Of a stretch of DNA of 64,000 bases, positions 1 through 64,000 are shown in pieces. The stretch covers positions 2,666,001 to 2,730,000 of the forward strand of contig OX621163.1 of assembly GCA_951640195.1 (NCBI GenBank). The letters run 5' to 3'. Below the pieces are notes generated by a model that saw only the letters and a program-made list of their open reading frames with translations, had not been told where the DNA came from and made no database searches. The translations under genes and the position numbers were made by a program. Position 1 is the stretch's first letter. Each line of letters opens with the position of its first letter. This DNA comes from Porpolomopsis calyptriformis. Its lineage: Eukaryota; Basidiomycota; Agaricomycetes; Agaricales; Hygrophoraceae.

Positions 1-66
1 AGAAACCTGGTCAAGGAAGAAATGTTTGAGTTCTGGAGACCTCAGCCTCAATTGAGGTCAACTCTA
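1..66. other. Flank left of the copia element, nothing recognised
   Basis: Short AT-rich flank outside the copia 3' LTR. It carries no recognisable coding motif and does not match the flank on the other side of the element (from 6195), so no target-site duplication can be shown. Confidence 0.4.
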
Positions 67-327
67 TATCAAGGCTGGAAGCTACTACCTTAAGAACCAC
101 ACCTGGTGTCAAGCTTCACTATCAATAGTAATAATATGGTGATATAAATACAGGGAGGTACTAACCTGGTGTCAAGCTTCACTGTCAATACTAAGGAGCA
201 GTGAGCTTGACACCAGAGACTTTGGACAGATTTTTGACCAAATAAGAACAAACAAATCAGCTACAACTTCAGACTGGTACAAACTAGTACTGCTCTATGC
301 AGAAGAGGAGATCATCACATCCTAACA
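67..327 (-). repeat. Copia 3' LTR
   Basis: Read on the minus strand it begins TGTTAGGATG and ends CTTGATA. It matches 5937-6194 almost throughout. A direct repeat of about 30 bp (around acctggtgtcaagcttcac) occurs twice inside each LTR. Confidence 0.93.
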
Positions 328-337
328 ACTCCCCCTT
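328..337 (-). other. Copia polypurine tract
   Basis: The minus strand reads AAGGGGGAGT directly before the TGTTAGG start of the 3' LTR, the expected position for the plus-strand primer of reverse transcription. Confidence 0.85.
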
Positions 338-352
338 GATGAGACAACTCTA

Positions 353-3349
353 CTACTTCTTCAATCCCAACCTTTCTAACATCTCCAACACCTTCACTTT
401 GCTCAAGGCCTTGGTCAAGATATCTGCAGGCATGGCATCTGTCCTTAGGTGGATCAACTTGATGGTTCCCTTCTCCACTTCATTCCTCAACCAGTAAAAA
501 TGCAAGTCCAGATGCTTCATACATCCATGGTGTTCTGGGTTTTTGGCAACAGATAAGGCAGATTGGTTATCAATGAACAGAGTGGAAGGGGATGTGAATT
601 GGTAGCCAAGTTCAGTGAACAGATTTCTCAACCATAGGATTTCTTGACTAGCTGCAGTAGCTGCAACATACTCTGCTTCAGTGGTGGATAGTGCAACTAT
701 AGCCTGGAGTCGACTAGACCAACTGATAGCACCAGTACCCATCTTGACTATATAGCCTCCAGTGGAACGCCCATTATCAGGATTGCCAGCATGGTCAGCA
801 TCAGTATAAGTGGTGAATATTTCAGATGGGTTGGAAAGTGGTGAGTAGGTTAATTTGAAGTCAAGAGAGCCTTTGAGGTAACAGAAGAGATGTTTGACAG
901 CTTTCCAGTGCTGCATCCCAGGGTTCTTGCTGAAGTGGGCTAAGACACCAACAGTATAAGAGATATCTGGTCGAGTAGCTATGGCCAAGTACATTAATGA
1001 ACCAACAGCTTGGAGGTATGGGATGGAGCGCATTTCTTCAATCTCTTTAGAGGAAGTGGGAGACATGGATGTGCTGAGTTTGATGCCAGGATCAAGAGGA
1101 GTGCCAACTGGGTTGCAATCAGAGAGGTTAAAGCGTTTAAGCAAGTCAAGGATATATTGGCACTGAGACAATGATAAGGAATGTTCAGAACGATTCCGAG
1201 TGATTTCAACACCCAGTAGCCATGAGGTAGTCCCAAGATCACATAGTTGGAAGTACTTCCTAAGTTCATCCTTGACATGAGCAATCTCTGCAGTGGACTT
1301 TGCAGCAATAGTCATATCATCAATAAAGACTGGCACTATGATGCGCACATCATCCCTCTTGTAGATCCAGATACTGTGTTCACAGGTGATCCTCTTGAAG
1401 CCCATCTTCTCAAAGACCTCATTGAGTTTCTTGTGCCAACACCTGCCAGCCTGCTTTAAGCCATAGATAGATTTGAGCAAGTGCCAGACCCAGTGATTGC
1501 CCTTCTCAACAAAGCCTTCTGGCTGGCGCATATAGACCTCTTCTTCAAGTTCACCATTGAGGTAAGCTGAAGAGATATCAAGACTTTCTAATTCAAGGTC
1601 TTCAAGTGCAGCCAATGCCAGGATAGCTCGGAGTGAAGCCCACTTTGGAGTAGGAGCAAAGGTCTCAGTATAGTCAAATCCAGGTCTTTGGGCAAATCCT
1701 TGGGCCACCACTCTGCCTCTATAGCGCTCAATGGATCCATCAGCTTTCCTTTTAACCTTGAACACCCATTGGCTGCCAATAGCTTTGCGGCCAGGTGGGA
1801 GTTGTACAAGTTCAAAGGTGCCATTTTCAATAAGTTTTTGGATCTCATATAAAGCAGCCTTGTGCCATTCTTCCTTCTCTTCAGGGGAGCACTGCATTGC
1901 CTCATGGTATGTGTTAGGTTCACCATCATGAGTAGCTGTCTTGAATGCATGCTGAGAAGAGTTGAAAGCATACTCCACTGCTTGGTCCAGAGTAAGGTAA
2001 TCAGTCTCTTGACCACTGCACAGATATTCAAATCCAGATTGGATAGCATCTGCATACTCAAGTTCACCATCACTAGGGTCCTTGAGCAGGAGTTCATCAT
2101 CACTGCTAGACTCATTGACTGGAGATAATGGAGGTGAATGCATTTGGTGAGAAGCAGGAGGTGACATTGCAAGTGGGTCAGGAGTAGAAGCAGGTGGAGA
2201 AGCACTATTTGGAGTTGGAGACAGAGTGGATTGGGGAGGCACAGAGGATTGACGACCAAGTAGAGTCTCATTAAGGGAGCCTTGAGGATGACTAGCATGA
2301 GGAGGGTTTTGACGTCTTGAAGGTCCAGGTGGATCAGAGGCAGGTGCCTTATGTCCAGAAGGAACTGGGACAGCAGGAGGTAGATTGGGACCAGGTATAG
2401 GTGCAATTTGTGGCAAAGGTAGTACTGGATGTGGTGCTGTATCATCACTATGGTCATCCTCTCCCCCTTGATCCAGCACCACTACAGATGGTTCAGAGGG
2501 TGCAGAGCAATCAGGTAATATGGAAGGGGAAGAGACCAGATTTATAGCCACAGTAGAGTTGCCAGGAAAGCACCTTGCATCAAACACAGCATGACTGCTG
2601 ATAATGATCTTCTTAGCCACTGGGTCCCAGAACTTCCATGCTTTCACACCATCAGGGTAACCAACAAAGATGCACTTCCTAGAATGAGGTTGGAGTGCTT
2701 TCCTCTTCTCTTGGCGCACTAGCACATAGGCAAGGCAGCCAAAGATACGGAAGTAAGAGATGTCTGGTTTCTTCCCTTTCCAGTGGAAATATGGAGTGTC
2801 TCCATTCAAAGCAGAAGTAGGTGTCCTGTTCCTGGTATGCACATAGGTAGAGACAGCAAGTGCCCAAAAGGAGGGAGGGAGTTTAGCCTGAACCAGGAGT
2901 GCAGTGGCAGCAGCAACAATATCTTCATTTGCATGCTCAGCTACTCCATTTTGATGAGGTTCATTTGGCTCAGTGTGCTGACGCATGATACCATGGTCTG
3001 CACAGAACTGATTGAACTCCCTACTGATGAATTCACCTCCTTTATCATCCCTAGACATCTGAAGGCGTCTTCCAAGTTTGGTCTCAGCATAAGCCTTGAA
3101 TTGCTTGAATGCAACAAGAGCTTCTGTTTTACGTCTCAGGAAAGCAATCACCATGAACCTTGACTTGTCATCAATGAAGGGTTGCCAATAATGGTATCCC
3201 TCTGGTGTCTGAACAGGGAGAGGGCCCTTTAAGTCTGTGTGGACAAGTGCAAGAAGAGAGGATCGACGAGAGGCTGTCTTAGGGATATTATGATGGTGCT
3301 GCTTTCCAAAGATGCATGGCTCACAGATAGGGTCTGGAGATGAGTTGGA
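353..3349 (-). pseudogene. pol: Copia pol: integrase, reverse transcriptase, RNase H
   Basis: C-terminal two thirds of the copia polyprotein. The integrase core has the catalytic triad as Asp (codon 3235-3233, in HTDLKG), Asp (3046-3044, in DDKGGEF) and Glu (2938-2936, in NGVAEHAN), with 35 residues between the last two, the family's DD35E spacing. A Pro/Ser-rich linker follows, then RT_2 with QWVFKVKRKADGSIERYRGR, the NGELEEEVYM segment and the catalytic FIDD at 1327-1316. RNase H follows with TDADHAGN, STTEAEYVA and the terminal KHLDLHFYWLR and DILTKAL motifs. The frame is open from 3349 to the stop at 353, but a TAG at 3350-3352 separates it from the protease part, so the product would be truncated. 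Confidence 0.93.
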
Positions 3350-3905
3350 CTAGATGACCATGCCTGAGACAAGTTTATGGAGGTGCATATGCTTCAAATC
3401 ACCAAAGTTAAGGTGAGAGCAATGCTGATGCCACAGAGTAAGATCCAAGGGAAGGGTTGACTGAGCTGACTGAGCTGACTGAGGAACAATGATCTTGCCA
3501 TCAAGATAGCCAATATTGCGCTCATTGATGGAGGCAGTGAAATGGAGTTCATTGTGATAATAGAACTCAACTCGAGATTGTTGGATTGAAATGGTATATT
3601 GTTTAACACGAGTAAGGTGGAAGAGTGAAAGTAGATTACTGCCAAGATCAGGGACATGGAGTACATCATGAAATACAACTGGTCGCTTGGGTATACCATC
3701 TATGCCTGGTTGGAACTCAACTGAACCAATACCAGCAGAGTAGATTGTTGAATGGTCAGCTAGTTGAATAGCAGTGACATGGGGAGAATATGAGCGAAAC
3801 CAGTGTTTGTGAGGGGTCATATGTGATGTAGCACCTGTATCAGTGTTCCAGTCAGCACAGGATTGAGACTTGAGCCATAGGGAGCGATGGGATGAAGAGA
3901 GAGCA
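3350..3905 (-). pseudogene. Copia protease and GAG-pre-integrase domain
   Basis: This segment holds the aspartic protease with the active-site motif NTDTGATSHM (Asp codon 3841-3839) and the pre-integrase zinc-binding domain (LWHQHCSHLNFGDLKHMH), whose Cys pair (CEPC) lies just past the stop. It is in a different frame from gag and in the same frame as the integrase-RT block. It ends in a TAG at 3350-3352, best explained as a single-base change from a Gln codon, because the protein similarity continues straight through. The protease cleaves the Gag-Pol precursor in the virus-like particle. Confidence 0.9.
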
Positions 3906-4797
3906 CTTTGCATGACCAGCAAATTCAATGGTAGCAGTGTTGGCATTGGTGGTATCTTCAGATGCTTCTTTTGCAGCAGGCTTGTTGCCTCTACCCCTGG
4001 CACCTCGACCACATCCTTGCCATTGGGCAGTCTGCTGTTTGGCATCAGCAGAGGCCTTCTGCTTCTTGAAGCACTTGTCCTCTGTGTGGTTGGTTTTGCC
4101 ACAGAAGGAGCAAAGCAAAGCAGATGATGATGATTGGTAGGCAAGGCTGGGAGATGAGGAGGAGACATTTCTGGCAAGCCGCTGGCTCTCTTCATTCTGG
4201 AAGGCAGATTGGAGTTTATCGATATCAAGGGAGTCAATGAGTAGGAGGGAGGATGCAAAGTTGTTGTATTCGGCAGGAAGGGCACGGATGAGGGTCATGC
4301 AGAGAAGTTCTTTATCCAGGTTGTCCAGTGTGAAGTTAGATGGACAGAGAGCTTTGATATCCTGCAGAGCTTTATCAGCTCTAGCCATTAAGGCAGGCAG
4401 GGTTTTAGCATCATCCTTCCTAATACTGAACAGCGCATCATAGGCATTGAAGTGGGTTCCTGGTCTCTTCTGCAGATGGACAGCCTCTAACTTAGCCCAC
4501 ATTGCTGCAGGGTCAGCTTTGGCATCCTTCACATGCACCTTCTGGCTGTCCTCAATGGCAAGCCATATCTCTCCACTAGCTCTTCCAGATTTCCGGTTCC
4601 AATCCCTAAGCTCAGTGATTTCAGCAGGGGTAGGTTTGACAGGGTCAGCAGCAGTAGGCCTAGGCAGAGATCCATCCACATACTCCCAGAGTTCTTTGGT
4701 GTGAAGGTAAGCCTCCATGTTGTCAGCCCACTTGCCCCCAATTAGTGGGAGTGAGGCAGGGGAATGTCCTCTTTGATTCATTGGTGGAGGCTGACAT
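3852..4797 (-). pseudogene. gag: Copia gag with zinc knuckle, two frameshifts
   Basis: Gag packages the element's RNA. The best start is the ATG at 4797-4795, because its first residues (MSASTNESKRTF...) fit a copia Gag N-terminus. That frame is lost at a C5 run on the plus strand (4735-4739), after which similarity continues in another frame (DNMEAYLHTKELWEYVDGS). The CCHC knuckle CSFCGKTNHTEDKC is near 4125-4085 and is followed by a Gly/Arg-rich tail. Near 3895 a second frame change into protease falls in a CT repeat. Both shifts lie in short repeats, typical of indels. The second could be a translational frameshift, but most copia elements use one frame, so mutation is the simpler view. 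Confidence 0.85.
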
Positions 4798-5920
4798 GAT
4801 GATGATGATGGTGTGTAGGTAGGTGATAAATGGATTATGGAGTATAAAGGGGTAGTGGATGGCAAGGATAGGGTGAGGTTGGTAAATCAGTCTTCTGTGG
4901 GTCTCACACACACTACCAGCTTATTCTCAAGTCGATGAAATCAGTGCTAGCAGTGGTAGTTGATTAATGGAGCTACTTCCAATAAATTGGAAGGGGAGGC
5001 AACTGTAAACCCACCAACCCAATCTCCCTACAACACTGCGTGCAGAGAGAGGTGCTGACTGGTGTGAACCAAGCCAAATAGCAACTGGGGTAACACTCTG
5101 ATAAGAGAGCCCAGGGAGGTAGCACTTCACTGCACTTCACTTTGTTCTAATCTCCTTTCAATAAACCAATGTGCACAGTGACAGCCACAGCACAGACTGA
5201 TGAATGATCAAGTGCTAGAGTCCAGAGAGGTCCCAAGAGTCCAAATTTTTGCCAGAGCACAGAGGGCACGTCCTAGAGTGTCTTGAAGCGATTACAACGT
5301 CCTGGGAGCGATGGAAGCGATGGAACACGAATGGGAATGATTGGGAGGTAGATAGGAGTGGTGAATAATGATGGAGCGCTCCTGGATGATCCGCAAAGGC
5401 AGTAAGCGTATAAGCGAGGGAACCCGATTCGGACGTGGCCTTTAACGTCCACAAGCAATTTCGGACCGATTCGGTGCGATTTGAGTTGGTGGGCACAGGA
5501 ATGATGTGTCAGATCACAGAATGGTGGTTTGGAGTGGTGGGGCTGTTACAGATGGCCACAATGAATGGAGTTGATAACAAGCACCCACAAGTGTCCACAA
5601 GTGCCCACTGATGAGCTGGCAGTCACTGGGATGGATTGGGATGGGTAGGCCTATCACAGATGATGAATAGTGATGTGGACAATTGATTGGGATGTCCTGG
5701 CAAGGGAAATGAAGCCAGCAACGTGTAAATCGGTGGAGGCGCAGAAGGGAGCGTCCGAAAATGGTTGCAAAAGTTTCGAAGTCAGAGAGTGAAAATTGGG
5801 TGAGGACCAGGGTGATTTATATCAGTGGTGCTGGTGAGAGGTCTGGAGAGTGGTTGTAATGGTCCAGGAGTATGCAGGAGCTGTTAGACACAATAGGGGG
5901 TGATTTTAGGCGAAATTTGC
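4798..5920 (-). other. Copia 5' leader, about 1.1 kb, no gene seen
   Basis: Non-coding interval between the primer-binding site and the gag start, long for a copia leader. The part around 5250-5480 keeps more CpG than the coding region. On the minus strand a TATAAAT-like motif lies near 5817-5824. The small open frames here have no family signature and are probably chance. Confidence 0.6.
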
Positions 5921-5936
5921 AGCAGGGCTCATAACC
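5921..5936 (-). other. Primer-binding site matching the initiator tRNA anticodon arm
   Basis: Directly downstream of the 5' LTR the minus strand reads GGTTATGAGCCCTGCT. This resembles the complement of the anticodon stem-loop of initiator tRNA-Met (GGTTATGGGCCC in Drosophila copia), not the tRNA 3' end. Copia elements of this kind prime with a cleaved half-tRNA. Confidence 0.7.
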
Positions 5937-6194
5937 TATCAAGGCTGGAAGCTACTGCCTTAATAACCACACCTGGTGTCAAGCTTCACTGTCAATACTA
6001 ATAATATGGTGATATAAATACAGGGGGTGACTAACCTGGTGTCAAGCTTCACTGTCAATACTAAGGAGCAGTGAGCTTGACACCAGAGACTTTGGACGCA
6101 TTTTTGACCAAATAAGAACAAACAAATCAGCCACAACTTTGGACTGGTACAAACCAGTACTGCTCTATGCAGAGGAGATCATCACATCCTAACA
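5937..6194 (-). repeat. Copia 5' LTR
   Basis: Partner of 67-327, beginning TGTTAGGATG on the minus strand at 6194. It keeps both internal direct repeats. Confidence 0.93.
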
Positions 6195-7892
6195 GATTAT
6201 CCCAATATCCCACCCTAGCACATCTGGAATATGGACGAGAAGGGTGTGTAGTTGGGTGGGGGCCATAGGCAATCAAAAAAATACTACCGACTCTGCAGTC
6301 TCAAGCAATCCAAGTTTTATCGTATCCATAGCGACAACCTTGAACTTGTTACAATCATTGAATCTATTTCCCCTGCCGGATTCTCCATTCCTCCCACATT
6401 TGTTCTCGCAGATGGACCCAAACCTGCCCTTGTCAGATTAGAGGAACCAATTAGCGGCCTAGCAATATCACCCAATGGGTGGACTGATAATGAGCTTGGC
6501 TTCCAGTGGTTTCTCCAGACCTTCATCCCCTTCGCCCTCTCCAAGAAGGTTAGTAACAATCCGATACTTCTTTTTATTGATGGCCACAACTCTCATGAAA
6601 CCGACTGAGTTCGTGAGTTGGGGTTCCAGCACAATATTATCATTATCGCCTTCCCCTCAAAATGCACTCACAAGCTACAGCCACTTCATGTGGTTGTCTT
6701 TGCCCAGACCCAGCATCACTGGTCCAACCATTGCAGCCACCAGATTGTCGAGGGTGTCCAGATGGACAGGTACAATGTGGTCCAAGAGTATATGAAGGTG
6801 CATGCCTTCATAACACCTGAGCTTTTGAGCTCGGCATTCCAGGCCACTGGGATCTTCCCTTTCAATCCCAACATCTTCACTAATGTAGATTTTGCACCAG
6901 CCAAATCATTTTCGAACAAAATGCATATACCCAATTCCTTTCTGACAGAAGTACCTTCCTCACCATCTGCTATTGCCTCCCCTACCTCCCTCCATACTGA
7001 AACAGACTCAGACATAGACTTGTCTAAGTCGGACCTAGATGTTGACAAGCAGAATATTGTGGAATGGGACACAGATGTTGACGATCCAGACTACGAGCCA
7101 CTCGATGACAACAATCTCATAACAACAACCTCGACTACTGCTATTGATTCTGACAGGCCATCACGCAATCCACCATTAGCTAACCGGCAGTTCCTTCACT
7201 CCCAATCCTCATCTGCTAACTTCACTCTCTCAGCACAAACCCTCTCATCAGCCCCCCTCTCTGCAAGCCTTGCCCTTGACTCCAACCAAGCTCCGATCCC
7301 CTCTACTACAGAGGAAAAAGATTTTGAGCTTCGTCAGCTCTGGTACGAGTGTGAGCTTTTGCAGAAGGAGTTGACACAGGCAAAGGCAGAGCTAATGGCG
7401 AGTAATGCCCATTGCATGGTGATGACATGGGCTGCAACTGAGGCCAGAGTTGAGCTAGAGAATCAGAAGAAGAAGACCTGCCAATTAGTAAAGAGTGGGC
7501 CTCGGTATCTCACTCACCCAGAAATCAGGGAGCAGTGGAACAAAGACCAAGCAGAGAAAGCTGCATGCGAGAGGGAAGCTACTGAGAAGGAAGCTGAGAA
7601 GGTAGCACAGGAAGCAGCTCGTCTAGTGTGGATCCAGGAGAAGACTACTTCAAGGATTTTTACAGGTTCGCTCTCATCCTACAAACGTAAGGATAATCTT
7701 ATCACTCTGGCTGGTGCACTCAATCTCCCTACAACTGGGATCATTACTGAGCTCAATGAAAGAATCAAAGCCTATCTTGATGCTCATCCAGAACTGGAGC
7801 AGAACCCTTGCTTTACAGGACTTTTCCATCGTAATCGGCATGGGCAGGTGAATAATAATACTACTGATGTACTCATCTCTGATGTATTGTAA
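6195..7892 (+). pseudogene. Pogo-like (DDE_1) transposase, truncated and inactive
   Basis: Catalytic and C-terminal part of a Tc1/mariner-superfamily transposase of the pogo/DDE_1 type. The first Asp is in MDEKGV (6234-6236), the second in LLFIDGHNSH (6579-6581). The third site, in LQPLxVVVF, is His (CAT 6687-6689) where the family has Asp, so the active site is broken. There are 35 residues between the second and third sites. Two in-frame stops (TAG 6249-6251, TGA 6606-6608) interrupt one reading frame. Downstream come the family's terminal helices (AFQATGIFPFNP), an acidic linker and a Lys/Glu coiled coil (about 7320-7640). The DNA-binding N-terminal half is absent, cut off at the copia 5' LTR. 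No terminal inverted repeat was found. Confidence 0.85.
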
Positions 7893-8639
7893 ACTATATG
7901 TCTTGCTTTCATACTGTCTCATTGGTTCAAGTCGGTGCTTTAATAACCTACCAAAATTAGGCTGTTACTGATGTAACTAGCTGATTCAGTGGTAGCTTAT
8001 ATAAGTGGCCGATTTAGTGGTCAATGACAGTATCCTTGTGTTTGATGTCATCGCATTCACCTGATCATAACCATTGTCGTGTTTCAGAAGTACTCAAAGA
8101 TGGAGAAGGAAGTGGTAGGTGTGCTCTTCCTATCTCTGATCTATTTCTAACTCCTTTGCAAACAGAAAGTCACAGCAGTGATATCCGCTCGCAAAGCCAC
8201 TTAATCAATGGTGTGTTCCAACTCCTTTTTTTAAGACATTGGATTGATCAATTATCTCTCTTATAGAGCCTTCATATGAGTTCACTGTAAAATGGGAATG
8301 ATGGGAACAAGAATCAGCAAGCAATGGTATAAACAGGAAGCGCTAGGAAGCAATGGGAGGGCCAGAAAGGAGGACCGAAACTTGTATCACTGTAAATCAC
8401 AGTGAATCACTTTCAATCAAGCGATTAATAAATAAATCGTATGCATTCTCATATTCAAATCTATTCAGATCATGCTATGCTAGCAAGAATCAGTCCCAAT
8501 AGACTGGAGCAGATAAATATCTGCTGTATTCTCATTTTAGCAATTCATCCCAATTTAGACAGATACTATCAGGTGCAGTTGCTATCAATCTCTCTCAATC
8601 AACACAATTTTCACTGGGCTTGAGGATCCATTCATTAAT
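7893..8639. other. Intergenic stretch, no gene recognised
   Basis: AT-rich sequence after the pogo remnant. It may include that element's 3' non-coding end, but I could not identify a terminal inverted repeat or any protein similarity. Confidence 0.4.
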
Positions 8640-9113
8640 TCACTGATGGTCCTGTTGGCAGTACTCAACTTCCTCACAAGCCTGCCACTCAGTTACACAA
8701 TCTGCAAAGCTCTTAGCAAGGGCATCTCTAAAGGCACTCCAGGGTCCAAGGGGAACAGGGTCTTCTTCATTGTTTACCATGCTGAAGTATTCATCAACAT
8801 AATGCTGAGCCCAGGTTGCCGCTGTCCCTTCCTTCATGTAAGAAAGGGTAATAAGAATATGTTCTTCATTGCTAGTAACTTGTTAGCCATGGAGGTAGAT
8901 AGTCACCTGCTGCATCCAGTTTCTAAAATCCTTTGGGGCACCATCAAAGGTGGAGGGCTCAGTGAGTTTAATCTTATTAGGGATAGTATTAGTCATTGGT
9001 GTAGGAAAGGTTAAGGGGGGGGGGGGGTGCTGGGGTTTGCTAGGGGCATCTTCAAATTCTACATTGTCTAAGAGACCATAGCTAACCCTCAAGCTTGTTC
9101 CTGGCAGTGTCAT
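8640..9113 (-). pseudogene. gag: Gypsy-type gag fragment
   Basis: Minus-strand segment with features of a Ty3/gypsy Gag core: KLTEPSTFDGAPKDFRNWMQQV, then after a stop MKEGTAATWAQHYVDEYF and FRDALAKSFADCV. These fit the retrotrans_gag pattern of a substrate-domain entry followed by a helical capsid region. The two open pieces lie close together and are separated by stop codons. No pol or zinc knuckle follows; the similarity ends near 8640. A 13-base poly-G run (9015-9027) lies in its Pro-rich N-terminal region. Confidence 0.7.
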
Positions 9114-9278
9114 TACAGATTGTCTCAGATGTAGACTTCCCTGATAAGGTTACATAGTACTTTATTAGTACCATATCAGCAAAAGATGCAAATTGATAAA
9201 GCAAGGAAGTAGGTGACTAGTTTGGGAGACAGGTAGATTATGTGGTGGCATGTGTGGGGATTAATCTAGTGTTAGGTC

Positions 9279-9351
9279 ACTGCTCCTTAGTATTGACAGT
9301 GAAGCTTGACACCAGGTGTGGTTCTTAAGGCAGTAGCTTCCAGCCTTGTTA
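9279..9351 (+). repeat. Copia LTR fragment
   Basis: Matches the end of the copia LTR in plus orientation (cactgctccttagtattgac ... cagccttgttat). The two internal direct repeats of the LTR have collapsed to one with loss of the sequence between them. No copia coding sequence adjoins it. Confidence 0.85.
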
Positions 9352-9661
9352 TCTAGAGCACTTCAGACACTAGCAAATCTGGATATAAGATCAACAGTTC
9401 AGTAGTGGAAGGCTGTGTGGATGAAGGGGGGCAGATAAGGATAGGGGTATAAGGTGGGGCAGAGTAGTCTAGAGTAAGTGGTCAACTTGAAACTAGTGGA
9501 GACATCCATTAGGGTCTTCCAAGTAGTTCTAAATGAAAGAGGATAGGAGATCCAAGGTTATCTTCAACTAGTAAATAGTTGTGGAAGATGATAAGGAGTA
9601 GTTCCAAGGAAGTGCTAGAAGAAGTGAGGTTGAAGAGGTGAGTTAAGAGGTTAAACCAGCT
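9352..9661. other. Unassigned stretch, no gene seen
   Basis: About 310 bp without an open frame that resembles a protein family. It lies between an LTR fragment and a repeat shared with the right end of the window. Confidence 0.4.
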
Positions 9662-9834
9662 GTTAGGTGTGAAGCAGGACTCAGGTCTTTACTCTAGGAG
9701 GTCCAAGGTGGGTCTTAGCTGATGCAAACCAAGAAGTTAGCAAGTCCAAGTTGTAGTTCAACCTAGAGAAGTACAAGCAATTCTGAGCTACCTATATTTA
9801 CCCAAAAAAGAGACTCATCATAACAGTATAATTG
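9662..9834. repeat. LTR-like repeat L, internally shortened
   Basis: Starts TGTTAGGTG and ends CATCATAACA, forming TGTTA...TAACA ends. About 145 bp match 63721-63890 closely, and the last 22 bp match 63388-63409. The central part appears deleted at the join around 9810. Orientation cannot be fixed, because the ends look alike on both strands. Confidence 0.6.
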
Positions 9835-10039
9835 CACACAGAAATTATTTGATTGACCTATAACACACCCACTAGTGGCTATCCTAGCATTGAGAAGATG
9901 AAGGAACTACTCCTCTATAACTACACATAGGAAGGTGCCACACAAGATATTACCAATTATGTGAAGTCCTGCCTCACTTGTCAACAAACCAAGGTTTACC
10001 CACAGAAACCTACTAGACTTCTCCAACCATTACCCCCTC
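9835..10039 (+). pseudogene. Gypsy integrase zinc-binding domain fragment
   Basis: Translates, with a stop, as a gypsy integrase H2C2 domain: GYPSIEKMKELLLYNY followed by ITNYVKSCLTCQQTK and a PTRLLQPLPP linker. The Cys pair (CLTC) is intact. The second zinc-ligand His, usually in GHP, appears as Tyr (GYP), a C-to-T change. The fragment is cut at 10040 by an F-family LTR. Confidence 0.7.
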
Positions 10040-10136
10040 TGTAACAGATATAGCTATTACAGGGGCAGTTATAAGGATGTGATCCTTATTTGTTAGTATT
10101 TATATACTAAAGAGTGGTACATAGTTAGTATTTACC
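10040..10136 (+). repeat. Family F LTR, 5' part only
   Basis: Begins TGTAACAGATATAGC and matches the first 95 or so bases of the complete F LTR at 22483-22694. It stops where the LTR of chromovirus copy A begins. Confidence 0.8.
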
Positions 10137-10331
10137 TGTAAGGGTTGGGGATAAGTTATCACACTTTGCTCAATACTAGGATATACATAGAACCAATGTA
10201 TTGGGGCAATCTGGTATAAGTGGGAGTGGGATGTAAACTTATTGTTTACCTAAGTGTAACCAGTACTTAAGGTATCTAGTACAAATAAGTACAAACACAG
10301 CACAGTGGCTGTATGTAACAGATCTGTTACA
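10137..10331 (-). repeat. Chromovirus A 3' LTR with polypurine tract
   Basis: On the minus strand it begins TGTAACAGATC and ends CTTACA. The adjacent internal sequence reads AAAGGGGGAGGA, a polypurine tract, which identifies this as the 3' LTR. Confidence 0.92.
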
Positions 10332-10486
10332 TCCTCCCCCTTTGGCTTAACTGCTGGGGTAAGTTAAGCCTGAAAAGCCAGGCATAATACACATTAAAAG
10401 TCCACATAACACAATCTATATAAAATATAGAAAGAATTAAAGAAAAACAGAAAACTAATGCTGTAGTAATACAACTGCAGCGAAGA

Positions 10487-12288
10487 CTACATTCATCTGT
10501 AGTCCAGCAGGACATTAGGTATCTCTGACGTGCTATTAACACATTCCTGAAGTGAAACTGGCTTAGGTTCAGGGATCGGCAAGCCAAGGGATACTTGCTT
10601 GCTATTGCTGCCTGGCAGCATAGCACTGTCTTGTGAATCGCACTGTGAATGGCATCACAAAGTACAGGATAAGTCCCAGCCATGGGGTGGTCCACACTCA
10701 GTGAGCGTGTACATGGTTTGTCTATGCTGAGTGAACAAGTTAGATGCGTTAAACATGTCTTGGGTGATAAGGCCTGCAGATGAGGTGACAGACTTGTCAG
10801 TGGATGAGATACAAGATGGGGGATGTTGGTGGGGATGTCCATTAGGGAACCAGGTATCATTTCCATCACAAAGTAATGGTGGGACCCCGTTCCTGTCAAG
10901 GGTACTATGCACAGACTCTCTGTATGTCTCCAGGGTGGATAAGTCTGAGATATTACCCTAGAGGGTATCCTTGAGCTATTGAAAGGCATATACAAAGGTG
11001 TCATCTGCCTGTTCAAACATAATGCCTTATCCGGCGAAGAACAGAATGAGGGATTGTTCTGTGACATTAGATCTCTAGGGGGTTCCACTATGGAAGGTTT
11101 GATCCCATCACAAGTGATCAATAGCAGCTGGGCAGTCCAAACAGGAGGGCTGCTGCTCTGATGTATTGCAACCTTATCTGGTAAGCATCTGTTGATGATC
11201 TGGTGGGAGCACAGGTCTTAGGTGACTTTGGTTTGTATTGACTTAACCAGAAGCATCCCACAGAGGCTTTGCAGTGAAGTGCTGCCATCTCATTCAATGT
11301 GCACTCCAGGGTGTGTCACAGTGGTTTATATAAAACCAATGAGCCCACTCTTCTAGGGAGCTCATGGTGGTTGGCTGAGACGGGTTAATCCATCCATGCA
11401 CACAAGAAGTTGGCACCTGTACAGGTGCATTGGTGGAGTCACCTGAGGCCCAGGTGGGAACTCTCCAATTGATTAATACAATGTGTTGAGCATTCGTTCT
11501 GCTCTCTCAAGGAGTTACCTGCGCTGTTGTAACAAATGATTGCACAAGGTTGAGAGCCTCGTTATTGCCTAATTCTTAGGCTTGTATGAACAGGGTGTGC
11601 CATTAGCGCACATTGACTAGGTATCCGTGGTTATCCACAGATTGAGTTCCCTGTGGAGGGGGTAATCCCAATGCTTCGTTTTGTTATGCTGCTTCAGTGC
11701 TTGTGCCAACCTGGACCATCTGGTCAATAGGTGAGTAGTGGGCCCCAGCAGGGATGCTGGGCTAAGCAGTGATAGTTAAGCACTTCTTGTGCTGCTTGAT
11801 CATCTCGCCACTGGGGCCAGATTGATTATTCTCTCCTGGATCTGGGAGGTTAGGAAACTCAACATATAAGTTAGGTTGAAGGTGAGCCTTCAGTTCCTCA
11901 TTCTCTCAAATGAGTTGAGGGAAGCACCTCTTGATGTATGTGTTCTCCTTGTTGAACTTTTCGAACATTGGGCCACAGCCTGCTAACTCATCATCTGAGT
12001 GTGGATTGTAGAATTCTATATTGGCTCTTCATTGAGCCTCCTCATCAGTTTCCCTTTCCTTGCTCTTGTCTTGAGCAGAGGAAGACTTGGTCACAGGGCT
12101 GGCTACCCTTGTGTATTCTGATGATTGCAAATGTGATCCCTCAGTACAGGAGCACTTGCGCTTGCCCAGCAATTCAGCTTCACTAGTGTCATTAGATTTG
12201 TTCAGTTCAGCTATAAGCTGAGTGGCTTTATCAAGCTCATCCTGAGTACTTTCATAATGAGAGTAATAGTAGCCACTATTGGCTTGAG
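10487..12288 (-). pseudogene. ORF3 remnant of chromovirus A
   Basis: Decayed C-terminal two thirds of the accessory protein described for copy B (36692-38936). The stop codon at 10487-10489 corresponds to the TAG ending ORF3 in B. The coiled-coil segment with the KRKCS basic motif is near 12110-12300, and the C-terminal acidic region is near 10490-10620. The N-terminal third, with its Cys/His motif, was lost in a deletion fused at 12283-12288. Many frameshifts and stops are present. No promoter region remains because the deletion removed it. Confidence 0.8.
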
Positions 12289-12738
12289 TTTTCAGTTGTC
12301 CCACTTATAGCTGACTATTTCATCAACTAGCCATTTGGTTTGAGGTGGTTCACTAAAGTCATAAGCATTTACTGACACTTGGTTAGGAAATAATGCATCA
12401 TCATTTGGATGGTGTGGATATAGCAAGTTTATATGAAAGCATGGATGAATCCATCACTTTGTGAGCTTGTCGGGGAGTTCCAACTCATAGTTGGATTCAT
12501 TAGGAAAGGCCTGTATGACTTTGTATAGCCTGATGAACCTTAGCAGGAGTTTCCCTGCTCTACCTTGCGGTAGTTTAAGGTTCTTGGTTAATAGATACAC
12601 AAAGGTGTTTACTTTTATCAATGGTTCTTCCCTTCTATGCTGATTAGCATAGTGTCTTTGAAATACGCAATGTGCAATGATTGTGTTATAAGCAGTTGCC
12701 AGATTCTGTAGTGCTTGTTGAGCAAATGCTTGGACACC

Positions 12739-12994
12739 TGTTACATCCCAGTTCTGATGAACTCCGATGAATTCTGATGAACTCCGATCACTCCAACAAC
12801 TCCGAACACTCCATACTTTTCACATGTTTCCTACTTATGATGTTCTCTGTCGTCACTATATCTCAGATATAATTATCTAGCAGGTATATAAGTACTGCAT
12901 TTTTTCCCTGTATCTGTAGACAGAATCTTGACTAAGTCCCGTTGTTTATCCAACTCCGATCTCCGAAATCAACTCTGAAACTTCAGACCTAACA
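12739..12994 (+). repeat. Solo LTR, 256 bp, in the integrase region of copy A
   Basis: Starts TGTTACATCCCAG and ends CAGACCTAACA, flanked by the 5-bp duplication acacc (12734-12738 and 12995-12999). The interrupted copy-A sequence resumes exactly on either side when compared with B. Repeats of the theme aactccgatgaa fill its first 60 bp. Strand is not certain. Confidence 0.88.
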
Positions 12995-15900
12995 ACACCT
13001 AGTGGTGTCTCAGCAGTATTTTCTACCTGCTTAATTATAGCAGGTATATAAGCTCCATTCAGTTTGAACAGGGCAAAGCCTGTAGCTTCACTGATACTTG
13101 CGTTAATTGCGAATTCAGTCATAGGGATCTTTGCAATCTAATCTTGTTGATCCAAGCTTACAGTTACTTAGAGAATTTGACCTATTGAGCAATTAGCTCA
13201 TTCAGTTGTGCCATCTGTCTGAGGATGGAATGATATAGACATCAACAGTTTAGCTCCTAAGAGCCTATGAAGTTCACTCCACCATTTGGAGGTAAATTTC
13301 AAGTCTCTGTCTGAGACTATACTTTCAGGAAGGCTGTGAAGCCTTACTACTTCTTTTAAGTAGATCCACAAAAGCTCTGACACTTTCATTTTGGTATTCA
13401 CCAGTATTAGGTAGATTATTGATGTCATTTGACAAATGACTACCCATAGGTAATTGTACCTATCAATTTCAGGAAATGGACCAATAAAGTCCACTCCAAT
13501 TGATTGCCATGGTTTCGTGGGTATGGGTAATGAGTGTAACAGTCCTGTTGGGCGCTGCATATTGTCTTTCAATGTTTGACAAGTCTGACACAACTTGCAG
13601 AATTGTTTAATGTGACTAAATATCTTAGGCCACCAGTACCATCATCTTATGTAGTCAGCAGTATATTGTGGACTAAAATGGCCCACTATGGAGTATGCTT
13701 GATCAATGATTAAGCTGAAAATTGATTCTTGTCCCATCTTTGTAGATGGGATACATAGTACTTCCTCTCCCCCAAATTCTTAGACCAAATCAGGCCTTCA
13801 TGGACAGTGAATGCCTTATAGTGATCAGGGATTTTGAGAACCTTGCTAAATAATGTGTCAGATATGTATCCTCTATGAATCACTACTGTTAGCAATTCAT
13901 CACACTCTATATGAGTGCGCAAGTTCTCTCCCTATTGATGGGATTGGAATATCATTAGATCATCTGGGGATGATCTTAATTTTTTCATCAGTTCCATTTC
14001 TGGAATTGGGACTAGCACAAGTACTGCTGCTTATGCATCTCTATCTTCTTCTCTTTCAAGGAGACAATTGCTTCGACTTTATTGAATGTCTTCAATAACC
14101 TAGATAGCCTTCATTTTGATAGCTCCAGTATCACTTTCATTTAGACAATCCCAAGGGAGATTATCTTTTTCAGGGTCTAGATGTATATCTATGTCTACAT
14201 AGTTGCTCACAGGATAAGCATCATACCATGTATCACTTTTATAATAACGTGATAGCGCATTGGCAACTTTATTCAGTTACCCTTTAATGTATGTTATATC
14301 AAAGTCAAATCTTGATAGGTATTCCATCCAATGAGCTTGTTGGCTAGACAGGCATCTTTGCATCTTGAAAAACTCAAGAGCTTGATGGTCAGTTACAATG
14401 TGAACCCAATATCCTATCAATTTGTCCTCCTATTTAAGAAGGGCTTTGAGTATCATGATTGTTTCATGCTCGAATGTACAATAATTTCATTGAGCATCTA
14501 TAAACTTTTGCAACATAAATCCTGCTAGTCTGCAGGCTTGCTAGGTATAACCTTGTCCATATATTGTGCCAATACCATGTATTGAGGCATTGCAGATGAC
14601 CCATATAGGTTCATCTTTCTTGTGACGTATCAGCACTAGTATAGGTGTTGAGCAGCATATCTGCTTTATTGTTTCAAAGCATTTATCGTGGATCAGTCTC
14701 CACACAAATGGTTGCCTGTTCGATGTCATGGCTACTAAAGGCCCTGTGTAGCTTAATATATCTGGCAGGAAATGCACCAGGTATTGTATGAGTCCTATAA
14801 ATGTCTGGACATCATTATAATTGCATGGCTGTCACCAATCACATATTCTTGCCATTTTATTGGTGTCTGTGTGTAGCCCTTTGTTATCTATCTTATGTCC
14901 TAGACAGTTGATAACATTGGCATACAGTTCACACTTCTCCTCTTAGAGGTAGAACTTGTAATCTTATAGTTTACCAAATATGAGACCCAAGTGTTTTTCA
15001 TACTCCACGACAGAAGCACTATAGATGAATAGATTGTCAAGATACGCATGCATGAATATGCCAATGAAATCTCAAAAGATCATTATCATTACCTGCTGGA
15101 ATGTAGCAGGTGCATTGCAGTCTCCTATCTGCATTGTATAGCTCACGTAGGTGCCATATATAGTTGCAAATGTGCTTTTATGCACATCTTCAGGTACTGT
15201 CCATACCTGCTCATAAGCATCTGATAAGTCAATTTTTGACCTTATCATTCTGCCAGCCACATCATATCTGATCTGGTCTTGGTCAGGAAAGGGTGTAACA
15301 TCCTTCAAAGTATTGTTGTTGCATTTATAACAACCAATTGGCATCCGTAGAGTGCTATTCTTTTTTGGAATGCATAGTATCAGAGCTGCTTAATCAGTTT
15401 GCACCAATTCCCACCATCTAGTGCATGTATACCACATGATCTTCGCCATAAGCTGAGGCTTTAGCAAGTCCAGACATCTTGGCAGATAATAGTTGTACTT
15501 CTTATCTTCATTGATAAGTGGTATGTGGTGATTGACACCATGTACTGGAGGCAATTCCTTGGGTACTCCATGCATAATATCCTGACATGCTTCAATCCAT
15601 TTAGCTTGAAGGTGAGGTCTGTCCTTGTTTGTTAGGGGCATTTCAGTCCTTTTGTTCAGTTGAACAATTTGAGCTACACTCAGTAGCATCTTTTCATTAG
15701 ACCTATTAGGGGTATTATCTTTTATTTTCTTTATGTTCACATCTGAACACCTTTTTCTTGAAAACTCCTCAACAAACTCTCTTGGTTTGTCAGTTTCTAG
15801 GATGTCCTGTCCAGGTGTCTTCCCTGCAGAACCTTTTGGTTCTGCATCTGCTAGTCATTTAGCAGACCTTTGTTTAGTTCATCGCAGTGATTATCTGTGC

Positions 15901-16090
15901 ACAATTTCATCATTTTCCTCCCCTTCTGTTAGAGCAGGAGCAGCCTCACTGTGGACTATTATCTGGTTCACACTAGGCTCTAGTGTAATTTCAAATTCAT
16001 GTATGAAGCTGATGCCAATTATAGCATTGAATCTGTTGATATTTACAATATTGAAGTAGTACTTCTTTGCAATACTTTCATACTACATGG

Positions 16091-16643
16091 TGATGTGATG
16101 TGGAGCTGTCTGAGCTCTGGAATCTGCCCTGAGAGATGATGGGAGGCACAATAGAAAGGAGCTATCAAAGAAATTATGAAAATCAAAGAAATAGAAGAAA
16201 TCAGAAAATTGGAACACTCTCTAGAGTGCTAGAGGTGGTCGAAGAGCCTCAAACATGAAGGACTAGATGTGGGACAATGGAATCTATCTTCCTTTTCTAT
16301 GATACAAACATATCTACAAGTAAATATATCTGTGAAAACAAAGATCCCTTTGTATGCTATATAGTAAAGGGATGAGACTTCTGAATGAAGCCACCAGTGA
16401 AAGGGTAAATGGAGATGATGGAAATATATACAATGGATGTCTGGCTATCAGATGCATCCTTTGATATGAGCTGCGATTGTGAATCAAAGGATTGAGGAAT
16501 TTGGAGAATTTGGAGATAAATTGCTGGACAGGAAGCCAAATCATGTAGTTGGGGATATTGTAGAAGTGTAGTAGACATCTGGGGGATCACGTCAATATAT
16601 AAAACATATCCTCCAGAGCTCAGGGGACCAAGGGGTTGTATCA
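16091..16643 (-). repeat. Solo LTR related to element D, 553 bp
   Basis: Read on the minus strand it begins TGATACAACCCCTTGGTCCC, closely like the start of the element D LTR (TGATACGACCCCTCCATCCC). It is flanked by the 4-bp duplication atgg (16087-16090 and 16644-16647) and interrupts copy A just after its protease domain. This supports a 4-bp duplication for the D family. Confidence 0.85.
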
Positions 16644-18874
16644 ATGGGACAGTAAGTACTATAGTTAATCTGCAATCTGCTACCGCAGCATCCTAGTTGG
16701 ATCAGAACAGGGTCCTTCAACTGATATATTTTTAAATTTGCAACTCTCACAAATTCTGGGCTAATGGCATCAGAGGTGCTGCCTGTATTGAATATTACAA
16801 CAGCTACAAGGCCATTTAATTCCATGCAAGCTCCTCAAGGCCTTACTTTCATACTCAGCTTTGCTAGGTGGTCCTGCTGTCTGCTAGACTTATAAACCCA
16901 TGATTTGGATTGAGTGTCCTCTTTGAACACTTGTTTGTCATTTATAGACACCATAAATTCATGAGCAGGGTTACTCATTTCTCTGATTGAATGTATCTGT
17001 TCATTAACAATGTTATTGTCATCTTCCTCTTGTGAGTACTCTGCATACTCATCATATTCTTGGAGGTGATACTCTTCACCTTGTGATGTATACTGCAATC
17101 CTTGCAAAGGATTATCCTCCTCTTCCTCAACTATAATTCTGTAGTTGTTTTGAGGCTCATCTGCCTCTTGGTTGTTCTCTTCGATAGCATCTTCTGCTAG
17201 TATTTTGAATGCATCCTCCCCCTCTTGGATGGCTGCCATTCAGGGCTTCCCAAAGTTGGGACATTTTAGATCAGTCACATAGTAGCCAAACTTGCTACAC
17301 ATGTAGCATTTTATACTAGATGATCCTCTCTGGTTTCAGTTATGTGCTAGTGCCTGCAGTGTTAGTCTACTTCCAGAACCACTTGGTTGATTTAGTAGTG
17401 GTCTGTAAGGCTGATGGTTGTTAGTCAGTCTATATGGTCTGTATAGACCTCATTTGTTAGCATACTTATTATATGCTGGCTTCAAATATGACAGTGTTTC
17501 TTTATTCATTGTCTGATTTGTTGGTGGCTACATATTTGCAGTTGCCTTTAGCTAACTGGTTACTCCAGATATTGCCTTGCATCACTCATCATAGCAATGC
17601 TTTATTTAAATACTCTCTTTGACACATTGAGCCACTTTGAGAATTGTATCAAGTGACAAGGTTTTGGTGGTAACGCCTTTCTGGACAACTGTGTTGGTTA
17701 TCTGTGCAGGTAGGCCCAATAATAATTGGGTTTTGAATGTATATGAGTCTGGCTCATGTATCATATATCCTGCATACCTCTCAAGGTTATAGAAAAATCC
17801 TGAGACACCACCTTCTATAGTGTACTTTCTTGAATAGAATTTCGTAGTAGCATCCTGTATGGATGCTTCATGTATAAACCAGTTATACAGTCTGGTTATG
17901 ACCTCTTTGAATGTCCATCAGCATTTCTGCCTAGATATGCTGTTAACATTGTCATTAAACCATTGTCTTGCTTTGTCCACAAGATAAATAGCTATTAGAG
18001 TGATACACTCTAGGACTATGTTAGGTCTAGCATAGTTGGACAATTTCAACTATCTCAAGAATGATTGAACCCACCCATCAAATTTCTTGATGTCTTCTTC
18101 ACCGCTATACTCTTTTGGAGTAGGCAGTTTAGGTAATGAGGTTCAGAAACTGGATAGGTTCCCTTTTAGTGGTTTGCCCACTTGTTTATCAATTAATTTA
18201 TGATATTTGTGATGAATATCTCTGAGGTAATCAGAGCATTGATCTTTTCCCTCATATTTATGAGGTTTATGGCTATGACTTCTGTGTTGTGTTGTTATTT
18301 TTGACATCTGTTTAGATATTCTTTTACTACTATGTCTGGTAGCATTAGAGGGTCAATTTCTTAACTGATCACTTCTAGTATCCATTGTTTCACTATGATT
18401 GGACTCATCAGAAGAAGACAATCCTTGATCTAGGTTGTCTGAATCACTGTCATCTGACTGGTGATACCGCCTTCTATCTGATGGCAGCTGGCAGTCTCAT
18501 TTTGGCTGCTCATTTTGTCCTTCTGCCTATAAGTCTATGGTTTCTCCAGAAGCATCAAAGGCAATACCTTGGTTGTCCAGTCCAGATCTTCTGTTTTCAT
18601 GGATGTCACCATTTCTTAACCTCTGGATGGCCACTCTGTCCTTGAGTGTGAATGTGCCCAGTCTTAAGGCTGCTTCATTTTCTTGTTCGAATGACCTAGT
18701 CCAGTCATTCTTCTTCTTACTTCTATATTGATGTTTATTGACTCAATCAGCCACAGCATGCCATCTCTTATAGACAGAGCTTATCTCGTCTTCTTGTCGA
18801 GGATGGCGAAGCTCAGCTTCTGCTTGTTGAAGAAGTTCATCTTCTTTATTCCTATCTGGATAAATAGTTGTATC

Positions 18875-19274
18875 TGTCACGGTCGCATTTTTCCTTCTTT
18901 TTCCTTATCTTATCATATGCAAACCTATCTCTTATCTTGGGATTCCCCCCATTTGTTATCGGGATTCCCCATTGCCTTCCTTCGGGATTCCCCACTACTT
19001 TACCCATATGCGGACACACTTCATTTCCGTTATGTTTCAACCCCTTTATGATTCGTCATCGATCACGATGACTCATCCTTATCTCTACCTCATGTTATGT
19101 CACACTGACTCACACAGATAAGTAGTCAGTATATAAAGAGTACTTCTGTACGTATCAGACCTTAAGTCTGATTCCTCGTTAGCCTACTCATAACAAGGAC
19201 TTGGAACCATCTCTTATATCTCTTGGGACAGAACACCCGAAGTAAAACGCGTTCCGAACAACCGGTTTATAACA
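18875..19274 (+). repeat. Solo LTR of family G, 400 bp
   Basis: TGTCACGG...TTTATAACA, flanked by the duplication gtatc (18870-18874 and 19275-19279) within the copy-A gag region. It is similar to 20660-21047, 26428-29286 and 62691-63080. It carries a TGACTCA-type motif upstream of a TATATAA-like box near 19130. Confidence 0.9.
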
Positions 19275-20055
19275 GTATCCATCTGATTTTAACAGGTGTT
19301 GTTGCTATTCTTATGCACTATAACCTTATTAAGGACATTGGCTAGCTTTATGAATTCCTCACAATTAATTCCATCTGTTCTCATCTGAACAAGTAAATTG
19401 ACCTGGTCAACTATATTGGAGAGTGTCTCACTCAATGCCTTGCGATTCTGTGGGTACTTTTCTTGTCATCTCTTACTACGTGTAATAGTCGACATCTGAC
19501 TGGGTGTGGGTGATAGGTCTCATCACTCATCTTGGTTATCTATTTTATTATGATGTAATAGATTCAACATTTGATGAATGTATGCTCATTCATTCAGGTT
19601 TCATGATGAGGAAGGGTTTCCTGTCCTCATTTGACCCTCAGTGAGGGTCTGCATTAAAGTATCAAGTGTAGGGTCAATAGTCATGCTTACATGCCAACTT
19701 ATCATTGGCAATGAATCCTCTCTTTCCATGAGTTAAGAACTGCCATTATCTAAGTTGGTATAGTGTCTTCATTCACTCTGAGGTGAATTTACAGCTATTG
19801 ATAGCTGTCTTTGGGTATCACTGAGGTCATGAAATAGCACACCTGAATCAGTGATGGCGCTCATCTGTGCTGTTCCTGGGTCATCGTTGTTAGGCAGTTT
19901 GCCTTGCGAGTTGTGTGCCATTGAGGCCCACATGATTCGAGTCTTCATATGGGTCTTCGTCATTGACAGAGGCCATGTTATCGACAGGGAAGCTTTTTCA
20001 ATCAAAAGTTGATTTACACAGATATTCCACAATTTCTTGTGGATGTGCAAAAAAG

Positions 20056-20250
20056 TGTAAGGATTGGGGTTAAGTTATCACAATTTGCTCAATACCAGGA
20101 TATACATAGAACCAATGTATTAGGACAATCTAGTATAAGCGGGAGTGGGATGTAAACTTATTATTTACCTAAGTATAACCAGTACTTAAGGTATCCAGTA
20201 CAAATAAGTACAAACACAGCACAGTAGCTGTATGCAACAGATCTGTTACA
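20056..20250 (-). repeat. Chromovirus A 5' LTR
   Basis: Partner of 10137-10331, read on the minus strand from 20250. Downstream of it the minus strand reads ACACTTTTTTGCACATCC, with no tRNA-type TGG primer site directly next to the LTR. Confidence 0.92.
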
Positions 20251-20659
20251 GATGCACTTGAACTCAAATAGTAGAAACTCAAGCAAGAAAAGAAGCAAAA
20301 CTGGATCAACTGCAGAAATACCACCACCTATGCCCTTATTTCTTGAATGCTAGAAGATTGTTGAGCTGTTGAAGGCTTGACACATTAAGACCTCATGATG
20401 AGAGAAACTTTGATCAAGTATGGGAACTCTATCAAACACCCCATCAACCTCAATTTAGAGTACCTAGATAATAACAACATCATTGCTACCCCTGCTCCCA
20501 CCCAGCCAACTTCAGAAGTTGATCCTATTGCTTCCCTCTCAGTAGTCATCAAAGAGGCCCTAACCACCAAGGGAATCCAGACCCAGGCCTCAGAGATTGA
20601 AATGACTAATATCACCCAAGTCTGAAATTTGGGTCGAATTTCCCAAAAAGCGAGGTATA
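20251..20659 (+). pseudogene. Family G pol C-terminal tail
   Basis: A 76-codon frame starting near 20395 resembles the tail encoded on the minus strand at 63342-63121: both contain ETLI.Y, YPINL or HPINL, NLEY or DLEY, SVVI or SVAI, and a terminal TQASE.EM motif. In both copies a purine-rich stretch (aaaaagcgaggtata here) and a G LTR follow, so this is the 3' end of a gypsy-like element. The function of the tail is unknown. The element is cut on the left by copy A. Confidence 0.65.
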
Positions 20660-21047
20660 TGTTATGGATGTAAATTTTCCTTCTCTATCTATGTTTATCA
20701 TTGAAGTTTAGTCAGACTCTTCTTATCTTGCTTGGGATTCCCCATAACCCTATATCTTTCATTTACCTAAAGTAGGATACTTTTCATTTCCAACTCATTA
20801 TGTTTCATCTCTTCACATGCTCTGAGTTCTTATCATGTCCATCTCTTACTCACTACATGTATTCCTCATGTAACACTGACTCATCTGCAGTAGTATAGTG
20901 AGTATATAAACTTGTAGTTAGTTACACTTAGACTTTAAGTCTGATTCCTTATTAGCTACCCTAATAACTAGAACCAGAGACTTTTCATTATTATCTAGGA
21001 CAGAGCACCCAAAGTAAAATCATCTCAATATCAACCAGTTTATAACA
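20660..21047 (+). repeat. Family G 3' LTR
   Basis: TGTTATGGATG...GTTTATAACA, 388 bp. It contains TGACTCA near 20875-20885 and the TATATAA-like start of transcription near 20905, and matches the other G LTRs throughout. Confidence 0.85.
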
Positions 21048-21105
21048 TCTGCTGGCTATGAAGATGAAGCAGATGAGTATGGGTCTGCTGAAGCCAATGA
21101 TAAGG
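21048..21105 (+). other. Short unassigned acidic coding-like segment
   Basis: Reads as an acidic stretch (SAGYEDEADEYGSAEANDK) similar in composition to the sequence after 22140. It may be part of the F element split by the LTR-like region that follows. Confidence 0.35.
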
Positions 21106-22085
21106 TGTCATGATCCCAAACTGATTTGGTATCAAACTTAACCAAAGATCATGCATTCAGCAAGTAGCATCCATAGCTCAAATATCCTTCATCTTATCTT
21201 ATCTTAGATAAGATATCACTGTCCCTCACATATTATCTTATCTCAGATAAGATACACTACTATCTTTACCTATGCTATCTTATCATGGACAATAGCATTC
21301 TTCCCCATTGTTCTCTGAGTCAGAATGACTCATATCCCATTTGTCTATTGTTCTGTTATCACTCCATTGTTCTCTGAGTCACTATGACTCATATCAATCT
21401 CCTCCATTGTTCTCCTCATTGTCTGACTCAGAGTGAGTCACAATTCAAACACCTCATTGTTCTTTTATCCATTGTTCTTATTTCCTATTGTTCTCATTGC
21501 CCATTGTTCTCAAACATATATAAAGGGCCCCCTTTTCACCAGTGAGGAGTTCAGTTCACTTCCAGTTCACTTCCAGTTCACTTTTACCCCACTTTATCCC
21601 CCCTCCCCCTTGTCCCTTGAACTCACCCCTAGTACTTAGTACCTAGTACTACCCCTTATTGATACTACTTGTCTGTAGTCAATACATCCAATCCAATCTA
21701 GTCTATTAAGCTTATACCCTGTGTGATTTCACCTAAGCCCTCTTACGTTGAGAACCAACTTAGGAATCACCCCTTGATGTATTTCTGTAAGTTGAAGATA
21801 GCCACTGAGGACTATCTTATCTTACCTCAGCCCCTGCTTATTCATCACATTCTCTAAGTCTCAGTCCTTATTGGAGAGACCTCACTGTGATACGTATTCT
21901 TCTAAGTCAGCCGTTGACTTCATTCTTGTTCTCCCAGTCAATACTATCCATTGAGTTTGGATAGCCTATTCATCTGTACATCCTAGCCAAGGATTACTCA
22001 AGCCCCTTCAAAGGAGGAAGTGATCATTACTCAATCAACTCACATCTCCCCCGAACAACTAGGACCTACTTGATTGACGTATAAC
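21106..22085 (+). repeat. Long LTR-like region with promoter motif cluster
   Basis: Starts TGTCATGATCCC in the style of a gypsy LTR. The right end is not resolved (around 22085), and no flanking duplication was confirmed. Eight copies of ATTGTTCT lie between 21307 and 21510, interspersed with TGACTCA-like sites, just upstream of a TATA box (catatataaaggg, near 21513). Hairpin-like repeats of ttatcttagataagat are near 21200-21250. No coding frame is recognised. A large solo LTR inserted in an F element is the best reading. Confidence 0.55.
21305..21526 (+). promoter_or_regulatory. Clustered ATTGTTCT sites upstream of a TATA box
   Basis: ATTGTTCT starts at about 21307, 21347, 21366, 21406, 21455, 21471, 21487 and 21503. 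The core ATTGTT resembles HMG-box (Sox-like) binding sites. TGACTCA, the Gcn4/AP-1 core, occurs between them. The TATA box at about 21514 follows the last copy by a few bases. Binding is inferred from the motif only. Confidence 0.5.
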
Positions 22086-22482
22086 TCCAGTAGTTCTAGA
22101 AGTGAAGTATTTATATTTCACCTGATAGAGGCAGACAACAATATGTCTGCTATTGATGATAATGAAGCATATGCTTTAAATCAGCCTTCAGATGAAGAAG
22201 GCAGTTATAGAAGCATGTAGAACTACATGCTCTCCCTCTGGAAATTTCTTTTAGAGGGGAAGGTTTAACTACCTGGAATTTAATTCAGTGTGGGAGTATA
22301 TGGAGTATAGCAAAGCAGAGCTGAGCTATATGATAAAAAATATTATATGATGCAGAAGAGTATTATGAAAAAAATATATATATTTTTCAGAATCAAACTT
22401 TGATTCTGTTCTTAATTCTCCTACTGATTTGTAGGATGTCTTTTGTCAATTGTACCCCATGGGTCAATCTGATAAGGGAGGA
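22086..22482 (+). other. Family F internal 3' region
   Basis: Matches in inverse orientation the sequence right of 60704, including a purine-rich segment before the LTR. No intact frame remains. It ends in a polypurine tract (aagggagga) at the LTR border. Confidence 0.65.
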
Positions 22483-22694
22483 TGTAATGGATATAGCTGT
22501 TACAGAAGCAATCATAAGGATGTGATCCTTATTTGTTAGTATTTGTACCAAAGAGTGGTACATAGTCAGTATCTACCTTTATTTAGGTAGTTCTTTTTAC
22601 ATCTTGCCACCACTTGTACCAGGTCTACACAACTCCAATCGATATTGGTTGTATTCAGCTAGTTTTGAGCAAGGCAAGTGTCTGAACTCTTATA
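22483..22694 (+). repeat. Family F 3' LTR
   Basis: TGTAATGGATATAGC...CTCTTATA, about 212 bp, the same as 60493-60704 read on the other strand. The terminal dinucleotide is TA here and CA in the other copy, consistent with one mutation. Confidence 0.8.
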
Positions 22695-23364
22695 GGTATC
22701 TATATTAAGATCAAAACTAAAGTATAAATGTATAACTATACTACTTATCTAGTCTGAGTTTGAAGTTGTGACAACTCAACTGCAATCTGCAGAACAGCTG
22801 ACTAATGATGACTCAGCTGCTGTTCAACTGCAGATAACTCTATCATTAACTAATAGCAAATCTCCCTCTAATCTATAAGGATGTGGACAAAGGAATAGAT
22901 AGAAAAGGAAAGTAGTGGAGGGGCAAGATATGATTAGGAAAGTCTGCAATAAGATAAGATAAATGAAAATTGGATGTATCATAACAAGGAGGGAGTGGAA
23001 AGGAGTGTGAGGGACCAGGAGGGATGATGGAAGGGACTGGGATTGTTATCCCACAGCCCAAAATGGATAATCAGAATCTGTAGAGATAGGGTCTGATTAG
23101 ATGGCAATTTATTCCTTAGTTGAATTAGGTAGGATACCCAAATCAGACTAAGAGAGATCTTGGCAGCATGGTAGACTTCCTTTATTGTCTACAAGAATGT
23201 CTAAATTTTTATTCTAGATTATATTTAATCTTATAGACTGGTACCCAGTCACCCAATAGAACAACAGTACCTTCAGGAATAAAATTTGTCTTACAAAAAG
23301 TCACCCACTACTTTCCATTTTTACTCAGTGGGATCTAATAGCAAATTGAGCAAAATAATCTTCC
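22695..23364. other. No gene recognised
   Basis: About 670 bp of AT-rich sequence between the F LTR and the Harbinger element. No conserved motif or long frame was identified. Confidence 0.4.
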
Positions 23365-23685
23365 TAAGAGTGCGTTCAGTACACAATTGCTGTGTGACAA
23401 CCCCAGCTAAAAAAATATCTCAATCTTGGATTGTCAAAATGTGACAGAGGACTGTTCAGCAACCTCTGCTGCAAACCTTTGAGATAGAGATTCTAAGAGA
23501 TTTTGCTGTGAGAAATCCATCAAGGTCTAACCTTGACAGATTTGAGAAATCTTGTTGCATTGGCCTTTCCCACTACCACTCATACCCAATTACATGTTTG
23601 TCTTGCTCTCTGGGTCTTCGCTCCTTATTTTCTTTGTATCATTTCATTTCATACCTTCATTTTGAATTCCTATTGCTTAGTTCAA

Positions 23686-24894
23686 ATGGCCAATAACAAA
23701 GATAAGAATGTGACAAAATGGAATTCCATCCAAGAAGCCCTCCTTGTTCAAACCTTGGCTCAAGAGAAGATCAAAGGTCACTAGGGAGACAACAACCTAA
23801 AGCCTATTGTGTGGACTATTTGCGAGGCTGCCTTAGCTGGAAGTGAGACAGTCTTGGGAGGTAGTGCAAAGGGTGTTTAGGCTATTAAAAGCCAATGGCA
23901 ACAAGTCTGTACCATATTTACTAGCCATTTGAATCTTAACTTACATCATCTTAAATGAAAGCTCAAATAGGAATATAACATAGTCAAGGAGCTCCATAGC
24001 CTCTCTGGTTTTAGGTGGGATGATGCATGCAATATAGTGACAGCCTTGGATGCTGTCTGGAAAGATTATATCAAAGTGGGTCTCTTATATGATATAGTAT
24101 ATAATCTCACTGTTTCAATTTATAGAAGCATCTAAAGGTGAAAGTATGGCAAAGAAAGCTATTCCCATTATATGATAAGATTGCTGAAATGGTTAATAGC
24201 ATCCATGCAACCAGAGTAAATGCTTTTGAGCCAGTCAAATGTTGTTACCTAGCACCCACATGACTACTCATATTCCTTCTACCCCTAATGTTTCTATCCT
24301 GCCTTATATCCCAGTAATCGATCCAGTTCTTGAAGAAATGTTAGTTAATGTCAGCAAAGTGGTTCACATGGGTGGAGAAAAAGATATAGTGAGTGTGCAA
24401 GATCACTATACTCTCTGAATTTGAACTATTGTATGCAGGAAGCTCCTACAAACTTTGCTAGGAAGAATGGCAGGAAATGAGATAAGGAAAACTCAGATGA
24501 GGATACTAGCAGTGTAAGTGATTCTAACTCACATTCTTCATTATTTTGACTATATCAGGGTGAGGAAAACCTTGATCAGAGATGTGGAAAGTATATGAAA
24601 GGTGGTCAAACAATGATTCATGAGCGCTGCAGGTCCAAACATGTTACAGCAGGTGAAGGTCTGGTAACTGTTGCTGAATTGATGCAGATGGCAATGAACA
24701 CACTTGTATACTCCCTTGGTGAGAGGGCAGCTGCTATTGCAGCTATTGAAGAAAATGAAAACCTTTCTGAAAGTGAGTTCAACAAGGCAGCAGAGATGGT
24801 GATGATGAATGCTGAAGCAGCAAGTGTCTATCTTGCAATCAAGAATCCTAGATCCCACACTCAGTTTCTTCAAGCTCAACTAGACAAGTTTTGA
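23686..24894 (+). pseudogene. SANT/Myb-like protein of the Harbinger element
   Basis: This is the DNA-binding partner protein of PIF/Harbinger. From ATG 23686 it reads MANNKDKNVTKW and matches the Myb_DNA-bind_3 pattern: a WN..QEALLVQTLAQEK helix, IVWTICEAAL, AIKSQWQQVCTIF, and SGFRWDDA with VWKDYIK. An intron of 50 bp (24076-24125, GT...TATAG) joins VWKDYIK to KHLKVKVWQRKLFPLYD, exactly where the domain continues. Later parts (24550-24894) give a helical C-terminus ending QLDKF. A second intron near 24390-24430 is possible. At least four stops lie in the N-terminal exons. It is read convergently with the transposase. Confidence 0.72.
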
Positions 24895-25029
24895 TATCAG
24901 AATGTGTAATAAAGGTACAGTTTAATAATTCCCAGTATGACATCTAACAATGTAGTCTACCTATATAGCTTTCACAATTAATTCCCTATGTGTGGCTACC
25001 CTTGTGCACTCTTCATTTGTAATACCACT

Positions 25030-26276
25030 CTATAGACTACCATGTACATCTCCCCCCCCTCCACTATTATTATCCATGTCATCATCACCTTCAAGCAGGT
25101 CTTTAGGATCATGGATGTGAATGAAATTGTGTACTGCTGTGGGAGCAGAGACAATCTGAGCTTGTGTTATAAGATTGTATTCTTGTGCAACAACTAAAAC
25201 CTTGAATTGTTTCTTGAGAACTCCAAACATATACTCAATAACATTTCAGAGCTCCACATGGCAAAGGTTGAATGGTTCTTGGTAATCTTTAGGTCTGGAA
25301 ATTGAGGGTGAATCTTGGAATATATATGTAGAATAATAAGGATTGTAGACTGCTCCCTTACTGCCCCCTATTCTTGGAGGTGATATCTCACACCACAGTA
25401 GGGCACTAAGAGTGAATCAGAACTGCCATATCTGGCATCACCAAGATAGTATCGGCCAGGGGGCACCCTGAAGTCATTGATCTGGGCATCTTCAAAGACA
25501 TGAGTATTAGGAGCACTACCTTCCCAACTAGACAAGACATAGAGAAATTGCATATTGAATGATAATACAGCAAGAACATTCTGAGAGACTTGACCCTTTC
25601 AGTTCCGATATAATACACAGCAGGTTTCAGGGATGTAGGTAGGAATATGGCTCCCATCAAGGGCACCAAGGCAGTCCTTGAAGTATGGAAAGTACTTCTG
25701 TTAGCTCTGAATCTCTTCCAGAATAGGTGTGTCAGTCACAGGCAGCTTGACATATAAGTAGTACACTTGGGGTGAGGTTAGTGTATCGAGTATGCAGTAA
25801 ATAATTCTAAAATCATCAAGGCAGAGTCAGCACAGTAATAACACTAAGAATAGAAATTACTTTGAGATCATATCAGGACTTTATTGAAATCACTCTTGCA
25901 ATCATTAGTTGGATGCAGCTTAGTGCACAAAGTGAAGGAATATAGCAAGTTATTCCTGTGCTGATACATATTTGGTGTTGTGGAGACTTGCTAGCCTTTC
26001 AAGAGTCTTCAGGAGCTTCAGAAAGCTGTGTTTGTGTAAACCCAGTTCATTGTAGAAGTGGCCATTGTGACTAGCAACAAGCTCATCCACCTAGCCCTGG
26101 CCAGTAAGCTGTGACATATACTGGGGGATTTTGTCAAAGCTTGAAGCATATGCAGCAACTGCTGCTGTTCCAGCAAGGAGAAGTAGGAGTCCTGCAGCTG
26201 CAGTAACTTTGATGTGGTTAGACTCCATAATGCATACATTAGCAAAAGTACAAAAACTAGACCTTGCAAGGTGCAT
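25030..26276 (-). pseudogene. PIF/Harbinger (DDE_4) transposase
   Basis: Cut-and-paste transposase. The N-terminal part (from ATG 26228, or 26276 upstream) carries a hydrophobic segment, then the conserved QG*VDELVASHNGHFYNELG and NTKYVSAQE blocks. The catalytic block reads YFKDCLGALDGSHIP (first Asp near 25655), then NMQFLYVLSSWEGSAPNTHVFEDA (25553 downward), then PPGRYYLGDARY with the third Asp, LLVPYCGVRYHLQE, and finally RMFGVLKKQFKVL near 25230. The motif order matches the DDE_4 family. Frame changes and stops (one TGA just after the first catalytic block) make it non-functional. The segment 25700-26000 is poorly readable and may contain an intron. Confidence 0.75.
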
Positions 26277-26755
26277 CTGGTAAGGTCTAGCTAATCAGGT
26301 CAGGCAGGGTTGGGCAGGGTAAGGTTCTTGGCTTCCTAGTATTTGCCTGGAAAGGGTTTCAAAAGAAATGGTAAAGTCTGTTTCAACTTGTAAGGGCCTT
26401 AACTCGTGTATACCAAAATGTTTTACCTGTCATGGATGTAAATTTTCATCTTATCTCCATGTAAACCTTTATCTTATCTTGGGAATCCCCATTACCTTTC
26501 CCCAGGATTTCCCATAACCTTTCTTTGGGATTCCCCATTACTTTAACCATATATGGACTTACTTCATTTCCATCTTTGTTTCACCCCCTTATGATTTGTC
26601 ATCGATCATGATGACTCACTCTTATCTCTAACACATGTTATGTCACACTGACTCACACTGATAAGTAGTTAGTATATAAAGGGTCCCTCTTGTACGTATC
26701 AGACTTTAAGTCTGATTCCTTGTTAGCTACCCAATAACAAGGACTTGGAACTATA

Positions 26756-26786
26756 AGATAGGCTGCATACACAAACAGTAAGATCA
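26756..26786 (+). repeat. Tc1-like left terminal inverted repeat
   Basis: Pairs with 29192-29222 read on the minus strand. The first 23 bases are identical, with one mismatch and then seven more matching bases. Confidence 0.88.
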
Positions 26787-26997
26787 CATAACCATATCAT
26801 GACATGAGTGTTACAACATCTAAGGCTTTTGTTCAAAGCATGCGAGATCATATTGGTCTACACAGAAGTGATAAAAATTGGTTTTTCAAAGATTCTGTGT
26901 GGACAGATTCTTTTACTTGTGTCTAATGTGGGAGGAGTAGCGATTTCAACAATCGAGCAGCACCAATACCCAGTTAGGCAATGTGACTTTTTTAACC

Positions 26998-29149
26998 ATG
27001 CCATGAAAACGAGCTGCAAATATTGCAAACTTGGGGACACACTCCTTCTACAACACCAAGAGACATAGGAAGGTGGATCAGAAAAACAAAGAGAATGTAA
27101 GTAATTGTCATTTTTTCACACAAAGTGGCTCTGAACTGATTTTTGTGTCAGGTCCCTCCTCCCGAAAGGTAGCCAGCAGCTCACACTAGCAAACCTGCAG
27201 CTCCGCCATCAATGCCCATACCCATCCCTAATCTCTGCCCACCTCTTGTGCCTGTCATCATAGCTAACTTCAATAAAAATGTTTCCGAGGATACTGAAGA
27301 TGACCCAGAACTTGAGGGTGATGACCCCACAATTCCTTGGGTCCCATTGGTGGCAGGGGAGTTTTTGCCTCCTCCAACTGTTGATGTTGCAAGGTCAGCA
27401 TTGGTAGATATCAAAGTCTTGTTAAACCCACCTCGAGATACTGGATGTGGGTTCAAGAACCCACAGCTCGATCTACTCCTGCGAGGACGTCTTGAGTGGA
27501 TGAGGATGTTCTTGTGGACATATACAAACTCTACTGAAGAAGGAAAGGGAAATCAGTGGATGGCTGCATCATTAAAGACTACACAGGCCTATGAAAAAGG
27601 TCCCTGGTTAGTACGCAGACTTTGTGAATGGACTCGAGCATACATATTTGATCATGAGGATATTCCCTTGAATATTTATGGGACATGGCACAGCTCCATC
27701 CTGGAAGACGAGGACTTGAAACTGGACCTCCTGCTTCATCTCCAAGGAATCGGAAAATATGTTTGTGCAATAGACATTGTGCGTTACATTGACACCCCAG
27801 AAATGAAGAGAAGATTAGGACTCACAAAAACGATTTCACTTGCCACTGCTCAGCGCTGGATGAAGGTGGTGGGTTATCATTGGTCTAGAACTCCAAATGG
27901 TCAGTTTGTTGATGGCCACGAATGAGACAATGTGGTCAAGTACCGACAGCTCATTTTCCTCCCTGTGTGGGAGGAGCTTTTATCCTGGACACGGGTTTTT
28001 ATTGAAGGTGTGGAGACATTTGGACCAATGCTGGATCATCATCCTGTCACTGTTTGGAATCATGACAAGTCCACTTTCTATGCCAATAACCATTGCAAAA
28101 TCCACTGGGTCCACAACTCTGAAACTGCAGTACCACATGCAAAGGGTGAAGGTGCCTCATTGATGGTGGCTGACTTTATCTCACCTGACTATGGCTGGCT
28201 GCGATCACCAGATAGGAAGGAAGAGGCTTGGGTACTGTTTAAAGCTGGGAAGGCACAAGATGGGTATTTCACAAATGTGGACATCCTGCAGCAGGCTACA
28301 GCAGCCATGGATATCCTCGAGCGCTATTATCCAGATGAGAAACATGTCCTTGTGTTCGACAATGCAACCACTCACCTGAAGTGAGCTGATGATGCCCTTT
28401 CTGCATGGAAGATGCCCAAGTTTTCTCCAAAGCATGGGAAGGAATGGGATGGGAGTAACTGGGGTGAAGGGAGGAATCCGATAAACTGGGGAGTCGAGAC
28501 AACTGTGATCGGTACAGATGGAAAGCCTGTACATGGCCCAGATGGCGCAACACTCAAGATGAAAGTTCGCATGGGAGACAGCATATTTGCTGATAGGTCA
28601 TCGCAGTCACTCTACTATCCCCCCGGTCATGAACTCTCAGGTGTCTTTAAAGGGATGGGGGTTATATTGGAAGAACGAGGGTATGAAGGGGCCTTAAAGA
28701 TTCATGCTGAGTGCCCAAAGTTCGAGTGCAAGAAAGGGGCTGATCGCTGTTGCTGTCAGCGGATGCTTTACAATGAGCCTGATTTCATGGGAGTAGAGTC
28801 TTTGCTCGAAACAGCGTGCAAGGCCTGAGGGTTTCGAGTACTGTTTCTTCCCAAATTTCATTGTGAACTTAATTTCCTCAAACAGTGTTAGGGCTACTCA
28901 AAACCTGTCTATCGACAATTTCCAGTGTCATCCAAGGAAGCTGATCTCGAATGAAATGTCCTTGAAGCCTTAAACTCAGTTCCTATAGAATCAATTCGGC
29001 ACTTCTCAACTTGAGCACTCAGATTTATGGATGCTTATCGAAGGGGTCTTAATGGGAAGCAGGTAGCCTAGGCTTCCAAGAAATATTGTGGACATCGAGT
29101 GCTCCCTGAGGGCATATTGAGGGAGTTGGCAGTGGCAGGAATACATTAG
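26998..29149 (+). pseudogene. Tc1/mariner-like transposase, one intron, inactivated
   Basis: Exon 1 is 26998-27096 (ATG, then ANIANLGTHSFYNTKR...NKEN). A 55-bp intron runs 27097-27151 (GTAAGT...TCAG). Exon 2 runs from 27152 (VPPPER) to a TAG at 29147-29149, all in one frame. The catalytic motifs are VWNHDKSTFYANNH (first Asp), LVFDNATTHLK (second Asp) and CELNFLKQC. In the last, the family's Glu reads Lys, a G-to-A change at a former CpG, so the active site is lost. In-frame stops are at TGA 27004, TAG 27170, TGA 27923, 28382 and 28826, plus several after 28890. Nearly all are explained by CGA-to-TGA or TGG-to-TAG. A Cys-rich segment (CPKFECKKGADRCCCQ) precedes the last motif. Confidence 0.85.
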
Positions 29150-29191
29150 TCATGATCAGTCACAATATGTCACATAGAAAGTCACATCACA

Positions 29192-29222
29192 TGATCTTGC
29201 TGTTTGTGTATGCAGCCTATCT
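29192..29222 (-). repeat. Tc1-like right terminal inverted repeat
   Basis: Inverse copy of the left end, followed by the flanking TA at 29223-29224 and the resumed family G LTR. Confidence 0.88.
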
Positions 29223-29286
29223 TACCTTTATCCCTTGGGACAGAACACCTAAAGTAAAATGCATTCCGAACAACCTGTTTATAATA

Positions 29287-29556
29287 AGAATCAGACTTCC
29301 TTCTGGTTCTCTCCCACTTGCTTATCTAAACACCCTTTATCACTGTGATCATCAACATCACTTCTCTCACTCTCACCCATTTCCATCCTAGCTTCTACCA
29401 ACAACTCAGATGCTAAACAATATGATAACCCTTTTTCAAGATCAACCTTCTCAGCTACCATCCGAGATCAAGAACCCTCCTTTTCCTCTGATCTTGAAGA
29501 AACACCAGCTGCTCCTGCCCCTGCCCCTACCCCCCTAGGACCACAAACTCAATCAA
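29287..29556 (+). pseudogene. Element E: leader and start of gag
   Basis: Sequence between the split G LTR and copy B. It reads in part as a Ser/Pro-rich Gag N-terminus (STNNSDAKQYDNPFSRSTF, then Ala/Pro repeats). The 5 bp before copy B (atcaa, 29552-29556) recur after it at 39273-39277, so the sequence continues at 39273. Confidence 0.6.
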
Positions 29557-29752
29557 TGTAACAGATATGTTACATACAGCCACCGTGCTGTGTTTGTACA
29601 TATTTGTACCAGATACCTTAAGTACCAGTTACGCTTAGGTAAACAATAAGTTTTACATCCCACTCCCACTTATACCAGATTGCCCCAATACATTGGTTCT
29701 GTGCATATCCTGGTATTGAGCAAAGTGTGATAACTTATCCCCAATCCTTACA
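29557..29752 (+). repeat. Chromovirus B 5' LTR
   Basis: TGTAACAGATATG...ATCCTTACA, 196 bp. The segment GCAAAGTGT (29720-29728) can pair with ACACTTTTTTGC (29750-29761) across the LTR border, apart from looped-out T residues. Confidence 0.95.
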
Positions 29753-29761
29753 CTTTTTTGC
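29750..29761 (+). other. Candidate self-primer binding site
   Basis: No TGG-initiated tRNA primer site adjoins the LTR. Instead this segment is complementary to GCAAAGTGT in the LTR (29720-29728). Chromoviruses of the Tf1/sushi group are known to self-prime. The pairing is short and has a T bulge, so this is a hypothesis. Confidence 0.35.
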
Positions 29762-30311
29762 ACATCCACAAGAATTTGTGGAATATCTGTGTAAATCAAC
29801 TTTGACTGAAAAAGCTTCCCTGTCGACGACATGGCCTCCGTCAATGACGAAGACCCACACGAAGACTTGAATCACGCGGGCCTCAACAGCGCGCAACTTG
29901 CAAGGCAAACCGCCTGACGATGACGACCCGGGAACAGCGTAGACAAGCGCCATTGCTGATTCCGGCATGCCACGTCACGACCTCAGCGACACTCAAAGAT
30001 GGCCAGCGTTGGCTATAAATTCACCCCAGAGTGAACGAAGACATCATGCCAACTTAAATGATGGCAGTTCCCAACTTACGGAAAGAGAGGAGTCGTCGCC
30101 GACGACAAGTTGGCGTGTAAGTATAACAATCGACCCAACGCTCGATACGTTAATACACACCCTCACTGAGGGTCAAACGAGGACAGGAGTCCCTTCCTCG
30201 TCATGAAACCTGAATGAACGAGAATACGTTCATCAAATGTTAAATCTATTACAGCATGATAAAATAGATGATCAATATGAGCGATGAGACCCGTCGCCCA
30301 CACCCAGTCAG

Positions 30312-33300
30312 ATGTCGACTGTGACATGTACTAAGAGACGAAAAGAAAAGCACCCGCAGAACCGCGAGGCACTGAGCGAGATGCTCTCTGATGTAGTTGA
30401 TAGGGTCAATGCACTCATTCAGACGAGAACAGGCGGAATTAGTTGTGATGAATTCATGAGGCTAGCCAATGACCTTAACAAGGTTATGGTGCATAAGAAT
30501 AGCGACAACACCCATCGAAATAAGACGGATACAACCATTCGTCCAGATAGGGACAAGGAAGACAAACTTCTGCAACAAGCGGAAGCTAAGCTTCGCTGTC
30601 CTCGACAAGAAGATGAGGCGAGTTCCATCTATCAGAGATGGCGAGCTGCGGCTGATTGAGTTGATAAACATCGACATGGAAGTAAGAAAAGGAACGACCA
30701 GAACAGATCATTCAAACAAGAAAACAAAGCAGCCTTGAGACCGGTAACATTCACACTCAAGGATAGAGTGGCCATCCAAAAGTTGAGAAATGGCGACATC
30801 CATGAAACCGGAAGATCCGGCCTGGACAATCAAGGCATCGCCTTCGACGCTTCTGGAGAAACCATAGATTTATGGGCAGAAGGACAAAATGAGCAGTCCA
30901 AACGAGACTGCAGGCCACCCTCAGATAGAAGGCGGTATCACCAGTCAGACGACGGTGATTCAGACGACCCAGATCAAGGATTGTCTTCTGATGATGAGTC
31001 CGATCGTAGCGAAACGACAGACACTGGAAGTGACCAGTTAAGGAATCGACCATCCGACGCTACCGGACATGGTAGTAAGAGAACATCTAAACAGACGTCA
31101 AAAACAACAAAACGACACAGAAGTCATAGCCGTAAACCTCATAGATATGAGGGGAAAGATCGACGCTCTGATTACCTCAGAGATATTCATTGTAAATATC
31201 ATAAATTAATTGATGAACAAGTGGGCAAACCACTGAAAGGAAACCTATCCGGTCTCTGAACCTCATCTCCTAAACTGCCTACTCCAAAAGAGTATAGCGG
31301 TGAGGAGGACATCGAGAAATTCGATGGGTGGCTTCAATCATTCTTGAGATGGTTGAAATTGTCCAACTACGCTGGACCTAATGCTGAGCCAGAGCGTATC
31401 ACTTTAACGGCTATTTATCTTGCGGACAAAGCAAGACAATGGTTCAATGACAATGTCGACAGCGTGTCTAGGCAGAAACGCCGATGGACATTTAAAGAGG
31501 TCATCACCGGACTGTACGACCGGTTCATTCATAAGGCATCCATACAGGATGCTACAACGAAATTCTATTCGAGAAAGTATACCACGGAAGGTGGTGTCTC
31601 AGGATTCTTCTACGACCTTGAGAGGTACGCAGGTCATATGATACATGAGCCTGACTCGTATACGTTTAAAACCCAATTGCTATTGGGTCTACCTGCAAGG
31701 ATAACCGACGCAGTTGTCCAGAAAGGCATTACCGCCAAAACCTCGTCACTTGAGACAATTCTCAAAGTTGCTCGACGTGTCGAAGAGAGCATTCGAATAA
31801 AGCATCGCTATGATGAGCGACGCAAGGCGACATCTGGAGTAACCAGTCAGCTGAAAGCAACCGCGAATATGTGGCCGCCAACAAATCAGATGACGAATAA
31901 AGAGACGCTGTCGTACTTGAAGCCAGCGTACAATAAGTATGCTAACAAAAGAGGTCCATACCGACCGTATAGACTGACTGACAACCGTCAGCCTTACAGA
32001 CTACCGCCAAATAGACCTAGCGGTTCTGGAAGTAAACCGACACTGCAGGCGCCGGCACATAATAGGAACCAGATGGGATCATCTGGTGTGAAATGCTACG
32101 CATGTGGCAAATTTGGCCATTATGCGACTGATCTGAAATGTCCCAATTTTGGGAAGCCCCGAATGGCAGCAATCCAAGAAGGGGAGGATGCATTCAAAAC
32201 GGTAGCAGAAGATGCTATCGACGAGAATGACCAAGAGGCAGACGAGCCTCACCACAACTACAGAATCGTAGTTGAGGAAGAAGAGGACGATCCTTTACAA
32301 GGATCGCAGTATACATCACAAGGTGAAGAGTATCACCTCCAAGAATATGATGAGTATGAGGAGTACTCACAAGAGGAAGACGACAATAACATCATCAATG
32401 AACAGATACGTTCAATCGGAGAAACGAGTAACCATACTCATGAATTGATAGCATCTATAAACGACGAACAAGTGTTCAAAGAGGACACTCAACCCAAACC
32501 ATGGATTTGTAAGTCCAGCAGACAGCAGGACCGCCCAGTGAAACTGAGCATGAAAGTAAGGCCTTTAGTGGCTTGCATGGAATTAAACGGCCTTGTAGCC
32601 ATTGTAATGTTCGATACAGGCAGCACTTCTGATGCCATTAGCCCAGAATTTGTGAGAGTCACAAATTTGAAGATATATCAGTTGAAGGACCCTGTTCCGA
32701 TCCAACTAAGATGCTGCGGTAGCAGATCGCGGATTAACTACGGTACTTACTGTCCCGTGTGATACGAAAGTATCGCTAAGAAATACTATTTCGATATTGT
32801 AAATATCAACAGATACGACGCTATAATTGGCATCAGATTCATGCGTGAATTCGAAATTACGCTAGAGCCTAGCACGAACCAAATAATGGTCCGCAGGGTA
32901 GCCGCTCCCGCTCTAACTGAAGGGGAGGAAAATGATGAAATCATGCGCAGACAATTGCTGCGACAAACTGAACAAAGGTCTGCTGAATGACTAGCAGACG
33001 CAGAACCGAAAGGTTCTGCAGGGAAGACGTCCAGACAGGACGTCATAGAAACAGACAAACCAAAAGAGTTTGTTGAGGAGTTTTCAAGAAAAAGGTGTTC
33101 AGATGTGAACACAAAGAAAATAAAAGAGAGTACCCCCACTGGGTCTAATGAAAAGATGCTACTAAGTGTAGCTCAAATTGTTCAACCGAATGAAAGGACC
33201 GAAACGTCCCTAACAAACGAGGACAGACCTCGCCTTCGAGCCAAATGGATCGAAGCGTGCCAAGATATCATGCACGGAGTACCTGAGGAATTACCTCCAG

Positions 33301-36300
33301 TACGTGGTGTCAATCACCACATCCCTCTTATCGACGAAGATAAGAAGTACAATTATTACCTTCCGAGATGTCCAGACTTGCTAAAGCCTCAGCTTATGGC
33401 GAAGATCGCGTGGTACACGCACGCCGGATGGTGGGAATTGGTGCAAACCGATCAAGCAGCTCCAATGCTGTGCATTCTAAAGAAGAATGGCACTCTACGG
33501 ACGCCAATTGATTGTCGTAAACGCAACGACAATACTTTGAAGGATGTTATGCCCTTTCCTGACCAAGACCAGATCAGATATGATGTGGCCGGCGGAACAA
33601 TAAGGTCAAAAATCGACCTATCAGATGCTTATGAGCAGGTACGGACAGTACCTGAAGACATGCATAAAAGCGCGTTTGCAACAATATATGGCACATACGT
33701 GAGCCATACAATGCAGATAGGAGACTGCAACGCACCCGCTACGTTTCAGCGGGTAATGACAATGATCTTTCGAGACTTTATCGGCATATTCATGCATGCC
33801 TATCTCGACGATCTATTCATCTATAGTGCTTCCGTCTCGGAGCATGAAAAACACTTGGGTCTCGTGTTTGGTAAACTACGAGAATACAAGTTCTACCTCC
33901 AAGAGGAGAAGTGCGAACTGTACACTGATGTGATCGACTGTCTAGGTCATAAGATAGACGACAAAGGGCTACATGCAGACGCTGACAAAATGGCGAGAAT
34001 ACGTGATTGGCGACAGCCACGCAATTACAATGATGTCCAGAAATTTATAGGACTCGTGCAATATCTGGTGCATTTCCTGCCAGATATCTCAAGTTATACA
34101 GGGCTGTTAGCAGCCATGACAGCAAACGGGCAACCGTTCGTGTGGAGACCAATCCACGATAAATGCTTTGAAACGATAAAGCAGATATCCTGCTCGACAC
34201 CTATACTAGTGCCGATACGTCACAAGAAAGATGAACCCATATGGGTCATCTGCGACGCCTCAATACATGGCATCGGCGCAATGTACAGACAAGGTCCTAC
34301 CTGGCAAACCTGCAGACCAGCAGGATTTATGTCGCGAAAGTTCACAGATGCTCAATGGAATTACCGAATGTTCGAGCATGAAACGATCGCGATACTCGAA
34401 GCCCTCCTTAAATGGGAGGACAAATTGATAGGATATCGGGTTCACGTTGTGACCGACCATCAAGCTCTTGAGTTCTTCAAGACGCAAAGACACCTGTCTA
34501 GCTGACAAGCCCATTGGATGGAATACCTGTCAAGATTTGACTTTGACATAACATACGTCAAAGGGCAACTGAATAAAGTTGCCGATGCATTATCACATTA
34601 TTATGAAAGTGATACATGGTATGACGCTCATCCTATGAGTGAATATGTAGACGTAGATATACGTCTAGACCCAGAAAAGGATGATCTCCCTTGGGATCAT
34701 CTAAACGAAATAAATACTGGAGCCATCGAAATGAAGGCTATCCAGGTCGTCAAAGACATTCAACGATGCCGAAGCAATCGTCTTCTCGAAAGAGAAGAAG
34801 ATAGAGATGTGCAAGCGGCAGCGCTCGCGCTAGTTCCGATTCCAGAAACGGAACCGATGAAAAAATTGAGATCGTCCCCGGACAATCCAACAATATTCCA
34901 ATCCTGTAAACGGGGAGAGAACTTGCGCGCTCATATAGAGCGTGATGAATCGCTGACAGTAGCGATTCGCGGGGGATATATATCCGACGCATTATTTAGC
35001 AAGGTTCTTGAGAACCCTGATCACCATAAGGCATTCACTGTCCATGAAGGCCTGATTTGGTCCAAGAATTTGGGGGGAGAGGAAGTACTATGTATCCCAT
35101 CTGCAAAGATGGGGCAAGAATCAATCTTCGGCCTGATCATTGATCAAGCACACTCAATAGTGGGCCATTTTGGTCCACAACGTACCGCTGACTACGTAAG
35201 ATGATGGTACTAGTGGCCTAAGATATTTAGCCACATTAAACAATTCTGCAAGTCGTATCAGACTTGTCAAACGTCGAAAGACGATATGCAGCGCCCGACA
35301 GGACTGTTGCATTCATTACCCATACCCACGAAACTGTGGCAATCAATAGGAATGGACTTTATTGGTCTGTTTCCCGAAATTGATGGGTACAATTACCTTT
35401 GGGTAGTCATTTGTCGAATGACATCAATGATCCACCTAATTCCGGTGAATACTAAAATGAAAGCGTCAGAGCTTTCGTGGATCTACTTAAAAGAAGTAGT
35501 AAGGCTTCACAGCCTTCCTGAAAGTATAGTCTCAGACAGAGACTCGAAATTTACCTCCAAATGGTGGAGCGAACTTCACAGGCTCTTAGGAGCTAAACTA
35601 TTGATGTCTACATCTTTCCATCCTCAGATGGATGGCACAACTGAACAAGCTAATCATTCAATAGGTCAAATCCTCCGAGCAACCGTAAGCTCAGATCAAC
35701 AAGACTGGATTGCAAAGATCCCAATGACCGAATTTGCGATTAATGTGAGTATTAGTGAAGCTACAGGCTTCGCCCCGTTCAAGCTGAACGGAGCATATAT
35801 GCCCACTATGATTAAGCAGGTAGAAAATACTGCTGAGACACTGCCAGGTGTCCAAGCATTTGCTCAACAAGCGCTGCAGAATCTGGCAGCTGCTCACGAC
35901 GCGATCATTGCGCATCGCATATTTCAAAGACACTACGCTAATCAGCGTAGAAGGGAAGAACCGTCAATTAAAGTAAACAACTTCATGTACCTATCGACTA
36001 AGAACCTTAAACTACCGCAAGGTAGAGCAGGGAAACTACTGCCAAGGTTCATTGGGCCATACAAAGTTGTACGGGCCTTTCCTAATGAATCCAACTATGA
36101 GTTGGAACTACCCGACGAGCTTGCGAAGTGACGGATTCATCCACGCTTTCACGTAAATTTGCTGCGTCCGCACCATCCGAACGATGATGCGTTATTCCCT
36201 AACCAAGTATCAGTAGACGCTTACGACTTCAGTGAACCACTTCAAACCAAATGGTTAGTCGACGAAATAGTCGGCCATAGGTGGGACGACCGAAAACTCG

Positions 36301-36446
36301 AGTTGGAGGTTCATTGGAACCTTGGAGACACAACTTGGGAGCCCATCTCATCGTGTAAAGAGCTTAGTGCTCTAGATAAATATCTAACCCTAATGGGTGT
36401 AGATACCCCTCTTCAACTGCCAAGATGGCCAGTTAAGAGGCACTGA
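30312..36446 (+). pseudogene. gag-pol: Gag-pol polyprotein of chromovirus B
   Basis: One uninterrupted reading frame of 2044 codons apart from eight nonsense codons (TGA at 30657, 31257, 32760, 32988, 34503, 35202 and 36129; TAG at 35211). Domains by residue: Gag N-terminus 1-345, capsid-like region 345-500, zinc knuckle at 595, protease VMFDTGSTSD with Asp 768, RT with YLDD 1164-1167, RNase H with WVICDAS Asp 1315, integrase zinc-binding H2C2 from about 1613, and the catalytic triad Asp 1682, Asp 1742, Glu 1778 (35 residues between the last two). A C-terminal chromodomain (about 1980-2030, LELEVHWNLGDTTWEP) would direct integration to methylated-histone chromatin. All listed catalytic residues are intact. 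Start chosen at MSTVTCTKRR, shared with A and C. Confidence 0.93.
36250..36400 (+). other. Chromodomain coding segment
   Basis: Within the C-terminal part of integrase: WLVDEIVGHRWDDRKLE, LEVHWNLGDTTWEP, then a helix ending SALDKYLTL. This follows the chromodomain pattern of a beta strand, WxxxxxTWEP and a C-terminal helix. Confidence 0.8.
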
Positions 36447-36635
36447 ATGCCGACCACACTCAGAGCCTTGAGGCATGCCAACAAGCACACCTCGTATGTG
36501 TGCTAAACCGAGTGCGACCAATAATTGCCTTAATTAGCAATCAATAGACCAGACATACCCGGTCCGGTGGCGGACTCACCCCAATTGGGGTAATTAGAGG
36601 CACCAAAATGATGCCACAAGTCTAAGCGTGACTTG

Positions 36636-36643
36636 TATAAAAG
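36636..36643 (+). promoter_or_regulatory. TATA box for ORF3 in copy B
   Basis: TATAAAAG lies about 50 bp before the ORF3 ATG at 36692, in the 245-bp spacer after the gag-pol stop. The spacer also holds the perfect palindrome CCCCAATTGGGG. Copy C keeps the same box at 57443-57450 and the same palindrome. An internal promoter for ORF3 is inferred. Confidence 0.6.
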
Positions 36644-36691
36644 CACGACAAACAAAAAACAACAGTAGAAAAATTTCTACCCCGTACAACG

Positions 36692-38936
36692 ATGTCAAAT
36701 GAAAATAGCATGCCCATAAGCGTAAGAGCAAGCCCCCGCCCCGTAGACCCGAGACCACTGGAAACGGTGGAGGATGACGGGGATCAGCTAATGGCTGGTC
36801 CCGACGAAGTCATAAGACCCCTGTGCCAGACACGGTGTGGGCCCTCTTCTGAAGGGGAGAGAGAGCACCGCTCTCGACAAAACACAAGTAACTCGTCAGA
36901 GTTACCCCCAAAAACATGGGTGTGTAACAGCACCATCAACGTCGCGATACACTCCAGTCACCGGAGGTGTAAAGTCTGCAAAGACTATGTAATGCATGTC
37001 GTTGAAGACAGCGTGTACCAAGACGCCTCATTGAAAGAGGCATTCGATAACTGCCGCAAGGCACATCAAGAGGAACTCGTAGCAGAGATCCGAACCTAAC
37101 CATCTCACTCGAGAAGGCTCAAGACGATGGTGATTACTATCACGCTCATTATGAACAAACTCAAGATGAGCTTTATAAAGCCAATCAGCTTATAGCCAAG
37201 CTGAACAAGTCTAACGACACTAGCGAAGCTGAATCGCTAGGAAAGCGCAAGCGCTCCTGTACTGAGGGATCACATTCGCGATTGTCCGAATACACAAGGG
37301 CGGCCAGCCCTGTGACCAAGAAACCCTCTGCCCAAGACAAGGGCAAGGAAAAAGAAACAGACGAGGAGGCTCGACGAAGAGCCGATATGGAACATTTCGA
37401 TCCGTACTCGGACAACGAGTTAGCGGGCTGTGGCCCGATGTTCAGAGACCTCGACAAGGAGGATAATGCGTACATCAAGAGACGCTTCCCTCAAATCATT
37501 CGAGAGAATGAGGAACTGAAGGCTCGCCTTCAACCCACCTCGTATGTCGAGTTCCCAAACCTCCCAGATCCGGGAGTGAATAATCAATCTGGCTGTAGTG
37601 GCGAGATAATCAAACGGCGCAAGAAGCGCTTGACCATTACTGCTTGGCCCAGCATCCCTGCTGGGGCCCACTACTCACCCGTTGACCAGACCATCTGGGT
37701 TGGCGCAAGCGCTGAAGCAGTGCGACGAAACAAAGCGATGGGACTACCCCCTCCATGTGGAACTCGATCTGTGGATGACCGCGGATACCCAGTCAACACG
37801 CACCAATGGCACACTCTATTCATTCAAGCCCAAGAATCGGGCAATAATGAGGCTCTCGAACTTGCGCGATTGTTCATCATGACAGCGCAGGCGACTCCTC
37901 GAGAGAGCAGAACAGATGCTCAATGCGTCTCGTTAATCCATTGGAGAGTTCCCGCCTGGGCTTCAGGTGATTCCACCGACGCACCTGTACAGGTGCCAAC
38001 TTCTTCTGTGCCTAAACGGATTAACCCATCTCAGCCAACTGCCATGAGTTCCCCGGAAGAGTGGGCTCATTGGTTCTACATAAACCGCCATGCCGCGCAC
38101 CCTGGAGTGCGCTTAGAACGAGATGGCAGCATTTCGCTGTGAAGCCTCCGTGGGATGCTTTTGGTCAGTCGACATAAACCAAAGTCACCTAAGACCCGTG
38201 CTCCCGCCGGATCATCCACAGACGCTGACCAGATACAGTCACAATACATCAGAGCGGCGGCCCTCCTGTTTGGAATGCCCGGCCGCTATTACTCACTTGT
38301 GACGGGATCGAACCTATCAATTGCGGAACCCACCAGAGAACCAGCCCGGTACTCTGGATCATCCAATGTCACAGAACAATCCCTCATTCCGGACAAGGCG
38401 TTACATTTGAACAGGCGGACGACGCCTTTGTCTATGCCTTCCAATGGCTCGAGGACACCCTCCAGGGTAATGTCTCAGACTTATCCTCCCTTGAGACGTA
38501 CAGAGAGTCTGTACATACTACACTGGCAAGGAATGGCATTCCTTCATCACTTCGTGACGGAAATGACACATGGTTCCTGGATGGATGTCCTCGCTGACAT
38601 CCCCAGTCTTGTATCTTGTCTAATAACAAGTCTGTTGCCCCATCCGCGGGCCTGATCACCCAAGATGCGTTTGATGCATCTAACTTGTTCACTCGGCATG
38701 GACAAATCACATACACGCTTGCCGAGCGTGGACCACCCCATGGCTGGGACTCGTCCCGCACATTGCGATGCCGTTCACGGCGTGATTCACAAGACAGTGC
38801 TGTGCCGCCAGGCAGCGATAGCGAGCAAGTCTCACTTGGCTTGCCGATCCCTGAACCTGAGCCAGCTTCACTTCAGGAATGTATTGATAGTACGTCAGAG
38901 ATACCTGACGTCCCGATGGACTACGGACGAATGTAG
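36692..38936 (+). pseudogene. Accessory ORF3 of the chromovirus family, unknown function
   Basis: About 750 codons, on the gag-pol strand. The N-terminal part has a Cys/His motif (CNSTINVA, then HRRCKVCKDYVMHV). A long Lys/Glu-rich coiled-coil segment follows, with the basic motif GKRKRSCTEGSH, then SPVTK...DKGKEKETDEEARRRA. Conserved blocks are TAWPSIPAGAHYSPVDQTIW, EEWAHWFYINRHAAHPGV, ITFEQ or VTFEQ with DAFVYAFQWLED, and an acidic C-terminus (GSDSEQVSLGLPIPEPEPAS). No signal peptide or membrane segment is visible, so it is unlikely to be an envelope protein. Compared with C, copy B has lost one base near 37091 and ten bases near 38390, and has a TGA at 38140. Its domain order is conserved among A, B and C. 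I do not recognise the family. Confidence 0.78.
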
Positions 38937-39064
38937 TCGTCGCCGCAGTTGTTTTACTACAGCGCTTATTTTCTATTTCTCTTAGTTATTTCTATGTAGT
39001 TTATAGACTGTTTTATGTGAATTCTGCCTGGCTATCAGGCTTAACTTACCCTGGCAGTTAAGCC

Positions 39065-39076
39065 GAAGGGGGAGGA
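39065..39076 (+). other. Polypurine tract of chromovirus B
   Basis: GAAGGGGGAGGA directly before the 3' LTR. The same tract precedes the 3' LTRs of A and C. Confidence 0.88.
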
Positions 39077-39272
39077 TGTAACAGATATATTACATACAGC
39101 CACTGTGCTGTGTTTGTATGTATTTGTACTGGATACCTTAAGTACCAGTTACGCTTAGGTAAACAATAAGTTTTACATCCCACTCCTGCTTATACCAGAT
39201 TGCCCCAATACATTGGTTCTGTGCATATCCTGGTATTGAGCAAAGTGTAATAACTTATCCCCAATCCTTACA
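39077..39272 (+). repeat. Chromovirus B 3' LTR
   Basis: Partner of 29557-29752, followed by the target duplication atcaa (39273-39277). Confidence 0.95.
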
Positions 39273-40004
39273 ATCAAGAACAAGAGGACTCTTCTCTTCA
39301 TCTTCAACTTCAGCAACATGACTAGTTTATCAATGAGCTGCCACCCCACCAGGATAATACAGTTCCCTTTACTCCCAACTTTCTTCTGTGACACCTTTAA
39401 CTGCTCCATTACCTTCCACATCCACCAACATGTTAGAAACATCTACTAATGCCCCCGCCAACCCTTCCATAGATATCACAACCTTAATGGCTACTGTCTG
39501 CTAACTTGAGCAAACTATTGCTCAACAAACCCAGCTGATCACTCAGCTTCAACAATAACAGCCTCAACCTCCTCAACAACCTCAGCCTCCTCAACAACCT
39601 CCCCTACCTCAACAACCTGCTCCTCCCCCTATCAAGATTGTAAAACCCAATGAATATGACAGGTCTGCAGCCAAATGCCTCAATTTCATCCAGGCTTGTC
39701 ATCTAGTTCTTGACAATAGCCAGTGGTCTGAGAGATAGAAGATTACCTATGTCTTATTATTTATGAAAATTGGTGTTGCCCAATTGTGGGCTCGACAGCA
39801 GACTCAAGAATTCAATTGCACCTAATGGGTTGGAGCTGACTACAAAGATTTTATAGAGGAACTTGAGGATAGCTTTGGAGATGTTGATACTAAAGTGATG
39901 GCACAGGTCAAAATCCAAAAGGTAACTCAAGGACTTTCAACTGTGGATAATTATAATGTATGATTTGGAGCTCTCACAGATGAAACAGGATTCAACAACA
40001 ATGT
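39273..40004 (+). pseudogene. gag: Element E gag, capsid-like region
   Basis: Continues from 29556. It has a Pro/Gln repeat region (PQQPQPPQQP, about 39550-39620), then the gypsy Gag domain: IKIVKPNEYDRSAAKCLNFIQ, YVLLFMKIGVAQLWARQQT, FIEELEDSFGDVDTKVMAQVK and STVDNYNV. Several stops are present. A solo LTR interrupts it at 40005-40324; the flanks aatgt (40000-40004 and 40325-40329) are its duplication. Confidence 0.72.
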
Positions 40005-40324
40005 TGTTACAATCGCATTCTGTACCATACCTGTCTGGGACTGGTTACCCGGTCCATGGGCATATCCTATTTAGTCATGGTTGAGTCATCCTTTTCTTAT
40101 CTTCATGTCTTGACTAGATTTATCAGATTATGTAAACTAGATTTGGTGATAGCTTAGCCGGCTCCGTTTAACCGCGTAGTCAGTACTACTTACGGTCTCT
40201 GATTGGTCATTAGGGTATAGGGTACCGTATCATGTATATAAGAGTAGTCGGATGGGCAAGGTTGGCCCATCCTCAGTTATCCACTCGATATCTGGGGTAT
40301 TAGTCGTCCATCGCAAGTCTAACA
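40005..40324 (+). repeat. Solo LTR, 320 bp
   Basis: TGTTACAATCGC...AAGTCTAACA, flanked by aatgt on both sides inside element E gag. The Gag similarity resumes in the same sense on the other side. It retains several CpG sites, and a TATA-like TATATAAGAG is near 40235. No other full copy was seen in this window, so strand is not certain. Confidence 0.9.
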
Positions 40325-41369
40325 AATGTGCTCAAAGTTTTTTACTAAAACAGCCTTAATCCCAGGATCCTTGAAAAAATCTATACCCTTGATCCCATCC
40401 CCGCCACCCTTAATGCATGGAAGAGAAAAGCTTCTATTTTCAACTGACAATATCTCGAACTTGCACTTGAGTGTCGTGCCACTCTCCAGAGTAACTACTA
40501 CACTCCCAGGGAGACCATGGCTTAACTGATGACCTGAACTCCCTCCTCTGCTCCTATAAAACAGGAGACACCTTCCTCATCATCAATATCACAAGTTCCA
40601 CAAGGCAACTGCTATTGCTGTGGAGAACCAGGCTATTGGGCAAACAAGTGTCCCAATTCCTCTTTCACCTCTTCTTTGTCAGCGCACCCATTGAGTAGTG
40701 CCTCTGCTGGAAAATGAGGAAGACCATATGCAGGATGAGGATGAGGATGAAACATATGAAGCATTGAGATAGAACGAGTCAATGAAGTGGTTTCCCCAGC
40801 TACTACAGAGGAAACTATCTGAGTGGTGGATAACTGTGGGATTGATTGCTGGCCAAAAGAGAGAAAAGCTCAGCTCATTAAGGAACTGAAAGAATAGGGT
40901 TTTTGAAGAGTCTGAACACTTTACCTGCCATTACGGATGTATCTACTCAAGAATGCATCACTACCCTATGCAATCTATTTTGAATTCTTGGTACTCTTGA
41001 AGAAGGCAATCTCAGACTCATCTTGGATGTTTGGATTGAAGCTACTGACACTGGTCAACATGTTCCGGCCACTGCTCTGGTTGATAGTGGAGCCTCTGGA
41101 AACTTTATGGATGAATCCTTCGCAACTCACCACAATTTTACTTTAACGCAATTAGAAACCCCAATCCCTGTATGGAATGCTGATGGATCTGAAAACCAAG
41201 GAGGACCCATTGAGAATGATATTGATATTTGGTTAGAGGCTCCTAGAGGACACAATGAATGGATCCGATTGGAAGTAACTGATCTCAGATCTAAGATAGA
41301 TATTATCCTTAGCTTCCTATGGCTCAAAAAGCACAATCCCAATATCAATTGGAAAGAGGCAACACTAGC
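40325..41369 (+). pseudogene. Element E gag C-terminus and protease
   Basis: Gag continues (VLKVFY, NPRILEKIYTLDPIPATLNAWKRKA) to a zinc knuckle reading CYCCGEPGYWANKC. Its His position is Tyr, a C-to-T change that should break zinc binding. The retroviral-type protease follows at about 41020-41369 with ALVDSGASGNFMD (intact catalytic Asp), VWNADGSENQGG and ILSFLWLKKHNPNINW, the usual gypsy PR blocks. Stops occur between the knuckle and the protease. Copy C interrupts it at 41370. Confidence 0.78.
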
Positions 41370-41564
41370 TGTAATAGATATGTTACATACAGCCACCATG
41401 CTGTGTTTGTATGTATTTGTACCAGATACCTTAAGTACCAGATACACTTAGGTAAACATTAAGTTTACATCCCACTCCTGCTTATACTAGATTGCCCTAA
41501 TACATTGGTTCTGTGCATATCCTGGTATTGAGCAAAGTGTGATAACTTATCCCTAACCCTTACA
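41370..41564 (+). repeat. Chromovirus C 5' LTR
   Basis: TGTAATAGATATG...AACCCTTACA, 195 bp. Confidence 0.93.
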
Positions 41565-42122
41565 CTTTTTGCACATCCACAAGAAATTGTGGAATATCTG
41601 TGTAAATCAACTTTGATTAAAAAAGCTTCCCTGTTAATGACATGGCCTCCATCAATGACGAAGACCCACATGAAGACTCAAATCATGTGGGCCTCAATTG
41701 CGTGCAACTCGCAAGGCAAACCGCCTGACGACAATGACCTGGGAACGGCACAGACAAGTGCCGTCGCTGATTCAGGTGTGCCATGTCACAACCTCAGCGA
41801 CACCCAAAGATGGCCAGCAATGGCTGTAAATTTACCCCAGAGTGAATGAAGACATCGTGCTAACTTAGATAATAGCAGCTTCCAACTCACAGAAAGAGAG
41901 GAGTCGTCGCTAACGACAAGTTGGCATGTAAGCATGACAATCGACCCTACACTTGATACTTTAATGCACACCCTCACTGAGGGTCAAACGAGGATAGGAA
42001 ACCCTTCCTCATTATGAAACCTGAATAAATGAGTATATGTTCATCAAATGTTAAATCTATTACAGCATAATGAAATAGATGACCAATATGAGCAATGAGA
42101 CCCATTACCCACACCCAGTCAG

Positions 42123-45100
42123 ATGTCAACTGTCACACGTAATAAGAGACAACAAGAAAAACACCCACAGAATCGCAAGGCATCGAGCAAGATGCTCTCC
42201 GATGTAGTTGATCAGGTCCATGTACTCATTCAGATGAGAACAGGTAGAATTAGTTGTGAGGAATTCATAAAGCTAGCTAACGACCTTAATAAGGTTATGG
42301 TGTGTAAGAATAGTGACAACACCCATTGAAATAAGATGGACACAACCATTTGTCCAGATAGGGATGAAGAAGATGAACTTCTTTAACAAGCAGAAGCTGA
42401 GCTTCACCATCCTCAACAAGAAGACAAGATGAGTTCCATCTATCAGAGATGGTGAGCTGCAGCTGATCGAGTCGATAAACATTGACATGGAAGTAAGAAG
42501 AGGAATAATCAGAATAGGTTGTTCGAACAAGAAAATGAAGTGGCCTTGAGACTAGGCACATTCACACTCAAGGACAGAGTAGCCATCCAAAGGTTGAGAA
42601 ATGGCAATATCTATGAAACTGGAAGATCTGGCCTGGACAACCAAGGCATTGCCTTCGACGCTTCTGGAGAACCCATAGACTTATAGGCAGAAGGACAAAA
42701 TGAGTGGTCTAAACGAGACTGCAGGCTGCCCTCAGATAGAAGGTGGTATCACTAGTCAGACAATGGTGATTCAGATGACCCAGATCAAGGATTGTCTTGT
42801 GATGATGAGTCCGATCGTAGTGAAACAACAGACACTGGAAGTAATCAGTTGAGAAATCAACCCTCCGATGCTACCAGACATAGTAGTAAAAGAACATCTA
42901 AACAGATGTCAAAAACAACAACACAACACAGAAGTCGTAGCTGTAAACCTCATAAATATGAGGGGAAAGGTTGACACTCTGATTACCTCAGAGGCATTCA
43001 TTGTAAATATCATAAATTAATTGATGAACAAGTAGGCAAACCACTAAAAGGAAACCTATCCAGTTTCCAAACCTTATCACCTAAACTGCCTACTCCAAAA
43101 GAGTATAGCAGTGAAGAGGACATCGAGAAATTTGATGGGTGGCTTCAATCATTCCTGAGATAGCTGAAATTGTCTAACTACACTGGACCTAACGTGGAGC
43201 CAGAGTGTATCACTTTAATGGCTATTTATCTTGCGGACAAAGCAAGATAGTAGTTTAATGACAATGTCGACAGCATGTCTAGGCAGAAACGCTGATGGAC
43301 ATTTAAAGAGGTCATAACTGGACTGTACAACCAGTTTATCCATGAAGCATCCATACAGGATGCTATGATGAAATTCTATTCAAGAAAGTACACCACAGAA
43401 GGTGGTGTCTCAGCATTTTTCTATGACCTCAAGAGGTACACAGGGCATATAATACATGAGCCTGACTCATATATGTTCAAAACCCAATTATTATTGGGTC
43501 TACCTGCATGGATAACTGATGCAGTTGTCCAGAAAGGTGTTCCCACTGAAACCTCATCACTTGAGATGATCCTCAAAGTGGCTCAATGTGTCGAAGAGAG
43601 CATTCGAATAAAGCATCACTATGATGAGTGATGCAAGGCAACATCTGGAGTAACCAGTCAGCTGAAGGCAACCACAAATATGCAGCCACCTGCAAATCAG
43701 ACAATGAATAAAGAAAGAGACGCTGTCATATTTGAAGCCAGCATACAATAAGTATGCTAACAAACGAGGTCTATACTAACTATATAGACTGACTGACAAC
43801 CGTCAGCCTTACAGGCTACTGCTGAATAGACCAAGTGGTTCTGGAAGTAAACTGACGCAGGTGCTGGCACATAATAGGAACCAGACAGGATCATCTGGTG
43901 TGAAATGCTATGCATGTGGCAAATTTGGCCACTATGCGACTAATCCAAAATGTCCCAATTTTGGGAAGCCCCAAATGGCAGCTATCCAAGAGGGGGAGGA
44001 TGTATTCAAAATGGTAGCAGAAGACGCTATCAATGAGAACAACCAAGAGGCAGACGAGCCTCAAAACAACTACAGAATTGTAGTTGAGGAAGAGGAGGAT
44101 GATCCTTTACAAGGATCGCAGTATACATCACAAGGTGAAGAGTATCACCTCCAAGAATATGATGAGTATGAAGAGTACTCACAAGAGGAAGATAACAATA
44201 ACATTGTCAATGAACAGATACATTCAATCAGAGAAACGAGTAACCCTGCTCATGAATTTATGGCATCTATAAACAATGAACAAGTGTTCAAAGAGGACAC
44301 TCAACCCAAATCATGGGTTCATAAGTCCAGCAGACAGCAGGACTGCCCAGCAAAGCTGAGCATGAAAGTAAGGCCTTTAGTGGCTTGCATGGAATTAAAT
44401 GGCCTCGTAGCCATTGTAATGTTCGATACAGGCAGCACCTCTGATGCCATTAGCCCAGAATTTGTGAGAGTCGCAAACTTGAAAATATACCAGTTGAAGG
44501 ACCCTGTTCCAATCCAACTAGGATGCCGTGGTAGCAGATCATGGATTAACTACAGTACTTACTATCCCATGTGGTATGAAAGTATTGCAAAGAAATACTA
44601 CTTCAATATTGTAAATATCGATAGATTTGATGCTATAATTGGCATTGGTTTCATGCATGAATTCAAAATTATGCTAGAGCCTAGCGTGAACTAGATAATG
44701 GTCTGCAGGGCAGCCACTCCCGCTCTAACTGAAGGGGAGGAAAATGACAAAATTGTGCACAGACAATTGCTGTGACGAACTGAACAAAGGTCTGCTGAAT
44801 GACTAGCAGATGCAGAACTGAAAGGTTCTGCAGGGAAGATGTCCAGACAGGATGTTATAGAAACCGACAAACCCAAAGAGTTTGTCAAGGAGTTCTCAAG
44901 AAAAAGGTGTTCAGATGTGAACACAAAGAAAATAAAAGATAGTACCCCTACTGGGTCTAATGAAAAGATGCTACTGAGTGTAGCTCAAATTGTTCAACTG
45001 AATGAAAGGACCCAAACATCTCTAACACACAAGGACAGACCTCGCCTTTGAGCCAAATAGATCGAAGTGTGCCAAGATATTATGCATGGAGTACCCAAGG

Positions 45101-48100
45101 AATTGCCCCCAGTACATCATGTCAATCACCACATACCTCTTATCAATGAAGATAAGAAGTATAATTACTACCTTCTGAGATGTCTGGACTCACTAAAGCC
45201 TCAGATTATAGCAAAGATCACGTGGTATACATGCACTGGATGGTGGGAATCAGTGCAAACCAATCAAGCAGCTCCGATGCTGTGCATTCCAAAAAAGAAT
45301 GGCACTCTACAGACACCAATTGATTGTTGTAAATGCAAGGACAATACTTTGAAGGATGTTACGCCCTTTCTAGACCAAGACCAGATCAGATATGATGTGG
45401 CCGGCAGAACAATAAGGTCAAAAATCGACTTATCAGATGCTTATGAGCAGGTACGGACAGTACCTGAAGACGTGCATAAAAGCACATTTGCAACTATATA
45501 TGGAACCTACAATGCAGATAGGAGACTGCAATGCACCCGCTACATTCCAGCAGGTAATAACAATAATCTTTGAGATTTCATTGGCATATTCATGCATGCA
45601 TATCTCGATGATCTATTCGTCTATAGTGCTTCTGTCTCAGAGCATGAAAACACTTGGGTCTTGTGTTTGGTAAACTATGAGAATACAAGTTCTACCTCCA
45701 AGAGGAGAAGTGCGAACTGTATGCTGACATTATTGACTGTCTAGGACATAAGATAGATGATAAAGGGCTACACACAGATGCCAATAAAATGGCAAGAATA
45801 TGCGATTGGCGACAACCACGCAATTACAATGATGTCCAGAAATGTATAGGACTCATACAATATCTGGCGCATTTCCTACCAGATATCTCAAGTTATACAG
45901 GGCCTTTAGCAGCCATAACAGCAAATGGGCAACCATTCATGTGGAGACCAATCCACGATAAATGCTTTGAAATGATAAAGCAGATATGCTGCTCGACACC
46001 TATACTAGTGCTGATACATCACAAGAAAGATAAACCTATATGGGTCATCTGCGATGCATCAATACATGGCATCGGTGCAATGTATGGACAAGGTCCTACC
46101 TGGCAAACCTGCAGACCAGCAGGATTTAGGTCGTGAAAGTTTATGGATGCTCAACAGAATTATCATATGTTCAAGCATAAAATGATCATGATACTTGAAG
46201 CCTTCCTTAAATGGGAGGACAAATTGATAGGATATTGGGTTCACATTGTGACCAACCATCAAGCTCTTGAGTTTTTCAAGATGCAAAGACATCTGTCTAG
46301 CCAACAAGCTTGTTGGATAGAATACCTATCAAGATTTGACTTTGATATAACATACATCAAAGGGCAACTGAATAAAGTTGCCAATGCATTATCACATTAT
46401 TATGAAAGTGATACATGGTATGACACTCATCCTATGAGCAACTACATAGATGTAGATATACGTCTAGACCCAGAAAAAGATGATCTCCCTTGGGATTATC
46501 TAAATGAAATTAGTACTGGAGCCATCAAAATGAAGGCTATCCAGGTCATTGAAGACATTCAATGATGCTGAAGCAATCATCTCCTCAAAAGAGAAGAAGA
46601 TAGAGATGTGCAAGCGGCAGCACTCACACTAGTTCTGATTCTAGAAATAGAACCGATGAAAAAATTAAGATTGTCCCTGGATAATCCAATGATATTCTAA
46701 TCCTGTAAATGGGGAGAGAACTTGCACACTCACATAGAGCATGATGAATCACTGATAGTAGCGATTCATGGAGGATACTTATCTGACGCATTATTCAGCA
46801 AGGTTCTTGAAAACCCTAATCACCATAAGGCATTCACTGTCCATGAAGGCCTGATTTGGTCCAAGAATTTGGGGGGAGAGGAAGTACTATGTATCCCATC
46901 CACAAAGATGGGACAAGAATCAATTTTCGGCCTAATCATTGATCAAGCACACTCAATAGTGGGCTATTGTGGTCCACAATGTCCTGCCGACTACATAAGA
47001 CGATGGTACTGGTGGCCTAAGATATTTAGCCATGTTAAACAATTCTGCAAGTCATGTCAGACTTGTCAAACATTGAAAGATGATATGCAGCGCCTGACAG
47101 GACTGTTGCACTCATTACCCATACCCACGAAACCATGGCAATCAATCGGAATGGACTTTATTGGTCTGTTTCCCAAAATTGATGGGTACAATTACCTATG
47201 GGTAGTAATTTGTCGAATGACATTAATGATCCACCTGATACTGGTGAATACCCAAATGAAAGCATCAGAGCTTTCGTGGATCTACTTAAAAGAAGTAGTA
47301 AGGCTTCACGGCCTTCCTGAAAGTATAGTCTTGGACAGAGACTCGAAATTTACCTCCAAATGGTGGAGCAAACTTCATAGGCTCTTAGGAGCTAAACTGT
47401 TGATGTCTACATCATTCCATCCTCAGATGGATGGTGCAACTCAATGAGCTAATCATTCAATAGGTCAAATCCTCTGAGCGACTGTAAGCTCAGATCAATG
47501 AGACTGGATCGCAAAGATCCCTATGACCGAATTCGCGATTAACGTGAGTATCAGTGAAGCTACAGGCTTTGCCCCATTTGAGCTGAACAGAGCATATATG
47601 CCCACTATGATTAAGCAGGTAGAAAATACCGCTGAGACACTACCAGGTGTCCAAGCTTTTGCTCAACAAGCGCTGCAGAATCTGGCAGCTGCCCACAATG
47701 CAATCATTGCACATCACGTATTTCAAAGGCACTATGCTAATCAGCATAGAAGGGAAGAACCATCAATAAAAGTAAACAACTTCGTGTATCTATCAACCAA
47801 GAACCTTAAACTACCACAAGGTAGAGTAGGGAAACTACTGCCAAGGTTCATTGGGCTGTACAAAGTCATATGGGCTTTTCCTAATGAATCCAACTATAAG
47901 TTGGAACTCCCCAACAAGCTCGCGAAGCAACAGATTCATCCATGCTTTCATGTAAATTTGCTGCATCCACACCATCCAAATGATGATGCGTTATTCCCTA
48001 ACCGAGTATTAGTAAATGCTTATGACTTTGGTGAACCACTTCAAACTGAATAGTTAGTCAACAAAATAGTCAGCTATAGGTGGGACAACTGAAAACTTGA

Positions 48101-48245
48101 GCTGGAGGTTCGTTGGAACCTCGGAGACACAACATGGGAGCCTATCTCATCGTGTAAAGAGCTTAGTGCTCTAGATAAGTACCTAACCCTAATGGGTGTA
48201 GATACCCCTCATCAACTGCTGAGACAGCCAGTTAAGAGGCACTGA
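42123..48245 (+). pseudogene. gag-pol: Gag-pol of chromovirus C, frameshifted
   Basis: Collinear with B. Compared with B it carries a 4-base duplication near 43700, an 11-base deletion near 45509 (between short atac repeats), and single-base losses near 45570 and 45650. Many TGA, TAG and TAA codons are present. The protease DTGS (near 44425) and the RT YLDD (near 45600) are intact. The integrase Glu reads Gln (CAA 47442-47444) and is followed by TGA, so the integrase is dead. The zinc knuckle reads CYACGKFGHYATNPKC. The chromodomain is recognisable at 48060-48230 with stops. The final TGA at 48243 matches that of B. Confidence 0.92.
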
Positions 48246-48302
48246 ATGCTAACCGCACTCAGAGCCTTGAGGTGTGCCAACAAGCACACCTTGTATGCGT
48301 GC

Positions 48303-48919
48303 TGATATGACCCCTCCATCCCCTGAGCACTGTATATTCAACTATACGAATACTAAACACCTATTAAGTCCTTCAAACATGAACTCAAACCCTCCGAACA
48401 CTCCTGATAGCTCCTGAACATCCCGAATGAGTTCGAGATTCATCGAACGCTCCGAATGCAATCGAAGCTTTCCAAACGCGAATGAAAGTTTGTATATCAA
48501 AGGGAAGACACTATTCAAAGGCATCGGTTCTCTTCTATTTCTCCCTTTTCACTTGATTCCTTCATTCCCATTCACTACTTTCCCCTTAGATCATTAGAGA
48601 GGCTCCCCTTTTATCATATACACTCAAAGGGATCCTTGTACTAGAAGATATATATACTGTATGTTGTAGCTAGTAATCCAACAAGTTAGATATTCACTTC
48701 TCTCTCGCTTTCGAGTCTAGATCCTCTCTAGATCTTCTAAGACTTCTTCATTCGATCTTCCGATTCTTCTGATTCTTCCGATTCCCTGATCAATCATGTT
48801 CGCGAACGATCGAAGACTCTCTTTCCACGATTATCGATCATAGGCTGAGTCGAGACTCTTTATAGTCATCCTCACACCTTGTTCTGTGTTCGGTTCTCAT
48901 ACACAAAGCAGATGTATCA
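48303..48919 (+). repeat. Element D 5' LTR
   Basis: TGATATGACCCC...GATGTATCA. The first 200 bp are rich in CpG, TG and CA differences from the 3' LTR; the rest is nearly identical. Confidence 0.93.
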
Positions 48920-48922
48920 TTT

Positions 48923-48940
48923 TGGAGCCCACTGCGAGGG
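48923..48940 (+). other. Candidate primer-binding site of element D
   Basis: TGGAGCCCACTGCGAGGG lies three bases after the 5' LTR and starts with TGG, complementary to the CCA end of a tRNA. The tRNA was not identified. Confidence 0.6.
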
Positions 48941-49210
48941 CCCACTATTAAATCTTAAAAGATTCCTTCGACTCAGTCCTTCGAACCGCCATTCCCAACA
49001 CACAATCGAGTCACTTGAAGTACTACCCTACAAGATAGATTCACTCGGAACACCAATCCGACCCAACTAACACTTCCCAGCTCTCAAATAAATTGAAATT
49101 CAACTTCGATCAACCAACCCGATTCACCTGATGAACCCTCTTCTACCTTATCACTTTCGTCTTTATCCTCAATTTCTATAACAACAATAACGACTCCACC
49201 AACTCTAGTT

Positions 49211-51300
49211 ATGCCCACTCGTGGTCACTCAACCACCCCGAAGTTCAATCCCAAACAACCTCGTGAACTTCGAAGATACTTCCAAGACCTCAGAGGTCTT
49301 TTCGCTAATTGTAGCATCACCAACGACAATGCTAAGAAGACTTACGCTTGCAAATACGTCGACATTGATACCTCTGAACTCTGGGAATACCAAACAGAGT
49401 TCCAAGCTGGACATACGTTTGACAAATTCGTCACCGCCATCTATAAGCTATACCCAGGATCAGAAGACGATCGAAAGTGGTCCATCGCCAACATGGACAA
49501 GATAGTCAGAGAACAGCTTCAACTAGGGATCATGAACACAAACGAACTCGGAGCATATTTCCAATCGTTCCTTGCGATTACTAAATTCCTGCGATTGAAA
49601 AACAGAATCTCCAAAGCAGAACAAAGTCACGCCTTCATCTGAGGATTCCAACCCGAACTCTGGACTAGAATCATCCGACGACTGGAGATCAAGTTCCCCA
49701 ATCACTTCCCCAATGATCCTTACGGGGTAAATGATATCAATGAGGCGGCCTATTTCATTCTATATGGAACGTCTCTGAACACCTTTCTACCGCGTGAAAC
49801 AACGACTTCAATGACAACTACTACCCCCGCCACTAAACAAGAAGACCTCAGTGTCTTCATGGAAAAACTAATAACTACGCTCGTCAAAACCCTGGACAAT
49901 AGAGGTCCCCCTAAATGAAACCTGCCCCCTTGATCGCCACAAACATCGGAACGACGACCCAACGCTCCTGACCCATTCGAACCGAAAACCTGCATCTTCT
50001 GCGGAAGTCCCGATCATTTCATCGGAAGCTGCCCAACCTGCCGCGAATATATCCAAAACAGTTGATGCAAGAAGAACTTCGAAGGAAGGATTGTACTCCC
50101 GAACGACAGGTTCATCCCCCAGCAAATGCCAGGAAAAACCCTGAAAGAATGAATGGACAAATGGTATAAGCAAAACCTGACTCCGACCACTGGAATGATG
50201 TACGGAATTTCAGCAGGTATCCAATGCAATCCAGTGACCAAGAGTTACCAACTATCCGCCGACGAATGGATCGCTGCTCTTGAAAAAGAGATTTTCATGT
50301 TAAGGAGCAAGAAGACCTTTGATGGAGTAGAGATAGTTCGGCCTCGATAACAAGAACCCGAGAAAGAGAAAGCAGCCGACAAAACATTGAGTGCTCCGAT
50401 CACAAACACCCTGACTCAACCTGCTACGACGGAACATCCGTTCACGAAAGCGAAAGAGTCTAACTATGTACTGCCCCACATCTGAAACTTTGGCTCTCCG
50501 ATGGCAAAGAGAGACAAAGACCCCTCATACCACACTCAAGCACCGATCCAAGACTCGAAGATCACCTCCGATGTCTATACTTGTTCGATGAAGACCCCTT
50601 GTGTCACACTTTCCCCTGAAGAGTTGCTATCCCTCTCACCTGAAGTCCAATTGAAGGTTCAAGAGGCAGTAACCCCTAAATGAACTTAGCCTCCTAGTCG
50701 ACCGATCGCAGTCAAAACCGTCGAAGTGGAAGCAATTCTGAATGACGCTCTTCCCTATTGTGACGATGACGATTGTTCCATCACCATTCCCAACCCCTAC
50801 GAATCATATCTGAACACCCTCTCATCTGATGAAACCCCTCACACCGTTACTGTCGTGAAGGAATCGCACGCTCTCCAATCGATCATCATGTTGATTGATC
50901 ATAAAGAAATGATGGAATGTATCATCAATCCCAGATGTCAAATTATCGCTATGTCCGAAGCCGTTTGCCACGACCTAGGACTGATCTATGACCCGACTAT
51001 CTAACTAAACATGCAATCGGCTAACGGCGAAATAGACCAATTGTTAGGTCTCATGAGAAATGTCCCCTGTTAGATAGGCAACATAACCCTCTATCTCCAG
51101 ATTCATGTGATTTGCGCTCCCACCTATGATATCTTGCTCGGAAGACCATTCAATGTGTTAGCTCAAAGCCTTGTCAAGAATTTCACCGACGAAAACCAGA
51201 CGATCACTATTTGCAATCTGAATAGTGGAAGGACCGTCACGATTCCGACAGTTCCACGAGGTCTACTGAAGCATCGTTCAGATTTTTGCTCATTGAGGAT
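49211..51300 (+). pseudogene. gag: Element D gag and protease
   Basis: From ATG 49211 (MPTRGHSTTPKFNPKQP): a Gag capsid-like region (LRRYFQDLRGLFANC, LWEYQTEFQAGHTFDKF), then a zinc knuckle CIFCGSPDHFIGSCPTC near 49991. The protease-like domain at 50880-51300 reads MMECIINPRCQIIAMSEAVC and AYDILLGRPF-like TYDILLGRPF. In related basidiomycete elements this motif is DPG; here Asp reads Asn (AAT 50927-50929) and Gly reads Arg, both G-to-A changes at former CpG. In-frame stops are almost all TGA. Near 51290, at a T5 run, the frame changes into pol, either by an indel or by frameshifting. Confidence 0.83.
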
Positions 51301-54300
51301 TTGATTCCTGATCAAGGAGAGATCGCGATAATTCTAGATTATGACCACGCTATGTCTATGCTATCTGTCAATTCCTGTGCACCTCTATGCGCAACAAATA
51401 AAGTTTCAACAGTTTCCCATGCTTATTTATCCACTTGTGACCTCCCCGACCTAATCTCTAAATCTCGATCAACTAGCAATTGACCTTCCAATTCCGACCA
51501 TCTTGATCGATCAATGGAAATTGCAACCTTCCTCACATCAAAAAAGAAATATAAACCCGTCTCAAAGAAAGTTCGCTCTGTAGTAGCTGAACTCCCTGAT
51601 AAATTCTGAATCATTTGGAAAATCCTTGGTGATCCACTCGCAGACATGCCAACACTCAACCCGAACCCCCCGACGTTTACTCTGACCGAACAATATACAA
51701 CCGAACGAATGGAGCTTTTCGATAAAGCTCACCCCGGAGATTTCCTTTGGCCTCAGGAAAGGGCTCTCCTTCATGATTTCATGAGAAAGCAAGATCTCGC
51801 CTTCACCTGGAATAACTCTGAATGAGGACATTTCAGATCCGACTTTTTCCCTCCCATTGATCTCCCAGTAGTACCACATACGCCTTGGGTACAGAAGAAT
51901 ATTCCGATTCCCCCAGGGATCTACCATGAAGTCTGCAAAGTTATCCAGCGAAAAATCGATGCTGGTGTCTACAAACCCTCGAACTCCTCCTACCGATCGC
52001 GATGGTTCACTGTCTTAAAGAAAGGAGGGAAAGAACTTAGAATCATTCACAGTCTCGAACCACTCAATCAAGTCACGATTTGACACTTGGGAGTGATGCC
52101 AATCCCCGAACACTTGGCCGAACAGTTCGGCGGTCAATCCTGCAGCGCTATGTTCGATCTTTATGTCAGATATGATAAATGAGTAATTGCGCCTTCATCT
52201 CGCAATCTAACCACATTCCAAACACCCTATGGGGCTCATCAACTAGTTACCCTACCCATGGGATGGACCAATTCTGTGCCTGTTTTCCATGACGACGTCA
52301 CCCATATTCTCCAACTGGAGATTCCTGAATTTACAATCCCCTATATCGACGATATCCCTGTAAAGGGTCCTGCGACTCGATACGTACTCCCTGACGGATC
52401 CTATGAAACAATTCCAGAGAATGACGGAATCCGACGATTTGTGTGGGAACACTTCGGGAATCTCAATCAGATAGTCCAGCGAATGAAATACTGTGGTGGA
52501 ACCATGTCAGGCTATAAATCATTCTTGTGCACAGAAGAAACCACTATTCTTGGACACCGATGTACTCACTTAGGACAACTACCGGATGAATCGCGTGTCT
52601 CAGCGATCCGAAACTGGGGTCCCTGTAAGGACCTCTCCGAAGTTCGAGCCTTCCTTGGCACTATTGGCATCATTCAGATTTTCATTCGCAACTTCGCGCA
52701 TTGAGCGAACCACCTAGTCAAGCTCACTAGGAAAGATATGCCCTTCGAATTCAGTCCCAATCAACTCGCCACTCAAGAGGACCTAAAACAAGCTCTTCTA
52801 GAATCGCCTGCTCTACAAGTACTCGATTATACTTCTGACGCTCCTGTCATACTCGCTGTCGACACCTCACATATTGCGGTTGGCTTTCACCTGTGCCAAT
52901 GCGATCCTAACAACCCGAAGAAAAGGTACTATAATCGTTTCGGTTCAATCACATTGAACGATCGAGAAAGAAGGTTCTCCCAGCTGAAACTCGAAATCTA
53001 CGGTCTCTATCGAGCTTTGTGATTGCTCCGACTCTACCTCATCAGTGTTCGGAACCTCATTATAGAAGTCGACGCTCGCTATATCAAGGGAATGCTAGCG
53101 AACCCAGACATCGCGCCTCAAGCCAGTATTAACAGATGGATCGTAGTGATCCTAACGTTCCATTTTACCTTGGTACATGTCGCTGGTTCGAACCACGGTC
53201 CCGACGGTCTCTCTCAATGCCCCCGACAGCCTGATGACCAAGACGACAAAGAGCTGATCGATAAAGACTTCAACAATTGCATTGATTGCGTTCACGGATT
53301 AATGCACCATATTAATGATTCACCCGCGTCCCGAATGAAAACCCTCCAATTGCCAACCTCAGTTTACTCACAGAGTAAACATTTCAGTGAGGAGGAGGAG
53401 GACCCTATCCACTCACGTACCGATTCCTACAACATCGTTCCGCGATTGGAAGCAGCTCAGCAAGACAATCGATGACTCATCCTGGTTCAAAAATGGCTCT
53501 TAGATCTCGAACGACTGAGCAACATGTCCGACAGCGACTACGCAAGCTTTATATGATACTGCGAAGAGTTCTTCATTGACAACCACCGACTATGGCGAAA
53601 AGATAGACAAGGCGTTCATAAATTAGTCATCAATCCAGATTGCCGATTAGCAATCATGACAGAACTTCATGATCGAACAGGCCACAAGGCTATTTTTGCT
53701 ACCCGATTGATCGTTTCTGAACACTTCTGGTGGCCTCATATGGCACCCGACATAGTCTGGTTCGTTCAGATGTGTCATACCTGTCAGGTTCACCAAACCA
53801 TGCAAGCCCTCATTCCTCCAACCGTCTCTACGCTAGCTCCCCTTTTCGCTAAAATCTATGTCGACACTATGCATATGCCCCAATCTGGCCCATTTCGATA
53901 TATAGTCCAAGGGTGATGCTCCCTTACCCACTATCCCAAATTTCGAATGCTTCAATTGGAAACAGTGAAATCGATTGGTGAATGGATCTTCGAGGATATA
54001 ATCTGTCGTTGGGGCTCTCTTTGAGAAATCGTCACAGATAATGGAATGGCCTTCTTAGGAGCTGTAGATTACCTCACCAAGCGCTATCAAATCAACCACA
54101 TTCGCATCAGCAGATACAACTCTCACGCGAACGGAATAGTTGAATGATCTCACTTCGACGTACGACAATCGCTATTCAAAGCCGTCGATGGCGATCAGAA
54201 GCAATGGTCGATCAGAGCCTACTCTGTATTCTGGGCTGAGCGTGTCACTACCTGAAAGCGATTGGGATGCTCACCCTACTTTGCCATCACTGGATCTCAG

Positions 54301-54825
54301 CCATTGCTTCCTCTAGATATTTCTGAAGCAACATATCTCCTTCCCGCTCCAGATTCAGTTCTGTCGACGACTGACCTAATTTTGCAATGCGTGATCGCTC
54401 TGTAGAAACAAGACACTGACTTAGAGCAACTTTGATCGAAGGTTCTTGCTGCTCACCTACGATCTGCCATTCGATTCGAGAAGAAACACAAGAAGACCAT
54501 TCGCGACTACGACTTCAAGACTGGCAATCTCATACTCATTCGGAACACAAAAATCGAGAAGTCTCTCAATCGGAAGATGCGTCCTCAATACCTAGGACCC
54601 CTGGTCGTGATATCTTAAAACCTAGGGAAAGCTTATATCATCGCAGAGCTCGACGGATCTGTCTTACATCGTCCGATCACTGAGTTTAGAGTCATCCCAT
54701 ACTTCACTCGAAGGTCGATCGCAATTCCAAAATGATTCCTCAACATATCAACTTCATGACTTAGAGACATGGAATGTTCGCTAGCTAGCGAACCACTCAA
54801 TAGTATTGCGATCGAGGACTTGTAA
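51286..54825 (+). pseudogene. pol: Element D pol: RT, RNase H, integrase
   Basis: RT has RIIHSLEPLNQV, FQTPYGAHQLVTLPMGWTNS and the catalytic YIDD (IPYIDDIPV, near 52340). RNase H has VILAVDTSHIAVGF and the terminal VAGSNHGPDGLSQ. Integrase has an H2C2 zinc domain (HDRTGH ... CHTCQ), first Asp in YVDTMHMP, second in VTDNGMAF and Glu in HANGIVE. All of these are present. The frame ends at TAA 54823-54825 after several TGA codons that match Arg or Trp positions. No chromodomain is seen at the C-terminus. An internal copy of the polypurine tract lies at 53378-53397. Confidence 0.9.
53378..53397 (+). other. Internal polypurine tract copy in element D
   Basis: aacatttcagtgaggaggag is identical to 56669-56688, directly before the 3' LTR. 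Here it lies inside the pol frame between RNase H and integrase. Ty1 and lentiviruses have central polypurine tracts, so a central plus-strand primer is plausible. Confidence 0.55.
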
Positions 54826-54956
54826 CCTGCCGTAATGAAACTCTACGCAATCTTTTTCATTTCAAGTCTTTCTTTCATTTTTTTTAGAATCAAAAAATAC
54901 AATTTTAGAGGAGAAGACTAGAGGCTACAAAAATTAAAACAAGACAAAGTATAAAT

Positions 54957-56522
54957 CTACAAATTCTCTAAAACCAATTCCTCTTCCTTTTCTTCTAAAC
55001 CCCTTAGAATCTCTTCAAGAACAACAATCCATGCTTTTACATGCGCTTTCTCCTCCACAATCGCTGCCAACACCTCTCACGACTTGTCTTCATCGACAGC
55101 TGCCGCCTTCGCCTTTCCCTTCTGACCCGCAATCGGCTGGGTCGTGTCCTTCGAGCTTTCGCCCACCATTTCCTCCTCGAAAGGTGGGGTCTCATCGATA
55201 TAAACCATAGGACCTATAGAAACAAGAGATTAGAAAAAGAAAAACAATAGAAAAAGAATTACTTACGAGATACAGCCCTTGCTGATTCCTGAACCCCCTT
55301 CTTCGACTCTTCTGCCATCGCCAACTTGTTCGCGCCCTTCGACTCCCCCTTGGGCTGTGGCTTGAATTTCTTCCCCAATCACATTTCCCCCTTCCAATAG
55401 TACCCGCACTTATCTGTTACGCACTTGGCGCATAATGGATTGGTGGGGTTGATTTCGCATTCCATGCCAACCTTTTTGCAGAAATCACACTACGAAATAA
55501 AAGAGTCCATTAGTAAAAACAAAATGAATAGAGAAACAAGACTTACCTTGCCCTCGACTGGGCGCAGGGTCTCCTCCATTGCCTTTTGCTTGTGGTACTC
55601 CCGCGTCGTGATCGCAGGGAGCGACCGTCCCTTCGCCGCCATCCTCTCCCAATGCGCTGCCTTTGACTGCTCAACCTGTTCTTCAGCAGTCAGCAATTGC
55701 GCTGCTGCCGCTGATTCGTTTTCGCCATCCGGGGGCTGGTGCCTATCCTCCGTCATCTCTGTCATCGCCCCCGTCGTGTCTGGCATGTCAGCTGACACTT
55801 CCACCACCTTTGTTCCGCCTTCACCCTCCGCCTTTTCCGTCTCTCGATGGAACTCCTCCTTGTCAATCTTCCCGTCCAAAAGCAACTGGAGGAGCCTCTC
55901 ATAGGCTTCCTCCATCCACTTCCGGTCCTCTGCATCTCGTACCTCCCGTTCTTCTCGCTCCCGCTTCTCTCATACCTCTCACTCCACCCTCTCGACCCAC
56001 TCATGCTCCTCTCATTCCTCTTGTTCCTCACACTCCACTCGCTCTCGCTCCTCTCACTCCTCGCGCTCGACCCTCTCTCATTCCTCCCATGCAGACATCT
56101 CTGCCCTCTCCCTCGCCTCGCATTCCTCTTCTGCCCTTCACTCCTGCTCGACCCTCTCCACCTCCACTTTCTCTTCGACCTCCCAATGCACCACCTCTGC
56201 CAGTCTCGGTATCAACAACTCCCCCACCTATTCCAACCACTCTCACTCTTCGAAAGTGTCGAAGGTCTCACGGGCCTCCTTTTGCCACGCGACGACCTTG
56301 TCATCCATCAATGTTTGCTTCAGGGCCTTGACGACCCGATTATATGTGATCTAAAAGATGGATTAGCAAAGAAAAACAACTAAAAAACACGAGACTTACC
56401 AGCAGTTTACAAAACTGTTGCCCCCAGACTTTATAGTCTTCAGGTTTGGCAACTCCATCCGGAAGCAACTTCATCTGGTCGCTGATCTTCTGTTTTGCAA
56501 TAGTAATAACGTTCTTCGACAT
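54957..56522 (-). pseudogene. Antisense four-exon gene inside element D
   Basis: Minus strand. Exon 1 56522-56400 (ATG, MSKNVITIAKQK...FCKLL), intron 49 bp (56399-56351), exon 2 56350-55547, intron 57 bp (55546-55490), exon 3 55489-55267, intron 53 bp (55266-55214), exon 4 55213-54957 (TAG). All introns start GTAAGT and end TAG, and the 123, 804 and 223+257 base exons join in one frame of 469 codons. Exon 2 encodes a Glu/Arg-rich coiled coil. Exon 3 opens with the six-cysteine cluster CDFCKKVGMEC...LCAKCVTDKC (CX2CX6CX8CX2CX4C), like Zn2Cys6 but with shorter final spacing. About ten nonsense codons remain, nine of them TGA, matching CGA decay. It runs toward pol, ending 131 bp from the pol stop. 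A regulatory protein is a guess; the family is not recognised. Confidence 0.78.
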
Positions 56523-56610
56523 CTTGAATAACTTGATGCAGTTTTCTTGGCATTGTGGTACACAATTTGGAAGACAGTTGTGTCTAAAGATGAATGTGAC
56601 ACACTGGTCA

Positions 56611-56623
56611 CACTTATAAATGT
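56611..56623 (-). promoter_or_regulatory. TATA-like element upstream of the antisense gene
   Basis: The minus strand reads CATTTATAAGTG about 95 bp before the proposed ATG, inside element D just next to its 3' LTR. Confidence 0.4.
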
Positions 56624-56668
56624 GCCTCGGCAACTACCAGCAAATCACGTGATTGACTGAGGACAGTT

Positions 56669-56689
56669 AACATTTCAGTGAGGAGGAGA
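56669..56689 (+). other. Element D polypurine tract
   Basis: The purine-rich run gaggaggaga at the LTR border follows aacatttcagt. The same 20-base string recurs at 53378-53397. Confidence 0.8.
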
Positions 56690-57306
56690 TGATACGACCC
56701 CTCCATCCCCTGAGCACCGTATATTCAACTATACGAATACTAGATGCCTATCAAGTCCTTTGAACATGAACTCAAACCCTCTGAATGCTCCCGATAGCTC
56801 CTGAACATCCCGAACAAGTTCAAGATTCATCGAATGCTCCGAACACGATCAAAGCTTTCCGAATGCAAATGAAAGTTTGTATATCAAAGGGAAGACACTA
56901 TTCAAAGGCATCAGTTCTCTTCTATTTCTCCCTTTTCACTTGATTCCTTCATTCCCATTCACTACTTTCCCCTTAGATCATTAGAGAGGCTCCCCTTTTA
57001 TTATATACACTCAAAGGGATCCTTGTACTAGAAGATATATATACTGTATGTTGTAGCTAGTGATCCAACAAGTTAGATATTCGCTTCTCTCTTGCTTTCG
57101 AGTCTAGATCCTCTCTAGATCATCTAAGACTTCTTCATTCGATCTTCCAATTCTTCCAATTCTTCTGATTCCCCGATCGATCACATTTGCGAATGATCGA
57201 AGGCTCTCTTTCCATGATTATCGATCATAGGCTGAGTCGAGACTCTTTATAGTCATTCTCGCACCTTGTTCTGTGTTCAGTTCTCATACACGAAGCAGAC
57301 GTATCA
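56690..57306 (+). repeat. Element D 3' LTR
   Basis: TGATACGACCCC...GACGTATCA, partner of 48303-48919. It keeps some CpG sites that read TG or CA in the 5' LTR, and the reverse. Confidence 0.93.
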
Positions 57307-57442
57307 GCGCTAAACCAAGTGCAACCGATAATTGCCTTAATCAGCAATCAATAGACCAGACATACCTGGTCTAGTGGCAGACTCACCCCAATTGGGGTAA
57401 TTAGAGGCACTAGAATGATGCCACAAGTCTAAGCGTGACTTG

Positions 57443-57450
57443 TATAAAAG
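57443..57450 (+). promoter_or_regulatory. TATA box for ORF3 in copy C
   Basis: TATAAAAG, 43 bp before ATG 57493, the counterpart of 36636-36643. The element D insertion lies upstream of it, so it stays with ORF3. Confidence 0.6.
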
Positions 57451-57492
57451 TATAACAAACAAAAAACAACAGTAGAAAATTTTCTACCATGT

Positions 57493-59889
57493 ATGACAAT
57501 ATCAAACAAAGATAACACGCCCACAAGCATAAGAACAAGCCCCCACCCTATAGACCTGAGACCACCAGAAATGGTGGAAGATGACGGGGATCAGCTAATG
57601 GCTAGTCCCAATGATGTCATCAGATCCCTGTGCCAGACACAGTGTGGGCCTTCTTCTGAAGGGGAGAGAGAGCACTGCTCTCAACAAAACACAAGTAACT
57701 TATCAGAGTTACCCCTGAAAATATAGGTGTGTAACAGCACCATCAATGTTGCCAGTCACCAGAGGTGTAAAGTCTGCAAAGACTACATAATGCATGTCAT
57801 TGAAGACAGTGTATATGAAGATGCCTCATTGAAAGAGGCATTCGATAACTGCCGCAAGGCACACCAAGAGGAACTTGTCACAGAGATCCAAAACCTCACC
57901 ATCTTACTCGAGAAGGCTCAAGATGATGGTGACTACTATCGCACTCGTTATGAAAGCACCCAGGACAAGCTTAATAAAGCCAATCAGCTTATAGCCAAGC
58001 TGAATAAATCTAACAACACTAGCAAAGCTGAATTGCTAGGAAAGCGCAAGCGCTCCCATACTGAGGGATCACATTCACGATCATCAGAATACACAAGGGC
58101 AGCCAGCCCTGTAACCAAGACTTCCTCTGCTCAAGACAAGGGCAAGGAAAAGGAAACTGACGAGAAGGCTCGACAAAGAGCCGATATGGAACACTTCGAT
58201 CCATACTTGGATGATGAGTTAGTGGGCTGTGGCCCAATGTTCAAAAACCTCAACAAGGAAGATAACGTGTATATCAAGAGACACTTCCCCCAACTCATTC
58301 AAGAGAATGAGGAACTGAAGGCTCATCTTCAACCTAACTTATATGTCAAGTTCCCAAACCTCCCAGATCCAGGAGTGAATAATCAACCTGGCCCTAGTGG
58401 CAAGATGATCAAACAGCGCAAGAAGCACTCAACCATCACTGCTTGGCCCAGCATCCCTGCTGGGGCCCACTATTCACCTGTTGACTAGACCATCTGGGTT
58501 GGCGCAAGCGCTGAAGCAGTGCAACAAAACAAAGCATTGGGATTACCCCCTCCACGTGGAACTCAATCTGCAGATGACTGTGGATACCCAGTCAATGCAC
58601 GCCAATAGCACACTCTGTTCATGCAAGCCCAAGAATTGGGCAATAATGAGGCTCTCGACCTTGCGCGATCATTTGTCACAACAGTGCAGGCGACTCCTTG
58701 AGAGAGTAGAATGGATGCTGTTAAGGCAGTGCCGAGAACTACGTCACCTGACTTATGACCTAAGACCGTTCAGCCAAAAGCGTCACAATACCAAGCTGGT
58801 ATTGTATGTGGTTCTCGGTATATATAGCTGATCCGTGATTAGGGCGCAATCGTAACAGATGCTCAATGTGTCGCGTTAATCAATTGGAGAGTTCCTGCCT
58901 GGGCTTCAGGTGATTCCATTGATGCACCTGTACAGGTGCCGACTTCTTTTGTGCCTGGATTGGTTAACCCATCTCAGCCAACTGCCACAAGCTCCCCAGA
59001 AGAGTGGGCTCGTTAGTTTTATATAAACCACCCTGCCACGCACCCTGGAGTGCACTTGGAATGAGATGGCAGCATTTCGCTGCAAAGCCTCTGCGGGATG
59101 CTTTTAGTTAGTCAACACAAACCAAAGTTGCCTAAGACCCATGCTCCCACCGGATCATTGACAGGCGCCAACTAGATACAGTCACAATACATCAGAGCAG
59201 TGGCCCTCCTGTTTGGAATGCCTGGCTGCTATCGATCACTTGTGACGGGATTGAACCTGTCCATTGCAGAACCCCCCAGAGAACCAGCCTGGTACTCTGG
59301 ATCATCCAATGTTACAGAACAATCCCTTGTTCCATTCTTCACTGGACAAAGCATTACATTTGAACAGGTGGATGATGCCTTTGTATATGCCTTTCAATGG
59401 CTCGAGGACATGCTCCAGGGTAATGTCTTGGACATATCCGCCCTCGAGACATACAGAGAGTCTGTGCATAATACACTGGAAAGGAATGGCATCCTGCCAT
59501 CACTTCATGATGGAAATGACACCTGGTTCCCTAACAGACATCCCTGCCGACGTCCCCCATCTTGTATCTTGTCTAATGATGAGTCTGTTGCCTCACCCAC
59601 AGGCCTTATCACCCAAGATGCATTTGATGCATCCAACTTGTTCACTCAGTGTGGACAAACCATGTACACACTCGCAGAGTGTGGACTACCCCATGGCTGG
59701 GACTCATCCCACACTTTGTGATGCTGTTCACAGTGCAATTCGCAAGACAGCGCTGCACCACCAGGCAGCAATAGTGAGCAAGTATCACTTGGCTCACCTA
59801 TCCCTGAACCTGAGCCAGCTTTGCTTCAGGAATGTATTGATAGTATGTTAGAGATACCTAATGTCCCGATGGACTATGGATGAATGTAG
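57493..59889 (+). pseudogene. Accessory ORF3 of chromovirus C, split
   Basis: Collinear with ORF3 of B, starting MTISNKDNTPTS. The Cys/His motif reads CNSTINVASHQRCKVCKDYIMHV. The coiled coil is LEKAQDDGDYYRTRYEST, followed by GKRKRSHTEGSH. The blocks TAWPSIPAGAHYSPVD and DAFVYAFQWLED are kept, and the C-terminal acidic part (SNSEQVSLGSPIPEPEPA) ends at 59889. A TAG at 57724 and several TGA and TAG codons interrupt it. A 139-bp LTR sits at 58719-58857. In places C keeps bases that B lost, so the two copies together define the frame. Function unknown. Confidence 0.78.
58719..58857 (+). repeat. Short solo LTR, 139 bp
   Basis: TGTTAAGGCAG...AATCGTAACA with the duplication gatgc (58714-58718, 58858-58862). 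It has intact CpG sites, unlike its surroundings, and a TATATATA run near 58820. Its small size fits a TRIM-type or minimal LTR. Strand is not certain. Confidence 0.88.
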
Positions 59890-60029
59890 TCTTCACCACA
59901 GTTGTATTACTATGGCATTAATTTTCTGTTTCTCTTAGTTCTTTCTATGTAATATATAGATTGTTTTGTATGTATTCTGCCTGGCTCTCAGGCTTAACTT
60001 ACCCCAGCAGTTAAGCCAAAGGGGGAGGA

Positions 60030-60224
60030 TGTAACAGATATGTTACATATAGCCACCATGCTGTGTTTGTACATATTTGTACCAGATACCTTAAGTACCA
60101 GTTATGCTTAGGTAAACATTAAGTTTACATCCCACTCCCACTTATACCAGATTGCCCTAATACATTGGTTCTGTGCATATCCTAGTATTGAGTAAAGTGT
60201 AATAACTTATCCCCAACCCTTACA
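60030..60224 (+). repeat. Chromovirus C 3' LTR with polypurine tract
   Basis: TGTAACAGATATG...AACCCTTACA, preceded by AAAGGGGGAGGA (60018-60029). Target duplication ctagc at 60225-60229. Confidence 0.93.
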
Positions 60225-60492
60225 CTAGCTCTAGATAGCGAAGAGATCCTCCATTGATGGATAGTCAGTGATGCGGAGTCACTGGGAATGGAATTGGTCA
60301 TGCTGGGCATGAATTGATGCGTATTGAAGTTGGATGAATCCCAAGCTAGCACGGTGGAAGAAGATATGTGAAAGTTTGTACTAGAGGTATACTAGAAAGA
60401 CTATTCTAGTGTCTTTGCCAAAGAATCCTTTGACTGCCTTCTACCACATTCAGAATTCAACCATGCCATAGAATTGGATGAAACTTTCAAAC
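60225..60492 (+). pseudogene. Element E: start of reverse transcriptase region
   Basis: Resumes after copy C. It contains the sequence usually found just before gypsy RT, in decayed form: SVFAKESFDCLPPHSEFNHAIELDETFKL. It is cut at 60493 by an F element on the other strand. This links the protease at 41023 to the RT side, giving the order gag-PR-RT of element E. Confidence 0.65.
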
Positions 60493-60704
60493 TGTAAGAG
60501 TTCTTGATCTTGCAGTGCTCACAACCAGCTGGATACAACTAATATCTATTAGATATGTGTAAACCTGGTATGAGCGGTGGCAAGATATAAAAAGAACTAC
60601 CTAAATAAGGGTAAATACTGCCTATATACTGCTCTCTGGTACAAACACTAATACATAAGGACTACATCCCTAATGTACACACTGTAACAGTAATATCTGT
60701 TACA
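60493..60704 (-). repeat. Family F 3' LTR
   Basis: On the minus strand TGTAACAGATATTAC...CTCTTACA. It matches 22483-22694. A polypurine tract (GGTGAGGGAGGA, minus strand) adjoins its right side, so the element extends to the right. Confidence 0.82.
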
Positions 60705-61230
60705 TCCTCCCTCACCAGATTGACCCAAGGGGTTCAATCGATCAAGAAGAGCCTGAAATAAAGGCTTTGAAAAAGTACATCAGAATCAAGACATGATCCT
60801 GAACAATATATACATTCTGAAAAATATATATATTTCTCATAACACTACTCTGCATCATGTACATTTATTAGTTGTATAGCTCAGCTCTGCTTTGCTATAC
60901 TACCAGTATTCCCCTACTGAATTAAATTCTGGGGGTAAAACCTTCCCCTTCAAAAAATATTATTCTCAGAGGGCACACATGTGATTCTACATGGTGCCAA
61001 TCTTTGCCTTTGCCTTCTGAAGGTTGTTCATTACTTCCTCTGTCCATAATAGAGGAATCCTCTGAGATTAGGCACCCTTATGATGCCTTTTCCCAATGAG
61101 AGACACAGTGTCTCCAACTTTCTATGGTGACTCGGTCTGTCACCTCTTCTATTCTGCTGTGACCTTGTTGTCCTCAGCTGGGAATACTCGTGATGGGTAT
61201 CTTGCTTACCCACACAATATTAGTTAACCC
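60705..61230 (-). other. Family F internal 3' region
   Basis: Minus-strand sequence matching 22086-22482 in parts. A short frame at 61213-61031 (MGKQDTHHEYSQLRTTRSQQ) may be the pol tail. The 5' LTR of this F element was not found. Confidence 0.5.
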
Positions 61231-62690
61231 ATCATGTCTGATAGGTGATGAGGGCATCTAATGTCCTCTTCAAGGGTTTTAGCTTTTGCAAGCTTCAACC
61301 TATTGTTCAATGAGGGTACATGGTCATACTCCTCTCAGGTGATGTCTAGGATGTAGATGGCACCTGATCCATGTCTGGATCAGGCTATTGGGGCCAATTG
61401 CACCCAATATATAACCTACTTCCTGGGAAGTAGGTGATTGCCCAGATGTATTACACATCCAGGGTGTAGGTGATGCTAGACCCATGTCTGGGTCTGGCTG
61501 CTAATGCTGCTACCATTGGGATGGCTGCGCATTCACAATGCAGGATGGTGAGCAACATCCTGAATAGACATTGCTGTCTCTGGGCACTCATTGGCGCTGG
61601 GGCTGCCATTCTCACCAGTGGTCCTTCACTGGTTGTCCACCCTCTGTGCCGTCTTCTCAGGCAGCTTGAGGGGCTTCCTTTGGACCAGGGACAAGAGCCG
61701 TAAGGCTCAGTGCATGTATCACATGCATTGACGATAGCTGATGGTGGAGCCTGCGTTGGGCTATGACCAGGCACATCGTGTGTGGGTCATTTGCCTTGTT
61801 GGGGTCCATTGTCGCAATCGTCGGTGTCGCGAGAGCATAGGGCAACAAGGGGATGTTGCTAGAGATGGGCGGTAGCCATCAGGAGGGGTTGGAGGGACCT
61901 GCGTGTCCTTCACACTCCTGTTGGCTTCTCATGCTGTCATTGTTGGCATGCACGTCCATGCTCACAGAGTGGGCATGGTAACCGCATTAGCAGTAGTTGT
62001 ACTAGATTCATATCTGGATCTAGCCTCAGAGCACAATATTGTGCTAGCGATGGGGGGATGTAAATGCGGCGCTAGGTGTAAAGCCTTTGCTGTGCACGCT
62101 CATGGATGGGTGCCTGGGGCACCCATGTCCTTGTCTCCATTGTTGGCGGTACTGGGACTGCCCTGACCTGCTGTTGTTGATCAGACAGCGTCTTGGGGGC
62201 CTTCCCTGAGTCTGGGATGGCCGAACACTGGAACAGCATGCAGAGCGCGCTCGAGAGACTGTGGGAGGAGTGGGAGCCACGCCCCTGCTACCATACGACA
62301 TTCTCTATCATCGCCATCATTGCTTGTGGAGCCATTGGGCTCGGTTGTGCGTCGTCGATGTCATTGGGCATTGTGGGCATTGTCGCGAGAGCCATTGGGC
62401 TCGATGTGGGGGCAGGATGTAAACGTCGGGACTACCTATGGGCAGTGACATATTACTTCCTATGCCTGGTGCTGGCCTCGTTGGTGTTAGAAATTGCACT
62501 GGGAACGTACGCATTCAGACGACAGTCAAGACCACTTGACTAAAACGTCGTAGTATTGGACATATCCAATACTGTTGTTCCCAGTATATATACCAGATTA
62601 CACGTGATTGGCTAGAATCTGCTCGATGTTCATGAGAGACGGCCTCAGCGTGCTTGATCTCAAGTCTCGAATTTCAGATTCATGACATTT
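61231..62690. other. Unexplained segment with three related stem-loops
   Basis: About 1.46 kb, richer in CpG than its neighbours. Three inverted repeats share one design around ATGTC or ATATC: ctgatccatgtctggatcag (near 61362), ctagacccatgtctgggtct (near 61479) and agattcatatctggatct (near 62005). Several copies of a purine run followed by TGTARRYG occur (near 61350, 61458, 62050, 62410). The sequence gccattgggctcg occurs twice (about 62331 and 62391). Long frames exist on both strands but show no family motif. Fused, decayed LTRs are possible. Confidence 0.4.
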
Positions 62691-63080
62691 TGTTATAAAC
62701 TGGTTATCGATGAGATGGTTTTACTTTGGAGAGCTCTGTCCCAAGATGATGATAATGTCTCAAGTCCTAGTTATTGGGTTGCTAATGAGGAATCAGACTT
62801 AAAGTCTGAGTACGACTAACTAGGAGTTTATATACTAACTACGCTACTGCAGATGAGTCAGTATCTACATGAGGAATACATGCAATAAGTAAAGATAGGC
62901 ATGATAAGAGACTCGGAGCATGTGAAGAGATGAAACATACTTGTTGGAAATGAAATCTATCCTATCTAGGATAAATGAAAAGATATGGAATCATGGGGAA
63001 TCCCAACCAAAGATAAGGTAGATCCGACTAATCAATGATGACTAACATAGAGAAGGAATGGAAAAATTACGTCTGTGACA
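62691..63080 (-). repeat. Family G 3' LTR, 390 bp
   Basis: On the minus strand TGTCACAGACGTAA...GTTTATAACA, similar to 20660-21047. The purine-rich AAAGGCGAGGTGTA adjoins its right side (minus strand). It carries TGACTCA-like sites near 62857 and keeps a few CpG. Confidence 0.85.
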
Positions 63081-63120
63081 TACACCTCGCCTTTCGGGAA
63101 TTTCGACCCGAAATTCAAAT

Positions 63121-63342
63121 CTAGGCGGTGTCAGGCATTTCATTCTCTGAGGCCTGAGTTGAGATTTCCTCAATGATGGGGGCCTCGATGGCCACTGAGG
63201 GGGAAGTGATGGGGGTGGTTTCCGAAGCTGCTTCGATGGGGGAAGGGGCTCGGACTGTTGCGACGTCGTCCTCGTCTGGGTATTCCAAGTCAAGATTGAT
63301 TGGGTATTCGACTGACACACTATACTCGATCAGCGTTTCCAC
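63121..63342 (-). pseudogene. Family G pol C-terminal tail
   Basis: Reads METLIEYSVSVEYPINLDLE on the minus strand, with an acidic Pro/Thr-rich continuation ending STQASENEMPDTA and a stop. It is homologous to the tail at 20395-20625. It lies just upstream of the G 3' LTR, as there. Upstream pol sequence is missing, cut near 63360. Confidence 0.65.
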
Positions 63343-63387
63343 TGTTGCAAGGTCTCGTTTGGCACACAGAAAGGAAATAATAACTAA

Positions 63388-63409
63388 AAAAGAGACTCAT
63401 TATAACAAG
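63388..63409. repeat. End fragment of repeat L
   Basis: AAAAAAGAGACTCATTATAA and two more bases match the end of repeat L at 9813-9834. Confidence 0.5.
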
Positions 63410-63550
63410 ACATCTGGTGCAGATATTTCTATGGATTTTTCAGACCCACCTGAGGTCTATAAACCACCACCAATGACTTCTGGATATTAGTGGAGGTTTC
63501 CACACTGCTATAAGGATTCTTTACTATCAGGTCTATGCCTACTTCTACAT

Positions 63551-63720
63551 ATGCCTGAACCAGCTTGTCCAGTGCAAGATCGACCACTATCACCTACTCC
63601 AGATGCACTGGATGCACTGGATTCTCCCCAACCATCTTCAGCAAGCGAAGATCCACTGCCACACATTATTGAGACAGAACCAAATCAATTTGGTTTGTAT
63701 CGCATGTATAATACTATACC
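63551..63720 (+). pseudogene. Plavaka-like transposase N-terminal fragment
   Basis: Reads MPEPACPVQDRPLSPTPDALD, then PHIIETEPNQFGLYRMYNTIP. The EPNxFGLxRxY pattern is typical of the N-terminal region of Plavaka-type transposases of Agaricomycetes. It is cut at 63721 by repeat L, before any catalytic domain. The assignment rests on one short motif. Confidence 0.5.
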
Positions 63721-63890
63721 TGTTAGGTGCAAAGCAGGACTCAGGTCTTCACTCTGGGAGGTCCAATGTGGGTCTTAGCTGATGCAAACAAGGAAGTTGG
63801 CAAGTCCAAGTTGTGGTTCAACCTAGAGAAGTACAAGCAATTCCGAGCTGCCTATATTTACCCTAGCTGAGTCCGAATATGTGATTATGT
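63721..63890. repeat. LTR-like repeat L, second copy
   Basis: TGTTAGGTGCAAAGCAGGAC onward matches 9662-9806 with few differences to about 63884, then diverges (tagctgagtccg). Confidence 0.6.
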
Positions 63891-64000
63891 AATCAATCCA
63901 TGGAACAATTGTGTAAGCAATGATTAAGTGTAAAAGATAAGATAAGAAAGATAAGAAGGAGTGACAAACGTCACACTTATGACCGTGACTCGACCGGTTG
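63891..64000. other. Window end, nothing recognised
   Basis: AT-rich end of window with gataaga repeats; too short to assign. Confidence 0.3.

Follow-up and report, generated by a model that had tools for sequence, protein, structure and literature searches.

A conserved intron-bearing antisense gene with a Zn2Cys6-type cysteine cluster and a candidate operator in a Ty3/Gypsy retrotransposon family

The window analyzed here, a stretch of 64,000 nucleotides (C1:2666001-2730000) belonging to a genome of 33.5 Mb in 17 contigs, contains a Ty3/Gypsy LTR retrotransposon, element D, at positions 48303-57306 (Table 1). The element has the paired LTRs with TG...CA ends and the target-site duplication of this class, and the order RT-RNaseH-integrase is indicated by the open stretches in its copies and by the domains of its pol relatives. 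These relatives numbered 836, the best being 67% identical, and among the 120 listed nearly all carried PF17921 and many PF17919/PF17917; they point to a fungus, probably a basidiomycete, as the host. The two LTRs of the window copy were 92.5% identical, and the partners of the target-site duplication differed by one CpG-type transition; in the nine other D copies with both flanks, the 4-bp flanks matched exactly in three, differed by one transition in two, and did not match in four. The gag-protease and pol regions lie on the forward strand in different frames, of which the window copy keeps only short open stretches, and several of the eight D copies examined retain long ones.

Table 1. Features of element D and its antisense gene in the window
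Feature	Position	Strand	Remarks
Target-site duplication 5', GTGC	48299..48302	.	3' partner GCGC at 57307-57310
5' LTR	48303..48919	+	617 bp, TG...CA ends
gag-protease frame	49030..51300, approximate	+	projected from copy L016; broken in window copy
pol (RT-RNaseH-integrase)	51230..54820, approximate	+	projected from copy L016; broken in window copy
Second ACATTTCAGTGAGGAGGA copy (PPT-adjacent sequence), within pol	53378..53396	+	upstream of integrase core
Antisense gene	54957..56522	-	ATG at 56522, TAG at 54957; pseudogene in window copy
Exon 4	54957..55213	-	257 nt; C-terminal segment and TAG stop
Intron 3	55214..55266	-	53 bp; GT-AG in 27/40 copies
Exon 3	55267..55489	-	223 nt; six-cysteine cluster in first 90 nt, then basic linker
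Intron 2	55490..55546	-	57 bp; GT-AG in 40/40 copies, length 57-85 nt
Exon 2	55547..56350	-	804 nt; highly charged, Glu/Arg-rich
Intron 1	56351..56399	-	49 bp; GT-AG in 36/40 copies
Exon 1	56400..56522	-	123 nt, ends in phase 0
Inverted repeat TGTGAC-N6-GTCACA, candidate operator	56595..56612	.	34/37 copies
TATA box of antisense gene, TTTATAAG	56613..56620	-	37/37 copies
Polypurine tract adjoining 3' LTR	56677..56689	+	sequence
3' LTR	56690..57306	+	617 bp

Several further features of the element were observed. In copy L016, the gag-protease frame (1295-3562 in the gag-pol orientation) and the pol frame (3487-5592) overlap in different frames, which suggests ribosomal frameshifting. The sequence ACATTTCAGTGAGGAGGA was present twice, within pol and beside the 3' polypurine tract (window 56669-56689), in all eight elements compared, a set from which disrupted, composite or one-LTR-only copies were left out, and the copy within pol could possibly be a central polypurine tract. 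The sequence just past the 3' LTR (window 57300-60225) matches another repeat family, found at window 36493-39272, and D has probably inserted into an older element. The decay of D appears to consist mostly of CpG-type transitions, as transitions make up 45 of the 46 differences between the two LTRs in the window and nine of the ten stops in the antisense gene of this copy are TGA, and this suggests cytosine methylation of D elements.

A gene of four exons lies antisense to gag-pol in the stretch from pol to the 3' LTR. The position, strand, exons, three GT-AG introns and frame of 469 codons, including the stop, which had been proposed in a sequence-only reading of the window, were all recovered, and the exon lengths hold this one frame. 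This frame is not open in the window copy: the joined exons contain 10 internal stops, and their being mostly TGA is consistent with CpG decay. All three introns have a GTAAGT donor, a CTAAT branch-point-like motif and a TAG acceptor. The protein region encoded by exon 2 is presumably a long helix, and the C-terminal segment encoded by exon 4 is probably helical as well.

The search of the genome with the locus gave 44 matching pieces, from 40 scored of 92 candidates, and the 39 copies obtained were aligned with that of the window, making 40. The start ATG was present in 37 and the stop TAG in all of them, the joined-exon length was divisible by three in 32, and two copies (L029 and L033) were fully open, with no internal stop. 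The ends of intron 2 were constant despite its variable length, with the branch motif at -24 or -25 in 39 of the 40 copies. For intron 3, 12 of the 13 losses of GT-AG were a G to A change in the donor, which in the window copy is preceded by C and hence part of a CpG. The outcomes that, according to the sequence-only reading, would have counted against the gene were not observed: it is present in other D copies with its frame and introns conserved, and it shows purifying selection, as described below. A sense-strand ORF was rejected as a candidate, because every opposite-strand frame of the joined exons contained 4-7 stops in the two open copies, in which the frame on the gene strand had no stop but the terminal one.

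The gene was present at 74 of the 77 listed D-type integrase loci, where a locus was counted if the exon 2-3 piece matched on the opposite strand at most 2.6 kb downstream of the integrase. These loci were rows of at least 71% identity, one per locus, hand-picked and typed from a search in which 150 of 203 candidates were scored, and their number is thus a lower bound, as is that of the gene matches listed. As for the three loci without a gene match within 2.6 kb downstream, one (L050) runs into the pol of another element about 0.2 kb downstream, the second has a correctly oriented gene match some 7.6 kb away, possibly with an insertion between, and the third has just a short piece of an integrase. 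Among the gene matches listed, eleven were without an integrase partner; some of them are fragments or second pieces of counted copies, and two are divergent, being 43% and 47% identical, with stops inside. It was also observed that three D loci at C1:3.79-3.96 Mb pair, in inverted order, with three at C9:0.15-0.31 Mb, and the two pairs that were aligned had identities of 99.5% and 98.7% over the gene region, probably owing to a segmental duplication of some 160 kb. The introns are what an ordinary nuclear gene would have, and the two divergent partnerless matches may represent a host paralogue, so that the locus might be thought to be a chance or recently captured fragment of a host gene, with no role for the element. 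Recent capture is, however, ruled out by the near-fixation of the gene at the 74 of 77 listed loci.

Variation among the copies was examined in columns without CpG in any copy, leaving out those with too few copies, and variants shared by at least two copies, which mostly predate insertion, were separated from private variants, found in one copy only and mostly due to decay. In the 40 copies, codon positions 1, 2 and 3 had 0.154, 0.108 and 0.595 shared variants per column, respectively, and introns had 0.577, whereas private variants were flat, at 0.276, 0.244 and 0.250 with 0.297 in introns. When L035 and L042 were removed, each being one member of a near-identical pair that is probably a segmental duplicate, the corresponding values were 0.142, 0.098, 0.561 and 0.550 for shared variants and 0.288, 0.253, 0.280 and 0.324 for private ones. 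The ratio of nonsynonymous to synonymous changes in this duplicate-free set was 88:158 for shared variants compared with 206:53 for private ones (Fisher p 5e-24), and in all 40 copies it was 96:167 compared with 197:46. Indels in multiples of three accounted for 31 of the 48 distinct events in exons and for 8 of the 36 in introns. The concentration of shared variants at third positions and in introns, with private variants everywhere, indicates purifying selection while the elements were active, followed by decay, and the gene was presumably translated.

A non-coding stretch or chance ORF is ruled out by the codon-position statistics, the frame-keeping indels and the conservation of the splice sites. 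The gene overlaps the element RNA in the 3' portion of the latter and could thus be mainly a source of antisense RNA, acting through dsRNA silencing or interference with gag-pol RNA, with its protein mattering little, a role of the kind discussed for plant antisense ORFs in a review (PMC7264820). This is very improbable because of the codon statistics, since it leaves the constraint at codon positions 1 and 2 and the frame-keeping indels unexplained. The copy presence and selection also effectively refute, for the whole family, the host-fragment explanation, to which we assign hardly any probability. Taken together, it is almost certain that this is a real, selected and spliced antisense gene, as judged from the comparison of copies. 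The main view of the sequence-only reading, with an intron-bearing protein gene carried antisense by this Gypsy family as a stable component, is supported by copy number, splice-site conservation and selection.

The antisense gene was less constrained than pol in the same 12 copies, with shared nonsynonymous and synonymous variants of 44:83 compared with 17:114. Separately, third-position shared variants amounted to 0.269 in the antisense segment compared with 0.127 in pol, and, in 300-bp bins over the eight elements mentioned above, shared non-CpG variation in the segment carrying the antisense gene (window 54903-56600) was, in places, as much as about fourfold that of pol and the LTRs. This extra diversity could result from recombination between diverged element lineages or from selection for regulator variety.

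The Zn2Cys6 cluster (PF00172) has the spacing CX2CX6CX5-12CX2CX6-8C. The six cysteines in exon 3 of the window copy are spaced CX2CX6CX8CX2CX4C, as had been noted from the sequence alone, but this form was found in only 4 of the 40 copies, and the usual spacing, absent from the window copy, is CX2CX6CX8CX2CX6C (32/40). Thus, the Zn2Cys6 spacing is present in 32 of the 40 D copies, and it was also found in all 25 peptides of an exon-3 alignment (22 from D and three from a second family described below). Stop-free rows were chosen for this alignment, which took in 22 of the 30 listed D peptides and left out L053 and stop-containing, duplicate and some further peptides. The Pfam Zn_clus profile (PF00172) did not reach its cut-off with the L029 piece (7.7 bits vs 21); it gave matches in 6 of the 25 exon-3 peptides, with a best E of 0.012 and none in the first member. 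A sequence search of PDB gave nothing significant, PUT3 being second and third with E of 0.56 and 0.58, and protein searches with the antisense product gave no credible relative. A fold model of exon 3, poor outside the cluster (mean pLDDT 55), had nine Foldseek matches, all of them GAL4, LEU3 or PUT3, with weak E values of 0.95 to 4. On the basis of the spacing and the predicted fold, the product is probably a DNA-binding protein.

On the gene strand, the TATA box TTTATAAG is followed directly by the inverted repeat TGTGAC-N6-GTCACA, about 70 nt before the ATG, and in the 37 copies compared the arms of the repeat were nearly invariant and its spacer variable. A site between the TATA box and the coding start is where a repressor would be expected to act. 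The repeat occurred at 70 sites genome-wide, compared with 2 for a reversed control, and 43 of the 50 sites listed were within 700 bp of a match to the D antisense gene, with 7 farther away. Neither half-site was present in the LTRs of the window copy, so that a direct action on the gag-pol promoter finds no support. The lack of a site in these LTRs, the DNA-binding architecture and the 7 of 50 listed sites at a greater distance would also suit a regulator that mainly targets host genes to the benefit of the element. However, two of these outlying sites are associated with D, one lying beside the insertion-bearing copy L012 and another at a distance of 0.8 kb from a D match; since the outliers are few and the reversed control itself has 2 sites in the genome, there is no clear excess of host sites, and we regard targeting of host genes as quite unlikely.

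The half-site TGTGAC does not contain the CGG triplet that is the usual DNA target of Zn2Cys6 proteins. It may be considered that the protein is no transcriptional regulator but an accessory replication or nuclear factor, acting for example in the integration complex or chromatin, and that the repeat is the site of a host factor driving the antisense promoter. Besides the half-site not being the classical CGG, this would agree with the absence of the repeat from the LTRs of the window copy and with its single occurrence in the window element and in seven of the eight other loci scanned, the exception (L025) including part of a neighboring copy. The antisense protein of the plant element Grande is nuclear, and its role is given as unknown in a review (PMC7264820). 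On the other hand, conserved arms with a variable spacer right after a TATA box fit a dimeric factor co-evolving with the gene, and the same half-site recurs, with another spacer, in a second family that also has the cysteine cluster in its antisense gene. A nuclear factor without regulatory function is accordingly judged unlikely, though it deserves serious consideration.

This second Gypsy family, S, has an integrase about 40-50% identical to that of D and carries an antisense gene just downstream of pol. Four copies (L048, L051, L052 and L053) were examined, none of which was open throughout the gene. The three exons of the S gene measure 132, 483 and about 606 nt, both introns have GT-AG in all four copies, exon 2 is charged, and the cluster is CX2CX6CX8CX2CX6C. 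Variable non-CpG columns among the four copies were 0.030 at first, 0.053 at second and 0.110 at third codon positions, compared with 0.303 in introns. In both D and S, intron 1 lies 8 residues past a YxxW motif and intron 2 lies 0 or 5 residues before the first cysteine of the cluster, each in phase 0. The S promoter has TGTGAC-AT-GTCAC upstream of the ATG, a sequence with 20 sites in the genome, 18 of them within S copies, and none for the control. BLAST gave no significant similarity between the D and S antisense genes. The cluster profiles scored 19.6 compared with a shuffle maximum of 15.4, beating all 30 shuffles, although the hhalign probability was only 11% (E 0.0028), and for exon 1 and the tail the profile match was no better than that of shuffles. 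The D and S genes are likely homologous, and the simplest explanation would be that gene and promoter descend together from one ancestor, with a change of spacer. That the gene probably predates the split between D and S is another point against a chance host fragment.

We return to a regulator encoded by the element itself. The TATA promoter between the ATG and the 3' LTR would drive transcription of an accessory gene in the direction opposite to gag-pol, and the spliced mRNA would yield a protein of about 450-470 residues. In this protein, a charged and probably helical region would be followed by a DNA-binding cluster of the Zn2Cys6 type, a basic linker and, at the C-terminus, a segment possibly capable of dimerizing. 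The dimer would bind TGTGAC-N6-GTCACA just downstream of the TATA box and repress or otherwise tune its own promoter, and this control would set the amount of the regulator or of antisense RNA. In the RNA of the element, the splice signals are present only as their complement, so that the introns would survive reverse transcription. An antisense position thus serves well for carrying introns through an RNA intermediate; the proposal in the sequence-only reading that it is the only way was overstated. Its guess of a regulatory protein finds some support in the Zn2Cys6 spacing, the predicted cluster fold, with its weak scores, and the promoter repeat. As a whole, the explanation of a selected, spliced accessory gene for a self-regulating DNA-binding protein is the one we favor, with modest confidence. 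Its component of self-regulation through the repeat is held tentatively, at somewhat below an even chance.

Because a single genome provides dozens of copies that show clear selection and conserved introns, together with a recognizable cluster and a candidate operator, the regulatory idea is directly testable. The family also shows how a gene with introns can be retained over the long term in an element that moves by way of RNA. A stronger proposal, which we consider rather unlikely, is a retrotransposon lineage with its own repressor-operator switch, in which a spliced antisense Zn2Cys6-type dimer acts on an operator beside its own TATA box. If this were true, the half-site spacing (6 in D and 2 in S) and the divergence of the genes would sort the elements into distinct regulatory or even immunity-like groups, and the logic of the switch would be comparable to that of temperate phage repressors.

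Zn2Cys6 factors are known to act as dimers on inverted repeats of differing spacing. The D protein resembles GAL4, LEU3 and PUT3 in the spacing of the six cysteines and in having them as its best, weakly scoring, fold matches in the model, and it differs from them in having the cluster in its second half after a long charged region, in the half-site TGTGAC and in the score of the L029 piece below the Pfam threshold. The HBZ gene of HTLV-1 is spliced and its product is a bZIP protein, whereas D has a cysteine cluster, and the analogy is thus one of working, with no homology claimed. HBZ is a retroviral antisense gene whose product is a nuclear regulator containing a coiled coil, according to the account in PMC11963269. 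The HTLV antisense promoter is placed inside the 3' LTR in the review cited above (PMC7264820), whereas the TATA box of D is outside the LTR, although D may have an additional antisense promoter within its 3' LTR. Among plant Gypsy elements, antisense ORFs between pol and the 3' LTR are described for Grande (gene23), RIRE2 and Retand (TRP28), with a function given as unknown in these descriptions and a regulatory role proposed (PMC7264820; PMC11963269). D is like them in the place, orientation and presence of the gene in most copies, Grande also has its own promoter, and nuclear or DNA-binding proteins are suspected for the plant ORFs; as far as the same two accounts describe them, the plant proteins differ in domain content (TRP28, SMC) and no introns are mentioned (PMC7264820; PMC11963269). 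In contrast, D has three conserved introns, a Zn2Cys6-type cluster and an inverted repeat in the promoter. Boty/BcGypsy1 of Botrytis cinerea, an ascomycete element, is likewise a fungal Gypsy with an extra antisense gene, brtn, a likeness drawn from the published descriptions and not from sequence (Zhao et al. 2011, as cited in PMC8365987, PMC4227169 and PMC7264820). Antisense accessory genes are thus already known from Grande and Boty, and what appears to be new here is the presence of introns and a Zn2Cys6-type cluster in a Gypsy antisense gene, for which the literature searches gave no report. An antisense gene of a mobile element that retains a spliceosomal intron is described in nuclear rDNA group I introns of Didymium, where a homing endonuclease gene interrupted by a small spliceosomal intron is reported to be expressed and spliced (PMC9548176). 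The carrier and the product differ, being a group I intron and an endonuclease in Didymium and a retrotransposon and a putative regulator in D.
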